Positions 1 to 64,000 of a DNA stretch of 64,000 nucleotides are shown piece after piece. Numbering within the stretch: the stretch's first letter is position 1; each line of letters begins with the position of its first letter. The DNA comes from Methanolinea mesophila (GTDB lineage: Archaea; Halobacteriota; Methanomicrobia; Methanomicrobiales; Methanospirillaceae), in the NCBI RefSeq assembly GCF_017873855.1, contig NZ_JAGGKR010000001.1, forward strand, positions 1,116,001 through 1,180,000, written 5' to 3'. The notes under the pieces are model-generated. The model did not search any database and was not told the origin of the DNA. It saw nothing but the letters and a program-made list of their open reading frames with translations. A program made the translations under genes and the position numbers.

Positions 1-2
1 GC

Positions 3-308
3 GTCCCTATCGCCGCATCGGGTAATATCGTCCGTTACGCAGAAGCTGGTGAGAGGAACTCGCTCGACAACGGCTGGTTCACCGCCAAGCTTGCAGGTCC
101 CGCATCAGGGGTCTGCTTCGGTATGATCGTGTTCCTGGAGATCTGGCGTACCGTTCTGTTCGAACCGATCGCAGCCGGATGGGGTGCGATCGTCGTCGGT
201 ATCATCCTTATCCTGATCTTCGCGGTCATCGACCGTTACGCAGAGGTCTGGGCACGGAAGAACTACGGACCCTACACTGCCCCCAAGAAAGAGGAGGCAT
301 CCGAATGA
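3..308 (+). CDS. mtrE: MtrE, methyl-H4MPT:CoM methyltransferase subunit E (5' truncated)
   Basis: This is the C-terminal 101 residues of an integral membrane subunit of the Na+-translocating methyl-tetrahydromethanopterin:coenzyme M methyltransferase; the gene begins before the window. The reading frame is open from base 3 and carries the MtrE-like segment NIVRYAEAGERNSLDNGWF followed by two hydrophobic helices and a charged tail ending KKEEASE. The stop codon overlaps the mtrD start (ATGA, 305-308), as expected within the conserved mtrEDCBAFGH order. MtrC, D and E form the membrane part associated with Na+ transport. Identification rests on family resemblance and on the seven mtr genes that follow. 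Confidence 0.95.
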   Translation, partial: VPIAASGNIVRYAEAGERNSLDNGWFTAKLAGPASGVCFGMIVFLEIWRTVLFEPIAAGWGAIVVGIILILIFAVIDRYAEVWARKNYGPYTAPKKEEASE

Positions 309-1150
309 GCGCAATTGGTGCAAAACCCGCCGCGGGCGGATCACTTGACCCCAAAGCAGCGATTATCGGTATCATTATCCTGATTATCATCATTGCACTG
401 GCATACGTGCTTGTCGGGGCTTCGTTTGCCTTCATGGCGCTCATCGGTATCATCATCGGAGGTATCCTGATTGGGTTCGGGGTGCACTTTGTGCCGGTCG
501 GCGGAGCGCCGGCCGCGATGGGACAGGCTCCAGGTATCGCCACCGGTGTTGCCATGCTGGCGGCTGGTGCCGGTCTTGCCGGTCTGTTCGGCGGGGCATG
601 GGCCTATGCGGCAGAGACACCCGACCTGGTAGTCTCCGTTGTCACCGGAGCTATCGGCGGCGGACTGATGATGGCTATCACCTGCTTCTTCGTGACCTTC
701 ATCTATGTCTACGGCATGGGAATCCCCTGTGCATCCGGTAAGGTCCTGAAAGACCCCCTTACAGGCGACACCCAGCCCGAATATAAGTCCCAGGGTACCG
801 AAGGACACGGTCTTCCGTTCATCTCCTGGGTCGGCGGTGTCGTAGGCGGTCTCTTTGGCGGCGCGGGCGGCACGCTGATCTATATCATGCTCCTCGACGT
901 CTACAAGGGAGCACTGCCCGGTATGATGGACGCACAGGCAGCCCAGATCCTTCCGATTGCAATATCCCTCGCGGGTATCTTCGCGGTCGGTATGTTCCTG
1001 GTCAATGCGGTGCTCGCAGCCTACAACATCACCGGGACCATCGAGGGACCGCACGACCCCAAGTTCAAGCGTTTCCCCCGGGACATCATCGCTTCGGCCG
1101 TTGCCTCTGCAGTCTGTGGAATTGTCGCGATCATGATCGTCGCAATGTGA
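305..1150 (+). CDS. mtrD: MtrD, methyl-H4MPT:CoM methyltransferase subunit D
   Basis: A 281-residue polytopic membrane protein of the Mtr complex, which couples methyl transfer from H4MPT to coenzyme M with Na+ export. The start ATG at 305 overlaps the mtrE stop and is preferred to the in-frame upstream extension from 179, which lies wholly inside mtrE. Features seen are a long hydrophobic helix rich in Ile near residues 18-38, glycine-rich helices, and the polar loop VYGMGIPCASGKVLKDPLTG typical of MtrD. Length matches the family, and it is followed after 10 bases by mtrC. Confidence 0.95.
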   Translation: MSAIGAKPAAGGSLDPKAAIIGIIILIIIIALAYVLVGASFAFMALIGIIIGGILIGFGVHFVPVGGAPAAMGQAPGIATGVAMLAAGAGLAGLFGGAWAYAAETPDLVVSVVTGAIGGGLMMAITCFFVTFIYVYGMGIPCASGKVLKDPLTGDTQPEYKSQGTEGHGLPFISWVGGVVGGLFGGAGGTLIYIMLLDVYKGALPGMMDAQAAQILPIAISLAGIFAVGMFLVNAVLAAYNITGTIEGPHDPKFKRFPRDIIASAVASAVCGIVAIMIVAM

Positions 1151-1160
1151 GGTGTGAAAA

Positions 1161-2009
1161 ATGACGGTTAAAGTAGAAGTAATCGAAGGCGGCGTTCCCC
1201 ATACCAAGATCATGATTGGCGGGCTCATCGTCGCGCTGGTGTGCATTTACCTCACCTACGTGAATCAGCTCACCGGGATGCAGGGATTCGCATTCTTCGG
1301 GGGCCTGGGTGCGGTTGCAGCTATCATATGGGGCAGCCACACAATCAAACACCTGTGCAGCTACGGTATCGGTACCGGAGTTCCCTCCGCAGGTATGATG
1401 GCATTCGGGTCTGGGGTTATCGCCATGCTCTTTGCCACCAAGTTCGGAGTGGCCGCTCCCATAGTCGCGATTATTATCGCCGCTATTATCGGTGCGATCC
1501 TCGGTTACCTGGCAAACAACGTGCTCTCGATGCACATTCCGGTAATGATCCAGTCTCTTATCGAGATGGCGATCATCGGGGCGCTGACCCTCATGGGATT
1601 CTCCGCGATGATCTCTGGTTCGTTCACGTTCAATGCGCTGACCTCAGGCACGGTGACCATTCTCGGACTTGCGCTTCCCAGCTACCAGGTCTCGCTCATA
1701 GGTGGAGGAATTATCGCGAGCATCTTCATGCTCGGAGGTATCGCAATCCAGCACCCGTTCAACGCCTGTCTGGGGCCGAACTGGACTCAGGACAGAATGC
1801 TGACGCTCGCTGCGGAATGCGGGTTCCTGTCCATGATCGCCGCGGCAATCATGTCCCTGGCATTGATCGACACTTACGCGGCCCTGATCTCGCTGATCAT
1901 CGCAGTCATCGGGTGGTATTACACCTATGTCAAGTACCTCGCGCTCTCGAAGCGTGACGCGGCAGGCTGGCTCGACTCCAAGCCGATTCCGGAACTGGAG
2001 GGACACTAA
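1161..2009 (+). CDS. mtrC: MtrC, methyl-H4MPT:CoM methyltransferase subunit C
   Basis: A 282-residue integral membrane subunit of Mtr. The protein is almost entirely hydrophobic, with several transmembrane segments and the conserved stretch IQHPFNACLGPNWTQDRML near residues 195-213, followed by a short charged C-terminus. A ribosome-binding sequence (GAGGTG) precedes the ATG at 1161. The TAA stop shares one base with the mtrB ATG, consistent with tight cotranslation. Together with MtrD and MtrE it makes up the membrane module. Confidence 0.94.
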   Translation: MTVKVEVIEGGVPHTKIMIGGLIVALVCIYLTYVNQLTGMQGFAFFGGLGAVAAIIWGSHTIKHLCSYGIGTGVPSAGMMAFGSGVIAMLFATKFGVAAPIVAIIIAAIIGAILGYLANNVLSMHIPVMIQSLIEMAIIGALTLMGFSAMISGSFTFNALTSGTVTILGLALPSYQVSLIGGGIIASIFMLGGIAIQHPFNACLGPNWTQDRMLTLAAECGFLSMIAAAIMSLALIDTYAALISLIIAVIGWYYTYVKYLALSKRDAAGWLDSKPIPELEGH

Positions 2010-2290
2010 TGTTCGTCGAAGCACTTCCCGAATACGGGCTGGTCGTCGACCCGATGGTGGGCATTGTTTCCACCGCGGGAGAGTCGATGGCTCCTGTCCT
2101 TGAGAAAGTGGGCGAACTGGAGGCCATTTCGGGAGACCTGGTGAACATGCTCTCAGGAGAAGGTAATTTCCTGGCATCGTTCCCCGGCAGGGAGAAGTCA
2201 CTCGTAGTCGCGGGTAACATGACCGCATTCTGGTACGGAATTGCAATCGGGCTGCTAATCGCAGGAATATTCGTATTCCATCTGATTTGA
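2009..2290 (+). CDS. mtrB: MtrB, methyl-H4MPT:CoM methyltransferase subunit B
   Basis: A 93-residue small subunit with one C-terminal membrane helix (about residues 71-92) and a soluble N-terminal part ([15 protein letters not shown]). It is known in the family as a partner of MtrA, F and G in a membrane stalk. It lies in the standard position between mtrC and mtrA, shares one base with mtrC, and is followed after ten bases by mtrA with a GGTGAG ribosome-binding site. Confidence 0.93.
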
Positions 2291-2300
2291 GGTGAGAAAA

Positions 2301-3020
2301 ATGGCAGAAAAGAAATCACCGGCAAGCGGATGGCCGATCGTCCAGGGAGACTTCCACTCAGGGGATCCCAACAGCCCGGTCGCAGTCGTGACCATGGGGT
2401 CTCACCTTGACGAGAAAGGCATCTGCGATGCAGGAGCTGCGATCTGCGGTTCCTGTAAGACCGAGAACCTCGGTCTTGAAAAGGTCATCGCCAATATCAT
2501 CTCCAACCCGAACATCCGGTTCATGCTCCTCTGCGGTACCGAGGTGAAAGGTCACCTCTCGGGCCAGACCCTCATTGCACTCCACAAGAGCGGAGTCAAG
2601 GAAGGCCGTGTCGTGGGAGCCGAAGGCGCAATCCCCTTCATCGAGAACCTCAATGCCGACGCGATCAAGCGCTTCCAGGAGCAGATCGAGGTCGTCAACA
2701 TCATGGAATCCGAGGATCTCGGCGCTATCAAGGCCAAGATCGCGGAACTCACCGGAAGAGATCCCGGAGCGTTCCCGGCGGATGCCCTGGTCGTGGAGGT
2801 CAAGGAAGCGGCAGGTGCGGAAGAAGCGACGGGTGAGGTCAGGCCGTTATCCGGCGAACTGGCGTTGGTCCATGCACGGATGAAAGTAATCGAGAAGATG
2901 GTGGTGAATATCGGCTACCGCGACAAGTTTGCGGCAGGCGTATATTCAGGCAAGATCGAAGGGCTCATGATCGGGCTCATCGTCTCGTTTGCCATCATCG
3001 GATTCATACTGATGGGGTGA
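2301..3020 (+). CDS. mtrA: MtrA, corrinoid-binding subunit A (first copy)
   Basis: A 239-residue corrinoid protein carrying the methyl group between MtrH and coenzyme M. Residues 1 to about 175 form the cobalamin-binding domain. His85 in the motif [12 protein letters not shown] corresponds to the conserved lower-axial histidine of MtrA. Residues about 190-239 hold a linker and a C-terminal membrane helix ([10 protein letters not shown]...[12 protein letters not shown]) that resembles MtrF, a relationship known in the family. The start at ATG 2301 follows GGTGAG; the alternative GTG at 2292 is less likely. The first 115 residues are identical to the second MtrA-type gene at 3241. Confidence 0.95.
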
Positions 3021-3027
3021 TCGGATC

Positions 3028-3231
3028 ATGGCAGAAGAAGGATCAAAATCGGCAGGACCTATCAGAATGGTCGCAATTGAGAACATGGTGGAGAATATCC
3101 GCTATAAGGCACAGATATTGGCAAGGACCAACAAGTTCGACTCTGCAATCATGGACTCGGGAATCGTCGGGTTCATCGCAGGGATCGTCGTTGCACTTGT
3201 GCTGATCGGTGTGCCCGCCCTGGTGATGTGA
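3028..3231 (+). CDS. mtrF: MtrF, methyl-H4MPT:CoM methyltransferase subunit F
   Basis: A 67-residue single-helix membrane subunit of Mtr. Residues 14-33 (VAIENMVENIRYKAQILART) and the helix GIVGFIAGIVVALVLIGVP match the MtrF pattern and also resemble the C-terminal domain of the MtrA just upstream. It sits in the standard position after mtrA, 7 bases downstream, and before the second MtrA-type gene. Its role is structural within the MtrABFG stalk. Confidence 0.92.
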   Translation: MAEEGSKSAGPIRMVAIENMVENIRYKAQILARTNKFDSAIMDSGIVGFIAGIVVALVLIGVPALVM

Positions 3232-3240
3232 GGTACCACA

Positions 3241-3978
3241 ATGGCAGAAAAGAAATCACCGGCAAGCGGATGGCCGATCGTCCAGGGAGACTTCCACTCA
3301 GGGGATCCCAACAGCCCGGTCGCAGTCGTGACCATGGGGTCTCACCTTGACGAAAAAGGCATCTGTGACGCGGGAGCTGCGATCTGCGGTTCCTGTAAGA
3401 CTGAGAACCTCGGTCTGGAGAAGGTCATCGCCAATATCATCTCCAACCCGAACATCCGGTTCATGCTCCTTTGCGGTACCGAGGTGAAAGGTCACCTCTC
3501 GGGCCAGACCCTCATCGCACTCCACAAGAGCGGAGTCAAGGAAGGCCGTGTCGTAGGAGCCGAAGGTGCAATCCCCTTCATCGAGAATCTCAGCGGGGAC
3601 GCAATCAAGCGTTTCCAGGAGCAGATCGAGATTGTCAATATCATGGAATCCGAGGATCTCGGCGCAATCAAAGCCAAGATTCATGAACTCCATGAGAAGG
3701 ACCCAGGGGCATTCCCGGCCGACGCCATGGTCGTTGAGGTCAAGGAGGCGGCAGGCGGAGTAGAAGTCGCTGCAGCAGGCGTAAATCCCCAGTTCCTGGA
3801 GATCGAGAAGCGGCTCGACAAGATCGAGAAGCAGCTTGAGTTCGTTGATGCAGAAGTGGCCCAGAGGGTAGGCCGGAAGATCGGAAGAGATATCGGTATA
3901 CTCTACGGGCTCGTCGTAGGACTGATCGTATTCGTCATCCTGCTTGTCCTGCTCCCGAAGTTAAGTACGATTATGTAA
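3241..3978 (+). CDS. MtrA-MtrG fusion: second corrinoid domain joined to subunit G
   Basis: A 245-residue chimera. Residues 1 to about 180 are a second MtrA corrinoid domain, identical to the first copy over residues 1-115 and keeping His85. Residues about 184-245 ([20 protein letters not shown]..., [20 protein letters not shown]) are a complete MtrG with its coiled-coil start and single membrane helix. It occupies the usual mtrG position between mtrF and mtrH, and no free mtrG is seen. Known MtrG proteins are short, about 70-90 residues. The inference is that this organism's complex displays corrinoid domains on both the A and G stalk helices. GAGGT lies upstream of the ATG. Confidence 0.93.
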
Positions 3979-3994
3979 GGAGGTGTGAAGAAAT

Positions 3995-5032
3995 ATGTTC
4001 AGGTTTGAAAAAGAACAGCAAGTCTGGGACTTCAATGGCACCATGATTGGTGGCCAGCCGGGTGAGTACCCCACCGTGCTCGGTGCATCTATCTTCTACA
4101 ACAAGCATGAGGTAGTGCTCGACGACCACACCGGCAAGATTGACAAACCAAAGGCAGAGGCACTCTGGAACCGCTGCCAGGAGCTCTCCGACATGACCGG
4201 CATCCCCCATTTCATTCAGATCATCGCTGAATACGGGGTCGCCTTCGAGAGCTACTTCTCCTGGTTTGACAGCATCGACAACAAGACCGCATTCCTCATG
4301 GACTCTTCGGCCCCGGTCGCACTTGCGCACGCGTGCAAGTATGTGACCGAGGTCGGACTGGCGAATCGGGCAATCTACAACTCCATCAACGGGTCAATCC
4401 CGCCGGAGAACATCGAGGCCCTGAAGAACAGCGACGTGGACGCAGCCATTGTGCTGGCGTTCAACCCCGCCGACCCTTCGGTCGTAGGCAGGGAGAAGAC
4501 CCTCGTAGAGGGCGGAGTCGCAGGCCAGACAAAGGGAATGATACAGATTGCCGAGGAGTGTGGGATCAAGCGGCCCATTCTCGACACTGCGGCAACTCCC
4601 CTCGGGCTCGGCTCGGGCGGGTCATACCGTGAGATCCTCGCCTGCAAGGCGATCCACGGGTACCCCACCGGTGGTGCCTACCACAACATGACCGTCTCCT
4701 GGACCTGGCTCAAGCGCTGGAAAGGTTCCAAGAAGAACCCCTCGAAGCTGGCGGAGACCCTGAAAGGTAAGGACCTCTACACCGAGCAGCTCCTGCACCA
4801 CTACCAGGGCGGCATGGACGGTGTCATCCAGGCGGCATGGTCCGCACCCGATATCGGCTGCAACATGATCGCGAGCACCCTCGGTGCCGACCTTATCATG
4901 TACGGTCCTATCGAGAACGTGGAAGCCATGATCACTGCCCAGGCATACACCGACATCGCAGTCCTCGAGGCCACCCGGCAGATGGGAATCGAGTGCAAGG
5001 CTGAGAACCACCCAATATTCAAACTCATCTAA
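3995..5032 (+). CDS. mtrH: MtrH, methyl-H4MPT:CoM methyltransferase subunit H
   Basis: A 345-residue cytoplasmic TIM-barrel methyltransferase that moves the methyl group from methyl-H4MPT to the Co(I) corrinoid of MtrA. The N-terminus (MFRFEKEQQVWDFNG), the segment GGQPGEYPTVLGASIFY and the end KAENHPIFKLI are typical. Length is slightly above the usual 310-330 residues. It is the last gene of the mtr operon, with GGAGGTG upstream of its ATG, and a T-rich stretch follows the stop. Confidence 0.95.
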   Translation: MFRFEKEQQVWDFNGTMIGGQPGEYPTVLGASIFYNKHEVVLDDHTGKIDKPKAEALWNRCQELSDMTGIPHFIQIIAEYGVAFESYFSWFDSIDNKTAFLMDSSAPVALAHACKYVTEVGLANRAIYNSINGSIPPENIEALKNSDVDAAIVLAFNPADPSVVGREKTLVEGGVAGQTKGMIQIAEECGIKRPILDTAATPLGLGSGGSYREILACKAIHGYPTGGAYHNMTVSWTWLKRWKGSKKNPSKLAETLKGKDLYTEQLLHHYQGGMDGVIQAAWSAPDIGCNMIASTLGADLIMYGPIENVEAMITAQAYTDIAVLEATRQMGIECKAENHPIFKLI

Positions 5033-5060
5033 AATTTTTTAAAAAACATCAGGTGTGGAA
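5033..5060 (+). terminator. T-rich terminator after mtrH
   Basis: Directly after the mtrH stop there is a run of six T residues followed by an A tract and no strong GC hairpin, which fits archaeal oligo-T termination of the mtr operon. The assignment rests on base composition and position. Confidence 0.45.
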
Positions 5061-5119
5061 CTGCCACTTTCACCCTACGTGGTATCTTTCTTTTTATTTT
5101 CGCCCCCCCAGACTGAGGT

Positions 5120-5371
5120 ATGACTCCCGGAGAACCGGCTCCCCGGAGCGTTGCGGAACGGTGGGCCCATGGCGCCAGGGCGCTGCATAACGCCGATAGG
5201 AGCTATGCCAACCTGCTCGCAGGTATCCTCACCCGTTCTGGAAAGCCGGCCTCTCCGCTGCCGGAAGATCCCCTTGAGGAGGCACTGTTGTTGCTGTTTT
5301 CGGAAGTCGCGAAGAATATTTACCCGGATCAGCCTGAAACACCGGATAGGAGATCCGGAGAACTGGCCTGA
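5120..5371 (+). CDS. Small hypothetical protein, 83 aa
   Basis: An open frame of 83 codons with ATG 5120 preceded closely by GAGGT, and a pyrimidine/AT-rich promoter-like stretch 5086-5102. The product is soluble and acidic toward the C-terminus, with the helical core ALHNADRSYANLLAGILTRS and a leucine-rich segment EEALLLLFSEVAK. No family is recognised. It lies alone between the mtr operon and a long non-coding stretch. It may be a lineage-specific small protein; a chance frame cannot be excluded. Confidence 0.45.
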   Translation: MTPGEPAPRSVAERWAHGARALHNADRSYANLLAGILTRSGKPASPLPEDPLEEALLLLFSEVAKNIYPDQPETPDRRSGELA

Positions 5372-6057
5372 TTAATCGGACGATTGGTGCCAGTGTAATT
5401 CCAGACCGCCACTGTATGCTTTTTGGAAGTGGGGATGAATTCTTTCCGGTTCGCTGCCAGTCCCCCCCTGGAGAAGGGAGGAAGCCGGGCCCGGCAGGTT
5501 GGCGAGCAGGAATGGAGATCTGCCGTATCCAGGAGGGCGATGAGGGCAGTGAGAAGAAATGTAGGGACACCCTCAGGCCTGCTCCTCGCAGTCGCAACGC
5601 CCCGACGGAATATTCCCTACCGTCTGATGCCCAAGGATCGTTTTTTGCGGATTATTTTTGAGCAATACGAAACAGGATTAACATTTTACCCGGATATCGC
5701 GGCGGCGGCGAAGACCCCGGGAACGTCCCGGGGGAAAATGTTAAAAGACCTGAAATAGATGAAAAATTTTTCAATATATACCGTATAATGCAATACGCTA
5801 ATTCCGCTATCGGTACAAATTGTCAGCATAATTTTTCGGAATGAATGGAGGAATCCTTCCCGACTCACGGAAACAGGGAGTAAAAATCCGGGATACCTCG
5901 GAAAGGTTGCCGGAATTGACGCAGAGACTGAACCTTCAGAGGGAAAAATCACTTTTAAATTTCAGGAAGAAGCGATCGTTGGACCGGGTATTACGCGATG
6001 AACAAATAGCGACATACTGTTTTCAATGGATGCCACCAAAAAAAGGGATGAGAAAAC
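5372..6057. other. Non-coding stretch with one GC hairpin
   Basis: About 690 bases without a convincing gene. Short open frames exist on both strands but have no ribosome-binding site and show a basic, low-complexity composition. A perfect 8-bp hairpin (CCCCGGGA, loop ACG, TCCCGGGG) lies at 5715-5733, and an AT-rich promoter-like patch (CAATATATACCG) lies near 5772-5783. No product is assigned. Confidence 0.5.
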
Positions 6058-6444
6058 TCACGGAATGTCAAGAGGATCGAAGCCCTGCTTGTAGACTTTT
6101 CCGTACACCTTGGAGATCTTCGGATCAAGGGCACAAATAGGACACGTGTAGTCGTCAGGAAGGTTTTCGAAGGGAGTCCCCGGTTTGATACCCCGGTGCG
6201 GCTCCCCTCTTTTCTGATCGTAGACATACCCGCACACGTTGCAGATGTATTTTGTGGGGATCCACTCCTCGAACCCGCCTTTTCCAATCCTCCCTTTTCC
6301 CTCCATCCCGCATACCGGGCACAGATAGGTATCGGGCAGGTCTTCGAACTCCGTCCCGGGGGGTATCCCGTTATGCGGCTCACCCCGGAGAGGGGAATAA
6401 ATGTATCCGCAGATTACGCACTTATAGCGCCTTACGCTGGTCAT
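6058..6444 (-). CDS. Tandem rubredoxin (two rubredoxin domains)
   Basis: A 128-residue protein made of two rubredoxin folds, each binding one Fe through four cysteines. Domain 1 has C9, C12, C42 and C45; domain 2 has C68, C71, C101 and C104. Both keep the typical CxxCGYxY, the GxxPGTxFEDLPD segment and the CPxC knuckle. An acidic tail ([10 protein letters not shown]) follows. Usual rubredoxins have a single domain of about 55 residues. It is an electron carrier, possibly in oxidative-stress reduction. It stands as a single gene, with an ATATCTTTATC promoter-like element near 6480-6490 upstream. Confidence 0.92.
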
Positions 6445-6540
6445 TCACTTTTCCTCGATCGAACTAGTATACCAGAAGATGACTGATAAAGATATGCGTC
6501 ACGGAACCACCAGGCCCCCCTGTCCGTGCAGGGTAGGACA

Positions 6541-6558
6541 AGGGAACATTTATTCCCT
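6541..6558. promoter_or_regulatory. Palindrome AGGGAA-N6-TTCCCT, candidate NrpR operator
   Basis: A perfect inverted repeat with 6-base arms spaced by CATTTA, located 37 bases before the ATG of the molybdopterin oxidoreductase gene. It contains GGAA-N6-TTCC, the operator form described for the nitrogen repressor NrpR in methanogens, and an NrpR-type gene is present at 35649-36593. The AT spacer may be part of the promoter. Binding is inferred. Confidence 0.4.
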
Positions 6559-6594
6559 TTCCGCTCGACGGGGACGTGAAGGTGTCCGGAAAGC

Positions 6595-7287
6595 ATGGGT
6601 CTTTCAAAAGGGGTCGTACTTTTATCAATCCTGCTGATAGTGGTCACCGGCATTTACCTCGTCGACCTCTTCGGATTTCCCGGATCTCCGGGGAGTGGGG
6701 AGGTTCCGGTGCTTCCCGCGGTAGAAGTCCGGGAGTACATGGGAGAACGTCTCGATTCGATAGGGGCATTTCGTGAAAATTCGATAAAGGGGCCCCAAAA
6801 CGTGAATATATCCGCATACCGGCTGGAGGTAAAAGGTCTTGTCAGCCCCCCGCGTTTATACACATACGACGAGCTTATTACAAGGTTTCCCCACTACAGG
6901 AAAGTAGTGACACTTCATTGTGTAGAAGGATGGGATGTCACCATCCTGTGGGAAGGAATTCTGGTAAAAGATATTCTCGCTGATTCAGGGGCGGATCCTT
7001 CGGCGGCAATGGTTATATTCCGTGCCTATGACGGGTACAGCACCTCCCTCTCCCAGTCATACCTTGATGATCAGAATATCCTGCTCGCGTACAGTATGAA
7101 CAACGTCACGCTCCCGGCCATTCGCGGGTATCCTTTCCAGCTTGTCGCCGAAGATCGCTGGGGATATAAGTGGATAAAATGGGTCACTTCGATGGAAGTG
7201 TCAAACGACCAGAATTTCAGGGGATATTGGGAATCAAGAGGATATTCCAACCTGGGATACCTTAACAGGAGTTTCTTCGGGTTATGA
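6595..7287 (+). CDS. Membrane-anchored molybdopterin oxidoreductase (sulfite-oxidase fold)
   Basis: A 230-residue protein with an N-terminal membrane anchor (about residues 5-25) and a sulfite-oxidase/YedY-type molybdopterin domain (about 70-215). The motif TLHCVEGWDV carries the cysteine expected to coordinate Mo, followed by the family-like segments SLSQSYLDDQNILLAYSMN, RGYPFQLVAEDRWGYKWIKW and GYWESRGYSN. The anchor predicts an extracytoplasmic enzyme. The substrate is unknown; bacterial relatives reduce methionine sulfoxides. The next gene overlaps by 4 bases and encodes a probable membrane electron partner. Confidence 0.85.
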   Translation: MGLSKGVVLLSILLIVVTGIYLVDLFGFPGSPGSGEVPVLPAVEVREYMGERLDSIGAFRENSIKGPQNVNISAYRLEVKGLVSPPRLYTYDELITRFPHYRKVVTLHCVEGWDVTILWEGILVKDILADSGADPSAAMVIFRAYDGYSTSLSQSYLDDQNILLAYSMNNVTLPAIRGYPFQLVAEDRWGYKWIKWVTSMEVSNDQNFRGYWESRGYSNLGYLNRSFFGL

Positions 7288-7571
7288 CACCACCGACAAT
7301 TCACACTGAGCAGCCGGTGAGGCGTGGGTCTACTCCGGGAAGAAGGGTAAGAAGGATGGTCGCCTGGCTGCTGTTCCTCATGACGGTTCTTGTACTGCTC
7401 ACAGGATTCGGGACCGGTGAGGCCGCAATTGTCGGTCAGCTGACAGGGGGCCTGCTCGGGAAAAGCATCGCGGAACGGATTCACATCTATCTCTGGGGGC
7501 CGTTCATCATTCTCCTTGTGCTCCACATGAGCCTTTCGCTCTTCCCCGGGAGATGGTGGCGTTCGGGCTGA
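7284..7571 (+). CDS. Two-helix membrane protein with HX13H, possible heme-b partner
   Basis: A 95-residue protein starting inside the stop of the molybdoenzyme gene (ATGA). It has a basic N-terminus, helix 1 at about residues 26-45 and helix 2 at about 66-86. His67 and His81 on helix 2 are separated by 13 residues, the spacing of bis-histidine heme ligation in b-type cytochromes. This resembles half of a DUF4405/cytochrome-b unit. By position it is likely the electron-transfer partner of the preceding enzyme, analogous to MsrQ but much shorter; a dimer would give a four-helix bundle. Heme binding is inferred. Confidence 0.6.
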   Translation: MTPPTIHTEQPVRRGSTPGRRVRRMVAWLLFLMTVLVLLTGFGTGEAAIVGQLTGGLLGKSIAERIHIYLWGPFIILLVLHMSLSLFPGRWWRSG

Positions 7572-7601
7572 TCGCCAGGAAGACTAAAGGACAGTGGTTG
7601 T

Positions 7602-8963
7602 ATGCAGAAAGAATCATTCTTCAATGCACGAATCGAGACTATGTCCCGGGACGAGCTCGACGGGCTCATTGACGAGCGGGTAAGGTACACCGTCCGGTAT
7701 GCCTCGGAACATTCCCCATTTTACAGGAAATGGTTCTCCCGTCATAATCTCGACCCGGGCTCGATCAGGGAACACGAGGATCTCCTCGAACTTCCTCTCG
7801 TATCCGCGACCATGATAAGGAAGAACCAGCCCCCGGAAACTCCGGACTTCGAGTTTCTCTCGGCGGAATGGGACCAGATCTTCACCATCCACGAGACCAG
7901 CGGGACCTCGGGGACCCCGAAAAGTTTTTTCCTGACCTGGGACGACTGGATAAGACACGCCGAGAAGTATGCCCGGATATTCGTCTCGCAGGGGTTCGGC
8001 CCTGGGGACAGGGTTGTGGTCTGTTCCACCTATGGAATGAATATTGGTGCGAATACCATGACTCTCGCCGCCCGCGACAGTGGCATCACCATCATTCCCA
8101 CCGGAAAGTGCAGCTTCCCAAGCAGAATCCTGCGTAATTACCGGCCGACAGGAATAGTGGGAAGCATATTCAAACTGCTCCATCTTGCACGCAGAATGAG
8201 TAACGAAGGATACAATCCCCGCGATTCCTCAATCGAGCGTTTAATCGTCGGAGGAGAAAGTTTTGCGGAAGAGTCCAGGGCATATCTCTCTGAACTCTGG
8301 GGCAGGCCGGTATACAACACCTACGGGAGCACCGAGGGGACCATGTGCGGAGAATGCACCGCTCTTACGGGACTGCACGTGCCCGAAGACCTGGTCCATC
8401 TCGACGTGTACGATCCCAGCCTGGAGAAGTTCGTGCCCGACGGCGAATGCGGGAGGGCGGTACTGACCACCCTGATACCGGCAGGAGGCCGCTCCGGCAC
8501 CCTCCTCCTGAATTACGACACCGAGGATACCACCGTCGTCATCACCAGAGACCCCTGCCCCTGCGGAAGGACCCATATGAGGATCGTGAACCCCCAGCGC
8601 GAGGCAGAAACTTACTGGTTACTCGGAACACCTGTAAACAGGGTTGATATCGAGCGCGGGGTCTTCCAGCCGGACAGCATGGAGTATCTCACCGGAGAGT
8701 ACGAGGCATTCATCTACGGGCGGGCGGACGAAGACGAAGTGACGCTCAGGCTGAGCCTGGAAGCACATGATCCCGATCAGACCGACAAGGTTCTGGTCAA
8801 AGACCGGTTCCTCGCAGCTTTTTTTGGATCCAAACCCGATCTAGCCCGGGCATATGGTGAGAATCTCGAGATACTGTTCAATTTTACTCCTCCCGGCGGA
8901 CTCGAGCTGTACCAGGTCCGGGGAAGGCCGAAGAGGTTCGTAGATCGGCGTGACAATGCCTGA
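7602..8963 (+). CDS. Coenzyme F390 synthetase (phenylacetate-CoA ligase family)
   Basis: A 453-residue adenylate-forming enzyme of the PaaK/FtsA family, which adenylylates coenzyme F420 to F390 in hydrogenotrophic methanogens. The P-loop-like motif TSGTSGTPKSFFL is near residues 101-113, NTYGSTEGTMCGECT near 237-251, and the cysteine-containing CPCGRTHMRIVNP near 320-332. Length fits the family. It starts 30 bases after the membrane protein. F390 is proposed as a redox signal after oxygen exposure, which suits its place beside redox genes. The exact substrate is inferred from family membership. Confidence 0.82.
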   Translation: MQKESFFNARIETMSRDELDGLIDERVRYTVRYASEHSPFYRKWFSRHNLDPGSIREHEDLLELPLVSATMIRKNQPPETPDFEFLSAEWDQIFTIHETSGTSGTPKSFFLTWDDWIRHAEKYARIFVSQGFGPGDRVVVCSTYGMNIGANTMTLAARDSGITIIPTGKCSFPSRILRNYRPTGIVGSIFKLLHLARRMSNEGYNPRDSSIERLIVGGESFAEESRAYLSELWGRPVYNTYGSTEGTMCGECTALTGLHVPEDLVHLDVYDPSLEKFVPDGECGRAVLTTLIPAGGRSGTLLLNYDTEDTTVVITRDPCPCGRTHMRIVNPQREAETYWLLGTPVNRVDIERGVFQPDSMEYLTGEYEAFIYGRADEDEVTLRLSLEAHDPDQTDKVLVKDRFLAAFFGSKPDLARAYGENLEILFNFTPPGGLELYQVRGRPKRFVDRRDNA

Positions 8964-9054
8964 ATCAAGAGCAAAATGGGTTATATTTCTCATTTGAACC
9001 TAACAATAGTGGCCAAAAGTGAAACTATTTAATCGATATTGTCTAATATTCTAT

Positions 9055-9160
9055 ATGCTCTCTGATATGTCACCTGGTTTTTTTTAATGCCGGACACCCC
9101 CAGAATCTGGCATCAACCCCCCCTATCCAAAAAAAACAGGTGCGCCATATCAGGAGCATC
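9055..9160. repeat. Large imperfect inverted repeat, about 106 nt
   Basis: The left arm (9055-9085: ATGCTC, CTGATATG, CACCTG, T8) and the right arm (9128-9159: A8, CAGGTG, CATATCAG, GAGCAT) pair over about 30 bases with small bulges. An inner hairpin ATGCCgGA/TCtGGCAT (9087-9113) sits between them, and five T residues follow at 9161. The element lies between the F390 synthetase gene and marC, with no coding sequence inside. It could be a terminator, a structured RNA or a decayed mobile repeat. Confidence 0.7.
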
Positions 9161-9228
9161 TTTTTGCAGTTCCGGATAATGTCCGGCGTATTTATCCGTT
9201 CAGAGCGCAATTTCATTAGTAATCTCGT

Positions 9229-9816
9229 ATGCAGGACATACTGACCCCCCTGATTTACTCCTTCTCTGCGCTGTTCGTCATTCTCGATCCCTTGTTGAGC
9301 GTGCCGATCTTCACTTCGATGACAAAGGACATGCCCGCATCGGAGGTCAATAAACAGGCATTGATCGCGGTAGTGGTAGCGGGGGTGCTCATGTATATAT
9401 TCCTCTTCTTCAATTTCCTCATCTTTGATACGCTGGGCATCACCCTGCCGAGCTTCCAGGTTGCCGGGGGTATCCTGCTGTTTATACTCGGTATACAGAT
9501 GGCACTTGGGATCGAGATCGGCCCCTCGCACAGTCATTCCCGGACCGCGGCAGGGGTGGTGATCGGTACCCCCCTTCTTTGCGGACCGGGGGCAATTACT
9601 ACCGTACTTCTTCTCTCGAGAGACTATGGCACACTGGTCCTCGCGCTGGCAATTGCGCTCGCCCTTCTCGCGACCTGGATAATTTTAAGGTTCTCCGGGA
9701 TAATCCAGCGGGTGCTCGGTGACTGCATTACCGACATCATGGCCAGGGTGCTCGGGATGCTGGTGGCGGCTATCGCGATAAAGATTATTGCGGACGGGAT
9801 CACCGGTCTTTTTTAG
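9229..9816 (+). CDS. MarC-family membrane protein (UPF0056)
   Basis: A 195-residue polytopic membrane protein of the MarC family with about six helices. Recognised features are the N-terminal ALFVILDPLLSVPIFTSMT, the FQVAGGILLFILGIQMALG segment, TPLLCGPGAITTVLLLS and the C-terminal ARVLGMLVAAIAIKIIADGI. The function of this family is not established; early links to multidrug resistance were not upheld. It is a single gene 265 bases after the F390 synthetase gene, with the large inverted repeat in between. Confidence 0.88.
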   Translation: MQDILTPLIYSFSALFVILDPLLSVPIFTSMTKDMPASEVNKQALIAVVVAGVLMYIFLFFNFLIFDTLGITLPSFQVAGGILLFILGIQMALGIEIGPSHSHSRTAAGVVIGTPLLCGPGAITTVLLLSRDYGTLVLALAIALALLATWIILRFSGIIQRVLGDCITDIMARVLGMLVAAIAIKIIADGITGLF

Positions 9817-9866
9817 ACGTGAGTTTTTTAGGGAAGATACTCGTATTCTCCTTTCGGAAGTGATGT

Positions 9867-10289
9867 ATGACCATCGAAGACCTTCTGGGATATTTTTTCT
9901 ATGACCGTGAAGTGCTTGACCGCTCGCTGACCCGTCCGGTTGATAAGAGGATCCTCTGTGACCAGCAGGTACCGGGACTCATTGGGAATGCGGTGCTCTC
10001 GGCCGTGCTCCTTGACCTTCTCTACCGCGATGGGATTGATGACGCCGCACGACTGGCCCGGACAAGAGATTCAATCATGAAGAGGGAGATCCTTGCCGCC
10101 GTAGCCGAGCAGCTCTCGATATGGTCGTTCATCCGCGAACGTCCCGACGAGATCGAACCGGCGGGGGAGATTAAGAGCGCGATTCTCGCAGACACCCTGC
10201 TCGCGATCATCGGAGGTGTGTTTATTGACGGGGGCTACGAAGCCGCGGAACAAAGGATAAAACGCTGGTTCTCTGAATACCTTCCCTGA
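9867..10289 (+). CDS. RNase III-fold protein lacking most catalytic acids
   Basis: A 140-residue protein that aligns along its length with the RNase III catalytic domain: LLGYFFYDREVLDRSLT at the start, GLIGNAVLSAVLLDLLY at the signature region and AILADTLLAIIGGVFIDGGY at the second metal-site region. Against E. coli RNase III the residues corresponding to E41, D45 and E117 are G, N and L; only D114 is kept. There is no dsRNA-binding domain. The fold is therefore likely kept without ordinary nuclease activity, perhaps for RNA binding or dimerisation. It lies 50 bases after marC. Confidence 0.75.
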   Translation: MTIEDLLGYFFYDREVLDRSLTRPVDKRILCDQQVPGLIGNAVLSAVLLDLLYRDGIDDAARLARTRDSIMKREILAAVAEQLSIWSFIRERPDEIEPAGEIKSAILADTLLAIIGGVFIDGGYEAAEQRIKRWFSEYLP

Positions 10290-10390
10290 AAACGGACCTG
10301 CTGCTCCCGCAACCGGGCGTCGGGGTACCCCGTCGAGAGTTCCAAGTAAGAACACCCCAAAAAAGGATATAAAAATTCTTTGTTCCCGGA

Positions 10391-10822
10391 TTAATTCCGG
10401 AACATGATATTGTAATTCATCGTTTTTGCTCCGAAAAATTTCTTGCAGAATTCTGCAGTCTTTTCCGGGGCATATTCCTTGCAACTGAAAATATCCAGGT
10501 ATGCCGAATTGGTCTCATTGGCAAAGTGGCCTGATATGAGTGATGTCTCGATCAGCTGGGTCATGGAATATCCTGCTACGCGCTCGTTAGGGCCGAAGTG
10601 GATTACAGTGGGGTCCCCGAACCTTTTCATCTCGATCAGGTCGCAGAGCTCGATGATAAATCTGCGAATTGAATCCGGATCGCGAATGGTCTCGGGGTTG
10701 CAGTCCTTGAGATCTACACCGGTGCACAAACCCCAACACTTCTCCTTCTTAAACTTCTTGATCACATCTTCGTCCTTCATCTTACGGACCATTACTTCAT
10801 GTTTCATGTCAAGCATTGTCAT
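10391..10822 (-). CDS. S-adenosylmethionine decarboxylase-related protein
   Basis: A 143-residue protein whose C-terminal half aligns with prokaryotic AdoMetDC (SpeD). Residues 91-99 (IETSLISGH) and 107-114 (AYLDIFSC) match the processing site and the VDVFTC motif. The pyruvoyl-forming serine (S94), the proton-donor histidine (H99) and the catalytic cysteine (C114) are all present, but the usual Glu before the serine is Thr. An N-terminal segment rich in Lys and two Cys is unlike standard SpeD. No spermidine synthase gene is nearby, so the activity is uncertain. GGGAG precedes the ATG. Confidence 0.65.
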   Translation of the reverse strand: MTMLDMKHEVMVRKMKDEDVIKKFKKEKCWGLCTGVDLKDCNPETIRDPDSIRRFIIELCDLIEMKRFGDPTVIHFGPNERVAGYSMTQLIETSLISGHFANETNSAYLDIFSCKEYAPEKTAEFCKKFFGAKTMNYNIMFRN

Positions 10823-10831
10823 ACTCCCACT

Positions 10832-10898
10832 ATAGTTCGGTCACGAACTATTTCTTAGAGGTTCGATGTTCCAAATATAAATCTTATTGTTGCAACAA
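10832..10898 (-). promoter_or_regulatory. Promoter with two palindromes before the SpeD-like gene
   Basis: Reading on the minus strand, a perfect 12-base palindrome TTGTTGCAACAA (10887-10898) is followed by a TATA-like ATTTATATTT (about 10873-10882) and then an 8-bp perfect hairpin (10832-10839 with 10844-10851, loop of 4) ending 10 bases before the ATG. The first looks like a protein operator upstream of TATA; the second could act as RNA in the short leader. The rest of the gap, to 11102, shows nothing recognisable. Confidence 0.5.
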
Positions 10899-11102
10899 CA
10901 GCCGGATAATCGATACTTTTGCATATGAAAGGCGCATTCTTGCCAAATCTTGGAAAAATAAGACAAACGATGAGGTATTTTGATTCCGGCCGAATTAAAC
11001 GTTTTAATTGTGACGCGCGCCAAATTATTCAGGATTTGAAATAAAGCCGTACCAGGCCTTTTTGACCGATCTCAAAATAAGGATATATGGGGGACCATTG
11101 CA

Positions 11103-12011
11103 CTAAATACATCTTTTCAGGTCGTCTTTTCGTGCGCAGTATACTTCGACCATGTGATGGGGGTGATACCTGGTCTTGGCCTCCCGCAGTCCCTCCACCC
11201 CCATGTCACTCTCCCGGTTGATAAACTCGAACCTGCCCAGAAGTGCGGTGGCGGCTTCTGCATTGATCGCCTTGTAGATCCCCTCGCAGTCAGGAAGGCC
11301 TTTTTCGAAATGCACGACGGCAGTGGAGGGACTCAGTTCCTCGTAAAGTGTAATCGCCCCAATCTTGCCCACGACCCGTATGATCAGCCCGGAAAGCCCG
11401 AGCTCCTCGTAGTGATCCAGCGCAAAGAAGACCGCATCTTTCTCATAGCCGAGGAAAGGGACGGAATCGCAGTCTTTCCACTCGCACCACTCTACGAGGA
11501 AGTCATGCACCTCTCCCAGGGTACCGGGTGAGATCTCCTCGACAACAGGTGAACAATTCCTCCTGAACCGCGAGAGCTGCCTTCGTATGGTGAGGTATTG
11601 TTTGCCTGTAAGTCCCGCGAGGTCGTCAGTGCGGTACACGTACTCAAAATAATCGCGATCCGGGGTTAACTCGAGGTCCGGGTAGAGCGTCATTATCCAC
11701 GCTCTCGTCTCTTCATCGACCAGGACAAGGGGGGTGTCATCCCCCTCCGCTATCGCCAGTCTGATAAGTTCTTTCAGCAACGCGGGGTCTCTCGGGCCTA
11801 TCGGGGGCCGGAATTTTGTCTCTCCTTCAATCGTGCTCGCCAGTATAATGGCCCCTTTTTTCCGTGCGAATTCGTAATGGGCGTATGAATTCCAGCAGAC
11901 CATGTTAGTGAATGTATTATCGCTATGGGTCTGCGGATATCGTGCATAATGTGCCCGGAACAGGTCCCGGTCTTCCAGCGTTACGGGTAAAAAATCCTTA
12001 CGTGTCAGCAT
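11103..12011 (-). CDS. DUF2156 (phosphatidylglycerol lysyltransferase-type) protein
   Basis: A 302-residue soluble protein of the DUF2156/LPG-synthase C-terminal family, a double GNAT-like fold. Seen are DNTFTNMVCWNSYAHYEFAR near the N-terminus, LTGKQYLTIRRQLSRFRRN in the middle, and the C-terminal FINRESDMGVEGLREAKTRYHP characteristic of the family. Bacterial relatives transfer aminoacyl groups from tRNA to lipids; archaeal soluble versions have no settled substrate. It is last in a three-gene minus-strand cluster, 4 bases after the GNAT gene. Confidence 0.8.
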   Translation of the reverse strand: MLTRKDFLPVTLEDRDLFRAHYARYPQTHSDNTFTNMVCWNSYAHYEFARKKGAIILASTIEGETKFRPPIGPRDPALLKELIRLAIAEGDDTPLVLVDEETRAWIMTLYPDLELTPDRDYFEYVYRTDDLAGLTGKQYLTIRRQLSRFRRNCSPVVEEISPGTLGEVHDFLVEWCEWKDCDSVPFLGYEKDAVFFALDHYEELGLSGLIIRVVGKIGAITLYEELSPSTAVVHFEKGLPDCEGIYKAINAEAATALLGRFEFINRESDMGVEGLREAKTRYHPHHMVEVYCARKDDLKRCI

Positions 12012-12015
12012 TTTT

Positions 12016-12447
12016 TCAGTCCATCCCAGTATAGCGCATGGGAACGTATCCGGTCATGGGGGAAAAGCCGTTGGGCAGATAAAAATGTTCCGTCCCCGGT
12101 TCTGCAATGAGTGCGATCCAGGTGATACCCCGTGCGATACAGGACTCGACAAGCATCTTTACGATTCTCGTCCCGATCCCGAGGCTCCTGAACCCCGGCA
12201 GCACTACAAGATCCTGCAGGTACGCATCAGAGATCCCGTCAGAAATGGCCCTTCCCATACCGATAGCCTTGCCTGTTTTTTTGTCAAGCGCAACGATGAA
12301 TACGAAACTTGAACGTATAAGCCCGGGCAGTTCCCGGGAATCGTACTCTTCCTTCCACCAGCCGGCAGCCCGGTAGAGGTATTCGATCTCGACGGGGTCC
12401 CAGGAATCGACATCCCGCAGTTCGAGTTCGTATACTCCCTCTCCCAT
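12016..12447 (-). CDS. GNAT-family N-acetyltransferase
   Basis: A 143-residue acetyltransferase. The acetyl-CoA-binding motif A is seen as LQDLVVLPGFRSLGIGTRIV (about residues 78-97, R/Q-x-x-G-x-G/A form), and the C-terminal FYLPNGFSPM matches motif B. The substrate is unknown. It lies 4 bases upstream of the DUF2156 gene and about 40 bases after the TPR gene, suggesting one transcript. Confidence 0.85.
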   Translation of the reverse strand: MGEGVYELELRDVDSWDPVEIEYLYRAAGWWKEEYDSRELPGLIRSSFVFIVALDKKTGKAIGMGRAISDGISDAYLQDLVVLPGFRSLGIGTRIVKMLVESCIARGITWIALIAEPGTEHFYLPNGFSPMTGYVPMRYTGMD

Positions 12448-12486
12448 CTGTCACCGATCCCGTTCCCGATATTTTCAGAGAGTATG

Positions 12487-13092
12487 TTACCACTTATCAG
12501 ATATAGGGTCATCTGGAAGTTCGTCCCAGTATTCCGGAGGTATCCGGGCTTTATCCTGACCCTGCAGATAGAATGCCATCCGGTAACAAGAGCGGGCATT
12601 GGCCAGATCACCCTTTTTACAGAGGAGATCGCCTTTCAGTATCCATGCTGCGGCGTGGCGGGAATCTTCCGCCAGCGCATGTGATACTTGTCCCCACGCC
12701 TGGTCGTACATGCCCATATCGTAAAAGATTCTCCCCCTGCAATACAGCATCCCAGGCCCGTTGTTCTCCAGTGCGTACGCCCGTTCATATGCGGCGAGTG
12801 CTTCGCGGTACATACCTGCCGCGACGAGGTGCTCTCCACGGGCATACCAGTCGTCTCCTAAACGGAGTTGGTGCGAACAATCCTTCCCCTTCCTTCCGCG
12901 TCCCGATCGGTGGGGAAATAAGATTCCGGCACCCGCTCTCCGGGAGAAGATGAGGCTTAGAATGAGCGCGATACCCACGGTCACCACGAACACAATCCCG
13001 ATTGGAACCCAGGAAGCATCCATACCTCCCAGTATGCGGAAAGTATCTTCCAATATCTCGTATCCGGTCTCAATACCTGTATCCATAATCAT
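12487..13092 (-). CDS. Membrane-anchored TPR protein
   Basis: A 201-residue protein with one membrane helix (about residues 29-50), a basic linker and three or so tetratricopeptide units (about 79-180: GDDWYARGEHLVAAGMYREA, ALENNGPGMLYCRGRIFYDM and related). TPR arrays mediate protein contacts; the partner is unknown. It heads the TPR-GNAT-DUF2156 cluster. The start may be ATG 13092 or the in-frame ATG at 13086; neither changes the domains. Confidence 0.75.
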   Translation of the reverse strand: MIMDTGIETGYEILEDTFRILGGMDASWVPIGIVFVVTVGIALILSLIFSRRAGAGILFPHRSGRGRKGKDCSHQLRLGDDWYARGEHLVAAGMYREALAAYERAYALENNGPGMLYCRGRIFYDMGMYDQAWGQVSHALAEDSRHAAAWILKGDLLCKKGDLANARSCYRMAFYLQGQDKARIPPEYWDELPDDPISDKW

Positions 13093-13195
13093 GCACAGCG
13101 GTCAAGATCGTTCGGGTGATGGGGGAGCATCGGCTGAGTCAGAATGCCACACTACATAATACTCAACCTTCATATTGATACTGGATAGTATCGGC

Positions 13196-13993
13196 ATGAA
13201 GCTGTTAAAAGAGATCCTGATCGTGGAGGACGACGAGATCATCGCCAGCCTGATAGAGAAAATCCTCCGCAAAAAGGACTATCTGGTCACTGGGGTCGCG
13301 AAGTCCGGTGAGGACGCACTCACCATGGTGGCCGAGCATTTCCCGGACCTCGTCCTGATGGATATCGGGCTTAAGGGGTCGATCGACGGGATATATGCTG
13401 CCCGGTACATCTATAATGTATTCAACACCCCGGTGCTCTTCATCTCCGGCCAGATAAGCGATGAAATCTTTTCCCGGGTCAAATATAGCGACTGTTACGG
13501 GTTCATTACCAAGCCGTTCAATGACAAGGCGATGCTGGCGAATGTGGCGATCGCCATTCATAACCATGAGCTAAAGAAAAAACTCCTCAACAGGGAGGAG
13601 AATCCCCTGCGCTCGATAATGTCGGTGCTGGATGGGATCCTTATCACCGATAAGAAAGGGCGGATCCTGTTCATGAACCCGTATGCCGAACACCTTATCG
13701 GGGTTGACAGGAGAAGTGCGGTATTAAAACCGTTGAACCGCCTGATGATCCTCATGGATATCAGGAAGGGGGAAAAGATCGAGGACCCGGTCAACGAAGT
13801 GGTGCGGGAGAGCATGGTCATCGGTATTGAAGGGAATCTCGCACTTGTCACCAGCGCGGGAAGAAGGAAAAATATCACGCTCCGTGCGTACCCGCTCACC
13901 GATCACTGGAACGAGATGATCGGGGTATTCATCAGGCTCCATGAGCTCTCTCCCACCGAGAGAAAACTGGCGGATCCCTCCGGACTGGGCTGA
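13196..13993 (+). CDS. Response regulator with receiver and PAS domains
   Basis: A 265-residue protein. Residues 1 to about 125 are a CheY-type receiver with the acidic pocket E11-D12-D13, phospho-acceptor Asp56 in LVLMDIGLKG, and the conserved Lys in FITKPF. Residues about 140-250 form a PAS domain (SVLDGILITDKKGRILFMNP, then HLIGVDRRSAV). There is no DNA-binding or kinase domain, so it likely signals by protein contacts. ATG 13196 is preferred to the upstream TTG at 13175. It is divergent from the TPR gene, and no kinase is adjacent. Confidence 0.85.
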   Translation: MKLLKEILIVEDDEIIASLIEKILRKKDYLVTGVAKSGEDALTMVAEHFPDLVLMDIGLKGSIDGIYAARYIYNVFNTPVLFISGQISDEIFSRVKYSDCYGFITKPFNDKAMLANVAIAIHNHELKKKLLNREENPLRSIMSVLDGILITDKKGRILFMNPYAEHLIGVDRRSAVLKPLNRLMILMDIRKGEKIEDPVNEVVRESMVIGIEGNLALVTSAGRRKNITLRAYPLTDHWNEMIGVFIRLHELSPTERKLADPSGLG

Positions 13994-14293
13994 TCATTGT
14001 AAGGATGCGAAACGAGGAGCGTCGGCTGCTTAGATTATTGTTCTTCCCATTCAAGACCCTGTCCTCCGGAGCCGGTTTCCCCATACCACTTTACCTCCTG
14101 TTGAAGACCTCATTTCACATTTCATGTAATAAAAATCCTTAAAAAAAGAAAAAGAAAATTTAAAATGGTCTTTCACTGGAAGGTCTCTGGCAACAGGCCC
14201 GCTGGATATATATACCGCGAAGGGAAAGGGGAGTATATACTCCCGGCGGGGTTCTGGTGGTGCGGAAACCCGCCCTGTCAAGGTGGCATCTTC
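13994..14293. promoter_or_regulatory. Intergenic region with 16-bp palindrome around TATA
   Basis: A 300-base gap upstream of the secreted repeat protein. A perfect 16-base palindrome GGGAGTATATACTCCC lies at 14229-14244 with a TATA core in its centre, 50 bases before the ATG; another TATA-like ATATATATACC is at about 14204-14214. This looks like an operator overlapping a promoter. The first 150 bases show only AT-rich sequence. Confidence 0.5.
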
Positions 14294-15013
14294 ATGGCAA
14301 ACAAGACGTTAAGAGCCCTTGCCGTCGCAATGGCACTGATAATGACCGGATCGTATGGATGCGTCATGGCTGCGGATTCGATCTGCCCGTTCGGACCATC
14401 GACTCCCACTGGACCCGTCTCTCCCTTCCCCGCTGACTCCGGGCAGGCCGCTGCCCCGTGTCCTTTCGAACCGACTACTCCTACGGGACCCGTCTCTCCT
14501 TTCCCCGCTGACTCCGGGGCGGCCGCTGCCCCGTGTCCTTTCGAACCGACTCCTCCTACGGGACCCGTTTCTCCATTCCCCGCTGACTCCGGGACGGCCG
14601 CTGACCCGTGTCCTTTCGAACCGACTCCTCCTACGGGACCCGTTTCTCCATTCCCCGCTGATTCCGGGCAGCCCGCTGACCCGTGTCCTTTCGAACCGAC
14701 TACTCCTACGGGACCCGTTTCTCCATTCCCCGCTGACTCCGGGCCTGCACTAGTGCCGATCTGCCCATTTGCGGGTACCTCCGGGCAGCCCATGACGTAC
14801 GGCGTAACGGCAGGCGCCCTGCCGGGCGATCTGGACGGTGACGGATTTTATGAGGACCTGAACGGGAACGGAAGAATCGAATTCCTCGACCTTCTCCTCT
14901 TCTTCGACCAGATGGACTGGATCAGTGAGAACGAGCCGGTTGAGGCGTTCGATTATAATAATAACGGGAGGATCGATTTCGTCGATTGTATCGAGTTATT
15001 CAACAAGATTTAA
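14294..15013 (+). CDS. Secreted CPF-repeat protein with dockerin-like C-terminus
   Basis: A 239-residue exported protein. The ATG at 14294 begins a signal peptide (MANKTLRALAVAMALIMTGS..., cut likely after CVMA). Residues about 31-155 are five 25-residue Pro/Ser/Thr-rich repeats built on CPFEPTTPTGPVSPFPADSG, each with one cysteine. Residues about 178-239 form a dockerin-like pair of calcium loops (GDLDGDGFYEDLNGNGRIEF and FDYNNNGRIDFVD). In methanogens such modules occur on surface proteins, but no cohesin is seen here. It may be a disulfide-bearing stalk. Confidence 0.82.
   Translation: MANKTLRALAVAMALIMTGSYGCVMAADSICPFGPSTPTGPVSPFPADSGQAAAPCPFEPTTPTGPVSPFPADSGAAAAPCPFEPTPPTGPVSPFPADSGTAADPCPFEPTPPTGPVSPFPADSGQPADPCPFEPTTPTGPVSPFPADSGPALVPICPFAGTSGQPMTYGVTAGALPGDLDGDGFYEDLNGNGRIEFLDLLLFFDQMDWISENEPVEAFDYNNNGRIDFVDCIELFNKI
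14384..14758 (+). repeat. Five tandem 75-bp repeats inside a secreted protein gene
   Basis: Units start at 14384, 14459, 14534, 14609 and 14684, each exactly 75 bases and each encoding one CPF...PADSG unit. Units 2-5 are close to identical; the first differs more. The exact length preserves the frame and predicts copy-number variation between strains. Confidence 0.9.
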
Positions 15014-15080
15014 GGATTTGATCTTCGCGATTTATCGCGATTTCTTTTCTTTTCTTTTTAAAGTAGAAAAAAGAGAATCT
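15014..15080. terminator. Shared terminator region between convergent genes
   Basis: Between the convergent repeat-protein and cmk genes there is a small inverted repeat (TTCGCGATTTATCGCGA, 15024-15040) followed by a T-rich run TTTCTTTTCTTTTCTTTTTA on the plus strand. This fits termination of the plus-strand gene. Confidence 0.5.
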
Positions 15081-15088
15081 GCAGGATT

Positions 15089-15619
15089 TCAGGTCCGGAT
15101 CATCCGGATGGCGGTATCCACAATCGCACCAAGTTCCTCGACGCCCCAGCGCTCGGAGTTCAGGACCATATGGTACGGAGAGAGATCGCAGATATCGATA
15201 TCATAATAGGTCCGGTACCGCTCCGCTTCGCACTCTTCGCGCTGCCTGGTCAATTTCTTCGCGATATCCAGGTTCTCGATCACATCCCGTGCCAGGATCC
15301 TCCTTACCCGGCACTCAAGAGAGGCCGTGAGCCATATCTTCAGCTCGGCTTCCCCGATGAACCATCCCGAAAGCCGCCCTTCGACGATGATGTCATTCAT
15401 CTGCCCGGCAATCTCCTTCTGGCGTTCATCGATCAGCCGGTCGATGGACGGATCCTCGGAAGCCAGCCTGCCGAACTCCACGAGGTCCATCTCCTTCTCC
15501 TTCGCCATCTGGCGAAAGACTTCTCCGGCCGATATGAGTTCGAGTTTATGCTCCGCTGCAAGGTAGCGGGCGAGCGAGGTCGTCCCGCTCCCGGGTAACC
15601 CGCTCACCGTGACCCGCAT
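15089..15619 (-). CDS. cmk: Archaeal cytidylate kinase
   Basis: A 176-residue P-loop nucleotide kinase with MRVTVSGLPGSGTTSLARYL at the N-terminus, VEGRLSGWF in the middle and the lid-like RQREECEAERYRTYYDIDI; this is the archaeal CMP kinase that follows SecY and Adk in many archaeal ribosomal clusters. It phosphorylates (d)CMP with ATP. Its start shares one base with the DUF106 stop. It is the last gene of the long minus-strand cluster. Confidence 0.92.
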   Translation of the reverse strand: MRVTVSGLPGSGTTSLARYLAAEHKLELISAGEVFRQMAKEKEMDLVEFGRLASEDPSIDRLIDERQKEIAGQMNDIIVEGRLSGWFIGEAELKIWLTASLECRVRRILARDVIENLDIAKKLTRQREECEAERYRTYYDIDICDLSPYHMVLNSERWGVEELGAIVDTAIRMIRT

Positions 15620-16212
15620 CAGATGCCCCCGATATTCAGGGACTTACGGACGATCTGGCTCAGTGTGAGCGAACATATCATGTACCACAGTATCCAGGCC
15701 GGGACGGGTCCGAGCACCATGGCGGAGAGGAGCTGGGTGCCGAAGAACGGCATGGTGATCTCGGCAGGTATTTCAGCCAGCCTGAAGAGAAGCCAGAAAA
15801 ATATTGGAACCGAGATTACCAGGATGTATGCCATCGGCTTGAACTGCTGTTGGGACATCTCCAGCTGTTCCTTCATCATCCGGTCCCGTTTCGCTTCGAG
15901 CTTCTTGATCTTCTTCTCGTCCTGGGAAAGCTGCGCTTCGCGGAACTCCTTTTGGAAGTCCTTCATCTTCGCCTGGACTTCCTGCATGTGTTCATAATCG
16001 ATGGTATATTTCTGGATCAGCGAAGAGTACAGGGCGGTCACCGTGGAGAGGATGACGATAAGAATATAAAACGGCACTTCCCCGACCAGAGGTCCGAAGA
16101 GCGCATCCATGAAGCTTCCCACAGTCTCCCTGATGGCAGGGATGCTGTAGGATATCATCATCACCAGAAGGACCAGGATGGCGATATACCCGCCATAATT
16201 TTTCTTTGCCAT
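15619..16212 (-). CDS. DUF106 membrane protein (YidC/EMC3-like insertase)
   Basis: A 197-residue membrane protein of the archaeal DUF106 family, related to YidC/Oxa1/EMC3 insertases. It has an N-terminal helix, a second helix near 45-65, a long charged coiled coil (about 70-122, rich in Glu/Lys, EAKRDRMMKEQLEMSQQQFK) and two or three C-terminal helices. Its place between adk and cmk behind secY supports a role in membrane protein insertion with SecY. Confidence 0.88.
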   Translation of the reverse strand: MAKKNYGGYIAILVLLVMMISYSIPAIRETVGSFMDALFGPLVGEVPFYILIVILSTVTALYSSLIQKYTIDYEHMQEVQAKMKDFQKEFREAQLSQDEKKIKKLEAKRDRMMKEQLEMSQQQFKPMAYILVISVPIFFWLLFRLAEIPAEITMPFFGTQLLSAMVLGPVPAWILWYMICSLTLSQIVRKSLNIGGI

Positions 16213-16215
16213 TGG

Positions 16216-16788
16216 TCACCTGAGCACGCTTGCCATATCCCCGATGGCCTGCTCGAGCAGATGGTCAGCGTTTGTCACCATCCGGATAGTGCATCCGGTG
16301 ATCATGGCATAGGATGCCCCGATGGAACGGTTGAACTGTTGATGTTCCGCGATTCCCTTCGAACCTTCCATGTCCCTGGTCCTCGTCTCGTCGCTCAAGC
16401 GCCGCATCAGGATCTGGTCCTCGTCTGTCTCGACCAGTACGATGGTATCGGGCATGAGTTCCCGAAGGACCCATTCCGGCAGGCCCGGGAGGTATCCCCG
16501 GGGTGTCTTCACCGATGCATGGGTGTCGATAAGCACATTGCCGCTTTCCCTGGCCATAGCCCTGGCGGCCTCCTTCTGGAGCCGTTTCTGGACCTCGCGG
16601 TCAAGCTTCCTCATCTCGTCCCTGTCCGAAACCACCCCTTCCTTCTTTGCGACCTCGAACATGTACGTGCCGAAGTTGAGAGACTTGTAGGTCACACCCT
16701 CATCTTCGAGCATTTTCAGAGCGCCATTAACCACGGTGGTCTTCCCCACACCGGGGACCCCTGTGACGATCACTCTCCTTCCGGTCAT
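16216..16788 (-). CDS. adkA: Archaeal adenylate kinase
   Basis: A 190-residue adenylate kinase of the archaeal type. The P-loop VTGVPGVGKTTV (about residues 8-19), VLIDTHASVKTPRGYLPGLP and RRLSDETRTRDMEG match the family. It interconverts ATP, ADP and AMP. It lies downstream of secY with a gap of 231 bases (16789-17019), which holds AT-rich sequence and may contain its own promoter, and is followed after 3 bases by the DUF106 gene. Confidence 0.93.
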   Translation of the reverse strand: MTGRRVIVTGVPGVGKTTVVNGALKMLEDEGVTYKSLNFGTYMFEVAKKEGVVSDRDEMRKLDREVQKRLQKEAARAMARESGNVLIDTHASVKTPRGYLPGLPEWVLRELMPDTIVLVETDEDQILMRRLSDETRTRDMEGSKGIAEHQQFNRSIGASYAMITGCTIRMVTNADHLLEQAIGDMASVLR

Positions 16789-17019
16789 GTCATTTCCTCC
16801 TTCCCAAAGATACGCCCAACTATGGACATTCGATTATAAAAAGTCAATTCCAATCGATGTATAACATAAGAATTCAGGAAATATAAATGATCTTATGCGA
16901 GCGTGCTGCCTTCGGTAAATCCTTATTCCATCGCCAGCGAACAAAAATGCCGGGGTATTGCGATGTCCCCGCTAAATTCCTGGAAATCGCGTGGAATGAT
17001 GAAAAAAAGAGAATTGAGG

Positions 17020-18453
17020 TTATTCTTTCCCGAAGAACGTCCGCATGAACGGGTACATCTCCATGATCTGCTGGCTCGCGATCTCCTCGTAGAGACGATA
17101 GGTGATACTCACCGTCAGCAGCAGCCCCGTTCCGCTTACCGCCCCTATAACTCCGAAGAGGTTCGCAGCCACCGAGAGCAGGCCAATGAAGACACCGCCG
17201 ATAACGGTGACACGGGGGATGTACCGGTCCAGGTACTTCTCCAGTACCTGGGGGTTTCGGCGGTAGCCGGGGATCGACATCCCGCTGCTCTGGATCTGCC
17301 GGGCAACGTCTTTAGAGTCGAGACCTGCAGTCTTGATCCAGAAGAGGGCGAATATCGCACCTCCGACCACCATGAAGATCACATCGATGCCCAGGCGGAG
17401 GATGATCTCCCAGGGCGCATGCCCGAGATCGGTAATCCACCACATCCAGTCCTGCGGACCGTTGACCGGTGCAAGGTACCACATGAGACCGGAGACCGGG
17501 GTCTGTCCGTCGTAGGTCCCGAAGATGGTAATCCCGATGTTGTTCAGGAAAAGCCCTATCATCTGGATGTTCGCCTGGAGGACACGGACGAGGATCATGG
17601 GCAACACGCTGGCATAGATCAGTTTTACAGGGAAGCGGGCACGGGCCCCCCTGACCTGGGCGTGGGCCAGGGGGATCTCGATCCTCGTCGACTCGACGTA
17701 CACGATGATCAGGAAGATCACTATTGTACTGACGAAGGCGAGCATTTCCGTACCCATATACTGGAGGAAGTTCGCACCGTCCGCCAGTACTGCAACGATT
17801 CTCGGGAAGAACCCGAAGGGATAGAGATCGTTGACCGGGGCCCAGTTCAGGAACCCGTTGATCAGTGCCTGGGATATCCCGGCAATGATGAAGAGCCCTA
17901 CTCCCGAACCGATACCCCACTTGGTCACCACCTCGTCGAGGAATACGATCAGCAACCCACCGATGATGAGCTGAATAAAGATGAGTAACGAGACCGCGAA
18001 GAGATTCCCGCCAAAGAACATGTTGGCGATCACCGGGTCGGGCTTCATGAAGCCGCCTATCAGGTTGGGTGCGGCTTCGACGATGACCATGACGATGATA
18101 AGGATCTTCTGCAGGCCCATGTACATGACCTGGCCCCGGGCATCAGAGGTATCGATATGAAGGATGTCGGCCCCTTTCAACAGCTGCAGTACGATGGATG
18201 CAGTCACGATGGGCCCGATACCGAGGGCCACCAGGGACCCGCTCGCCCCTGCGAGAAGAGCCCTGAAATATAAGAAAATATCCTGTGAGCTCGGGTCAAG
18301 CCCGAAGAGGGGGATATTGGTCAATGCAAAATAAAGAACCAGGATGCCTGCCGTCCACATCAGCTTGTTCTTGAAATGGACATGCCCCTCCGGTGCCTTC
18401 ACGGTAGGCATTTTGGCAAGCAATGGCTCCAGTCGGTCCAACAGCTCTCCCAT
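17020..18453 (-). CDS. secY: Preprotein translocase subunit SecY
   Basis: A 477-residue polytopic protein with about ten membrane helices, the channel core of the archaeal Sec61-type translocon. Recognisable parts are the plug/helix-2 region ALLAGASGSLVALGIGPIVTASIVLQLL, EVVTKWGIGSGVGLFIIAGI, and the C-terminal loop DVARQIQSSGMSIPGYRRNP. It ends the ribosomal cluster and lies 21 bases after L15. Confidence 0.96.
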   Translation of the reverse strand: MGELLDRLEPLLAKMPTVKAPEGHVHFKNKLMWTAGILVLYFALTNIPLFGLDPSSQDIFLYFRALLAGASGSLVALGIGPIVTASIVLQLLKGADILHIDTSDARGQVMYMGLQKILIIVMVIVEAAPNLIGGFMKPDPVIANMFFGGNLFAVSLLIFIQLIIGGLLIVFLDEVVTKWGIGSGVGLFIIAGISQALINGFLNWAPVNDLYPFGFFPRIVAVLADGANFLQYMGTEMLAFVSTIVIFLIIVYVESTRIEIPLAHAQVRGARARFPVKLIYASVLPMILVRVLQANIQMIGLFLNNIGITIFGTYDGQTPVSGLMWYLAPVNGPQDWMWWITDLGHAPWEIILRLGIDVIFMVVGGAIFALFWIKTAGLDSKDVARQIQSSGMSIPGYRRNPQVLEKYLDRYIPRVTVIGGVFIGLLSVAANLFGVIGAVSGTGLLLTVSITYRLYEEIASQQIMEMYPFMRTFFGKE

Positions 18454-18474
18454 TGTTATTCACCTGAATGGAGG

Positions 18475-18900
18475 TCAGATGGTCAGTGCCTGACCACCCA
18501 TCGCCTCGATCTTTGCTTTTGCCTGCTCGGAAAACGACCTGGCAGTGATCTTCATCTTCTGAGTGACTTTTCCGCTGCCAAGTATCTTATCGATACCGAT
18601 CTGTGCCGCATCGATGGCGATGACATCCCCGTCCCTGGCCGCTTTACCTTCAGCAAGGAGCTTCCCCGACATCTGGTCGAGCAGGCCGACGGAGATTGCA
18701 TTGACATCATTCCCGGTCTTGTTCACGAAACCATGCTTCCCGTTGTGGACCTCGTCGAGCAGGAGATAATGGGTAAAGCGGTGGTCTCTGTGACCTGCTC
18801 TTCCCCTTCCTCCCCTGTTGCCGGCGCCACGCCGGTTCTTGTGGGTCCCGCCCCCGCAGGTGCGTGATCCCCGGTATTTTGATCTCTTATTGACCGGCAT
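18475..18900 (-). CDS. rpl15: Ribosomal protein L15 (uL15)
   Basis: A 141-residue large-subunit protein. The basic N-terminus MPVNKRSKYRGSRTCGGGTHKNRRGAGNRGG with Gly/Arg-rich extension binds 23S rRNA, and the C-terminal KAKIEAMGGQALTI is typical. It lies between L30 and SecY, the normal archaeal order, 4 bases after L30. Confidence 0.96.
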   Translation of the reverse strand: MPVNKRSKYRGSRTCGGGTHKNRRGAGNRGGRGRAGHRDHRFTHYLLLDEVHNGKHGFVNKTGNDVNAISVGLLDQMSGKLLAEGKAARDGDVIAIDAAQIGIDKILGSGKVTQKMKITARSFSEQAKAKIEAMGGQALTI

Positions 18901-18904
18901 CCCC

Positions 18905-19366
18905 TCACCTCATCTTATACAGGAGAGAGTTGATCTCTGTCCCGTAATAGCCAAGCGCACCACCCTGCGAGAAGGTCCGCTTTACGGTCTTGTAGCCTTT
19001 ACGCGGGGGGTGCAGCCTGAGCACCGGTTTTAACCCGGGCATATCGGAAAGCCTGCTCTCGCCCGTTGCAAGGGACTGGGCAAAGTCTGCGATATCCTTG
19101 TACGCGGAGTTTGCCTTCACGTACTCGTCGGTGAACGGCTCGTCACCCACGATGCGTCCCCTCGTGCGGAGGATCGTCTCCACGGTGGCCGCATCCACCT
19201 CGCCATAGGCCACGAAGTCCTTCACCTTGCGGATCATGCCCAGGTACTCCGGCGTATCCGGGACGATCACGCAGTGATTTACATGGTGCAGACGGAGCAT
19301 CTTCAGCGTGTCCTTGATCTCCCTGCGGGTATTCACCACTCCCCTGACCTGCACGATGGCGTACAT
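18905..19366 (-). CDS. rpl30: Ribosomal protein L30 (uL30)
   Basis: A 153-residue archaeal-length L30, starting [20 protein letters not shown]. The start ATG at 19366 overlaps the last base of S5; the longer frame extending into S5 is not real. Archaeal L30 carries a C-terminal extension relative to the bacterial 60-residue form, seen here as the part ending LHPPRKGYKTVKRTFSQGG. Confidence 0.95.
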   Translation of the reverse strand: MYAIVQVRGVVNTRREIKDTLKMLRLHHVNHCVIVPDTPEYLGMIRKVKDFVAYGEVDAATVETILRTRGRIVGDEPFTDEYVKANSAYKDIADFAQSLATGESRLSDMPGLKPVLRLHPPRKGYKTVKRTFSQGGALGYYGTEINSLLYKMR

Positions 19367-19983
19367 TACTGCTGACCCCCGATCCGAATCATGTTGGTGG
19401 CCTTCAGTGCATTGAAGGTGGCCTTGGCGAAGTTTATGGTGGTCCTGGTCTGGCCGCGGGAGAAGGTCCAGGTATCCTTGATACCTGCGAGCTCCAGCAC
19501 TTTCCTGCTGATCTCTCCTGTTACCAGGCCGATACCCTGCGGTGCAGGCTTCAGGGTGACACGGACGCTTCCCGCCGAGCCCTCGACCTGCATGGGGATG
19601 GAATGATTGGTCCCGCACCCGCATTCCCAGCTGCCGCATCCTCTCCGTACCTTGATCAGGTTGGTCTTCGCATCGGTGATCGCCTTCCTGATCGCGTCCC
19701 CGACCTGGACATCCTTGCCCTGGCCGAAGCCGATATACCCGTTCCGGTTGCCAACCACTACGACGGCGCGGAATTTCACCCGCCGGCCGGAGTCGGTCAT
19801 GCGCTGGACCATCTGGATGTCCAGCACCTCATCCTCGAGATCGGGAAGGAATGCATCCACGATCTGAGGTTCCTTGATGGGTTTTCCGCTCTCCAGCACC
19901 TGGTCGATGCTGGTGAACTCACCAGAGGCGACCATTTTTCCAAGGCCGGTGAGTGGAACCCATTCTTCCCTTTCATATGCCAT
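19366..19983 (-). CDS. rps5: Ribosomal protein S5 (uS5)
   Basis: A 205-residue small-subunit protein. The double-stranded-RNA-binding type motif [20 protein letters not shown] and the C-terminal domain ([20 protein letters not shown]) are clear. A cysteine-rich loop ([13 protein letters not shown]) is typical of archaeal S5. It follows L18 by one base and shares one base with L30. Confidence 0.96.
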
Positions 19984-19984
19984 A

Positions 19985-20512
19985 TTACTCCAGCTCCTTC
20001 ATAATGGCGTCAATCGTCTGTTCGACATTTTGCACCAGGTTCCCGGCACGTTCCGGAGCGAATTCCGCAATGACCGCCCCTTTCAGGCGGCTCTCGTCCG
20101 GAAGGATCTCCTCGCCGTAAGGTAGGTCAAGCCCGGCGTCCACCGCACCCTTCAGGGCGGCGAATACTTTCGCCCCCTTGGTTGCGCGATGAAGTCCGAT
20201 GTCCAGCACTGCGCCCTCGCATTCCGCATTGAGCGCTTTCACTGCAAAGAGCATCCCGGTAAGGTATGCTGCAGGGGTGCCGGATGTCGATCCGGTATAG
20301 CCGTATCTGGCGAGCTCGGAGGAATGGGCCATGATCATGGTCCGGTCCCCGTCGAGTTCCGCGGTTACCAGGTGAATGGTAATGTGCCGGTTTGATTTCC
20401 GGACCACCATGCGTGGCCGGTCGGAGACCACCAGCTTGGTCCTCCGGTAGTAATTCGTTCGCCCTTCGCGGCGCCGGCGGAAAGGAACGAAATATCTTGG
20501 TCCTGTTGCCAT
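19985..20512 (-). CDS. rpl18: Ribosomal protein L18 (uL18)
   Basis: A 175-residue protein that contacts 5S rRNA. The N-terminus ([20 protein letters not shown]), [20 protein letters not shown] and [13 protein letters not shown] match archaeal L18. It is translationally close to L19e (stop 20513) and S5. Confidence 0.95.
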
Positions 20513-20965
20513 TTACTTCACCTTCCCGGCTTGTAATTCGATCTGGGCTTTAAGATGGGCCACGTTCCTGAACTGTCCTCCCGCCGCCTTGCGATAGAGG
20601 ATGCGGTACATGTGCCGGTCTATCTGCTGGGAATCCCTCATTTCCGCGAGAGTTTTCCTGATCGCCCTGATCTTCTGTATCCACTGGCGCTTGCTCGGGT
20701 TTCTTGCCCCTGCCGCGCCTTTTCTCCTTCCCGGGCCTTTCCGGTGACCGTAAGAGCGCTTTGCGATCTTGGCCCGGGCCCGTCCGCGGCTGTTGCCACG
20801 CGGCTGGCGGGCGTCGATCGCGCCCTCGTCGATCAGTGCCCGGACGTCTTCACGTGAGATTGCGTTCTGGATATCCGCGGCGCGTTCGGGATCGAACCAT
20901 ACCCGGTTCATCCCGCATTTCAGGAGCGAGGCCGCGAGCCTTCTCTGGTTGGCCGCGTCAGTCAT
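20513..20965 (-). CDS. rpl19e: Ribosomal protein L19e (eL19)
   Basis: A 150-residue archaeal/eukaryotic-type protein with LAASLLKCGMNRVWFDPE and the basic stretch RSYGHRKGPGRRKGAAGARN. It has no bacterial counterpart. Its start overlaps the L32e stop by 8 bases, and it stops one base before L18. Confidence 0.95.
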   Translation of the reverse strand: MTDAANQRRLAASLLKCGMNRVWFDPERAADIQNAISREDVRALIDEGAIDARQPRGNSRGRARAKIAKRSYGHRKGPGRRKGAAGARNPSKRQWIQKIRAIRKTLAEMRDSQQIDRHMYRILYRKAAGGQFRNVAHLKAQIELQAGKVK

Positions 20966-21377
20966 TCTCTGACACCTCTTCTGTTGCCGCTTCAGCGACC
21001 GCGATCTCTTTCCGGTTCAGGACCCTGAGGCCTGCCGAGAGCGCCTGCTGCTGGATCTCCATCCGCTTTCTGTTCCCCACGCTTCCGCCGATCCTGACGG
21101 CGAAGGTCGCGGGGTCAAGGCCTTCCAGCTCGCCGGGAGAAAACACCAGTACCTCCCGGTACCCGCTTGGATGCATTCCCCTGATCGCGACCGGGCTGCC
21201 GAACCCGGGGGTGGGAAGTGCGCCTTTCGCCTTTTTCTGGCGGCGTTGTTTATTGTGGAGCCCGCGGGGCCTCCTCCAGGAAGCGGAGAGCTGCTCCTTC
21301 TTCCCGAAGCCGTCCCTCTTGAACCTGGCTCCTTTTGCCGCCCGTGCCCGAATTAGTCTTCGAATTTCGTCAGCCAT
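20958..21377 (-). CDS. rpl32e: Ribosomal protein L32e (eL32)
   Basis: A 139-residue archaeal/eukaryotic protein; SWRRPRGLHNKQRRQKKAKG and TPGFGSPVAIRGMHPSGYRE are the family core. It starts 6 bases after L6 and overlaps L19e by 8 bases. Confidence 0.95.
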   Translation of the reverse strand: MADEIRRLIRARAAKGARFKRDGFGKKEQLSASWRRPRGLHNKQRRQKKAKGALPTPGFGSPVAIRGMHPSGYREVLVFSPGELEGLDPATFAVRIGGSVGNRKRMEIQQQALSAGLRVLNRKEIAVAEAATEEVSEND

Positions 21378-21383
21378 TCTTCC

Positions 21384-21908
21384 TCACCCCTTGGTCACGA
21401 TATAAATCCCGTCCTGGAAGATACGGGGGTCCCGGTAGCGGATCTTGGTGGCGTGCTCGATATTCGCTGAGCTGATTCCTACCTTCTCCTTGTCGATCCC
21501 GGTCAGCACGACCTCGTCGTTGCCGATGTTCGCCTTCACTCCTTCCTGGATCTGGGCGTAGCGAGCCTTCTTCTCACCGAGGAAGTTGACGATCTCGAGG
21601 CGGTTGCCCTGGAGTTTGAGCTGGATTGGGAAGTGGCTGTATACCACCTTCATCCGGTACTCGAACCCCTCGGTCACCCCGGTGCACATGTTCTTCGCAT
21701 GGGCAGCGATGGTTCCCACCATCGCAACCGTTCTCTTCCTGTCGGACTCGGTCGTGATAACGACCTCGTCCCCTTCCACCCTGACGGTGATTGCCGGGAA
21801 CCTTACGTTCCTCTCAAGCTGGCCCTTGGGCCCCTTGATTTTGAGCATGTTCCCCGCGATCTCGACTGAGACGCCTTTGGGGATTGCAACGGTCCGTTCT
21901 ACTGTCAT
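21384..21908 (-). CDS. rpl6: Ribosomal protein L6 (uL6)
   Basis: A 174-residue two-domain RNA-binding protein: VAIPKGVSVEIAGNMLKIKG begins the first domain, and the second includes NIEHATKIRYRDPRIFQDGI at the end. It lies between S8 and L32e as in all archaea, 9 bases after S8. Confidence 0.96.
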   Translation of the reverse strand: MTVERTVAIPKGVSVEIAGNMLKIKGPKGQLERNVRFPAITVRVEGDEVVITTESDRKRTVAMVGTIAAHAKNMCTGVTEGFEYRMKVVYSHFPIQLKLQGNRLEIVNFLGEKKARYAQIQEGVKANIGNDEVVLTGIDKEKVGISSANIEHATKIRYRDPRIFQDGIYIVTKG

Positions 21909-21917
21909 CGATCCACC

Positions 21918-22310
21918 TCAGTAGACGTACCCCAGCAGTTCGCCGCCGATACCTTCCTTCCGGGCCTGCTCGTGAGTGAGCACGCCCCTGGAGGTGGAAA
22001 GGATCAGCATGCCGAAGTTCTTCCCGGGGAGGTACTGGACTTCCCAGTATTCAAGCTCAGAATGCTGCACGGAGTAGCGGGGGGTGATCGCTCCGCATTT
22101 GTTGATCTTGCCGTTGAGGTGGACCAGGAGCTGTCCGCCCCGGCCGTCCTCAATAAACTCGAAGCCGTTGATGTATCCCCCGTCCTGCATGCAGCGGAAC
22201 ATCGAACCGAGGAGTTTGCTGGCGGGCTCGATGATGCAGCTCGACTTGCCGCCGTCTGCCGCATTCTTCAGGGTACACATCCCATCGGCGATTGTATTTT
22301 GTCTTGCCAT
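21918..22310 (-). CDS. rps8: Ribosomal protein S8 (uS8)
   Basis: A 130-residue protein starting [17 protein letters not shown]; this ATG at 22310 is preferred to the in-frame start at 22322 because homologues begin here and a GGTGA-type site lies upstream. The C-terminal [20 protein letters not shown] is the S8 signature that binds 16S rRNA. Confidence 0.95.
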
Positions 22311-22323
22311 GACCAGATTCACC

Positions 22324-22479
22324 TCAGTTCATCTTTTTAAAGCCCATTTTGGGGGCCCATTCACGGAAGCACTGGCGGCAGAACATGATATGGTATCTGC
22401 GTACCAGTCCCTGTTTCCGTCCGCACATCTTGCACTCCTGTGCCCCGCGGCCGAATTTCTTCGTTCTCTCTCCGCCCAT
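22324..22479 (-). CDS. rps14: Ribosomal protein S14 (uS14, zinc type)
   Basis: A 51-residue basic protein with two CxxC pairs (ECKMCG and FCRQCF) forming a zinc knuckle, flanked by FGRGAQ and [12 protein letters not shown]. Two adjacent ATG codons occur (22482 and 22479); the second has the better distance from the GGAGGTG site. The gene overlaps or abuts the L5 stop and precedes S8 by 13 bases. Confidence 0.93.
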
Positions 22480-22985
22480 CATCGCACCTCCACCTTGTAC
22501 TTCTCGTTTAAGAAGGCGATCGCGTCCTCTGCACCCACCTGCTGTTTCTGGGGCAGTTTCTTCTGCTCGATATGGCGCCGTGTTATCCTGATGCCTCTCC
22601 GGGCGAGGACCACGTTGATGTCCATCCCGAAGATCCCAATCTGGGGATCGTACGACATTCCCGGGAAGTCGGTGTGCTCCTCGATCCCGAAGGAGAAATT
22701 GCCCATCCTGTCGAACTGGCCCGGGAAAATTCTCCGTTCAACGATGTTGAGCGCAGTTTCAAGGAATCCTGCGGCCTTCGCCCCTCTCAGGGTGACCTTG
22801 CACCCGATGGGGCCTCCTTTGCGGATCCCGAACGCGGGCTGGGTCTTCTTGGCAATGCTCTTTACCGGCGTGTTCCCGGTAATGGCCTTCATGATGTCGA
22901 TGGCGTTGGTGAGCTTCTCTCCGCTTTCACCGACACCCATGTGGACCACTACCTTGTCGACATACACCTGCCGCATCGCGTTCAT
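22479..22985 (-). CDS. rpl5: Ribosomal protein L5 (uL5)
   Basis: A 168-residue 5S-rRNA-binding protein: [36 protein letters not shown] and [20 protein letters not shown] are diagnostic. Its start overlaps the S4e stop by 4 bases, and its stop is at the S14 start. Confidence 0.96.
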
Positions 22986-23707
22986 TCTTCAATCCCCCAT
23001 TCGGTCAGCGCCGGGGTCTCGCGTCCCACCATGTAGATGTACTCGTCGATGGTGTCGAAGCGGTCCCCGGTGGACTCATCCACGAGGGTGACCCGGTTGG
23101 GTACGCTGCCGGCGATCTTATCGATCGTCACGATCCGGGCCACTTTCCCGGAATGCTTTCCACCGATGACCATGGCCATATTGCCCACTGCGAAGGGGAA
23201 ATGGTCCATGATGGCGAACCGGTTGTTCTCTTCGAGGGAGATGACGACCGAGTCACCGGGTTTGTACTTGTTGTCCGCGAGGATGTTCGCACCCGACCGG
23301 AGGTTGAGCTGGACTTTGCCGCCGGGAACAATGGTCTTGTTCCGGATCTTGGCAAGCCTGCTCTTCGCCGACTCGGAATCGATCTCGATGGTCTTGTGCC
23401 GGCCCTTCTTGTCGCGAAGGATACGGTAATATTTACCGATTGCGGGAATTGCGATGATATCGAAGATCCCGATTCCCATCTTCGGGTCCCTGCAGGGCTT
23501 GCCGTTGATGATGACGTCCCGCTGCCCGAGGATCTGCTTGACCTCCTTCATGTTCCGGGCCAGACCCATCTGGTCGCGGAGCCAGACCGCAACGGGCAAT
23601 GCATTCGCGTTGTGGGGCCCGGGTGCGGTCTTGGTGATGAACTTGGTGGCCTTCTTGGGCACGTGCCATGCATCGGGGGCGACGAGCCGCTTGAGATGTT
23701 CTGACAT
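22982..23707 (-). CDS. rps4e: Ribosomal protein S4e (eS4)
   Basis: A 241-residue archaeal/eukaryotic small-subunit protein: N-terminal [20 protein letters not shown], an S4-type RNA-binding segment ([20 protein letters not shown]), then a KOW-containing part ([20 protein letters not shown]). Its start shares one base with the L24 stop. Confidence 0.95.
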
Positions 23708-24072
23708 TATGCACGCTCCCCGAGGTTCTGTGCTCTCTTCGGGTCCTTGAGGTTCAGTTTGGTGATCTTGACGTTGGAGGGGTCTATCGGCCGGGGAACT
23801 TCCGTTCCGTCCGCCTTATTGACCGAGACTCCCTGTACGACGATGCGGGACTTCCCCACGTCGACCAGGTCTACCACACCCTCGGTTCCTTTCGACGAAC
23901 CTCTGAGTACTTTCACCGTGTCTCCCTTCACTACCCTGGCGCTTCGCGTGCGGTACTGCTCGCGAAGCGTGGAGTCCAGGGGGGCGGAAAGGAATTTGCC
24001 TTTCATGTGCAGAGGGGCCTGGTAACGGGCCTTTCTCTGCTTCCTTGGCTGACTGCTCTCGATTCTTACCAT
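23707..24072 (-). CDS. rpl24: Ribosomal protein L24 (uL24)
   Basis: A 121-residue protein with a KOW motif ([20 protein letters not shown], about residues 44-63). The start is set at [17 protein letters not shown] (24072), since the open frame upstream runs into L14. It lies 10 bases after L14. Confidence 0.94.
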
Positions 24073-24082
24073 ACTTTCCGCC

Positions 24083-24481
24083 TCACACGATGATGGTCGC
24101 AAGGGTACCGAGCTTGGGAAACCGTTCGGCCACTTCCCTGGCGACCGGCCCCTTAATCTCGGTCCCTCGCGGCTCGTTCCGCTCATCTACCACGACGACC
24201 GCATTGTCCTCGAAGGAGACCCTCATACCGTTCGGCCGGCGGAATTCTTTCTTCTGCCGGATTACGACCGCGCGCACAAGTTTTCTGCGCATATCGGGGG
24301 TTCCTTTCTTCACGCTCACTGTCGCAAGATCGCCCATGCCCAGCTTGGGCTGCCTGCGGCGTACGCCGTGATACCCGAAGACGGAGACTACCTCCACTTC
24401 GCGGGCGCCGGTGTTGTCCACACAGGCCATCCGGGTCCCGGTCTCGAGAGCCCGGGGGATGGTTGACTGCTTCGCCTTCAT
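24083..24481 (-). CDS. rpl14: Ribosomal protein L14 (uL14)
   Basis: A 132-residue protein: [20 protein letters not shown] and KPGxx-like [20 protein letters not shown] are diagnostic; the end ([11 protein letters not shown]) is complete. Start ATG 24481 overlaps the S17 stop by 4 bases; the longer frame into S17 is rejected. Confidence 0.95.
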
Positions 24482-24804
24482 GAGGCCTGCACCTCCACAA
24501 CCACGAACGTGGTGGTCTTGGAGAGAGGGCGGCACTCGGCGATCTTTACCATGTCGCCGACCTTCGCCTGGATGCAGGGGGTGTTGTGTGCATGGTATTT
24601 GGAACTCCTCTTCTCGTAACGGTTGTATTTCCGCACGTAGTGGAAGTAGTCCCGCTGCACTACTACCGTCCCCATCATCCGGTCGCTCACGACTTTACCG
24701 GTGATCACCTGGCCGCGCACCGGTAAAGTGCCGTGAAACGGACAATTTACGTCTTCGCACGCCTGCTCCGGCGCCTTGACGTTTAATCCGATGTTAGTTG
24801 CCAT
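24478..24804 (-). CDS. rps17: Ribosomal protein S17 (uS17)
   Basis: A 108-residue protein with the OB-fold segment [20 protein letters not shown] and [20 protein letters not shown]. The archaeal N-terminal extension includes [10 protein letters not shown]. Its start shares one base with the Rpp29 stop. Confidence 0.95.
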
Positions 24805-25088
24805 TATTTACCTCTGGTTTTCAGCTGCAAGTTGATCCGTTTTTCAGGTGCCATGACCAGCACGGAGCCTTCTATCTCCACCAGGACCCCATCGGGGAGC
24901 TTCAGCAGGAAAACGGTTCCTTTCTTCTGGATCCGCCTCGTTCCTGATTCTCCCGCGATGACCAGCATGTTCCTGGTCTCATCGACGATCCGGCCCGAAA
25001 TCCCTGTTACACAGGGGTTGCTGGCTCCCGTTACCAGAACATCAAGCCCGATGAGTTCGTGCCGGTGGATGTTCTGGGGGGAGATCAT
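24804..25088 (-). CDS. rnp1: Ribonuclease P protein component 1 (Rpp29/Pop4)
   Basis: A 94-residue protein with an Sm-like fold; [19 protein letters not shown] and [20 protein letters not shown] match archaeal Rpp29, which supports 5' tRNA processing by RNase P. Its place between L29 and S17 is conserved in many archaea. It overlaps L29 by 4 bases and S17 by one. Confidence 0.93.
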
Positions 25089-25291
25089 GCCTCCCGAAAC
25101 CTCCTGTTCTTCTCGGTCATCATGCGGGCGATGGTCCGCCGGAGTTCCCGGATCCTTCCGGGGTTCTCGGTGGCGCCTCCCGCGCTGACCTTCCCGTTGT
25201 GCTGGATGAGCTCCATGCGGAGCTTCTCCATCTGTTCCTGCAGCTCCACGTCAGAGAGCTGCTGGACGTCTTTTGCGCGAAATATTGCCAT
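25085..25291 (-). CDS. rpl29: Ribosomal protein L29 (uL29)
   Basis: A 68-residue helical hairpin protein: MAIFRAKDVQQLSDVELQEQ and the C-terminal RIRELRRTIARMMTEKNRR are typical. It starts directly after the S3 stop and lies at the polypeptide exit tunnel in known ribosomes. Confidence 0.94.
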   Translation of the reverse strand: MAIFRAKDVQQLSDVELQEQMEKLRMELIQHNGKVSAGGATENPGRIRELRRTIARMMTEKNRRFREA

Positions 25292-26008
25292 TTAGCGCTC
25301 CTCCAGGTATTCTTCCTCGGGGATTGGCGAGTTGTCCAGGTCAATATCCTCGTCAACGTCCTCGCCCACGGGGGTGACGACAATCTCCGGGCTCGGTTTT
25401 TGTTTCTCCTTCGGGAGGTCTTTGATCTCGAAGTGGTCGGGAAGTACGGAACCCGGCGGGATAATCTTTACCTGCACCCCGATGACTCCCAGTTTCTTTA
25501 CCGCCACCGCGAAGCCCTTCTCCACGATCGTGTTGACCGGTTCCCCGGAGTGCTTGATGTACCCCTGGGTGAACTTCTGGGTCCTCGCCCGTGCACCGGT
25601 GAGTTTCCCGGCGATGATGACTTCACAGCCGAGCGCACCCGACTCCATTACCCTGCGGATGATGCTCTGCCCGGCCTTCCTGAAGTACCAACCGCGCTCG
25701 AGCGCATTCGCAAGCCTTTCGGCCATGATTTGGGCGTTGAATGACGGGTTCGGGACCTGCTGCACCTCGATCTGGGGAGACTCCACGGCAAAGTCGGTCG
25801 CAAGGTCCTGGGTCAGCTGCCTGACGACCTTTCCGCCCTTCCCGATCACGATACCCGGCTTTTCTGCAAAGATGGTCACCTGGGTCCCGAGCGGGGTGCG
25901 CTGGAGGTCCATGCCCCCGAAACCGGCCCGTTTCAGTTCCTTCAGGAGGTGGCGTTCGACAAGGGCTTTCTTGACGCTTTCGGCCACGAATTTCCTCTCT
26001 ACTGCCAT
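25292..26008 (-). CDS. rps3: Ribosomal protein S3 (uS3)
   Basis: A 238-residue protein with a KH domain (IFAEKPGIVIGKGGKVVRQL, about residues 47-66) and the S3 C-domain (GCEVIIAGKLTGARARTQKF). The acidic tail ending DLDNSPIPEEEYLEER is an archaeal feature. It starts 1 base after L22. Confidence 0.95.
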   Translation of the reverse strand: MAVERKFVAESVKKALVERHLLKELKRAGFGGMDLQRTPLGTQVTIFAEKPGIVIGKGGKVVRQLTQDLATDFAVESPQIEVQQVPNPSFNAQIMAERLANALERGWYFRKAGQSIIRRVMESGALGCEVIIAGKLTGARARTQKFTQGYIKHSGEPVNTIVEKGFAVAVKKLGVIGVQVKIIPPGSVLPDHFEIKDLPKEKQKPSPEIVVTPVGEDVDEDIDLDNSPIPEEEYLEER

Positions 26009-26009
26009 A

Positions 26010-26471
26010 TCACTGCACCTCCCGTGCGACTATCTCGATGTTCACCGTTTCCCGTGCCTTGGGGGTTGCCCTGCCCATCGCCCTGGGGAAGAACGCCTTC
26101 ATCCCCCGGCCGCGGTTGGCGGATGCATGGATGATCTCCAGGTTCTCGGGGTCGAGGCCCAGGTATTCGGCATTCTTCTCCACCGACTGGAGGAGCTTGA
26201 TATACGCCATCGACGCTTTCCGGGGGTATCTCCCTGCGTCCCATCCCGAGAGGCCCTTCTTGTGGGAGACGTTCCGGTTGAACCTCCGGAACGGGATGGC
26301 CTTCTTCTGCGCCACAACCTGGTTCAGGTACTCGATCGACTCCCTGGTGCGCCTGTTCCTGATGAACCGGGCGATCTCGATCGCATGTTTGGGGGAGATG
26401 GGGAGCTCGTTTGCTTTTCCCCGGGCTAAGTTGTCCCCCTCGAATACTTTGGAATATGCTACTCTCGCCAT
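26010..26471 (-). CDS. rpl22: Ribosomal protein L22 (uL22)
   Basis: A 153-residue protein starting [20 protein letters not shown]; two further in-frame ATG codons upstream overlap S19 and are less likely. The C-terminal part [20 protein letters not shown] with its tunnel-reaching hairpin is clear. Confidence 0.95.
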
Positions 26472-26476
26472 GGTCA

Positions 26477-26890
26477 TCACTTCAGGGGCACGTACTTGCT
26501 CGACCTGGTAGCCCCGATACCGGCAGACCCGTGTGCAACTTTCCTCCTGGTGAGCGCGAACTCGCCGAGATAGTGGAAGACCGCCTCGGGCTGGATCTCG
26601 ACCTTCATGAACTCCTTGCCATTGTAGATCTCGACCTCTCTTCCCACCATCTCCGGGAGAATGAGCATGCTCCGGATATGGGTCCTGATCTTGTGTTCGC
26701 CTTCCCTGAACTGGGAAAGCAGCTGCTCTTCATTCCGGGAGAAACCCCGGATCATCTTTCGGCGGGCCCGGCTCGGCATTACGGCCATAAGTTCTTCCCT
26801 GCCCATATTGCGCAGGTCTTCAAGCCTGAACCCGTGATAGGTGAATTCCTCACGCCGTCGCGGCAGTCTCTTCTGTGTCTTCTTCGCCAT
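26477..26890 (-). CDS. rps19: Ribosomal protein S19 (uS19)
   Basis: A 137-residue protein with an archaeal N-terminal extension ([20 protein letters not shown]) and the core [20 protein letters not shown] followed by [20 protein letters not shown]. It lies between L2 and L22. Confidence 0.95.
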
Positions 26891-26898
26891 AAGCCACC

Positions 26899-27615
26899 CT
26901 ACCTCTTGCCTCGCCCGGTCTTACGGGCCGCAACATGCCCGACAACCCTTCCGGGGGATGTCCCCCTGGCAACAGTCTTAGGCCTGCCCGGATGCTGGTG
27001 ACCTCCCCCGCCGAACGGGTGGTCGATCACGTTCATGGCCACTCCACGGACTCGTGGCCAGTTGGATGCGGTGTTGCGCATCTTGTGGTACTTGTTCCCG
27101 GCCTTCACGAAGGGTTTCTCTCCGCGCCCTCCGCCGGCTACAATCCCGATAGTTGCCCTGCAGCGGGCGTTGAACCACTTGGTCTGGCCGCTCGGCATCT
27201 GCACACCGACGCGGTCGCCGGTCTTGTCGACGACCACTGCCTGGACCCCGCTGGCACGGACGAATTTTCCTCCGTCATTGGGCCTGGCCTCGATATTGCA
27301 GATATACGCCCCGGTGGGGATTGCACCGAGCGGAAGGGTGTTCCCGTTCTTTACCTCTGACCCGGGCCCCCAGGAGACCTGGTCCGAAAGTCCGATCCCT
27401 TCGGTGACCAGCATGTATATCTTCTGTCCGTCCTCGAGCCGGACAAGGGCAATCGGGGTGTGACGGGCCGGGTCGTGCTCGATGTCGATCACCGTACCCT
27501 TCACCATCTCGTCCCCGCTCCCTACGTGTCTGAGTGCGGCCTTGTACCGGTGGGAAGGAGCCCTGTACGTTGGACCTCCTTTACCCCTGCTTTGTGTTGT
27601 AATTCTATGTCCCAT
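26899..27615 (-). CDS. rpl2: Ribosomal protein L2 (uL2)
   Basis: A 238-residue protein of the peptidyl-transferase region. MGHRITTQSRGKGGPTYRAP, the OB/SH3 core and the C-terminal GVAMNVIDHPFGGGGHQHPG, which holds the conserved histidine near the catalytic centre, are all present. It starts 9 bases after L23. Confidence 0.96.
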   Translation of the reverse strand: MGHRITTQSRGKGGPTYRAPSHRYKAALRHVGSGDEMVKGTVIDIEHDPARHTPIALVRLEDGQKIYMLVTEGIGLSDQVSWGPGSEVKNGNTLPLGAIPTGAYICNIEARPNDGGKFVRASGVQAVVVDKTGDRVGVQMPSGQTKWFNARCRATIGIVAGGGRGEKPFVKAGNKYHKMRNTASNWPRVRGVAMNVIDHPFGGGGHQHPGRPKTVARGTSPGRVVGHVAARKTGRGKR

Positions 27616-27624
27616 GGCTCACAC

Positions 27625-27873
27625 CTACATTATGCCCAGCCGGCTGAGAACCTCTTCAGCGGCCTTTTCGTTCGTAAAGCTGATGATCGCCTTTTTCTCT
27701 CCCTTCGCGGTCATGACGGTCCTGACGCTCTTGACTTCCTGGCCGAAGGACCGCGTGATCTCCTTTGCGATCTGGCTCTTGGTCGCTTCCTTGTCGACCA
27801 GGAACTGGAGTTTATTCTGGGATTCGAGCATCATCATCGCTTTTTCCGTAACAAACGGATATTTCAGGACCAT
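27625..27873 (-). CDS. rpl23: Ribosomal protein L23 (uL23)
   Basis: An 82-residue protein at the exit tunnel; VLKYPFVTEKAMMMLESQNK and VKSVRTVMTAKGEKKAIISF match archaeal L23. It starts one base after the L4 stop. Confidence 0.94.
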   Translation of the reverse strand: MVLKYPFVTEKAMMMLESQNKLQFLVDKEATKSQIAKEITRSFGQEVKSVRTVMTAKGEKKAIISFTNEKAAEEVLSRLGIM

Positions 27874-27874
27874 T

Positions 27875-28621
27875 TCACTTCCCTCCCAGTTTCAGAAGCG
27901 CACTTTCCGTCCAGATCGTCAGGCGTCCTGCCTGGGTTCCGGGCGCAAGGTGCTCGGTATTCAACTGGCCGACGGTGACCGCATCCACTCCCGCCAGATT
28001 CTTCGCGGCCCGGAGCGGCTGGTCTGCGGTGACGATCAGCAGGCTCTTCCGCTGCTTGAATCTCCGGCCACGGAGCTTGCCCCTCCCGGCACGGACCTTG
28101 CGGCTGACCTTGGAACGTTCCACATCGGCAAAGACTCCTGCCGCGGTCAGGGCGTTGATCACTTCGGTTGTCTTGGAGAGCTCTTCGAAACGGTCTTCGA
28201 AGATTACCGGCACCTGACCCTCATAGCGGTGACCCCTGGCCTGGATCAGGTCTTCCCTGATGCTTGCCGCCACTGCGGAACGGAGCGCCTTCTGCTTCTC
28301 CTTCTTGTTGATATTCCGGATGAGGACCTTCTCCACCTTCGGGGGGTGGGCCTGTCGTCCTCCCTTTGCCTGGGGGACTTTCGCCGCCCGGGAGCTGTTC
28401 TTCAACCTGGGGACGTGCGAAACGCCTCTTCCGCTCCCCCACCCTACCGCGGAATGGTTAATCCCGGCATAAGGGTAGGTTCCGTGTGGCTGGCGCCTGG
28501 TGCTCTGGAGTGCCAGCACGGCCTTCTTGATCAGGTCGGGGCGGTATTCTTCCGAGAACACCTCAGGGAGCTCCATTTCCTTCGCAACCGACCCGTCCAG
28601 TGCTCGTACCTGTACATTCAT
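27875..28621 (-). CDS. rpl4: Ribosomal protein L4 (uL4)
   Basis: A 248-residue protein. VFSEEYRPDLIKKAVLALQS and the extended loop GSGRGVSHVPRLKNSSRAAK (tunnel loop) are followed by the globular part with QRKSLLIVTADQPL. It lies 7 bases after L3. Confidence 0.95.
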   Translation of the reverse strand: MNVQVRALDGSVAKEMELPEVFSEEYRPDLIKKAVLALQSTRRQPHGTYPYAGINHSAVGWGSGRGVSHVPRLKNSSRAAKVPQAKGGRQAHPPKVEKVLIRNINKKEKQKALRSAVAASIREDLIQARGHRYEGQVPVIFEDRFEELSKTTEVINALTAAGVFADVERSKVSRKVRAGRGKLRGRRFKQRKSLLIVTADQPLRAAKNLAGVDAVTVGQLNTEHLAPGTQAGRLTIWTESALLKLGGK

Positions 28622-28628
28622 TGCATCC

Positions 28629-29642
28629 TCACCCCTGCTTGCTCTGCATGCTCACGTACTCGATCGTGGGCTGCCGTGCGACGTGTTCACCCTGCCGGAC
28701 TCCGGGCCTGATCCTGATAAGCCGCTTGATCGGTCCGGGAATGGATCCCTTTACCAGCACGTAGGAGTTACGCACAAGTCCGTAGTTGATGAAACCGCCG
28801 GCGGGGGTGATCTCGTCACCATTCTCTCCGACTTTCAGGATGCGCTTGTTGAACTCCGTTCTCTGCTGGTAACCCATCTGTCCCGTCTGGGGGACCTGCC
28901 ACCGGATGTGGTGGGGGGTCCAGGGACCGAGCGTGCCGACGTGGCGTTTCTTACCGCCGCGGGAGTGCTTCCGCTTGCGGACCGCAACTCCCCAGCGTTT
29001 TACAGGGCCCTGGGTCCCCTTGCCGGTCGTGACCGCGGTGATGTCCGCGTAGGTTCCCGTCTGGATCGTGTTGCCAAAGGATACCTCGTTCCCGAGCACC
29101 CCCAGTGCAAACTCGAACTGCTGGTCAACGGTCCCACCGCCGACGCGTATCTCCATCAGATCGGGGACCTTCTTGGGAACCCCTGTGATCTTCTCCGGCT
29201 GGGTGTGCATCAGGGCATAGACCTCTGCGACCTTTCCGGCTGATAACGCATCCGTGATTGCCTGCTTTGCCTTCGCGCTGTCGTATTTCCGGGGCATGCA
29301 GATACGTCCCGCAAGCGCCGGGTCGAGGTTGTCGGCCCACAGTTCGGTCAGCGGGTGTTTTCCATAGGTGTCGCGGGAATACACACGGATCGCGGCAACC
29401 TTCATGGCGGGAATCTCCACCACGGTCACGGGGACCATGATATCTTTCCCTTCCGTGGGGCTGTTCTTGTGATCATCGACCATGATCACGTGGGTCATCC
29501 CCACCTTGTACCCTGCAAAGCCCTGAAGCATCGGGGCCCCGGAAATCTCCTGCCAGGACTGGTACTTCGGCACCTGGCTTTTGGCTCGTTTCCGGGGGCT
29601 GAATGCAAGGGATCCCCTTCGTGGCCTGTTTATTTTCGGCAT
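28629..29642 (-). CDS. rpl3: Ribosomal protein L3 (uL3)
   Basis: A 337-residue archaeal L3, first gene of the ribosomal cluster. Start ATG 29642 begins [20 protein letters not shown]; the frame stays open upstream to 29861, but that part is unlike any L3. [20 protein letters not shown] and [20 protein letters not shown] form the core near the peptidyl-transferase centre. Confidence 0.95.
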
Positions 29643-30232
29643 GTTCCAATCATCCTTCTGATTGCTCGTCCGGATCCGCCGGGATATCATATATCCCCGG
29701 ATCCTGTCTTTTCGAACTACCGGAACGAATGTTCCGGCTGAACCGAGCGTGAGTGGTCCCCGGTCGGGGGTCGAGCGACCCGCGAAGAACGAAAATGAAA
29801 GCGCGGGGTCCTTATCGGACCCGGGCTGCCGCACGGGACAGCCAGGGTCTTCTCCCCGCATGCTCCATTCCGATTCCTTCCATGGAATCTTCTGGTCAAT
29901 TATGCCAGACTACCGGTCTCGCGAATAGATCCTGATTTATCACGCGTATTTCCTCTCGGAAACGCGGGCTCGTACCGTGAAGGTTTACGTCCACCCTTGC
30001 GTGATGTCAGATCCACCATGTCAGCCCGTTGTGAGTATGTCCCACAACTCCGTCTCGGCAGCCTCCTCCCAAGAGGAGGCTGTGCCGCTATGAAACCCGG
30101 GTCGGAGGTGCTGTCCCGCGCAGGTGCTTCCAGGAAGGAAATTCATCCATTTCTCCTTCCGAAGAAGCATCGGGGCGATACAGGATATCCCACGTAACCC
30201 CGGCCTCATATAGGCTTCCATAGAAATAGACG
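29643..30232 (-). ncRNA. Hairpin-rich leader or unassigned structured RNA upstream of L3
   Basis: A region of about 600 bases without a convincing gene between the Tfx and L3 genes. On the minus strand, downstream of a strong TATA element, several perfect hairpins occur: 30133-30139 with 30154-30160, 30061-30068 with 30073-30080 (8 bp, loop of 4) and 30028-30033 with 30043-30048. GC content is high, and no reading frame with a ribosome-binding site is present. It could be a long leader of the ribosomal operon or a separate stable RNA. Hallmarks of SRP RNA or RNase P RNA were looked for and not found. Confidence 0.4.
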
Positions 30233-30248
30233 ATATTTAAATATAAAC
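30233..30248 (-). promoter_or_regulatory. Promoter (TATA) toward the ribosomal cluster
   Basis: On the minus strand the sequence TTTATATTTAAATATC forms a strong archaeal TATA box. Transcription would begin near 30205-30212, about 570 bases before the L3 start. No equally good TATA is seen closer to L3. Confidence 0.6.
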
Positions 30249-30300
30249 CTATGTAAGCATCCGGGAAAATATCGGGAATTGCATGAACCCGGGGCAGGGT

Positions 30301-30705
30301 TCAGCCGAAATAGAGGTCCCCTTCCTCGTTGATATACACTTCAATATTTTCCCTGATGTGGCGCGCTTTAAAGCGTTCCGGGGACGATTCCCTGAGTTTG
30401 TTGATCAGGGAGATCGTGTCATACTTCACCTTTATACCCAGTTTCGCGGCTTCACGGTAGATAAACGGCGCAACCTCGAGCAGATCGGATCCCGCGGGTA
30501 TTGTGCAGAGATGCGTGGCATCAAGCGTATAGAGAAAGTCAAGGGTTTCCTTTGCCCTCCTGATGTTCTCCATTGCGGACTTCTCGATCGTACACACGTT
30601 CGCTTTGGACGTGTCGATTATATCCGCTATCTGTTGTTGTGTCAGACCCTGCTTTCTGTACCTGAGCACCTCCTTCTGGCGATCAGTGAGCAGCCCTTCC
30701 TTCAT
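30301..30705 (-). CDS. Tfx-family transcriptional regulator
   Basis: A 134-residue protein. An N-terminal helix-turn-helix (GLLTDRQKEVLRYRKQGLTQ, then QQIADIIDTSKANVCTIEKS) is followed by an acidic C-terminal domain with DATHLCTIPAGSDLLEVAPF. This is the Tfx architecture; the founding member binds the fmdECB (Mo formylmethanofuran dehydrogenase) promoter in Methanothermobacter. Here the gene is divergent from mtd across 219 bases, which makes control of mtd a reasonable guess. Confidence 0.88.
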   Translation of the reverse strand: MKEGLLTDRQKEVLRYRKQGLTQQQIADIIDTSKANVCTIEKSAMENIRRAKETLDFLYTLDATHLCTIPAGSDLLEVAPFIYREAAKLGIKVKYDTISLINKLRESSPERFKARHIRENIEVYINEEGDLYFG

Positions 30706-30863
30706 TATTACCCTTTAGGCATGGTAAACTTAAACACTTTTCGTTAACTTCGGGCGTACACGCCCCGGCTACTCCCTGCGTGCCATGGCGTCCCGGTGTA
30801 ATCTATCGGAATCCAAAAAGACGTGAAAATGCAATGAAATTTAAAATGTGAAGAGGATTTCAA

Positions 30864-30875
30864 AATATTTATATG
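30864..30875 (+). promoter_or_regulatory. mtd promoter TATA box
   Basis: AATATTTATATG lies about 50-60 bases before the mtd ATG, giving an expected transcription start near 30895-30900 and a leader of about 25-30 bases with GAGGTG as ribosome-binding site. Confidence 0.65.
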
Positions 30876-30924
30876 TGCACGTGCGAATAGTTGACTGTTA
30901 TACCCAAAAATTTTGAGGTGTACT

Positions 30925-31764
30925 ATGGTAGTTAAAGTTGGAGTAGCTAAATTAGGCAATATTGCAAGCGGTGTCATGGCAGAACTGCTGCTTGACGAGA
31001 GAGCTGACCGTGAGGACATGCAGACCTTCATGGCGACCAGCGGCACGAAGCTGCAGCCCGAAGACATCGACCGGGTCGTCAACAACATGATCGCCTGGAA
31101 ACCTGACTTCGCAATCGTGGTCTCCCCGAACGGAGTCCTTCCCGGACCCACCGGCGCCCGGGAGCGCCTTGCCGCGTCCGGCATCCCCTGCGTAGTCATC
31201 ACCGACGACGTGACCACCAAGAAGGAGTGGGAGCAGATCAAGGAGAGCAAGTTCGGGTACATCATCATGAAGGCCGACGCCATGATCGGTGCACGCCGGG
31301 AATTCCTTGACCCCGTCGAGATGGCAGACTACAACGGGAACCTCGTAAAGGTCCTTGCTCTGACAGGAGCCTTCAGGAAGCTGCAGGCCGCCCTCGACCA
31401 GGTCATCGACCAGGTGAAGGCCGGAAAGAAGGGAGCCGACCTGGTGCTGCCGAAGATCGTCATGACTTCGGACAAGGCGGTAGACGGAGAGTTTTCCAAC
31501 CCCTACGCAATGGCAAAGGCACGGGCTGCCTATGAGATCGCCCAGTCAGTTGCGATGGTCAACGTGAAGGGCTGCTTCATGACCAAGGAATGGGAGAAGT
31601 ATATTCCCATCGTCACCAGCGCCCACGAGATGATGCGGGCAGCAGCGGTCCTCTGCGATGAGGCCCGGGAGATCGAGAAGGCCGGCGATGGCGTGGTCCG
31701 CAAGCCCCACAAGAAGGACGGCGTGATCGTTGCCAAGACCAAGCTGATCAGCAAGCCCGAATAA
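30925..31764 (+). CDS. mtd: F420-dependent methylene-H4MPT dehydrogenase
   Basis: A 279-residue enzyme that reduces methenyl-H4MPT to methylene-H4MPT with F420H2. The N-terminus [20 protein letters not shown] and the segments [36 protein letters not shown] and the C-terminal [18 protein letters not shown] are highly typical. ATG 30925 follows GAGGTG at a good distance, so the upstream in-frame extension is not used. It is a single gene, divergent from tfx; the product acts immediately before Mer, which is encoded about 1 kb downstream on the other strand. Confidence 0.96.
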
Positions 31765-31779
31765 AACGGGAAAAAAATA

Positions 31780-32706
31780 TTATCCTATTTTTCGAAAATT
31801 CGATCCCAGTTCTTCCGGGAGCGTAAGGATCACCGGTTCGAGATGGAGCCGTTCCATGAATGCGGTGTCCGCGAGCGACATTCCATTCGGATTGATCCTC
31901 GATATCATCGAGGAAAATGCCCGGAAACTTCCATCGCCCCGATGAGAATCGAAGAACACCGACATATTAATGGAGTGCGTGCCCTGCGTCCGGAAGTATT
32001 CGAGCACCCTGATTATCCCCTCGGCGAACTCTACGACATATGATTCGAAATCTACGAGAGAGGCAACCGGCAATATCCCGCGAACCTCCCGTTCGCCCTG
32101 CGGGACAGCCGATGCCAGCCAGGTAATCTCGTCCCCGAAGAGGTACCGTTCCGAGTCCTTTTCACCTTCGACCAGATCTTCCCAGTAGCAGCGCCCTGTC
32201 CTGACCCTGTACCGCGTGGAGCCGAGAAGATATTTCTCTGCAAGGACGGTGGGGCGTCTGTCCACCAGGCCCTGCAGGTGCGGATGGGCGATGCTCGCCC
32301 CTGCCGAGGGGAGGTAGTTCCAGTTTATACTCGGGTAGCCCCTTGCATCGGAAAGCGATCTCACCTGGCCGGTCAATGCGTCGGCGAGCTGGCGGACCGT
32401 GAAACGATCGACAAGGTGGTCACGAGTGATGACGGTAACCGTGTGCCATTCCGCGAACGGGAACAGGTTTGGAAACGTGACACTCTCCCCCACGAATATC
32501 CGTTCCCCGTTTGGGAAGGTCGGGGTGGCGGTGAGGATCTGATCTTTGCAGAACGGACACCCTGCCTGGACGGGTGGGGGAACATAGGGCGCGTCGAGAC
32601 CTCGCTTCAGGCGCCCGGGGGAGATCTTGCACCGGAGACCGGTGAGGTGATCTTCCCTGAACTGGAGCACACCTTCGGAGTTCCTTATCTCTGTAATCGA
32701 AAACAT
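31780..32706 (-). CDS. Galactose-1-phosphate uridylyltransferase-like protein (HIT superfamily)
   Basis: A 308-residue protein of the GalT branch of the HIT superfamily. CPFCKD (about residues 50-55) is a metal-binding pair, and SIAHPHLQGLVDRRP holds the HxH-type nucleotidyl-transfer site. An N-terminal RxxHLTG-like start and the middle NLFPFAEWHTVTVI fit GalT. It likely transfers a nucleotide between sugar phosphates; the exact sugar is unknown. It ends 15 bases from the convergent mtd stop. ATG 32706 is chosen over the TTG just upstream. Confidence 0.82.
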   Translation of the reverse strand: MFSITEIRNSEGVLQFREDHLTGLRCKISPGRLKRGLDAPYVPPPVQAGCPFCKDQILTATPTFPNGERIFVGESVTFPNLFPFAEWHTVTVITRDHLVDRFTVRQLADALTGQVRSLSDARGYPSINWNYLPSAGASIAHPHLQGLVDRRPTVLAEKYLLGSTRYRVRTGRCYWEDLVEGEKDSERYLFGDEITWLASAVPQGEREVRGILPVASLVDFESYVVEFAEGIIRVLEYFRTQGTHSINMSVFFDSHRGDGSFRAFSSMISRINPNGMSLADTAFMERLHLEPVILTLPEELGSNFRKIG

Positions 32707-32791
32707 CAATTACTCAAATAGATGGGTGGATCCCACAGGATAAAAGCAGTTTTGGAAAAATAGAGGGATCCGAATTCGGGCCCTCTTGGTC

Positions 32792-33781
32792 TTATACGAC
32801 GTACTTGCCCAGCAGGCGGATGGAGTTGATCATGTCGGGGCCCAGCGGGGATCCGAAGATGATCTGGGTGACTCCTGCCTTGGCAAGGTCTTCGCACTTC
32901 TGCTTTACCGTGTCGGGGGTTCCCGCAATGGTGAAGGCATCGACGGTCTTGTCGTCGACGTTCTCCCCGGCAGTCTTGAAGTCGAACTTTGCCAGGGCGG
33001 CCTTGATGTTCGCCACCTTTGCGGCGTCGAGGCCGTGGCGTGCGATCAGGTCGGGTGGAGACCCGGCTGCGATGAATGCCGCAACGATCTTTGCCGCGTT
33101 CCTTGCCTTCTTCTCGTTCATGTCGATGGACATGGCGGTGTAGGCACCGACGTCAAAGCCCTTCTTGCCGACCTTGTCGCATGCGGCCTTGATGATCGGG
33201 ATTGCGACCTGGAAGTCCTTGGGGTTTGAAGCGTTGATCAGGGCACCGTCACCTACGCGTCCGGCGAGGTCGAGCACCTTCGGGCCCTGTGCGCCGACGT
33301 AGATCGGGATGCCCTTCTTTCCGGGGAGGTTGACACCGGTCAGCTTCGCACCGTCGTAGTCGAAGAACTGCCTTCCCTGCTTCTTGACTTCCTCGCCCGC
33401 GGTGAGCTGCCGGATCACGGCGATTGCTTCCTCGAGCCTTCCCACCGGCTTCTCGGGCTGGATTGCCAGCTTGGGAAGGGTGGACAGGTCACCGGGTCCG
33501 ATACCGAGCACCGCACGGCCGTCGGAGATCTCATTGAGGGTGCAGGCGAATGATGCCATTGCCGCAGGAGTGTCGGTAAAGGCGTTCATGATGCCCGGGC
33601 CCATCTTGAGGGTGGTGGTGTTCGCTGCGATCATGGCAAGGGTCGGATAGCAGTGGCGGTTGTTGTAGTGGTTGGTGATCCAGGCGAAGTCAATATCCTT
33701 TGACTCTGCAAGCTTACACATGTTTACAACTTGCTTGACATTGACATTGCCCGGTACAAATTCTATTCCGTAGGTTACCAA
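32792..33781 (-). CDS. mer: F420-dependent methylene-H4MPT reductase
   Basis: A 329-residue bacterial-luciferase-fold enzyme that reduces methylene-H4MPT to methyl-H4MPT with F420H2. IEFVPGNVNVKQVVNMCKLA at the start, AWITNHYNNRHCYPTLAMIA, RAVLGIGPGDLSTLPKLAIQ and KKGIPIYVGAQGPKVLDLAG are diagnostic. The start is a TTG at 33781, placed 7 bases after a strong TGAGGTGA site; the nearby upstream ATG runs into a stop at once. A TATA box (33820-33830) precedes it. Its product is the substrate of Mtr. Confidence 0.95.
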   Translation of the reverse strand: MVTYGIEFVPGNVNVKQVVNMCKLAESKDIDFAWITNHYNNRHCYPTLAMIAANTTTLKMGPGIMNAFTDTPAAMASFACTLNEISDGRAVLGIGPGDLSTLPKLAIQPEKPVGRLEEAIAVIRQLTAGEEVKKQGRQFFDYDGAKLTGVNLPGKKGIPIYVGAQGPKVLDLAGRVGDGALINASNPKDFQVAIPIIKAACDKVGKKGFDVGAYTAMSIDMNEKKARNAAKIVAAFIAAGSPPDLIARHGLDAAKVANIKAALAKFDFKTAGENVDDKTVDAFTIAGTPDTVKQKCEDLAKAGVTQIIFGSPLGPDMINSIRLLGKYVV

Positions 33782-33819
33782 GGTTCGTTCACCTCATGGA
33801 GTAGTTATCGAACAAGGAG

Positions 33820-33831
33820 TTATATAAATTA
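33820..33831 (-). promoter_or_regulatory. mer promoter TATA box
   Basis: On the minus strand AATTTATATAAC lies 40-50 bases upstream of the mer start, predicting a short leader that carries the TGAGGTGA ribosome-binding site. Confidence 0.65.
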
Positions 33832-33849
33832 TGATTTAAAGCTCACATT

Positions 33850-34199
33850 TTGAAAATATTGTCACGGAATCATTGCGAATAACGAACGCTCCAGCCAGAT
33901 CGGGTTTGGGATCGGGAAAAAAAGAGGTAAGGCGCAATGAGATTTCCTTCACCGGGTGACTTTGCACCTTTCTTTTCCACTCCCGGTTTCAACAGTTGAC
34001 TCCGGAACGGGTTGTTCGGCTACAATATCCATCGCACTTGCCAGACACTCATTGTCGTCCCTTGACATTTCGGGCCGTACCGGGGAGGAATGACACCGAA
34101 CATGACCCTTTTGTCCGGGAGACGGCGGCATTTTACCGGATTAACCCGGTTGCCATCAGAAACACTATAATCCTTCAATTACGAATATCTTTCACATTG
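33850..34199. other. Non-coding stretch between mer and cetZ-like gene
   Basis: Only short frames on both strands, without ribosome-binding sites. An A-rich run lies near 33916-33922, and AT-rich promoter-like sequence (ACTATAATCC, about 34163-34172) lies ahead of the hairpin before the tubulin-like gene. Confidence 0.5.
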
Positions 34200-34228
34200 G
34201 AGAACCCTGGCCCCGTTACAGGGTTCTC
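34200..34228 (+). promoter_or_regulatory. Perfect 10-bp hairpin upstream of the tubulin-like gene
   Basis: GAGAACCCTG (34200-34209) and CAGGGTTCTC (34219-34228) are a perfect inverted repeat with a 9-base loop, 25 bases before the ATG at 34254 and about 30 bases after a TATA-like ACTATAATCC. It probably lies at or near the transcription start and could be an operator or a leader hairpin. Confidence 0.6.
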
Positions 34229-34253
34229 ATGACAGTTGAGAGGCTTTGGACAG

Positions 34254-35516
34254 ATGCAGGTATTGATGGTGGGGTTTGGAGGGGCCGGATGCCGACTTGT
34301 GGATCTCTTTCTCGAAAACGATCTCCGTTCAGGAACGATACGCTGTGTTAATGCGATTGCAGTCGATAAAAACGCCGAAAGCCTGGAAAACCTGAAAACA
34401 ATCCCGGCATCCCAGAAACTCTACTTCCATCCGCTCGGCCTTACCCACCAGGAAGAATATATCTCGACGGTTGTTCCCGAAGAGGTCATCTCCCGTCTCC
34501 AGGGCATCGATCCGGGAGATATCGATGCGATCGTGCTTTGCGGTGGCCTTGGGGGAGGGCTTGTAGACGACGCCGCCCGTCTGGTGGCCCACATCCGATC
34601 CGCAATGATTGAACCGGTATTCGGACTGTTCACCCTTCCCTGCACCGCCGAGGGCCCTGCCGCATCCGCCAGGGCGGGAGCACAGATCCGGTCCCTCAAA
34701 CCGATCCTCGACGGCCTGATTCTTTTTGATAACGAGTTCTGGTACCCGCGGGTCAGGGAGAAGGTCGAACTTCGGCAGGAAGCCCTCTCCACGCAGCAGC
34801 GGCGTCTTGCCTTTCAGAAGCCCGCACCCCTCCCGGATATCCGGGAAATGATATACAGGGAACTGAACATGCTCATCGTCCGCCGCATAGGGCTGCTCTT
34901 CAGGGCGGGCGAGTTTTCCGAGAAGAGCGGGGCCGAGCCCGCCGAAGTGGTGCTCGATGCGGGTGAGGTGCTGAATACGATCCGGGCTTCGGGATTCATC
35001 ACAGTGGGATATGCGGTGGAACCCGTGGTCCAGGGAGGAGTGGATCTTTCACCCCGGGCACTCCTTCGCCCCGCATCGGTATCAGTGGACGAGGCCTATA
35101 AAAAGGCTTCACGGATGGTAGACCTTGCGAAACGGGCGGTGCAGGAAGAGAACTCCGTGCCATGCGATCCCTCGTCCGCCCGGAACGCCCTGGTCCTCAT
35201 TGCCGGACCCACCCAGGAGATGAGCATGAAGGGATACATGACCATCCGAAAATGGATCGACCGGACCGTACAGGGAGAAGTCCGGGCGGGCGATTATCCG
35301 GTGAAGAGCAGCAGGTTCCTCGCGGTGGTGATCGTACTCGCCGGCGTGGAGACTATCCCCAGGGTGGAAGCGCTGTATTCCCTCGCCGACCATCCGGGAT
35401 CCTTGGGTATCCGGCCTCCGCAATCCACGGGGGATGAAACCGTTATCGTTTCTGATGGTGCAGGGGAGACGAATATTCCCATACCCGGTTCGCCATTGTC
35501 ATTGGAAAAAGAGTAA
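34254..35516 (+). CDS. Tubulin/FtsZ-superfamily protein, CetZ-like, altered T4 loop
   Basis: A 420-residue protein that aligns with CetZ: MQVLMVGFGGAGCRLVDLFL (T1 loop), EPVFGLFTLPCTAEGPAASA, LILFDNEFWYPRVREKVELR and VLNTIRASGFITVGYAVEP. At the phosphate-binding T4 signature, CetZ and FtsZ have GGGTGSG; here the sequence is GGLGGGLVDDAA, so GTP binding may be altered. An insertion rich in Gln (about residues 177-200) and a long acidic tail are extra. ATG 34254 is preferred to the TTG at 34236. A role in cell shape is suggested by CetZ relatives only. Confidence 0.72.
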   Translation: MQVLMVGFGGAGCRLVDLFLENDLRSGTIRCVNAIAVDKNAESLENLKTIPASQKLYFHPLGLTHQEEYISTVVPEEVISRLQGIDPGDIDAIVLCGGLGGGLVDDAARLVAHIRSAMIEPVFGLFTLPCTAEGPAASARAGAQIRSLKPILDGLILFDNEFWYPRVREKVELRQEALSTQQRRLAFQKPAPLPDIREMIYRELNMLIVRRIGLLFRAGEFSEKSGAEPAEVVLDAGEVLNTIRASGFITVGYAVEPVVQGGVDLSPRALLRPASVSVDEAYKKASRMVDLAKRAVQEENSVPCDPSSARNALVLIAGPTQEMSMKGYMTIRKWIDRTVQGEVRAGDYPVKSSRFLAVVIVLAGVETIPRVEALYSLADHPGSLGIRPPQSTGDETVIVSDGAGETNIPIPGSPLSLEKE

Positions 35517-35648
35517 TTTACCCGTGATCTCCCGGCAATCGGTGAGACCGGGTACCACATGGGACGTTATTTCCGGGAATATGCAGTTCACCTGGCCCCG
35601 GCCGACAGGTTCCAGTGATCCCGGGAAAAAAAAGCATCCCCGGAATGC

Positions 35649-36593
35649 TCACTGCATTATCTTTGAGAACGGAATATTTCCCGCCCCAATCTCGGTCCTG
35701 ATAGGTATTCCTCTCTCCACGGTGTATCCGATGAAGTTCATACCTGAAAATGAAATAATTGAGAGCCTGTACGGGTCGTATTTCAAATTGAAAGCCCGCG
35801 TCCCCATTGCCACCGGGAACATGAACCCTGCGTTCTGCATCTGAGAAATGATCTCTTTTACCTGGCTCTCGGCGGCGGCCGGGACTTCCCGCACGTTTGC
35901 GAGTGCGATACCCGTTCCGGTTTCGACGAACTCGGACAGTGAGGTCAGCCCCGCGGATATGAAAAGCTGGAGGGGATCGATTGTAGAGCCCCGGTAGCCT
36001 ATCAGGTCCCGGAATTCTACAGGATTGCCCCGGTCCATGGCCAGGCGTCCCCCGTAGGCCATCCGTACGGGGATGCCCCTGCGCTGGAATACCCCGTCCA
36101 TGGTAATGCTGCAAATGGTCATTATCCCGGCCTGGCCGTGCGGAACCCGCGGATCGTTCTCGATAATACGGTAGGAGGAGAAGAAGCCGCACCGTGCGGC
36201 TATGATCTTGTCGTAGGTCTCCTGCACTTCCTCGATACGTTCCTCGGGAACAAAGGAGAGGTTGTAGGCAACATCCCCTGTCCCGGTGACAGGGTCGAAG
36301 GTGCTGCGGAATGCCAGCCGCTCCAGTTTGGAGATGATAAATCCAATCCTCTCCCCCACCAGAGCGCTCTCCGTCTCCTCCATTCCATAGGGGGTCAGGA
36401 CTCTTCCCAGGTTGCCCACCTTCTCTGTGAACCCCATGTCATCGAGGTAGCGGAGGTAATACTGAACGGCCCTGTCGGAGAGGACAAAACCCCGTTCGGC
36501 CATCAACTCTGAGAGCCTTTTCGCCCCCATCGGTTCCTGGTGCTCCTTCAGGATCCGGAGAATTTCGATATACTTTCTCTCTGTTCGCAACAT
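35649..36593 (-). CDS. nrpR: NrpR-type nitrogen regulator (one-domain form)
   Basis: A 314-residue protein with an N-terminal winged helix (LRTERKYIEILRILKEHQEP, about residues 2-70) and one NrpR effector domain (DUF128; about 80-310, RIGFIISKLERLAFRSTFDP, then YRGSTIDPLQLFISAGLTSL). In methanogens NrpR represses nitrogen genes and is released by 2-oxoglutarate. Single-effector-domain forms with HTH correspond to NrpRI. No second NrpR is in the window. dcd begins upstream on the same strand. Confidence 0.87.
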   Translation of the reverse strand: MLRTERKYIEILRILKEHQEPMGAKRLSELMAERGFVLSDRAVQYYLRYLDDMGFTEKVGNLGRVLTPYGMEETESALVGERIGFIISKLERLAFRSTFDPVTGTGDVAYNLSFVPEERIEEVQETYDKIIAARCGFFSSYRIIENDPRVPHGQAGIMTICSITMDGVFQRRGIPVRMAYGGRLAMDRGNPVEFRDLIGYRGSTIDPLQLFISAGLTSLSEFVETGTGIALANVREVPAAAESQVKEIISQMQNAGFMFPVAMGTRAFNLKYDPYRLSIISFSGMNFIGYTVERGIPIRTEIGAGNIPFSKIMQ

Positions 36594-36598
36594 GGTTC

Positions 36599-37036
36599 TT
36601 ACCTTGCTTCTATTGCACCCTTGCTGTCCTGGTAGCGGCCCTCGTACAGCGGTGCGCCATCGGATACCTGATGCAGGATCATCTGCACCACGCGGTCATT
36701 CTTACGGAGTGCGATATGCTCCGATCCCATATTTACGAGGCACAGGGTCAGCTGACCCCGAAACCCGGGATCCACGAACCCTGCAGTGATTATCACTCCT
36801 CTTCGCCCGAACGATGACCTGCAGCGGAGCGTTGCCGCGAGATCGGCAGGCAGCTCGACCCATTCCAGGCTGGGCACAAGGGTACATGTCCCGGGCGGGA
36901 GGATCATATCCTCGGATACCCTCAGATCGTAAGAGGCCGGTTGCTGGCACTCTTCGCCGTAAGGCCTTATCACCAGTTCTCCTTCCTGGCTGCTCTCTCC
37001 CAGGCGGCGGACTATCTCGCGAGATGACAGGATCAT
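36599..37036 (-). CDS. dcd: dCTP deaminase / dUTPase family protein
   Basis: A 145-residue trimer-type enzyme. ASYDLRVSEDMILPPGTCTL and the motif RCRSSFGRRGVIITAGFVDP, then GFRGQLTLCLVNMG, match Dcd/dUTPase. It produces dUMP or dUTP for thymidylate synthesis, which fits the thyA gene at 43515. It is shorter than E. coli Dcd (193 residues), so a bifunctional or dUTPase role is possible. It lies 5 bases upstream of nrpR. Confidence 0.85.
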   Translation of the reverse strand: MILSSREIVRRLGESSQEGELVIRPYGEECQQPASYDLRVSEDMILPPGTCTLVPSLEWVELPADLAATLRCRSSFGRRGVIITAGFVDPGFRGQLTLCLVNMGSEHIALRKNDRVVQMILHQVSDGAPLYEGRYQDSKGAIEAR

Positions 37037-37095
37037 AGGATAGCTACAGTATCACACGGAAAATGCTTAATATCTTGCGATTCCAAAAGGTGAGA

Positions 37096-37167
37096 GGATC
37101 CATGGGGTAGAGGATATCCTCTTGGGCTTCGGACCCAAGGACGCGGGTTCGATTCCCGCTGGGTCCG
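37096..37167 (+). tRNA. tRNA-Arg (anticodon TCG)
   Basis: A 72-base cloverleaf: acceptor GGATCCA pairs with TGGGTCC (one G-U), anticodon stem TTGGG/CCCAA with loop CTTCGGA giving TCG, and T arm GCGGG-TTCGATT-CCCGC. Discriminator G; CCA not encoded. No intron. A TATA-like CTTAATATC lies about 25-30 bases upstream. Confidence 0.95.
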
Positions 37168-37244
37168 CTCCGTTTCTCTCATACCACGGAATCTATTATG
37201 TGAAATGTTGTTCCCCGTCTCCTGGTCGTTTCAAAAAAAAAAAA

Positions 37245-38639
37245 TTACAGCCTTCTTCGTCCTCTGCTGTAGGTCCGCCTGTTTTTTAACCTGATGGCGA
37301 GCACTACACCGGCTATCGCGATCACCGCGACAATAGCGACTATCCAGAGGAGTCCCAGGTCCATATCCGGCTGCATGTTTACCGTATAACTGACAGAGGT
37401 GCTCCCTGACGGCACGACAAGGTCAAGTCCTCCCGGCTGGTAGCCTTCTTTCGTGGTATTGATCACTACCGGCGAATTGACGGTTATATGAGTGGAGAAT
37501 TGCCCGTGTGCATCGGTGGTCCCGGCTTCCTCCCCGTTGATCAGCACCTGTGCCCCCGGCACCATCTTGCCATCGGGCTCCTGGACATACAGCAGAACCG
37601 AAGCCTGTCCGAACCTGATGGGAAGGATCACATCCTGGCCGTCCGACGTTAACATAACCGTGGTATTGGCAGGCTGGTAACCCTCCTTCGCGGCGGATAT
37701 CAGGTACGTTCCGGCGAGCAGATCCGACACTGAAACCTTACCATACGTGTCCGTGACTGCAGAACCGGAACCGTTCACCTGGATGGTAACCCCGGCGACA
37801 GGATGGTTCTCCTGGTCGTAGACCATCACAAACGTCTTATAACGCGCTTTGTCGATGGGTATGGTAATGAGTGCATCCTCTTCCCTGATGATCTCTTTAT
37901 CCGAATACTCCTCGTAGCCCTCGCGGGTAACCCTTATATTGTAAATCTTGCCCCGGGGAAGATCGAGAGTGATCGCCCCCTTTGAGTCGGTGATACCCTT
38001 GCTCACCCCGTCCACGAATACTTCGGCGTCCTTCACCGGGGAACCGTCCGCACTGTCCTTTATCACCAAGGCAAACCGGTCATCCCGGTAAAGGAGAAAC
38101 TGGACCGATTTCGAGTCCAGCGCCATCTCCACGTCCGCACTTCTCGCCTGGTAATTCGGGGCCCGGACGTTTATAGTATAGGTATCCCCGGCCAGGACCC
38201 TGAATTCCGCGAGCCCCTGTTCGTTGGTCTGTTCCTGCTGGGAGAGGACAGGGCCGGTCAGGTACGCCTCGGCCCCGGATATCGGGGTGAGCATATCGGC
38301 ATCGTAGACCTGGACACTGAGGGTAAGGTTCTTTCGCATCAGTTCGACAAGGAGATTGGTGGCATTCGCTCCCAGTGTGCCGGACCATTCATCATAACCG
38401 GTCTTTACCACTTTCACGGTCAGATCCGAGATGCCGGGATGGGAAAACTGCAGCATACCCTCACTGTCGGTTTTTCCCACCGGGGCACCGTCCGCGTAGA
38501 CCGACGCCTGGGGGATAAAAGTGATGTTTCCCTCCTTCTCGTACACACTCACCGCTACCGTTGTTGCGCCTGCGACGGTGACGATGAGAAAAAGAGAGAG
38601 GACCGCAAGCATTGCGGTGTGCTGCATCCGGATTTGCAT
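37245..38639 (-). CDS. Exported PEGA/carboxypeptidase-regulatory-repeat membrane protein
   Basis: A 464-residue protein with an N-terminal signal (about residues 7-25) and a C-terminal membrane helix (about 428-450) with a basic tail (RLKNRRTYSRGRRRL), so most of it is outside the cell. Between them are about five beta-sandwich repeats of the PEGA or carboxypeptidase-regulatory type, each with a VxVYxxxG..PxxGAxVxxxG...TDxxG pattern and a KxGY motif. A surface adhesive or structural role is likely; the partner is unknown. Confidence 0.8.
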   Translation of the reverse strand: MQIRMQHTAMLAVLSLFLIVTVAGATTVAVSVYEKEGNITFIPQASVYADGAPVGKTDSEGMLQFSHPGISDLTVKVVKTGYDEWSGTLGANATNLLVELMRKNLTLSVQVYDADMLTPISGAEAYLTGPVLSQQEQTNEQGLAEFRVLAGDTYTINVRAPNYQARSADVEMALDSKSVQFLLYRDDRFALVIKDSADGSPVKDAEVFVDGVSKGITDSKGAITLDLPRGKIYNIRVTREGYEEYSDKEIIREEDALITIPIDKARYKTFVMVYDQENHPVAGVTIQVNGSGSAVTDTYGKVSVSDLLAGTYLISAAKEGYQPANTTVMLTSDGQDVILPIRFGQASVLLYVQEPDGKMVPGAQVLINGEEAGTTDAHGQFSTHITVNSPVVINTTKEGYQPGGLDLVVPSGSTSVSYTVNMQPDMDLGLLWIVAIVAVIAIAGVVLAIRLKNRRTYSRGRRRL

Positions 38640-38730
38640 AATGAGGTATCTTTTTTCCTTCTATATAGGAGCATTGGTCTTTTCCCCCATTTTATATATC
38701 TGGAATGTGTATTCAATCAAAAAGAAGGGG

Positions 38731-40257
38731 TTATTCCCATCTTGATTCATGGGGGACCCGGTCGAGAAGCATCCCTTCGACTACTACCGGCATCAGTCTC
38801 CTGCCCTCCTCTATCGCCCGCTGGAGACGCCAGGAACGCTCGGCGAAAATCGTGAATATCGGTTCTCCTGCCTTGACCCGGGCCCCTTTCTTTGCATGGA
38901 GAAGAATTCCCGCGCCGCGGTCATGGGGGGCTCCCGCAGATCGTGCGAGGCTGATCAGGGACTTGTTGTTGAGCTCGATAACATAGCCCGTCGCAGGAGC
39001 ATTGACCACAAACATGAACTCGCCTGAGGGAATATCATCCGATCTGACCCCGGGGTCACCTCCCTGGATCTCTATTATTTGCCGGAATTTACTGAGGGCG
39101 TCTCCTTTTTTGAGGATATCCGATGCCATCGTACTTCCTGCTCCCTTTGCGGCCTTTCCCGACATCTCCAGGGCAATGCCGGCGATGGCAACGCTCTTCT
39201 GGAAGAGGGAGCCGGGGACCTCCGCCCCTTCGAGAATCTGCAACGCTTCCCGGACCTCGAGATTCGGGCCTATCGCCCTTCCTACAGGGGAGTCCCCGTA
39301 GGTCAGTGCCGCCTCCACCTGTATTCCCAGACGATCGCCGAGTTCAATAAAATCTCTGGCCAGTTTCCTCCCCTCAAGGACCGTGGCGACCTTGGCATGA
39401 GTCCCGACAGGGATGTCTATCACCACCAGGTCAGCCCCGACTGCAAATTTTTTCGCCATCACGCTGGCAAGCATCTGGCCGCGGGCGTCTATCCTGAACG
39501 GGTACTCCTGGATGATGATCTTGTCGTCCGCGGGGGCGATATTTGTCGCTCCTCCCCATACAATGCACCCTCCCACTTTCAGGGTCATCTGCTGGACCTC
39601 CTCCGCCGAGAATTCAACCCCGGCGAGAACCTCCATGAGGTCCGCGGTCCCCCCTGCACCGGTAATGGCCCGGGAACTGGTCTTCGGGATTTTCAGACCG
39701 CTTGCGGCGATGATGGGGACCACCAGGAGCGAGATCTTGTTGCCGGGAACTCCCCCTATTGAATGTTTGTCTACGATAGGGTGGGAGTGGAACGTGAGGT
39801 GGTTCCCGGTCTCCACCATCGCACGGGTCAGATGCTCCACTTCGTCCATATCCAGGGCGTTGATGTAACTTGCAGTAATATACGCGGTGAGTTCTGCCGG
39901 AGCAAGGGTGTCGTTTACCACATCCCTGACGATCTCCAGGGTCTCTTCCTTATTCAGGCGCTCCCCGTCCATCTTCTTTTTTATAAACTGAAGGGATGCA
40001 GGGCGATCTGCCATCCTGACTTCCACCGTATCACCGTCGGAGAGCCCGAGTCTCCGGTTGGTGAGCTGGTATATGCCTATAGTCCCTTTGGGGATGAGCG
40101 TGTTGGTGGTGTCCACAAATGCAGCCACCGATATCCCGGTATGCTCGTTCAACACCTGTACACGGTCGCTCGTGAGGACACCGATATTCTTGGCATCCCC
40201 GAGGTTCAGGAGCACCTCGTGGGTGCCGATATCGATGAGTTTGACGGTTAGTTTCAT
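38731..40257 (-). CDS. deoA: AMP phosphorylase
   Basis: A 508-residue enzyme of the thymidine-phosphorylase fold: archaeal N-terminal domain ([20 protein letters not shown]), the phosphate site [20 protein letters not shown] and [20 protein letters not shown]. Archaeal members convert AMP to adenine and ribose-1,5-bisphosphate, which feeds the ribulose-1,5-bisphosphate/Rubisco route; neither partner gene is in the window. ATG 40257 is preferred over the TTG at 40266. Confidence 0.9.
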
Positions 40258-40464
40258 GGTTATCAAGCCAAAACTACCAGCCTCTCCGGGGCGTGCCGGA
40301 GAACGCTGCCATACTGTTCATTGGGAAAATCCCTTAATATGTTCTTCTCCTGAACACCCGGACGTAGCACAAATTCTTACAGGGTTCCGGAGACCAGGAC
40401 AGCCCGATGCCGTACACTCTGGAATATGAATCGGGGCTGTAAAAAAAAGGAAAAATTGTTGGGT

Positions 40465-43053
40465 TTAGTGCTTCCGCACGATGAGGAATGCCACTGCGCC
40501 AAGGCCGATCAGGGCAACCAGTGCACCGAATCCCGGAGTTGTCGGGGTCGGGGTGGGGGTTGGCGGAACGGTGGTCGGCACGGTGGTCACTACGGTGGTC
40601 GGCGGGGCAGTCGGCGTGGCAGTCGGGGTCGGGGTCACTTCAACGACGTTGAAGAGCGCGGACGCGGACTGGCTCACGGTGATGCCGGACACGGTCACGA
40701 TGTACTCATCGGGCTTGAAGGTTGCTGCATCTACCGGGAAGGACCAGGTGTTGAATCCGTCAGTGCCCTTCTGCACCTTTACAGTGCCGGTGGCGCCGCT
40801 GAATTCTCCGCTCTGGGTCTTCTGGGTGGGTGCGAAGGACGAGGAAACGACCTCTACGAGGATCTCGTCATCGACGGCCAGGTTGGTGGTTCCGCTGATG
40901 GTGAACTTGGAACCGACGGTCTGCTCGCCGATCGGGTTGATCCTGATGGTGGGTGCCTCGATCATGAACTGGAGCTTGGTGTAGGTATCGTCTACGCTCG
41001 GGTTGTTCAGAGCCTGGACCAGTGCCTCTGCAGCGTCAGAGCCCTGCAGGCTTCCGGGTCCCTGGAGTTTGAACAGCACAGAGTTCGGGGACGGGTAGCT
41101 GCCGAGTACAAGGTCGTACGGTGCGTAGGTCTGTCCGCCGTAGGTGAATACTGCGGTGTTGGGGTACACATCGAAGATGTCGTTGTACATCGGGTGCTGA
41201 ACTACGACGAAGTACTGTCCGGCTGCCATGTTGGCAGTGACGCCCTCGTTGATCTCCTTGGAGAAGGTAGAGTCAGAGTTCACGCTTACAGTGCTGTAGT
41301 TCACGAAGTTCTTGCCGAGGATCCAGATTGCGACACCCGGAGAGGGCTGGCCTTCTGCGGTTCCGTCGACGTAGAACTTGTCACCAGCCGCCACTACAGA
41401 CTGTGAGGCGGTTGCAGCGACGAAGGGCTTGCGGATGATGATGGATACGGTTCCATACTGGGTGTTGCCAAGGTTGTCCCGGTTGTTGGGGGTTGCAACG
41501 CCATATACGGTGTAGGTACCGGCATCGATGTTCAGGTTGGCGGTCTGCCACTTGAACGACCAGGTGTTGTCTTCCTGGACGTCCGCACTGTCGAAGGTGC
41601 TTGCGACTCCGTCAACCACGGGGGTCCTGGGGTCGGTCAGCCTGCCGCCAGCTGCGGGGAGGTTCGGACCGGTGATGAACAGGTACACGTTGTCAGTCTC
41701 GGAGTCGGTACCGGAGAGCTGGACTTCCTGTCCCATGAAGTAGTTCTGGTCGCCGGCTGCCACGATGGTGACAGTTCCCTTCTCGACAGTCACGTCAACC
41801 TCGTCGTTCTTGTAAACGCCGGGGCTGAGCTGCTGCTCGACCTTGATGGTGTACTTCTGATCCTTAGTGTCGGCAGTGGTCATCCACCCGATGGTCCGGG
41901 TGCCGCTGTCGGAGGTCAGGATGTATGCATAGTAGTAGGTCCCGGATGCAACACCGTCCCAGTTCGCGGGTACGTCCTGGGCGATGGTCCTTCCATTGCC
42001 ACCCTCATACTGGTAGGCACCGATGTCAATGGCGGTGTAGCTGCCGGCGGGGGGGTTCTGGTTGACGTTGCTCTGGTCCTGTACGATGAACGGGGGCATG
42101 TCGTTCGGCAGTCCGGTCATCTGTCCGGTGCCCTTGATCCACAGGTAGTAGTTGGAGTTGGGGCGCCCGGTGACGGTTACTGAGAACGGGTTTCCACGGA
42201 CGACGGTGTCCTTGCTCGCCTCGATCTTCACGGTGTCGGTGGCGATGGTAAGGGTCGTGGTCGCGGATACGGTCTTTCCGGTGTAGTCGTTGCCGGAGGG
42301 GTCCTTGTAGTTGTCCTTCATGTGGTTGACGTTACACTCTGCCCAACAGGTGTAGACACCTGCCTTGTAGAGACGGGCATTGAGCTGGTCAACTGCACCG
42401 GTGTTCCATCCTGCGTAGGGAGTCTGTGCTCCGACCAGGGGTGCAGTGGATACCCAGTAGAACGGCTGGGCATTCAGGTTGACCTTGAGTAACGACGTAG
42501 AGATGGTCGTGGTCTGGTAAAGAGCAGTGTACACCGCACCGTCAGAGGTCTTCACCTTGATAGTGATCTGGCCATCAGTCGCGGGGTTGTAGCCCTGCCT
42601 GTTGGCAATGGTGTAGAGATTGCTCTCAATCCTGAAGTTCTCGATGTTCCCTGCAGGAACTGCCTTACCGGAAACATCCTTCTGGCTGTTCTGGTCCCAG
42701 ATCTTCAGGGCGATGTTGGGGTCATTCACATTGAATGCCTGTCCCTGGTTGGTTCCATCCCAGCGGTACCAGTTTCCGGTCTTACCAACGAAGTTGGACG
42801 GCGCGATGTAGAAGTCAGCCGCGTTTCCAACAGATATTACTGAATTGGGTACATCGGTGTTCGGGTTGGTTCCCGATGCGAACCAGGCAATCTGTGCGAA
42901 GCCTCCGGTTGCATTGACAACGTTTAATCCCTGTTCACCAATGAACACGTCATCGCCCTGATTGATTACATTCACCACGGCCGAGGCCGGCAGCACCAGC
43001 AGCGCCAGTGCAAGGCATGCAATCAGTGCAAGGCCTATTCGCTTAGTCATCAT
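40465..43053 (-). CDS. S-layer glycoprotein with PGF-CTERM-like anchor
   Basis: An 862-residue surface protein resembling Methanomicrobiales S-layer proteins. Signal peptide MMTKRIGLALIACLALALLVLPASA; large beta-rich ectodomain (about residues 26-795) with few cysteines; Thr/Pro-rich stretch (about 800-838) suited to O-glycosylation; then TPGFGALVALIGLGAVAFLI and a short RKH tail, i.e. a PGF-CTERM archaeosortase signal. GGAGGA precedes the double ATG, and a TATA box lies near 43195-43206. Abundant expression is expected. Confidence 0.88.
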   Translation of the reverse strand: MMTKRIGLALIACLALALLVLPASAVVNVINQGDDVFIGEQGLNVVNATGGFAQIAWFASGTNPNTDVPNSVISVGNAADFYIAPSNFVGKTGNWYRWDGTNQGQAFNVNDPNIALKIWDQNSQKDVSGKAVPAGNIENFRIESNLYTIANRQGYNPATDGQITIKVKTSDGAVYTALYQTTTISTSLLKVNLNAQPFYWVSTAPLVGAQTPYAGWNTGAVDQLNARLYKAGVYTCWAECNVNHMKDNYKDPSGNDYTGKTVSATTTLTIATDTVKIEASKDTVVRGNPFSVTVTGRPNSNYYLWIKGTGQMTGLPNDMPPFIVQDQSNVNQNPPAGSYTAIDIGAYQYEGGNGRTIAQDVPANWDGVASGTYYYAYILTSDSGTRTIGWMTTADTKDQKYTIKVEQQLSPGVYKNDEVDVTVEKGTVTIVAAGDQNYFMGQEVQLSGTDSETDNVYLFITGPNLPAAGGRLTDPRTPVVDGVASTFDSADVQEDNTWSFKWQTANLNIDAGTYTVYGVATPNNRDNLGNTQYGTVSIIIRKPFVAATASQSVVAAGDKFYVDGTAEGQPSPGVAIWILGKNFVNYSTVSVNSDSTFSKEINEGVTANMAAGQYFVVVQHPMYNDIFDVYPNTAVFTYGGQTYAPYDLVLGSYPSPNSVLFKLQGPGSLQGSDAAEALVQALNNPSVDDTYTKLQFMIEAPTIRINPIGEQTVGSKFTISGTTNLAVDDEILVEVVSSSFAPTQKTQSGEFSGATGTVKVQKGTDGFNTWSFPVDAATFKPDEYIVTVSGITVSQSASALFNVVEVTPTPTATPTAPPTTVVTTVPTTVPPTPTPTPTTPGFGALVALIGLGAVAFLIVRKH

Positions 43054-43194
43054 GTGAGTCCTCCTTACTCATGTCCAAATTCTGAACGTTCAAATCCAAT
43101 GCACACGACCGAACCGCATCGACAATGGTCGAATTACGGTTCATTGTGCTCCATACTCCGAATAACGGAATATGATTCAATATTAGTGGAACAC

Positions 43195-43206
43195 TTAATA
43201 TATCCT
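43195..43206 (-). promoter_or_regulatory. S-layer gene promoter TATA box
   Basis: On the minus strand GGATATATTAAG forms a strong TATA element. Transcription should start near 43170, leaving a leader of about 115 bases with GGAGGA near its end, unusually long for this genome. Confidence 0.6.
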
Positions 43207-43514
43207 TTTTGGTCGATCAGCCCCTGGGATAGAGGAATGTACGGGGAAAAATCGACAATTCGTATGAGGAACGCTGTTTTTTCTGCCCCGGGACTGCCGG
43301 CCTGAAGATCACACCAATCCGTCATTGCACGAAGAACGGTATCTCCCACGCGCAGCAACGAAAGGAATTGCAAACACCGTATAATTTTGCTCAATGCCCG
43401 GATATAGTTACCTGTTGCGGTATCAGGGATAGCGAGCGGGAGCGGTCCTGAGCCTGCGCCCCCCCCCCGGATGCGGTCCGCAGTCTTTACCTCGTACCTG
43501 ATCAAGTACCATGT
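43207..43514. other. Non-coding stretch with a C10 tract
   Basis: About 300 bases between the S-layer promoter and thyA without a supported gene. A run of ten C residues lies at 43459-43468, 46 bases before thyA. No hairpin or RNA gene is evident. Confidence 0.5.
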
Positions 43515-44225
43515 ATGAGGTGTATCAGAGCCCCCACCCTTTCACATGCCCATGAACAGGTCATTAAGACGATACTCGAGAGAGGGTGGATCCTCCGGAC
43601 CGAAGACGGTGAAGATACAGTCGAGGCCGAAGGGGTGGCGATCCGGGTGGAGGAGCCCGGAAGAGAGCCCATGATAAGCCCCTCCTCCCGGTTCCAGAGA
43701 AAATTCATGGAGAAATATGCCCAGGACCTGCTGAACGGGTCGGCGAGTGTGTTCGAATATGATTATCACGACCGGTTATTCAACTGGGGAGAGCACCTTG
43801 AAAAAGAGGGGACTCCGGTCCACGTGAACCAGATACAGTATATTGTGGATAAACTCCGGGAGTCGCCGGTCAGCAGGAGGGCGATCGCAATAACCTGGAA
43901 CCCTGCCACCGATGAGACACTCGCCGATTGTCCCTGCCTCCAGCTTGTCCAGTGCCTGATAAGGGAGGGGAAACTGCACATGAAAGTGGTCTTCCGGTCC
44001 AACGACATGCTCACCGCCGCAGGGGCGAACATGTTCGCACTGGCAACGCTGCAGGAATATATTGCGGGACAACTGGGGATCCCGTGCGGTTCCTATACAC
44101 ACATTTCACTCGTCCCCCACATCTATTTCAGGAGGGATATCACCGATATCGAGCCTTTCTGCGGGAAAGGTTCAAAAATCAGCCCTATCCCGGAGGTATG
44201 CAGGGCGTGCGGGAAATGTCCCTGA
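43515..44225 (+). CDS. thyA: Thymidylate synthase (archaeal ThyA type)
   Basis: A 236-residue enzyme methylating dUMP to dTMP. DCPCLQLVQCLIREGKLHMK holds the probable nucleophile C141, and VVFRSNDMLTAAGANMFALA and GSYTHISLVPHIY match the family's dUMP and folate sites. R121-R122 (SRRAIAIT) is the phosphate-binding pair. The C-terminus ends in a cysteine-rich CRACGKCP, unlike bacterial ThyA. It works downstream of Dcd. It starts 47 bases after the C10 tract. Confidence 0.88.
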   Translation: MRCIRAPTLSHAHEQVIKTILERGWILRTEDGEDTVEAEGVAIRVEEPGREPMISPSSRFQRKFMEKYAQDLLNGSASVFEYDYHDRLFNWGEHLEKEGTPVHVNQIQYIVDKLRESPVSRRAIAITWNPATDETLADCPCLQLVQCLIREGKLHMKVVFRSNDMLTAAGANMFALATLQEYIAGQLGIPCGSYTHISLVPHIYFRRDITDIEPFCGKGSKISPIPEVCRACGKCP

Positions 44226-44329
44226 TCATGCGGGATAAGCCCCTGGAACCCGTGATTGAGGGCGGGAAATCCGGTCCAACCAGTCAGATTAATTATCCTG
44301 TATGTCCAAGGAAATAAGGTACATCGGGA

Positions 44330-44402
<73 letters not shown>

Positions 44403-44524
44403 TCGCTTTTCCTTTATCTTTTCTTACCGTCTTCACCCTGGGAGTCTGGATTCTCCCTGTCGTCCGGGATTCATGGATTGGACGTACCGGACATTTCGAG
44501 GTCCGGCGGTCCGGGAAAAAAAGG

Positions 44525-45127
44525 CTAATCCCTGGCACAGATCAGTGCCGCGTGGTCCTGGTGATAGGGGGTGAGCCAGACCGATTGTCTGACCTGAAGG
44601 CCCCCGGACCGAAGGGCCTCCTCTGCTTCGGCAAGAATATCCGGCGGACTTCTGGAGACGTCGATGCTCCGGGTCTTGAGGACCAGCACCAGATTTCCTC
44701 CCGGTTTCAGGAATACCGCATTGTTCAGGGCAATTGAGACCTGCCCGGGTTGGGCGACGTCCTGGTAGACCAGGTCCACCGATTCCATCAGGGGCGCATA
44801 TTCCATGGGCCTCGTGGCATCTGCCATGATCGGCACGATATTTTTCCTCCTTCTCGCAACTTCCAAAAGATCCTGCATGGGTCGCGGAGCGTACTCCACC
44901 GCATACACCACCGAGGTATAATCGGCAACATGGGAGACAGTGGTCCCGTTCGCCGCGCCGAGGTAAAGGACGGTCTGGTCGGGCCTGAGCTCAGGCCCGG
45001 CGCCGAGGTAATACATCGCAGCGAGCTTGCTTCGGTAAGGGTCCCAGACACGGTATCCCTGCAGGATGCGCTCGCCGTATACACCCCCGGCGCCCTCCGA
45101 GACCAGTACTCCTTCGATCCAGATCAT
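44525..45127 (-). CDS. flpA: Fibrillarin-like rRNA/tRNA 2'-O-methyltransferase
   Basis: A 200-residue SAM-dependent methyltransferase, the catalytic subunit of C/D-box sRNPs. WDPYRSKLAAMYYLGAG and VLYLGAANGTTVSHVADY (SAM site), then DLVYQDVAQPGQVSIALNN and LVLKTRSIDVSRSP are diagnostic. Slightly short at the N-terminus compared with 220-230 residue archaeal relatives. Overlaps the nop5 stop by 4 bases. Confidence 0.93.
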   Translation of the reverse strand: MIWIEGVLVSEGAGGVYGERILQGYRVWDPYRSKLAAMYYLGAGPELRPDQTVLYLGAANGTTVSHVADYTSVVYAVEYAPRPMQDLLEVARRRKNIVPIMADATRPMEYAPLMESVDLVYQDVAQPGQVSIALNNAVFLKPGGNLVLVLKTRSIDVSRSPPDILAEAEEALRSGGLQVRQSVWLTPYHQDHAALICARD

Positions 45128-45981
45128 TGTTCCTCTCCCGCCCGGTTGACGGCTTCATCTGCCCTGCGCAGGAACTCCTCGTCCGGAACCCCCCGGTAAT
45201 AGTCCAGCCGGGCGGCAATACCAAGTTTCGCAGCAAGTGTGCGGGATACCCTCCCCCGTACCCGGAGCGGGGCATTGTGGACCCGCCGATGCTGGAATAT
45301 TATCCCGTGTTTCGGCGGGGGAGACCCCCCCCGGATATGGGAGAATAGTGCGGTCCGTGCCCCCAGGACTTGGATGGCGCTCCCCGGAAGCCGGGCGAGC
45401 TCCTGGAGACCCCCCGCATAGGAGAGAAGTCGCGCCGCCACAAGCCCGCCGACGAGTGCGCTGCAGTTCGGCATCAGCAGGTCCGCCCGTGTGGAGACAT
45501 CCCGCATCAGGGAGGTACGGAGTTCCCCCATTCTCTCGATCTCGTCAAGCATGGTGCGAAATACACCTCCCTGTCCTCTCCTCATCACCGCGACCATCTT
45601 TTTTGCCGGGAGGTTCCGGTATTTCCTGGAGAAATCGGGTTTTTTTACCTTGTACCATTCGGTGAGCCGTTCGGTGAGAAGATTGATCACCTCGTCCAGT
45701 TCGTCGAGAACCCTGACCATCTGGAGCAGCTCGATGTCCGGGCGCTGGAAATGCTCCCCTATCTTCTGTTCCGCCATGAAGAAGCAGAGTTCGCGCAGTC
45801 TCGCCAGGTACTCATCCCGGGTGGGGAATATCCCACAACGGACCACCATCTCCCATTGGATCGGGGTGTAATGCTCCGGTTCGGCCGCGATCCTTTGCAT
45901 GCGATCCCGCATCGCGGCAAGACCTCCCTCTGCCGGACTACAGGTCGAGCCTTCCACGTCCCCGAACCAGTATGAATTCAT
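45124..45981 (-). CDS. nop5: Nop5 (Nop56/58), C/D-box sRNP scaffold
   Basis: A 285-residue protein: coiled-coil region (LLQMVRVLDELDEVINLLTE), and the NOP domain with RADLLMPNCSALVGGLVAAR, RLPGSAIQVLGARTALFSHI and KHGIIFQHRRV. It binds L7Ae, the guide sRNA and fibrillarin. The N-terminal domain is much shorter than usual (archaeal Nop5 about 370-410 residues), so the fibrillarin-binding part is reduced. Confidence 0.92.
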   Translation of the reverse strand: MNSYWFGDVEGSTCSPAEGGLAAMRDRMQRIAAEPEHYTPIQWEMVVRCGIFPTRDEYLARLRELCFFMAEQKIGEHFQRPDIELLQMVRVLDELDEVINLLTERLTEWYKVKKPDFSRKYRNLPAKKMVAVMRRGQGGVFRTMLDEIERMGELRTSLMRDVSTRADLLMPNCSALVGGLVAARLLSYAGGLQELARLPGSAIQVLGARTALFSHIRGGSPPPKHGIIFQHRRVHNAPLRVRGRVSRTLAAKLGIAARLDYYRGVPDEEFLRRADEAVNRAGEEQ

Positions 45982-46058
45982 CAGAACAGATGGAAGCTCA
46001 GGAAATAAAAAAGTGAATCCCCTTACCTCGGCCCGGGCACCGCGGGTTCACTGCTGTT

Positions 46059-47267
46059 TCACAGCAGCGGCAGCCCGAACGAGTACAGGATCACTGGCAC
46101 CGCGACGGCCCCCATACAGTGTACCCTGGGTACGTTCACCAGATCCGGGACAAAGCCCACGATGGATGCGAGGATCAGCACCGCCAGTCCGAAGGGACCG
46201 GCAAGCATGAAGCTGAGCAGCACCAGGAATACGATGACGCCGGTATTGAGCCTTTTCCGATCCAGGCCTGTGAGCATTCCGGCCTTGCCTGAGAACCAGA
46301 TACAGAGTAAAAACGCGAACATTGCAGCGAGTGCGGCGCCGGCGAGCAGCACCGTGACCGGTGGCGGCTCAATCCCCGCGATAGCCGCCATTACTCCGTT
46401 TCTGGTCCGCGCCACCGCATAGAAGGCGGCAATGCCGAGGAATGCGTTTGCTGTATTGGCCGCCCCTGTGGCGAGGAGATAACTTCTCCCGTCATCACGG
46501 TAATTCACGGCTGACGCGAGAACCGCATTTGCAGTGGCATTTGAGAGGCCGGGGAGCCAGCCTACCATGGTTCCCGCAATAGTGCCTCCCGCTGCACTCC
46601 TCCGGAGTTCACGGTCCCCGAGTTCCAGGCCTGAATAGGACTGCGGGGGGACGGGGCCCGGGGCGGCGGTGAGGAGGAGAGGGACCCCGAACAGGCCCGA
46701 CAGGAGCGGCATCAGGACTGCGCTGCTCTCTCCCGGCCCTCCCAGGTAGGAGAAACCGAACGAGAACAACCCAAGAATACCCGACACGATGAATATACCC
46801 CCGCACCACGCGGGAGATTCTTCCCTGAGCACAAGGTATCCCATTACTCCGACCAGAAGAATCCCGATCCCCCAGTCTATGTAACCCTGGACGATGGGGA
46901 TCACCCCGACAAAGACGAGCACGAGGGGCACTCCTGCAGTCGCGCCGAGCGCGCTCCCGAGCGCGGATATCCTGACCGCCTCCTCACCTTTTCCCTGCAT
47001 GCACAGTGCATGTGCCGGAAGGACTGCGATTGCCGTATCAGGGTCCGGGACACCGAGAAATGTACTGGGGACCGCATCCAGGAACGTGTGGGTCACGAGT
47101 GCGCTGATCATTGCAACCGCCACCATCGAAGGCCCGAATACCGGTACCAGGGCCGCGCCGGCTGCGAGAAGGATTCCTGCCATGGTATTGGCGTGGATCC
47201 CCGGGATAAGGCCACTCACCGTGCCCAGCAGCACGCCCACCAGGACTCCGGCAAGGATGTCCCACAT
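46059..47267 (-). CDS. TctA-like integral membrane protein
   Basis: A 402-residue protein with about ten membrane helices, resembling the TctA permease of tripartite tricarboxylate transporters. The duplicated glycine motif is seen at GTVSGLIPGIHANTMAGILL and GGTIAGTMVGWLPGLSNATA, and FLGVPDPDTAIAVLPAHALC is also family-like. No TctB or TctC genes are nearby, so archaeal versions may work alone; the substrate is unknown. It is divergent from hemD. Confidence 0.78.
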   Translation of the reverse strand: MWDILAGVLVGVLLGTVSGLIPGIHANTMAGILLAAGAALVPVFGPSMVAVAMISALVTHTFLDAVPSTFLGVPDPDTAIAVLPAHALCMQGKGEEAVRISALGSALGATAGVPLVLVFVGVIPIVQGYIDWGIGILLVGVMGYLVLREESPAWCGGIFIVSGILGLFSFGFSYLGGPGESSAVLMPLLSGLFGVPLLLTAAPGPVPPQSYSGLELGDRELRRSAAGGTIAGTMVGWLPGLSNATANAVLASAVNYRDDGRSYLLATGAANTANAFLGIAAFYAVARTRNGVMAAIAGIEPPPVTVLLAGAALAAMFAFLLCIWFSGKAGMLTGLDRKRLNTGVIVFLVLLSFMLAGPFGLAVLILASIVGFVPDLVNVPRVHCMGAVAVPVILYSFGLPLL

Positions 47268-47339
47268 TTAAAGCCAGAACGGGAGGGAATGGTGATAAAT
47301 CAATCGAAACTAATACAGTGGTACCGGGAGGACGCGGGA

Positions 47340-48050
47340 ATGAAGATCGCGATCACAAGGCTCGAGGGAAAAGAGGGCTCAGATAATGCCCGCTGCGCGA
47401 AATTCGGCTTTGAATGCTACAGGGTATCCCCCCTGCGGGCCGAGATACAAACGCAGGTGATCGGCGAATTCGTACGCCGGGTGAACGAGGAACACTATGA
47501 CTGCATCTTCTTTACCAGCGCCCTTCCCGCCCGCCTCGTGGCACCCCTGCTCACCCGCTGGCCGAGGATAATTGCAATAGGCCCGCAGACGGCAGGGACT
47601 CTGGAGGAATACAAAATTCCGTGCGAGACGCTCCCCTCCCATTATTCCCGGGCGTTCGTGCCCTACCTTGGAAGCTGGATAAGGGGGAAGAAAATTGGTA
47701 TCCCCCGTGCGGATGTTCCCAATCCCGGCCTGATAGAGGCGATACGCGATGCCGGAGGAATACCGGAAGAGATGCGTTGTTATGCGCTCATCCCCACGGA
47801 AGAACCCCTCGATCTTCGGGGGGCCGACGCAGTGCTCTTCACCAGCGCCATGTCATTTACAAGAGGGGTATGGGAAATGAGACCGGGCCTGCTCGTCATG
47901 GCTATCGGGGAAGTTACCGCAGACGCAATCAGGATGGGTGGGATAGATCCCGGGATCACCGGTGACGGGACCCTCGAGGGTACGCTTTCGGCTCTCCAGG
48001 GATACCTGCAGAAAAAAGGACACGTGAAAACCCCGTTTCAGAAACGATGA
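47340..48050 (+). CDS. hemD: Uroporphyrinogen-III synthase
   Basis: A 236-residue two-domain enzyme that cyclises hydroxymethylbilane; in methanogens the product leads to F430, corrinoid and siroheme. MKIAITRLEGKEGSDNARCA at the start, DCIFFTSALPARLVAPLL and DAVLFTSAMSFTRGV are the paired domain motifs. ATG 47340 follows GGGAGGACG and is preferred to the in-frame ATG 47289. The stop overlaps cbf5 (ATGA). Confidence 0.82.
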   Translation: MKIAITRLEGKEGSDNARCAKFGFECYRVSPLRAEIQTQVIGEFVRRVNEEHYDCIFFTSALPARLVAPLLTRWPRIIAIGPQTAGTLEEYKIPCETLPSHYSRAFVPYLGSWIRGKKIGIPRADVPNPGLIEAIRDAGGIPEEMRCYALIPTEEPLDLRGADAVLFTSAMSFTRGVWEMRPGLLVMAIGEVTADAIRMGGIDPGITGDGTLEGTLSALQGYLQKKGHVKTPFQKR

Positions 48051-48994
48051 CTGACAGGATGCCGGAAATGAATGTTCACAGAGGCTGGGACTTCGGAGAC
48101 CCGGGGATCCTGGTCGTCGATAAACCAAGGGGGCCCTCGAGCCACCAGGTTACGGCCTGGGTCGGGGAGATTCTCGGCACCTCGCACGTGGGGCACAGCG
48201 GGACCCTCGACCCCATGGTCTCGGGGGTCCTGGTGGTGATGCTGGGCAATGCGGTCCGGTTGGCGCCCCTTCTCCTCCAGGAAGAGAAAGAATACATCTG
48301 TCTCGCGAGGCTCCACGGCGACGCATCAAGAGAGGAGATTGCGCGGGTGGCCGGCGAGTTCACCGGGAGGGTCTACCAGCGGCCGCCGGTCAGGAGCGCA
48401 GTCGCCCGTTCCCTCCGGATCCGGACGATATACGAGCTCGAGATCCTGGACGTGGAGGGGAGACTTGTGCTCATGCGGGTCAGATGCGATGCGGGGACTT
48501 ACCTTCGCTCACTCTGTCACGACATGGGCCTCGCCCTCGGCACCGGGGGCCAGATGCAGGAGCTCCGCCGCTCAAGGTCGGGTCAATTTTCGGTCGATGA
48601 TGCGTGTACGTTGCAGGATCTGAAAGATGCCGCGGTACTCGCACGGGAGGGCGCGATATCAGGGCTCAGAAAATTCATCCGGCCGGTCGAAGCCGCGGTG
48701 TTGCCGCTTCCCCGGGTAATCGTAAGGGATACCGCGGTGGACGCGATCTGCCACGGTGCGTCACTGGCATGCCCCGGGATTCTCTCCTTCGAGGGGGGGT
48801 TCCGGAAAGGGGAAATGGTGGCGGTAATGACCATTAAAGAAGAGCTCGTCTGCCTGGGGCAGGCGCTGGTCTCCTCGAAGGTCTGCCAGCCCGGCGGGAA
48901 CGGGCTCGTCGTCGCCTCCCGGACGGTGTTCATGAAGCCGGGAACGTATCCCCGCGGATGGACATCGCACCCCCCCCAATCCGGACCCGTGTAA
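48047..48994 (+). CDS. cbf5: tRNA/rRNA pseudouridine synthase Cbf5 (TruB family)
   Basis: A 315-residue catalytic subunit of H/ACA sRNPs and tRNA Psi55 synthase. GHSGTLDPMVSGVLVVMLGN carries the catalytic Asp; RCDAGTYLRSLCHDMGLALG is motif III; a C-terminal PUA domain spans about residues 220-300. In other archaea cbf5 often lies in the ribosomal cluster behind cmk; here it is coupled to hemD by overlap. Confidence 0.93.
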   Translation: MTDRMPEMNVHRGWDFGDPGILVVDKPRGPSSHQVTAWVGEILGTSHVGHSGTLDPMVSGVLVVMLGNAVRLAPLLLQEEKEYICLARLHGDASREEIARVAGEFTGRVYQRPPVRSAVARSLRIRTIYELEILDVEGRLVLMRVRCDAGTYLRSLCHDMGLALGTGGQMQELRRSRSGQFSVDDACTLQDLKDAAVLAREGAISGLRKFIRPVEAAVLPLPRVIVRDTAVDAICHGASLACPGILSFEGGFRKGEMVAVMTIKEELVCLGQALVSSKVCQPGGNGLVVASRTVFMKPGTYPRGWTSHPPQSGPV

Positions 48995-49074
48995 GCCGTG
49001 GTTTTGCAGGTGAACCGGGTGTATTGAGATAGGATTAAAAAAACCCGCGCCCAATAGTATGGATACACTCTTCT

Positions 49075-49158
49075 GCTGAGGTAGTCTAGTGGTAGGGCGC
49101 AGGCCTGGAAAGCCTGTGGGGCATTTGCCCCTCGGGAGTTCAAGTCTCCCCCTCAGCG
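49075..49158 (+). tRNA. tRNA-Ser (anticodon GGA)
   Basis: An 84-base class II tRNA: acceptor GCTGAGG/CCTCAGC, anticodon stem CAGGC/GCCTG with loop CTGGAAA (GGA), a long variable arm (GGGGC...GCCCC) and T arm GGGAG-TTCAAGT-CTCCC. Discriminator G. No intron, CCA not encoded. Confidence 0.95.
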
Positions 49159-49181
49159 TTCTTTCTTTTCCAGGAGGCCGG

Positions 49182-49991
49182 TTATCCTGTCCCGGGTGGC
49201 GGTCCCATGGAATGGCCCAGTCGCTCGAGTGCAAAATCGAAATATTCAGGGACGATCTCAAACCCCAGGAAATGTCTGCCCTCCTCTTGCGAAGCCACTG
49301 CGACCGTGCCCGAGCCCAGGAATGGGTCGAGGACCGTATCACCAGGGTTGCTTGAATACGCGAGGATTTTTTTTACCAGAGCCGAAGGGAGCTTGGTAGG
49401 GGTTTTTTTCTTTCCTTTCCAGTATTCCCGGTTAATGACCCAGACGTCTTCAGGATAATGGTCGATCTTGTGAAACGTGTAATTTTTAGGATTTTTTACC
49501 GCGAAGAGGATATGATAATGGCTGGTCACGAACCTGTTCCTGGTGAATACCCCGAACTGGTACTTCCAGATCAGGTGGTTCATGGTGATAAAACCGGTAT
49601 CGTCGAGGGCGGACAGGACGTCTTTTAACCTGTTCCACCCCGAGAAGAGATACATGCTCCCTGAAGGGGCGAGTGCCCGGTAGGCCAGGCCGACCCAGTC
49701 CCGGGTGAACGCAGCGTAATTCTCGGCCGGGATCTCCCGGTACCCCTCCAGGACATGCCCCCCGGTCCTGTTGTAGTTAAGCCGCTGTGCCCGGAAATCA
49801 ATAGCGAACGGGGGATCGGTGATGATGAGATCGACGGATCCCTCCGGGACCCGGGAGAGAAGTTCAAGGGCATCACCCTGGTAGATGCGGTCCCGCTCGA
49901 ACGGCCCGAGATTTTCGGATTCTCGGGAGAGGCCGGCCGGCAGGTCCGCGACACCCTTTCCGCGGGTCCGGGACGTTCTTCCGGGGTTCAT
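49182..49991 (-). CDS. Beta-class DNA methyltransferase (N4-C or N6-A)
   Basis: A 269-residue methyltransferase. The catalytic motif IITDPPFAIDF (about residues 54-64) precedes the SAM-binding TVLDPFLGSGTVAVA (about 222-236), the beta-class order. RIYQGDALELLSRVPEGSVD lies just before the catalytic motif. ATG 49991 overlaps the iorB stop; a longer frame inside iorB is rejected. No restriction endonuclease is seen, so this is probably an orphan methylase for signalling or protection. Its 3' end lies 23 bases from the tRNA-Ser gene. Confidence 0.88.
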   Translation of the reverse strand: MNPGRTSRTRGKGVADLPAGLSRESENLGPFERDRIYQGDALELLSRVPEGSVDLIITDPPFAIDFRAQRLNYNRTGGHVLEGYREIPAENYAAFTRDWVGLAYRALAPSGSMYLFSGWNRLKDVLSALDDTGFITMNHLIWKYQFGVFTRNRFVTSHYHILFAVKNPKNYTFHKIDHYPEDVWVINREYWKGKKKTPTKLPSALVKKILAYSSNPGDTVLDPFLGSGTVAVASQEEGRHFLGFEIVPEYFDFALERLGHSMGPPPGTG

Positions 49992-50599
49992 CGGGGGGTG
50001 ATCCGGTCTCCGCATTCCTTTCCCGCGTCTCTTCCCAGCTCGAACGCCCTGATGTTTGTCTCCACCGTTTTCGCAGGGACCTGGAGTTCCATGGCTTTCC
50101 GGAGTGATTCGTATCCCAGGGGGAGGAAATGCGACGCTGCACCCATCATTACCACGTTCTGGGTGAGGGGGCTGCCCGCCTGTACCGCCAGGGCTTCGGC
50201 GTCGACCAGGCACAACCGGAACCCTTCCAGTGCCTCTTCGACCTGAGTGATGGTCGGTGGCGGGGTTCCGGCCATGTGCACCGAGGTGGGGACCACCAGC
50301 TGCCTGTTCACCACCATTACTCCTTCGGGCCTGAGGTAATGCGCGTAACGCCGGGCTTCCAGAAGGTCGAAGCCGATGAGCAGGTCCGCCGTGCCGGGAG
50401 GTATAAGCGGACCGAACACTCCCCCAATCCGGATATGACTCTCAACGGAGCCTCCCCTCTGGGCCATCCCGTGGGTCTCGGCACCCTTCACCGGCTTTCG
50501 CTCCAAAAGGCAGGCTGACCCGAGAATATTCGAGGCGAGGATGGTCCCCTGGCCTCCGATCCCCACGATGATTACGTCGAAGCTCTTCTCCCGGGTCAT
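49988..50599 (-). CDS. iorB: Indolepyruvate:ferredoxin oxidoreductase, beta subunit
   Basis: A 203-residue subunit: FDVIIVGIGGQGTILASNIL (nucleotide-binding N-terminus), VKGAETHGMAQRGGSVESHI and the C-terminal AFELGRDAGKECG. With IorA it oxidises aryl-pyruvates to aryl-acetyl-CoA with ferredoxin, or works in the reverse direction for aromatic amino acid synthesis from aryl acetates. ATG 50599 overlaps the iorA stop (4 bases). Confidence 0.93.
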   Translation of the reverse strand: MTREKSFDVIIVGIGGQGTILASNILGSACLLERKPVKGAETHGMAQRGGSVESHIRIGGVFGPLIPPGTADLLIGFDLLEARRYAHYLRPEGVMVVNRQLVVPTSVHMAGTPPPTITQVEEALEGFRLCLVDAEALAVQAGSPLTQNVVMMGAASHFLPLGYESLRKAMELQVPAKTVETNIRAFELGRDAGKECGDRITPR

Positions 50600-52365
50600 T
50601 TCTTCCCTCCCTTCCTGATGGCACCCGAAGGACAGATTTGCGTGCAGATCGCACACCCGCTGCAGAGATCGGTGACCCTGACCCCCTGGCCGGTGCGCTC
50701 GATACCCGGACAGCCGAACTGGATGCAGAGCCCGCAGTCGGTACAGACGTCCTGGTCGACGGTAAAGACTCCCCGCTTGATTCCTGCCCTACGGGCGGAG
50801 ATGACGCATGCCTGCCGGGCGATGATCACTTTAACCCCCGGACGTGCCTTCGCATCCTTCAGCGCCGTAGTAAGGGAGACGAGGTTGTAGGGGTCGACAG
50901 TCTCTACAAAGGAAACCCCGCACGCCCGGCAGATCGCCTCGAGCGATACCGGGGGAGAGGGATCCCCCGTTGCGGTAACTCCGGTCGTGGGGTTCGGCTG
51001 GTGGCCGGTCATAGCGGTGATCCGGTTGTCGAGGATCACCACGGTCATGTCCGCACCATTATATACCGCGTTCAGGAGGCCCTGGATCCCCGTATGCAGG
51101 AACGTAGAGTCCCCGATGGTAGCCACCACATCGCGTTCCTCGCCTGCGTGCTTCATCCCGCTCCCTACCGTTATAGAGGCCCCCATGCAGATGGTGGTGT
51201 CGACCGCCCCCATCTGGAGTCCGAGGGTGTAGCAGCCTATGTCCGAAGGGTAAAGCCCGTCCTTGAAGATCTTCCGCATCGCGTAGAATACCGCCCTGTG
51301 CGGGCATCCGGCACAGAGGATTGGAGGTCGGGGCGGGACGTCGGGAGCCGGGGTCACCTTAGGATATGTGACCGCAGGGGAGATGCCCGCAGAAGAGAGG
51401 ATCCCGCTGACGAGCCCGGGAGAGAACTCCCCTTCGTAGGGAGAATGCCCGTCCTTTTTTCCGTGCACCTCGACCGTGCCGGAGACCTCCCGCACCGCCC
51501 CTTCGATCACCGGGGCGAGCTCTTCGACCACCACGACCTTACGATGAAGCCGTACAAAGCCCGACAACCATTCCTCATCGATGGGATATGCCCCGATCTT
51601 CATGAACGAGACGTTGTCCGGTAGTACCTCGCGCACGTATTCGGCGGCGATACCCCCTGAGATAACCGCCACCTCACCCCGGACCTGGTAGTGGTTGTAC
51701 CCGAGGTCCACCAGCCGTTTTTTTATCCCCGGTTGTTTTTCGTTCAATTTTTTGTGGAGCACCCGCGTATGGGCAGGTATAACCACGTATTGCCGCGGGT
51801 CACGGTGGAATTCTCCCTTCCTTCCGGGTTTTGCCGCATCTCCAAGAACCACGTCGCCCTTGGAATGGCATATCCGTGTTGTCGGCCGGAAGAGCACCGG
51901 GAGCGCGAACTCTTCCGAAAGCCTGAATGCATCCCTCACCATATCGTGCGCCTCCTGGATGGAGGCGGGGTCGAGACAGGGAATCCGGGAAAATTGCGCA
52001 TAACACCTGCTGTCCTGTTCGTTCTGCGAACTGTGGGCAAAGGGATCATCTGCGCTCATGATCACGAGGCCCCCGGTAACCCCGGTATAGGCGCTGGTCA
52101 TCAGCGGATCGGCTGCAACGTTCAGGCCCACGTGCTTCATGGTGCAGAGTGCCCGGACCCCGCACCATGCGGCGGCCAGTGCATTTTCCAGCGCGACCTT
52201 TTCATTGACCGACCATTCGACGTAGTATCCCCGGCCGGGGCACACCCGCAGGATATCGATGACCTCCGACGAAGGGGTCCCGGGATACCCGCAGGCGAGA
52301 TCGATCGGTGCTTCCAGGCACCCGTGGGCTATTGCTTCATTTCCCAGAAGATATTGTGGCTCCAT
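50596..52365 (-). CDS. iorA: Indolepyruvate:ferredoxin oxidoreductase, alpha subunit
   Basis: A 589-residue thiamine-diphosphate enzyme. YLLGNEAIAHGCLEAPIDLA and the pyrimidine-binding domain start it; the TPP site includes ATIGDSTFLHTGIQGLLNAV and VVILDNRITAMTGHQPNP. The C-terminus holds two 4Fe-4S motifs, CTDCGLCIQFGCP and CSGCAICTQICP (about 542-580). It heads the operon iorA-iorB-methyltransferase. Confidence 0.95.
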   Translation of the reverse strand: MEPQYLLGNEAIAHGCLEAPIDLACGYPGTPSSEVIDILRVCPGRGYYVEWSVNEKVALENALAAAWCGVRALCTMKHVGLNVAADPLMTSAYTGVTGGLVIMSADDPFAHSSQNEQDSRCYAQFSRIPCLDPASIQEAHDMVRDAFRLSEEFALPVLFRPTTRICHSKGDVVLGDAAKPGRKGEFHRDPRQYVVIPAHTRVLHKKLNEKQPGIKKRLVDLGYNHYQVRGEVAVISGGIAAEYVREVLPDNVSFMKIGAYPIDEEWLSGFVRLHRKVVVVEELAPVIEGAVREVSGTVEVHGKKDGHSPYEGEFSPGLVSGILSSAGISPAVTYPKVTPAPDVPPRPPILCAGCPHRAVFYAMRKIFKDGLYPSDIGCYTLGLQMGAVDTTICMGASITVGSGMKHAGEERDVVATIGDSTFLHTGIQGLLNAVYNGADMTVVILDNRITAMTGHQPNPTTGVTATGDPSPPVSLEAICRACGVSFVETVDPYNLVSLTTALKDAKARPGVKVIIARQACVISARRAGIKRGVFTVDQDVCTDCGLCIQFGCPGIERTGQGVRVTDLCSGCAICTQICPSGAIRKGGKK

Positions 52366-52620
52366 CTTCCTCTCACCGGATCTTCATATCGTTCCTTACG
52401 CACACGAGACTCTCCGTTCACGACCTTCCCTGTGAAAACCCGGAGGGGTCTTCATACCGGCAGCCCGAAAACCGCGTTCCCGTTGTCAGGGTCATAATCC
52501 AGAAAATGGCCGGGCCATTTTCATTGCAGAAGATACGTCTTTCTGTGGTTTTAAACTACTGCCGGACACAATCCATAACCTATAAAAACTAGGGACGATT
52601 TAACTAATAAGGCAACGCGA

Positions 52621-52694
52621 GGGCCCGTAGCATAGCCAGGTGGTGCGCCCGGCTGATAACCGGGAGGTCATGTGTTCGAATCACATCGGGCCCA
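52621..52694 (+). tRNA. tRNA-Ile (anticodon GAT)
   Basis: A 74-base cloverleaf: acceptor GGGCCCG/CGGGCCC, anticodon stem CCCGG/CCGGG with loop CTGATAA (GAT), T arm ATGTG-TTCGAAT-CACAT, discriminator A. A TATA-like CCTATAAAAAC lies about 40 bases upstream. Confidence 0.95.
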
Positions 52695-52858
52695 TTCTTA
52701 CACCTTTTTTAGCAAAAACGTGACATTATCTGAAATTCCTGGCGAGATATACCAATAAATCCCGATAATCGCCGGACATATTCCTGACTGCCGGGCCATT
52801 TCCCGGAGCCAGCCCGGGCCCATGTTTCAGCGGATTGATATAGTCTTCAGGCTAAGTC

Positions 52859-53323
52859 ATGAGCATGGACAGAAACCAGATAATCCTGCTTGTTGCAGGC
52901 CTTGTTCTGGCTGGAATTATCGCGGTCGTCGTTGATGTCTATGTCGGCCTTATTATTTTGGTGATAGTTCTTACCCTCTTCATGTCGCTCCTTATCATGG
53001 CGGACAGCACCATTCTTCCCGACGTGATCGCCACGCTCTCGGGGGACGCCAAGAACGTCAGGGTGACCAACAGGGGAAACGCCCCGGCATATTCCATTCA
53101 CGTCGCCATCGTGCCGTTGGATAAGGAATATGATATCCCTGTCCTCCAGGTCGATGAGGAGAGAACTTACCACTTCGAAAACATGATTAACGAGGCGAAA
53201 GCATCGGTGGCGTTCAAAAACGAGCGGGGGGACAGGTACGAGAAAACATTCCGCCTTTCCGCCCTCAAGGGCGGAGATGAGGATCTCTTAAAACCAATGT
53301 TTCCGTTATTCAAATGGAAGTAA
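52859..53323 (+). CDS. Unrecognised membrane protein, 154 aa
   Basis: Two N-terminal membrane helices (about residues 8-24 and 28-47), then a soluble domain of about 100 residues (LSGDAKNVRVTNRGNAPAYS, then VAIVPLDKEYDIPVLQVDEE) with beta-strand character like a small CARDB-type or Ig-like fold. Family not recognised. It is a single gene, convergent with the next across 9 bases. The topology may leave the domain either inside or outside. Confidence 0.7.
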   Translation: MSMDRNQIILLVAGLVLAGIIAVVVDVYVGLIILVIVLTLFMSLLIMADSTILPDVIATLSGDAKNVRVTNRGNAPAYSIHVAIVPLDKEYDIPVLQVDEERTYHFENMINEAKASVAFKNERGDRYEKTFRLSALKGGDEDLLKPMFPLFKWK

Positions 53324-53332
53324 GAACTTCCC

Positions 53333-53869
53333 CTACTTCTCCATTTCCTCGGGATGGAGGAAATCAATTGTTTTTTGCAGGGCTTCCACCAGTTCTTTTT
53401 CCTCGGCCAGATAATCCCGCATCGCACGATAGAGCATGAACATGATCTCGTACCCGTAAATCTCGAGGGCCTCGCGGGGATCGATCGGGTTCCGGAAGGA
53501 ATCCACGATAAATCCGTCCGAACTGTACATGAGCTCGTAAAATTTTCCCTCTTCCGATAAGACACAGAACTGGTCGGTTACTTTTTTACTGATATCGTCA
53601 GGCCGGTATTCTGCGGGATCGGTCTTTCCGAGGACGATCATCTTCTCCTTGTAGAACTGGGTATCGTACAGTTCTCCACAGTTGTCCGTTTTCCCCCGCT
53701 CGAGCATGACGAGGCCGATACCGGAGATTACCGGGGCGGTCTCCTCCCCCATCCTCGCCAGGAGAAGAGCCTCTTTCTGTACTACCGCACCCTTCAGTTG
53801 CTCTTTCTTCTTCTCGTATTCCTGCACTTTCGTTACTAATGCATCAAATCCCTTCTCGATGGCGTCCAT
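53333..53869 (-). CDS. Unrecognised soluble protein with coiled-coil N-terminus
   Basis: A 178-residue acidic protein. Residues 1-40 are a charged coiled coil (KVQEYEKKKEQLKGAVVQKE); the rest has an alpha/beta look (GIGLVMLERGKTDNCGELYD, YGYEIMFMLYRAMRDYLAEE). No known domain was identified. It is a single gene, and both length and codon pattern look like a real, maintained gene. Confidence 0.7.
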   Translation of the reverse strand: MDAIEKGFDALVTKVQEYEKKKEQLKGAVVQKEALLLARMGEETAPVISGIGLVMLERGKTDNCGELYDTQFYKEKMIVLGKTDPAEYRPDDISKKVTDQFCVLSEEGKFYELMYSSDGFIVDSFRNPIDPREALEIYGYEIMFMLYRAMRDYLAEEKELVEALQKTIDFLHPEEMEK

Positions 53870-54132
53870 GATTCACTTCCCACTACATCCGCGTCCCCCG
53901 GGGGCCATAAAACGGTGCGGACGTGATGAGAATCAGAAGGATTCGAACGGCAATAACCTTTTTTAGGCGAACGCCATTTTTCGGCTATAAACCCTATGAT
54001 GCGATATACTAATGGAGAGAAGAATGAGTCCCCGGGCGGAACAGAGAAGCGAAAAGAGAGTATATCCTGGCGGCGACCGTTCGGGGCAGGATTACCCAAG
54101 AACGATCGCCCTTCTTTTTTTTGGAGGTCTTC

Positions 54133-55398
54133 TTATGGACCGGATGGTTCGCACCGTTCACCGGTCAGATAATACATCCGTTCCCCGGTAATCCGCGCAT
54201 GACACCTGAATCCGGGGGGAAGGTCTTCGCGAAGTATGACATTGTGATATTCGGGGGTCCTTGCCGAGACCGACCCCTCGCGGATCCTCTCGGTCACCAC
54301 GAGCGGGACGGTCTTCCCGATCCACTGCCGGTTTAATTCATGGTAGATTGCAGTCGCGTGTTTTAACAGCAATCGCGACCTGTCCTTTTTTATCCGGTCG
54401 GGCAGGTCGCCCGAATGTGGTATAATCGTCAGAGGACGCCACGAATAGCGGGTGATGTTTACTTTATTCGGTTTGACCCGGTAGAGCAGGTCGATCGTCT
54501 TTCCGATGTCCTCCTCCGTTTCTCCCGGAAACCCGCAGATAAGGTCGGTCATAAGGTACATCGAGGGAAATTTCTCGCGGAACGCATTCACGATCCGTTC
54601 GAAATCGTCGACACTGTAGTGCCTCTGCATCCCTGCAAGCACCTGATCGGAACCGGATTGCACGGGGAGGTGCAGAAATTTGAAGACCTTGTCATCGCGG
54701 AACGACCGGATGATCTCCGTGAGCAGCGGCAGGAGCGTCGCCGGGTTCATCATGCCCAGCCTGAGGAAGAAGTTACCCGGGACACTGCAGAGGCCGGACA
54801 GGAGATCGGGAAGGTCTTCGCCCCGATCGAGCCCCCAGGCGCTCACGTCCTGGGCGGTGATCCTGATCTCGCATGCCCCTCCCCTGGCCAGCTTCCGGGC
54901 GTGTTCCACGATCTCTTCCCGTGGAAAACTTCGCAACGGTCCCCTTGCTTTCCGCGTGATGCAATATGCACAACTCCCCGGGCAGCCTGACGCGATCTGC
55001 ACGATCCCGACCGGGGATGCGCTCACCGTGTTCACTCTCCTGTACTCCCGCTGGATCTCCCCGGGAGAAATGAACCCGGGAGCGGCGACTTCAAGGATCC
55101 GGTCTCTCTGCACCACCCCCATACACCCGCTTACGTAAAGGGGTCTGTCCTTCAGGTCCGCGATCAGGCGGAGCATTTTACGTTCCGTCGATGCGATTAC
55201 CGTGCAGGTGTTGACGATAACTGCTTCGGCATCTTCCGGAAGATCGACGATGGTGCATCCCTGATGTTTCAGGACTTCGGCGATCTTTCCGGCATCTGCC
55301 TGGTTGTAGGTGCAGCCGAACGTCAGGACGCACACCTTTACGTCCCGGACCGACCGGAGAACATTCCCTTCGGCGGGGTCTGGTAAAAACCCGGTCAT
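54133..55398 (-). CDS. tRNA t6A37 methylthiotransferase (MtaB/CDKAL1 type)
   Basis: A 421-residue radical-SAM enzyme. UPF0004 domain (CVLTFGCTYNQADAGKIAEV with Cys ligands, VIVNTCTVIASTERKMLR), radical-SAM motif ASGCPGSCAYC (about residues 138-148) and a C-terminal TRAM domain. It adds a methylthio group to t6A37 of ANN-decoding tRNAs in archaea and eukaryotes. It is divergent from nadX. Confidence 0.9.
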   Translation of the reverse strand: MTGFLPDPAEGNVLRSVRDVKVCVLTFGCTYNQADAGKIAEVLKHQGCTIVDLPEDAEAVIVNTCTVIASTERKMLRLIADLKDRPLYVSGCMGVVQRDRILEVAAPGFISPGEIQREYRRVNTVSASPVGIVQIASGCPGSCAYCITRKARGPLRSFPREEIVEHARKLARGGACEIRITAQDVSAWGLDRGEDLPDLLSGLCSVPGNFFLRLGMMNPATLLPLLTEIIRSFRDDKVFKFLHLPVQSGSDQVLAGMQRHYSVDDFERIVNAFREKFPSMYLMTDLICGFPGETEEDIGKTIDLLYRVKPNKVNITRYSWRPLTIIPHSGDLPDRIKKDRSRLLLKHATAIYHELNRQWIGKTVPLVVTERIREGSVSARTPEYHNVILREDLPPGFRCHARITGERMYYLTGERCEPSGP

Positions 55399-55565
55399 GA
55401 TGAAATTCTTCCCATGATCATCTGCCGGAGAACCGATTAAGCATCCCTTTCTTCCAAACGGTCAGTTTACGTCCATCTTGTCAGGATATACAGGATTCAG
55501 GCCGGGAAAAACCCATTCGGAGTAATGAAAATCCTTAACCGGTGGTAGGTGTCTATTTATAGGTG

Positions 55566-56324
55566 ATGATCAGGATCGGGCTGGTAGGCTGCGGAAATAT
55601 CGGACATATCATCGCAAAATACAGGGAAAATATCGAGATTGTCGCAGTTTATGACCTGATTTTTGAGAGAGCCCGTGAGCTCGCCGATGTATGCGGAGCG
55701 ACCGCCTGCGAGGACTTCCCTTCATTTCTGGACATGGATTTCGACTATGCGGTCGAAGCGGCATCAGTCCGGGCGGTGCACCGCTACGCCGGGGACATCC
55801 TGAAGCACGGAAAACACCTCGTGGTGATGAGCGTCGGAGCCCTCTCGGACAGGGAGTTCTTGGAAAACCTGAAAACGATCGCGAGGTCATCGGAGCGCCG
55901 GATCTATATTCCAAGTGGCGCAATATGCGGGCTTGATAACCTGAAAGTCGGGCGTATTTCGAAGATCAACCACCTTCTTCTCCGCACCACAAAGACCCCG
56001 GAATCGCTCGGGATCGTCACCAGGGAGCGGAAAATGATCTTCCTCGGGAAGGCGAACGAATGCATCAAGGAGTTTCCCAAGAACGTGAATGTATCCGTCG
56101 CACTGAGCCTCGCGGCGGGGGCGGATGCGGACGTGGAACTGTGGGCCGACCCGGATGTCGAACGGAACATTCATGAAATTTTTGCCGAGGGTGAATTCGG
56201 GGACATTTACATACGGGTGAACAACGTTCCGAGCCCGGACAACCCTGCAACGAGCTACCTGGCCGCCCTCTCCATCCTCACGCTCCTCCGGGATCTTGAA
56301 GATCCGCTGGTGATCGGTACATGA
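55566..56324 (+). CDS. nadX: L-aspartate dehydrogenase
   Basis: A 252-residue NAD(P)-dependent enzyme making iminoaspartate for NAD synthesis. MIRIGLVGCGNIGHIIAKYR is the Rossmann start; DYAVEAASVRAVHRYAGDIL, VVMSVGALSDREFLENLKTI and IPSGAICGLDNLKVGRI match NadX. The ATG at 55566 follows AGGTG. The stop overlaps nadA by 4 bases. Confidence 0.92.
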   Translation: MIRIGLVGCGNIGHIIAKYRENIEIVAVYDLIFERARELADVCGATACEDFPSFLDMDFDYAVEAASVRAVHRYAGDILKHGKHLVVMSVGALSDREFLENLKTIARSSERRIYIPSGAICGLDNLKVGRISKINHLLLRTTKTPESLGIVTRERKMIFLGKANECIKEFPKNVNVSVALSLAAGADADVELWADPDVERNIHEIFAEGEFGDIYIRVNNVPSPDNPATSYLAALSILTLLRDLEDPLVIGT

Positions 56325-57217
56325 ACTACCGTGAAGAGATCCGGAGGCTGAAAGAGCGAAAATCGGCAATAATCCTGGCACACAACTACCAGCCACCCGG
56401 GATCCAGGACATGGCCGATGTCGTCGGGGACAGCCTGGAATTGGCAATCGCCGCAAAAGCGACCGATGCGCCGGTAATAATCTTCTGCGGGGTTGATTTC
56501 ATGGCCGAAACGGCAAAAATTCTCAACCCCGGCAGGAAAGTGCTTATTCCCGTAAAGGACGCGACATGCCCTCTCGCGGCCCAGCTTACCCCGGAGATGA
56601 TCCTTGCGGCAAGAAATGAACATCCCTCGGCGGCGGTGGTCCTTTATATCAACAGCACTGCACGGTGCAAGGCATATGCCGACGTGATCTGCACCTCCGC
56701 GAATGCGGTGAAGGTCGTCAGTTCGCTCGATTCCCGCGAGGTGATCGTGGGTCCCGACGCAAACCTCGCGGCGTATATCCAGGATAAGGTTCCCGGGAAG
56801 TATATCATCCCCCTTCCCGCTCATGGACACTGCTACGTGCACCAGATGTTTACCGAGGACGACATCCGCGAGGCCAGGATACGGGGTGGAAGGATCATCT
56901 GTCACCCTGAATGCAGGCCGGAGATCCAGAAAATGTCGGACCTTGTGGCGTCGACCGGCGGAATGGTGCGGAGCGCCCCGGAGGCCGGCACATGGAACGT
57001 GTTCACCGAAAGGGACATGGGATACCGCCTGAGGACCCTGTATCCCGGTAAGACATTTTACATGAGAGAGGACGCAGTCTGCGAGGACATGAAAAAGATC
57101 AGCCTGGAGGATCTCCGCGATTCCCTCGAATATGAACGGTTCGAGATCATCCTCCCCGCCGATATCATGGAAAAGGCGAGATCTGCGATCGAAAGGATGA
57201 TTGAGATAGGGAGATAG
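56321..57217 (+). CDS. nadA: Quinolinate synthase
   Basis: A 298-residue 4Fe-4S enzyme that condenses iminoaspartate with dihydroxyacetone phosphate. ILAHNYQPPGIQDMADVVGD at the start, FCGVDFMAETAKILNPGRKV, the ligand cysteines in NSTARCKAY-type (about Cys 110) and VCHPECRP-like CHPECRPEIQ and CEDM at the end. Second gene of the nad operon. Confidence 0.94.
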   Translation: MNYREEIRRLKERKSAIILAHNYQPPGIQDMADVVGDSLELAIAAKATDAPVIIFCGVDFMAETAKILNPGRKVLIPVKDATCPLAAQLTPEMILAARNEHPSAAVVLYINSTARCKAYADVICTSANAVKVVSSLDSREVIVGPDANLAAYIQDKVPGKYIIPLPAHGHCYVHQMFTEDDIREARIRGGRIICHPECRPEIQKMSDLVASTGGMVRSAPEAGTWNVFTERDMGYRLRTLYPGKTFYMREDAVCEDMKKISLEDLRDSLEYERFEIILPADIMEKARSAIERMIEIGR

Positions 57218-57225
57218 TGAATTCC

Positions 57226-58065
57226 ATGGTCGACCGTGAACAACTCCTCGGGTTCCTTTCGGAAGATGCACCTTACGGCGATCTCACCAGCGAACTCCTG
57301 ATAGACCCTTCCCTCACCTGCCATGGCGTGATCCAGTTAAAAGAGACGGGTATAATCGCCGGGCTCGAAGAAGCCGCTGAAATCTTTTCGATCCTGGGGG
57401 TCGCGGTGAATTCGAGAGCCCGGGACGGTGAACTGGTGGTCCGTGGCGGGATCCTGCTCGAACTCGAAGGGCCGGCAAGGGGAGTGCTCCTCGGGGAGCG
57501 GACCGCCCTCAATATCATCGGAAGAATGAGCGGTATCGCAACAAAGACCCGGGAGATCGCAGATAAGGTCCGGGAAAAGAATTCATCGTGCACCATCGCC
57601 TGCACCAGGAAAACGGCCCCGGGGCTGCGGGTCCTGGACAAAAAAGCCGTTGCACTTGGCGGGGGGGTGCGTCACCGGTTTGGTCTGTCCGATGCGGTTC
57701 TGATCAAGGACAACCACCTCCTGCTCCTGCCCCTTGAGGAGGCGATATCCCGGGCGAAGATGGGGTCCGTATATCATCGGGTCGAGGTTGAAGTCAGGGA
57801 TGCGGACCAGGCGAGAAGGGCGGCGTTGGCCGGGGCGGATATCATCATGCTGGACAACATGACCCCGGAAGCTGTCGCTGGCGCCGTAAGGGCTATACGC
57901 GGCGTTCCCGGCGGGGATTCGCGTATCATCGAGGTCTCAGGCGGGATTTGCGAGGAGAACGCGATCCTGTACGCCCTGCCGGGTGTGGATGTCATCAGCA
58001 TGGGCTGCCTGACCCATAGTGTGGTGAATCTCGATGTAAGCCTCGATTTTTTACCTGACCTGTAG
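57226..58065 (+). CDS. nadC: Quinolinate phosphoribosyltransferase
   Basis: A 279-residue enzyme making nicotinate mononucleotide from quinolinate and PRPP. APYGDLTSELL near the start, ERTALNIIGRMSGIATKTRE, CTRKTAPGLRVLDKKAVALG and DADIIMLDNMTPE-like ADIIMLDNMTPEAVAGAV. ATG 57226 chosen; a GTG at 57217 overlapping the nadA stop is possible. It completes the nadX-nadA-nadC operon. Confidence 0.94.
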   Translation: MVDREQLLGFLSEDAPYGDLTSELLIDPSLTCHGVIQLKETGIIAGLEEAAEIFSILGVAVNSRARDGELVVRGGILLELEGPARGVLLGERTALNIIGRMSGIATKTREIADKVREKNSSCTIACTRKTAPGLRVLDKKAVALGGGVRHRFGLSDAVLIKDNHLLLLPLEEAISRAKMGSVYHRVEVEVRDADQARRAALAGADIIMLDNMTPEAVAGAVRAIRGVPGGDSRIIEVSGGICEENAILYALPGVDVISMGCLTHSVVNLDVSLDFLPDL

Positions 58066-58143
58066 CCCTGCGGGTTCCGGACGTATTTGAACAGTAATAT
58101 ATAAGGCGGCATACCTCACAGATTCGCATGAGTACAAGACACC

Positions 58144-58701
58144 ATGCCTGCGGAAAAAGATGAAGTCCCTTCACCTGCCGCTCCGGGCCCGGATGGGCCA
58201 GGGCCGGATATCGATCAGGTGGTGATCCGGCGGAGAGTTCAGTATTTTCTCGAACTTTTGGAAAGCCGTTACCTCGATGAGCGATGGAAAGCCGCCGAAG
58301 CACTCGGCGAGCTCGGGGACCCCTCCGCAGTCGAGCCCCTGATCAGGGCTCTCGAAGATCCGTATGTCGACGTAGGCTGGATCGCCGCGAAATCCCTGGG
58401 CAGCATAGGAGACCCCAGAGCGGTCGGGCCATTGATCACCGCACTGGCCTCGAAGGAGAAGTGGATGAAGATCGGGGCATCGATAGGGCTCGGAAAACTC
58501 AAAGATCCGCGTGCAGTGAAACCCCTTATAGCGACGCTGAAAGACAAGGACCGCTTGGTGCGGAGGCATGCAGCGTGGGCACTCGGTAACATCGGTGATA
58601 CCGACGCGATACCGGCCCTCGAGGTCGCGGCGAAAGACCCCGATGAGACGGTTCGGACCGCCGCCGAGGTCGCCCTTCACATGTTGAAACAAAAAAAGTA
58701 A
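58144..58701 (+). CDS. HEAT-repeat protein (PBS-lyase type)
   Basis: A 185-residue protein with a Pro-rich N-terminus (about residues 1-22) and four to five 31-residue HEAT repeats built on the pattern EALGELGDPSAVEPLIRALE and relatives (positions about 45-180). Such repeats form protein-binding solenoids; the partner is unknown. A TATA-like TAATATATAAGG lies about 45 bases upstream, and a short ATG-stop frame (11 codons, 58128-58163) overlaps its start. Confidence 0.85.
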   Translation: MPAEKDEVPSPAAPGPDGPGPDIDQVVIRRRVQYFLELLESRYLDERWKAAEALGELGDPSAVEPLIRALEDPYVDVGWIAAKSLGSIGDPRAVGPLITALASKEKWMKIGASIGLGKLKDPRAVKPLIATLKDKDRLVRRHAAWALGNIGDTDAIPALEVAAKDPDETVRTAAEVALHMLKQKK

Positions 58702-58851
58702 CCGGGTCCAGCACTGGGGGCCCGGGATCGTTCCGCAGGAACCTATGACCGGGGCGCTGTCACATTCTTTTTAATTGTCATATCTCGGGAATATCGAAGA
58801 AAACACCCCGATTTCCGAATTTCTTATTACTCGCAGAGAAAGAACCTATGT

Positions 58852-59367
58852 ATGCTCGAATTTGCTCTTCTCCTGACCATCGTTGCATTGTTGATCCTCG
58901 TGGTCTTTTACCTCAGACTCCGGGGGGCGCTCGAGTCGAGAGCCGAAGAGAAGTTCCGGCAATGGAAGAACACTACACTGGAATCCGAGGCGAGCGCACT
59001 GGCCACGCTCTATACCCGGGAATGGACGGGCCGGGAAGAGGACCGCATCAGGAAGGACGCGGTGAAAAAGAGTGAGTCGGTGATCCAGGGAAAAGTTACC
59101 GAGCACCTGATCCCGTATTTTCCCGGGTTTTCATATAATCCAAAGGATGCCAGGTTTCTTGGCTCTCCGGTGGATTTCGTGATATTCGACGGGCTTTCAA
59201 CCGGTGACCTTAAGAAAGTGGTATTTATTGAGGTAAAAAGCGGCAGGAAACCCACACTATCCAGCCGGGAACGGATGGTGAGGGATTGCATAGGGAACCT
59301 CGCGGTCTCCTATGAGGTACTGCACCACCCCGGGGCTTCGGGCGATCAGGATACCTCATCATCCTGA
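58852..59367 (+). CDS. Membrane-anchored Holliday-junction-resolvase-like protein
   Basis: A 171-residue protein. An N-terminal membrane helix (about residues 3-21) is followed by a charged linker and a nuclease-type domain of the Endonuc_Holl_rel kind: FLGSPVDFVIFDGLSTGDLK and VVFIEVKSGRKPTLSSRERM, with the Asp and the ExK catalytic pattern kept. Membrane tethering is unusual for a resolvase; the role may be other than junction cutting. Confidence 0.72.
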   Translation: MLEFALLLTIVALLILVVFYLRLRGALESRAEEKFRQWKNTTLESEASALATLYTREWTGREEDRIRKDAVKKSESVIQGKVTEHLIPYFPGFSYNPKDARFLGSPVDFVIFDGLSTGDLKKVVFIEVKSGRKPTLSSRERMVRDCIGNLAVSYEVLHHPGASGDQDTSSS

Positions 59368-59479
59368 GCATCCTCGCGGGGGGTGCTCCATGATCCGGAT
59401 GCCTACGGGAACCCGGGCCCGACCTTGAACGGGCAGGTAGCAGCCCCGGCAAATAGAATTATCGAAGACCGCATGGCGA

Positions 59480-59848
59480 TTAATCACGAATAATTTTCAG
59501 GTCGCCGGGAGATTCCACAAGGATTTCTTTTTCCCCCCGGTAGACCTGCACGACCCCGTAGAGTGCCGCGTGGTCTCCCACCGCGATAGTGAGCCCCTGC
59601 GCTGCGGCCGACGGGACGAATACATTCACCCCGTTAACTACCATCTGCAAGTGCGCTCCGTCCTGTGTCCAGGTCACCTTTTCGACCGCACCCTCGAGGA
59701 ATACCTGTGCTCCTTCCTGGGCTGTACTGGTGAACGGACTATAAAACGGGCCTTTCCCGACTGCCTCCAGGACAACTGCCGCCACGGTTACCGTAAGCGC
59801 GACCGCGATGAGCAGGGCGAGTGCAATCCGTTCTTTCCGGTCAAGCAT
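59480..59848 (-). CDS. Membrane-anchored OB-fold-like small protein
   Basis: A 122-residue protein with an N-terminal membrane helix (about residues 8-28) and a beta-rich domain (QVFLEGAVEKVTWTQDGAHL, VVNGVNVFVPS, DHAALYGVVQVYRGEKEILV) resembling a nucleic-acid-binding OB fold of the tRNA_anti type. Function unknown. It is divergent from the regulator operon, so the operator at 59891-59911 could serve both. Confidence 0.65.
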   Translation of the reverse strand: MLDRKERIALALLIAVALTVTVAAVVLEAVGKGPFYSPFTSTAQEGAQVFLEGAVEKVTWTQDGAHLQMVVNGVNVFVPSAAAQGLTIAVGDHAALYGVVQVYRGEKEILVESPGDLKIIRD

Positions 59849-59890
59849 GAAGAGCTGTCATTATGCATTCTTATAATACCGATAGTTTAA

Positions 59891-59911
59891 TATGTTAACA
59901 GCGTTAACATA
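59891..59911. promoter_or_regulatory. Operator TATGTTAAC-AGC-GTTAACATA
   Basis: A perfect inverted repeat with 9-base arms and a 3-base spacer, ending 6 bases before the winged-helix gene start and 42 bases from the divergent gene start. It follows an AT-rich AGTTTAATATG that may be the promoter. Its size and place fit a dimeric regulator, most simply the product of the next gene. Confidence 0.7.
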
Positions 59912-59917
59912 GATACT

Positions 59918-60145
59918 ATGAGTGAGGTGAACCTTCCCCCATCATCAAAGACCGTCCTGAAGATTCTGGACGAAGGGGGTGCGATGACTCACAAGGAGCT
60001 TGTGAAGAAAAGCAAGCTCGCACCCCGCACTGTAAGGTATGCACTCAAGAAACTGAAGGAGAAACACCTCATAATTGAGAAATTCAACTTCAGGGACGCC
60101 CGGCAGATCATCTACCAGTACAGAGAGTCCGTGGTGGCCGCATGA
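59918..60145 (+). CDS. Winged-helix transcriptional regulator, 75 aa
   Basis: A 75-residue winged-helix DNA-binding protein (KTVLKILDEGGAMTHKELVK, then SKLAPRTVRYALKKLKEKHL) of the MarR/Lrp-like type with no effector domain. It is preceded by the operator at 59891-59911 and overlaps the next regulator gene by 4 bases, suggesting autoregulation of a two-gene operon. Confidence 0.85.
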   Translation: MSEVNLPPSSKTVLKILDEGGAMTHKELVKKSKLAPRTVRYALKKLKEKHLIIEKFNFRDARQIIYQYRESVVAA

Positions 60146-60453
60146 TGGGGAGGGACTGCGATATCATGGTATGCGATGCCATGGTTCGCAAGTACCTTCC
60201 TGCAATGAGAGCCGAAATGGTCTATCGTCTGGTGAATAATCAGGGTTTTTCCCAGAGTGATGCCGCGAAAAAACTGGGAGTGAGCAGGGCTGCGATATCC
60301 CAGTACATGAGCAAAAAGAGGGGCGGGTCGGGAGCGATCGAATTCTCGGGCGATCTCGACGCGCTCATCGACAGGTGGGCCTCCGCAGTACGCGGCGACG
60401 GGTCCATCATTACCCTCTGCGACCTCTGCCGTTGTGCGATGAAAAAGAGTTAG
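60142..60453 (+). CDS. Helix-turn-helix regulator with cysteine cluster
   Basis: A 103-residue protein. The central HTH (NNQGFSQSDAAKKLGVSRAA, then ISQYMSKKRG) is flanked by cysteines: C6 and C11 near the N-terminus and CDLCRC near the C-terminus (about residues 93-98). The arrangement suggests a metal or Fe-S site that senses redox state. Related predicted regulators occur in many methanogens. Translationally coupled to the winged-helix gene. Confidence 0.82.
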   Translation: MMGRDCDIMVCDAMVRKYLPAMRAEMVYRLVNNQGFSQSDAAKKLGVSRAAISQYMSKKRGGSGAIEFSGDLDALIDRWASAVRGDGSIITLCDLCRCAMKKS

Positions 60454-60542
60454 AACCGCACCCGGCTGCTATCACCAATTAAAAGACTTTTCCGGATTGT
60501 TTTCCGCGGGGACATCCCGTGCACGCCCGGGATCCTGTTACA

Positions 60543-62228
60543 TTATCTCACTCTTCTCCTTCGGAGCGTAAAGTAAACCGCAAGGACCGCTAACACCGCG
60601 AATGCAAGGCCGACTTTCAGGTAATCAGGTCGGGGAGTGCCCCCCGTTTCCACCCGCCCGCTGTTCCAGTCATCCTCGAACACTTCCGAAAAGTACGCCC
60701 CGACCCCGGGATGCTCGATGATGACTCCCGCCTCCCGGTTGAAGGTCGGGGAGTTCTCGTTCCAGTTGATGCTGCTGATCAGCACTTTTCTCCCGTCCAC
60801 TATCACCCCCTTGTTATGCACCTGCATGAGGTTGTTTCCTTCAAGGTCGGCGAGCCGGGCCTGGAGCGGGAGCGCTTCCTCGACTGCGATCCGGTTGATG
60901 TTCGACACCATCTCATCGTTATCCGTGTCCTCTGCCACGTTGTACCACGACGAGTCAAGGATTACGCGTACCCGGACTCCTCTTCGCGATGCATTGATCG
61001 CTTCGGCGAGATAGGGATTCAGCTGCCCCGGGCTCCTGTCGGTGATGTATGCCTGTTCGATATCGATCCGGTCCTCCGCTGATCTGATAAGATCTGAAAT
61101 CAGGCCGCTGCTATCCGGGGATATAACTGTAGTCACCCTGGCCGAATCGAATCCATAGGGCTCGAATTCCGGAGAATACCGGGAATTTTCCACTGGATCC
61201 TCAGGGAGGCCCGGATCTGCCGGTGATGCCGGGTCAACCCAGGCACCCCGGGAATCATGATAGAATATTCCGGAGAAGTACTCTGCCAGTTCCCTGCTTT
61301 CCAGGACCGCACCCCAGCCCCTGTTCCCCCGGGCGACCGGAACCGGGAACCCGTGGTCCTTGAAGTTCTCGCTGGTGATGAAGACCCGGGATTCGTCCAC
61401 CACCATGTACTTTGCATGGTCGAACCGGTAGGGCGGATGGGCTTCCTGCTCTCCCGTCATCAGGTAGACCGGTATGCCTGACTGATTGAGCGAAAATATC
61501 ACCCCCTGCTCCTCCCGCGATATTCCTCCTACGGGCCCTCCCTCCAGCAGCACCTCCACGGAAACCCCGCGATCCCGGGCCTCCCCGAGCAACGATGCCA
61601 TCCGGGGGCTCGTAAATTCGTAGACATTCACCAGGATACGGGATGACGCCCCTGCTACGCAATCAGAAAACACGGAAAATGAGGAGTCCGGCGCGGCAAA
61701 CACCGTCCCTCGGACCCCTTCGCAGGTTACCGGAAGTACCCTGGACTGTCCGAGCATGAGCACCCGGGGGTCCCATGTCCCGTCGTAGTAATGGACCTGC
61801 CCCTCCCGCGCCGTGACGTCCTCCGGCCAGGACACCGTTTGCACCAGCCTGTTCTGATCGTGGTAGAGAGAGAGCTGGTCCCCTTTGTTCGCCAGTTTCA
61901 GGGTCCCGCTCCGGATAACGTCTTCGATGAAGGGTGAGGTGTCGTACCATTCGTACCGGGGAGGGGTCCCGTGCACTGCCTGGTACGCGGTCCCGTGGGA
62001 GGCTATGATAATTTCCCCGTCAATACTCGCCCCGGTAGGAAACCTGAATCCTCCCTCCCCATCCGAGATCACCACTCCGTCCAGGGATCCCACTCCTGAC
62101 AGGACCAGGTACTCGTCCGCGTCTTCAGGAAGATAGGTATCCGGGCAGAACTCGGTGATCTGCACCGCTGCACAGGGAATTGCGATGAAGATCAGGAGGA
62201 GCAGGAGAACCGGGATAGGGCGAGTCAC
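60543..62228 (-). CDS. Exported phospholipase-D-like protein with lamin-tail-like domain
   Basis: A 561-residue protein with a GTG start at 62228. Signal peptide (about residues 1-21), lamin-tail-like domain (about 22-140, VQITEFCPDTYLPEDADEYL), then two PLD modules with intact HKD motifs: FDHAKYMVVDESRVFITSEN (about 269-288) and VHNKGVIVDGRKVLISSINW (about 469-488). A C-terminal helix (about 537-555) with RRRRVR anchors it outside the cell. Nuclease or phosphodiesterase activity at the surface is likely; the substrate is unknown. Confidence 0.87.
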   Translation of the reverse strand: MTRPIPVLLLLLIFIAIPCAAVQITEFCPDTYLPEDADEYLVLSGVGSLDGVVISDGEGGFRFPTGASIDGEIIIASHGTAYQAVHGTPPRYEWYDTSPFIEDVIRSGTLKLANKGDQLSLYHDQNRLVQTVSWPEDVTAREGQVHYYDGTWDPRVLMLGQSRVLPVTCEGVRGTVFAAPDSSFSVFSDCVAGASSRILVNVYEFTSPRMASLLGEARDRGVSVEVLLEGGPVGGISREEQGVIFSLNQSGIPVYLMTGEQEAHPPYRFDHAKYMVVDESRVFITSENFKDHGFPVPVARGNRGWGAVLESRELAEYFSGIFYHDSRGAWVDPASPADPGLPEDPVENSRYSPEFEPYGFDSARVTTVISPDSSGLISDLIRSAEDRIDIEQAYITDRSPGQLNPYLAEAINASRRGVRVRVILDSSWYNVAEDTDNDEMVSNINRIAVEEALPLQARLADLEGNNLMQVHNKGVIVDGRKVLISSINWNENSPTFNREAGVIIEHPGVGAYFSEVFEDDWNSGRVETGGTPRPDYLKVGLAFAVLAVLAVYFTLRRRRVR

Positions 62229-62279
62229 TCCTGAAGAATGGCAACCTGTTTTTAATCAATCTGGTGAAATAGTTCTGTT

Positions 62280-62861
62280 ATGCGGACGTCGCTCGTGGTG
62301 AAGATCGGAGGGAGCCTGATGGACCGGGTACCTGACCTGATCGCGGAACTGCGAGAGTTTCGTGTGCTGATCGTCCCGGGCGGAGGGAGTTTTGCAGACC
62401 TGGTACGGGCCTCTCAGGTCGGTGACCAGGACGCGGCACACTGGATGGCCATCGCGGCGATGGAACAGTACGGATGGTATATCTCTTCGTTCGGTCTTCC
62501 CGTGACCGAAAGACCCGAGATCCCTCGGGCAGCCACGGTACTGCTTCCCTATCGCGCGCTTCGCGATCTCGACCCGCTTCCCCACCGTTGGGAGGTATCG
62601 TCGGACACGATCGCCGGGTGGATCGCAGCGCGCCTCGGACTGGAGCTGCTCCTGGTAAAGTCAGTGGACGGGATCCGGTCCGGGGGGGTCCTGCTTGATC
62701 GGATTTCCACGCCGGTGGAGACCGGGGACGTGGATCCCTGTATTATCCCGTTCGCCCTTGCCCGCGGCGTGAAGGTATGCGTAGTGAACGGACGGCGTCC
62801 CGGGCTCCTTCGCGGGGTGCTGGGAGGAGAATCACGTGCCGGCACTACCATTTGCATTTAA
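62280..62861 (+). CDS. mfnE: Amino-acid-kinase family protein, MfnE-like
   Basis: A 193-residue kinase: VVKIGGSLMDRVPDLIAELR and VLIVPGGGSFADLVRAS at the N-terminus, SSDTIAGWIAARLGLELLLV and KSVDGI near the middle. The short length and motifs match MfnE, which phosphorylates 5-(aminomethyl)-3-furanmethanol phosphate in methanofuran synthesis. This would fit a methanogen; the other mfn genes are not in the window, so the specificity is inferred. Confidence 0.75.
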   Translation: MRTSLVVKIGGSLMDRVPDLIAELREFRVLIVPGGGSFADLVRASQVGDQDAAHWMAIAAMEQYGWYISSFGLPVTERPEIPRAATVLLPYRALRDLDPLPHRWEVSSDTIAGWIAARLGLELLLVKSVDGIRSGGVLLDRISTPVETGDVDPCIIPFALARGVKVCVVNGRRPGLLRGVLGGESRAGTTICI

Positions 62862-62905
62862 GTCACATAAGAAAGATATTCTAAGGAACGGTTCGAGGAT
62901 AAGCT

Positions 62906-63067
62906 ATGTCAAATAAAAATTGTACCTCGTGTAACGCACCTCTGGCTGAGCAGGGTGCAACTGAATTCAAGTGCCCGGTGTGCGAGCAGAAGATCTACCG
63001 GTGTTTCCGCTGCAGGGAACAGAGCATTCCCTATATCTGTGCAAAGTGCGGGTTCCGGGGGCCGTAA
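62906..63067 (+). CDS. Small zinc-ribbon protein (HVO_2753/DUF1610-like)
   Basis: A 53-residue protein with four CxxC pairs (CTSC, CPVC, CFRC, CAKC) forming two zinc ribbons, ending CGFRGP. Such genes lie directly upstream of aEF-1beta in many archaea, as here (3-base gap). It is probably linked to translation. The ATG at 62906 begins MSNKNCTSCNAPLAEQG. Confidence 0.88.
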   Translation: MSNKNCTSCNAPLAEQGATEFKCPVCEQKIYRCFRCREQSIPYICAKCGFRGP

Positions 63068-63070
63068 ATC

Positions 63071-63328
63071 ATGGGAACTGTCGCATTGATCGCGCGGGTA
63101 ATGCCGGAATCTCCCGAGATCGACCTCGTGGCGCTTACCGCCGAGATCAGGAAACAGGTTCCCGGTCTCCAGGATGTAAAGGAAGAGCCTATCGGATTCG
63201 GGTTGAAGGCGCTGAAGATCGCGGTCATCGCGGATGACGCGGCAGGCGTGAGCGACGAAGTAGAGGCCAAACTCAATGCGATCAAAGGCGTGGAACGTGC
63301 CGAGATCATTGAGGTCACCCTTACCTGA
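63071..63328 (+). CDS. ef1b: Elongation factor 1-beta (aEF-1beta)
   Basis: An 85-residue guanine-nucleotide exchange factor for aEF-1alpha: MGTVALIARVMPESPEIDLV, PIGFGLKALKIAVIADD and the C-terminal VERAEIIEVTLT. Typical length of the archaeal form. It lies 3 bases after the zinc-ribbon gene and is convergent with mdh. Confidence 0.94.
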   Translation: MGTVALIARVMPESPEIDLVALTAEIRKQVPGLQDVKEEPIGFGLKALKIAVIADDAAGVSDEVEAKLNAIKGVERAEIIEVTLT

Positions 63329-63348
63329 TACTTTTTTTAAAAACGAAG

Positions 63349-64000
63349 TTACGATTTTACGGGTTTTTCCGGATACGGCAGTTCCTTCTCTATCAGGGAA
63401 TGAACCTCGCGGGTGATTCCCCTGATCTTTTCCACCGATTCACGGAACTGTATCACTTCTTTTTCATCGATTTTGATCGGTACCGGAAATACACCTGCCC
63501 TGTTGATTCGTGCGGGAACTCCGATACATACGTTTCCTATCCCGTGCACCTCGGTGCGGATGTACGCGGATACGGTCAGAATCCGGTTCTCGTCCCCGAG
63601 CACGGTGCGGACCAGGGTGGCGATAGCCTCTCCGGGGCCGTATACCGTCGAACCCTTGTTCCGGATAATATTCTCTCCCGATGAGAGCACGGTGTCGACC
63701 ATCTCCTGCACAGGGAGATGAGAAAATGCAGGCAGGTTGCTGATCTGGATACCGCCGATCGTGGTCGCCGACCAAAGGGGCACCATACTCATTCCGTGTT
63801 CCCCGATGATCCTGGTGTGCACTTCGCTCACATGGACCTTGAAATATCCGGCGATCAATGATTTCAGCCGCATCGAATCCAGGTGCGTCCCCAGCCCGAA
63901 TACCTGGCGCGGCTCGAGCCCGGAATACTTGAGAGCAATCGAGGTCATCACGTCGACCGGATTCGTAATCATCAGGAGCATCGCGTCCGGGGCGACTTCG
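63349..64000 (-). CDS. mdh: Malate dehydrogenase (N-terminus beyond window)
   Basis: The C-terminal 217 residues of an LDH-type malate dehydrogenase; the frame is still open at the window end. MITNPVDVMTSIALKYSG (cofactor/substrate loop), IIGEHGMSMVPLWSATTIGG with the catalytic histidine, and VCIGVPARINRAGV are diagnostic. It interconverts malate and oxaloacetate in the incomplete reductive TCA route. Substrate choice depends on an N-terminal loop that is not visible. Confidence 0.9.
   Translation of the reverse strand, partial: EVAPDAMLLMITNPVDVMTSIALKYSGLEPRQVFGLGTHLDSMRLKSLIAGYFKVHVSEVHTRIIGEHGMSMVPLWSATTIGGIQISNLPAFSHLPVQEMVDTVLSSGENIIRNKGSTVYGPGEAIATLVRTVLGDENRILTVSAYIRTEVHGIGNVCIGVPARINRAGVFPVPIKIDEKEVIQFRESVEKIRGITREVHSLIEKELPYPEKPVKS

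Follow-up and report, generated by a model that had tools for sequence, protein, structure and literature searches.

The gene at positions 3241 to 3978 (+ strand) of the window, a 64,000-nucleotide stretch of the Methanolinea mesophila genome, is mtrA-2b, the standard fusion of an MtrA corrinoid domain to the stalk subunit MtrG in Methanomicrobiales, which has been known since 2015. Mtr is the sodium-pumping step common to CO2-reducing methanogens, and the fusion observed here is real, was correctly read from the DNA, is important in function and is already known. Wang et al. (2015, G3, PMC4632066) described mtrA-2b of Methanomicrobiales as an MtrA domain fused to MtrG and encoded between mtrF and mtrH, described mtrA-2a of Methanococcales and Methanocella arvoryzae as an MtrA domain fused to MtrF, and reported long-lasting gene conversion that homogenizes these MtrA domains with mtrA-1, three separate origins for stalk-fused second MtrA domains and, citing Sarmiento 2013, the essentiality of both mtrA paralogues; a 2018 survey (PMC6053082) repeats the mtrA-2a/mtrA-2b account. 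Because the 2015 paper already covers the fusion, its place in the operon and the gene conversion between it and mtrA-1, the novelty implied by a sequence-only reading is unsupported, and its premise that known family data were limited to A-F relationships is wrong. What our analysis adds to PMC4632066 is that the two MtrA domains of Methanospirillum form separate lineages, with purifying selection on the fused domain.

Every feature that defines mtrA-2b is found in the window, i.e., an in-frame MtrA-MtrG domain order with a replaced anchor, flanking mtrF and mtrH genes, mtrA-1 upstream, replacement of the free mtrG and homogenized, near-identical MtrA domains. There is no structural difference from the published form, though the pair of MtrA domains is somewhat more diverged than the order average (91% versus 95% nucleotide identity), mostly after codon 117. 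The fusion resembles mtrA-2a in carrying a second MtrA domain on another single-helix stalk subunit, homogenized with mtrA-1, but differs in its partner (MtrF in mtrA-2a) and in location, as the mtrA-2a gene sits between mtrA-1 and mtrG.

The fusion gene is a single intact open reading frame of 245 amino acids with an ATG start. Its residues 1 to 172 (3241..3756, +) form the second MtrA corrinoid-binding domain, with a Pfam MtrA (PF04208) match over residues 4 to 172 at 283 bits and the cobalt ligand His85, its linked Glu55 and the GAIPFIEN segment, in agreement with the initial claim of a complete cobalamin domain with His85 in the gene at the mtrG position. This domain is followed by an Ala/Gly-rich linker predicted to be disordered (residues 170 to 187, 3748..3801, +; pLDDT < 50) and by the MtrG stalk/transmembrane helix (residues 184 to 245, 3790..3975, +), for which Pfam MtrG (PF04210) covers residues 184 to 236 at 81 bits and a single long helix is predicted from residue 183 to 244. 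The NCBIfam equivalogs TIGR01111 and TIGR01149 both score above their cut-offs. The MtrG part is missing roughly ten positions at the start of the PF04210 model but aligns with M. mazei MtrG from residue 6 of the latter, so that calling it complete was nearly right. In an AlphaFold2 monomer model, which says nothing on the fit of two domains on the stalk, the corrinoid domain matches the solved MtrA structures 5l8x and 5laa (the latter cobalamin-bound) with an rmsd of 1.5 to 1.8 Å and TM (target) of 0.92 to 0.94. We conclude that the encoded protein consists of an intact MtrA domain of the corrinoid type, a flexible linker and an MtrG stalk helix.

Compared to the canonical subunits of M. marburgensis (8Q3V) and M. 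mazei (9QTQ), the two halves of the fusion match MtrA and MtrG, respectively, in sequence (8q3v_G and 9qtq_S for the MtrG half), and the corrinoid half also matches in fold, whereas MtrA and MtrG are separate proteins in these organisms and each protomer has one corrinoid domain. Cytoplasmic MtrA homologues such as that of M. fervidus (5LAA) likewise constitute an extra MtrA corrinoid domain of the same fold and with the His ligand, but unlike the fusion they are soluble proteins that lack an anchor in the complex.

The fusion gene lies in an mtr operon on the + strand in the order mtrC (1161..2009; PF04211), mtrB (2009..2290; PF05440), mtrA-1 (2301..3020), mtrF (3028..3231; PF09472, PRK13275), fusion and mtrH (3995..5032; PF02007). 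As had been pointed out from the sequence, a normal MtrA is encoded two genes upstream of the fusion, with mtrF in between; this MtrA-1 has a C-terminal anchor helix of its own. Across the whole genome (2.66 Mb in 2 contigs, 98.98% complete) we found exactly one MtrG domain and two MtrA domains, all inside the mtr operon, as well as one MtrH, the mtrH product being the sole PF02007 protein; there is no free mtrG outside of the fusion in these two contigs, just as the sequence-only reading had it for the DNA at hand. The closest named loci belong to Methanoregulaceae/Methanomicrobiales with 82% to 88% amino acid identity, which agrees with the order Methanomicrobiales. Elsewhere in the window, we note a protein with a tandem pair of rubredoxin domains (6061-6444, −), a molybdopterin-binding oxidoreductase domain (PF00174) with a hydrophobic N-terminus (6595-7284, +) and a short protein that consists of a ribonuclease-III-like domain alone (9867-10286, +).

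A fusion of this kind could in principle be created by misassembly or a frameshift, not least as the MtrA domains form two 0.5-kb direct repeats (2301..2804 and 3241..3744, both +, 91.7% identical over 504 nt) that break or collapse many draft assemblies. We give this explanation next to no credence, since the same architecture recurs in numerous assemblies made independently, some of them single-contig chromosomes, and in isolates in culture such as Methanocalculus, Methanoculleus, Methanogenium and Methanospirillum stamsii; the order-wide conservation of the fusion rules the artefact out. An MtrG match was found in 161 of 185 genomes of the class, one per genome among the matches listed, and the proposed search for long MtrG proteins was borne out by open frames of at least 200 amino acids in 109 of the 150 matches listed. 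Both mtrA-1 and the fusion are full length at 61 loci that include those of cultured Methanocalculus, Methanoculleus, Methanogenium, Methanomicrobium and Methanospirillum. Among 24 shorter MtrG frames that we inspected, 22 end at a contig edge and the remaining two (genomes G111 and G137) show overlapping pieces of the MtrA domain in different frames; the idea that some relatives have lost the fusion was therefore rejected, as the inspected short frames are truncated at contig edges or, in two genomes, frame-broken. Outside the order, no MtrA-MtrG fusion occurs among the phylum matches listed, which are the stronger ones and are all free MtrG of 73 to 143 amino acids.

Three loci on MAG contigs (L037, L040 and L054) present a different layout, with mtrB followed by a single MtrA-MtrG gene and then mtrH, so that mtrF and one MtrA domain are missing. 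Since no MtrF is found anywhere in these three genomes, their short operons most likely reflect repeat collapse during assembly, though a deletion between the repeats would give an identical picture.

The two MtrA domains of the window bear the marks of gene conversion. Upstream of the ATG, mtrA-1 and the fusion are no more similar than background; similarity reaches 96.6% over codons 1 to 117, declines to 80.4% over codons 118 to 168 and is gone after around codon 180, and the order-wide median identity profile follows the same shape. All eight amino acid differences between the domains lie at or beyond residue 118, away from His85 and Glu55, and the two domains group together as sisters in the tree (FastTree support 0.998). 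Across 54 distinct paralogue pairs, both copies retain the His and Glu ligands without exception, while GAIPF is changed to GAIAF in four. That 41 of these 54 pairs come out as sisters in the nucleotide tree is also what one would expect if duplication and fusion had happened recently and separately in each species rather than once long ago, with conversion keeping the copies similar. We consider such recent origins extremely unlikely, given that the fusion joint and operon position are common to the whole order, that paralogue identity stops inside the MtrA domain and that the split between the Methanospirillum paralogues predates the diversification of the genus.

Homogenization also complicates the reading of the fused domain itself, which might be structural or regulatory and not normally methylated, with conversion from mtrA-1 as the sole reason for its intact look. 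In most lineages the domains are indeed homogenized (within-genome mean of 94.9% nucleotide identity over the 54 pairs), and the intactness of the fused domain there is therefore not independent evidence of function. We nevertheless regard this explanation as unlikely because of Methanospirillum, in which conversion has lapsed. In six Methanospirillum genomes, the mtrA-1 and fusion domains fall into separate groups, and per-species pairing was rejected (delta lnL 209, AU p 1.4e-6; a test that covered the Methanospirillum set), yet the ligands are kept and dN/dS is 0.05 both between mtrA-1 and the fusion domain, at a dS of ca. 1.1, and among the fusion domains. Two Methanomicrobium genomes point the same way, with nucleotide identities of 92% among mtrA-1 domains, 96% among fusion domains and 82% between the two. 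The non-homogenized loci are L067, L069, L070, L071, L072 and L075 from Methanospirillum and relatives as well as L080 and L081 from Methanomicrobium; at these loci, each of the two corrinoid domains belongs to a lineage of its own that is under purifying selection. As the Methanospirillum lineages are separate and still show a dN/dS of around 0.05, it is selection, and not overwriting alone, that keeps the fused domain functional; judged from these sequences, the domain is under strong purifying selection and conversion alone does not explain its upkeep. Wang et al. had only one Methanospirillum genome in their set, in which the split would not have been visible.

Another scenario is that proteolysis or an internal translation start yields an ordinary MtrG and a soluble MtrA domain in the cell instead of the whole fusion. 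The predicted disorder of the linker would suit such cleavage, and some other methanogens do have soluble homologues of MtrA (PMC4915002). This seems quite improbable to us, as MtrA-1, whose linker is comparable, is unsplit in purified Mtr (PMC10998594). An internal translation start was rejected because the linker has no conserved start codon across 54 genes: No in-frame start codon at residues 164 to 201 is common to five or more of them, and the codon for Met163, present in 41 of 54, falls within the corrinoid domain and is also found in mtrA-1 of some genomes. Our literature search for proteomics of the MtrA-MtrG fusion protein found nothing specific, and the literature that we searched contained no structure or kinetics of the MtrA-MtrG form and no biochemistry on its corrinoid loading, stoichiometry or activity.

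In solved Mtr structures, the stalk has the composition (ABFG)3 with the N-termini of MtrA, MtrB, MtrF and MtrG at its cytoplasmic end, and a disordered linker rich in Glu and Gly carries the corrinoid domain of MtrA (PMC10998594). In M. mazei, a beta-sheet is built from the N-termini of MtrB, MtrF and MtrG, its MtrB portion binds an MtrH dimer and there are six MtrH per complex, of which the membrane-proximal ones are thought to serve MtrA and the distal ones are thought unlikely to reach it (PMC12774963). The N-terminus of MtrG is hence cytoplasmic and close to the MtrH-binding segment of MtrB, which would place the fused corrinoid domain on the correct side and near MtrH. We consider it probable that mtrA-2b occupies the stalk place of MtrG and gives each protomer two tethered carriers that both shuttle methyl groups and are kept alike by conversion. 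The fusion protein would be present in three copies per trimer, and each protomer would have one corrinoid domain on MtrA-1 and one on the MtrA-MtrG protein, both carrying methyl from MtrH to coenzyme M at MtrCDE, with recurrent gene conversion keeping them interchangeable in most lineages. As a functional MtrA corrinoid protein, the fused domain would be expected to bind 5-hydroxybenzimidazolyl cobamide, and the MtrG helix would be expected to trimerize in the membrane part of the stalk. The chimera and the putative second corrinoid carrier per protomer, an idea raised by the sequence-only reading, fit everything tested, from the ligands in all 54 pairs to the cytoplasmic N-terminus of MtrG.

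The likeliest gain would be a second methyl carrier per sodium-pump unit, such that an MtrCDE site or MtrH dimer could be kept busy while the other carrier is remethylated; a trimer would then have six carriers for three MtrCDE pumps and six MtrH sites. That each protomer still has only one MtrCDE globe counts against this account, and one corrinoid domain per protomer is enough for the Mtr complexes of M. marburgensis and M. mazei to work, which means that catalysis does not require a second. The second carrier may raise turnover, service the distal MtrH or act as a reserve, and sequence cannot settle which. Its most likely role is that of a second shuttling methyl carrier, and perhaps it serves an otherwise idle second MtrH active site. 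That the fused domain has its own station at this membrane-distal MtrH active site, which is thought hard to reach for MtrA in the canonical complex, is a tentative possibility. If true, the three sodium pumps of an Mtr complex in Methanomicrobiales would be served by six carriers and six MtrH sites, and where conversion has stopped, i.e., in Methanospirillum and Methanomicrobium, specialization of the two carriers may be under way. Methanospirillum offers natural carrier pairs that are no longer homogenized and are useful for asking whether the carriers differ in their job. Culturable species have the MtrA-MtrG form, and an Mtr in which each pump has two tethered corrinoid carriers would reveal how the enzyme is limited by the number of its carriers.
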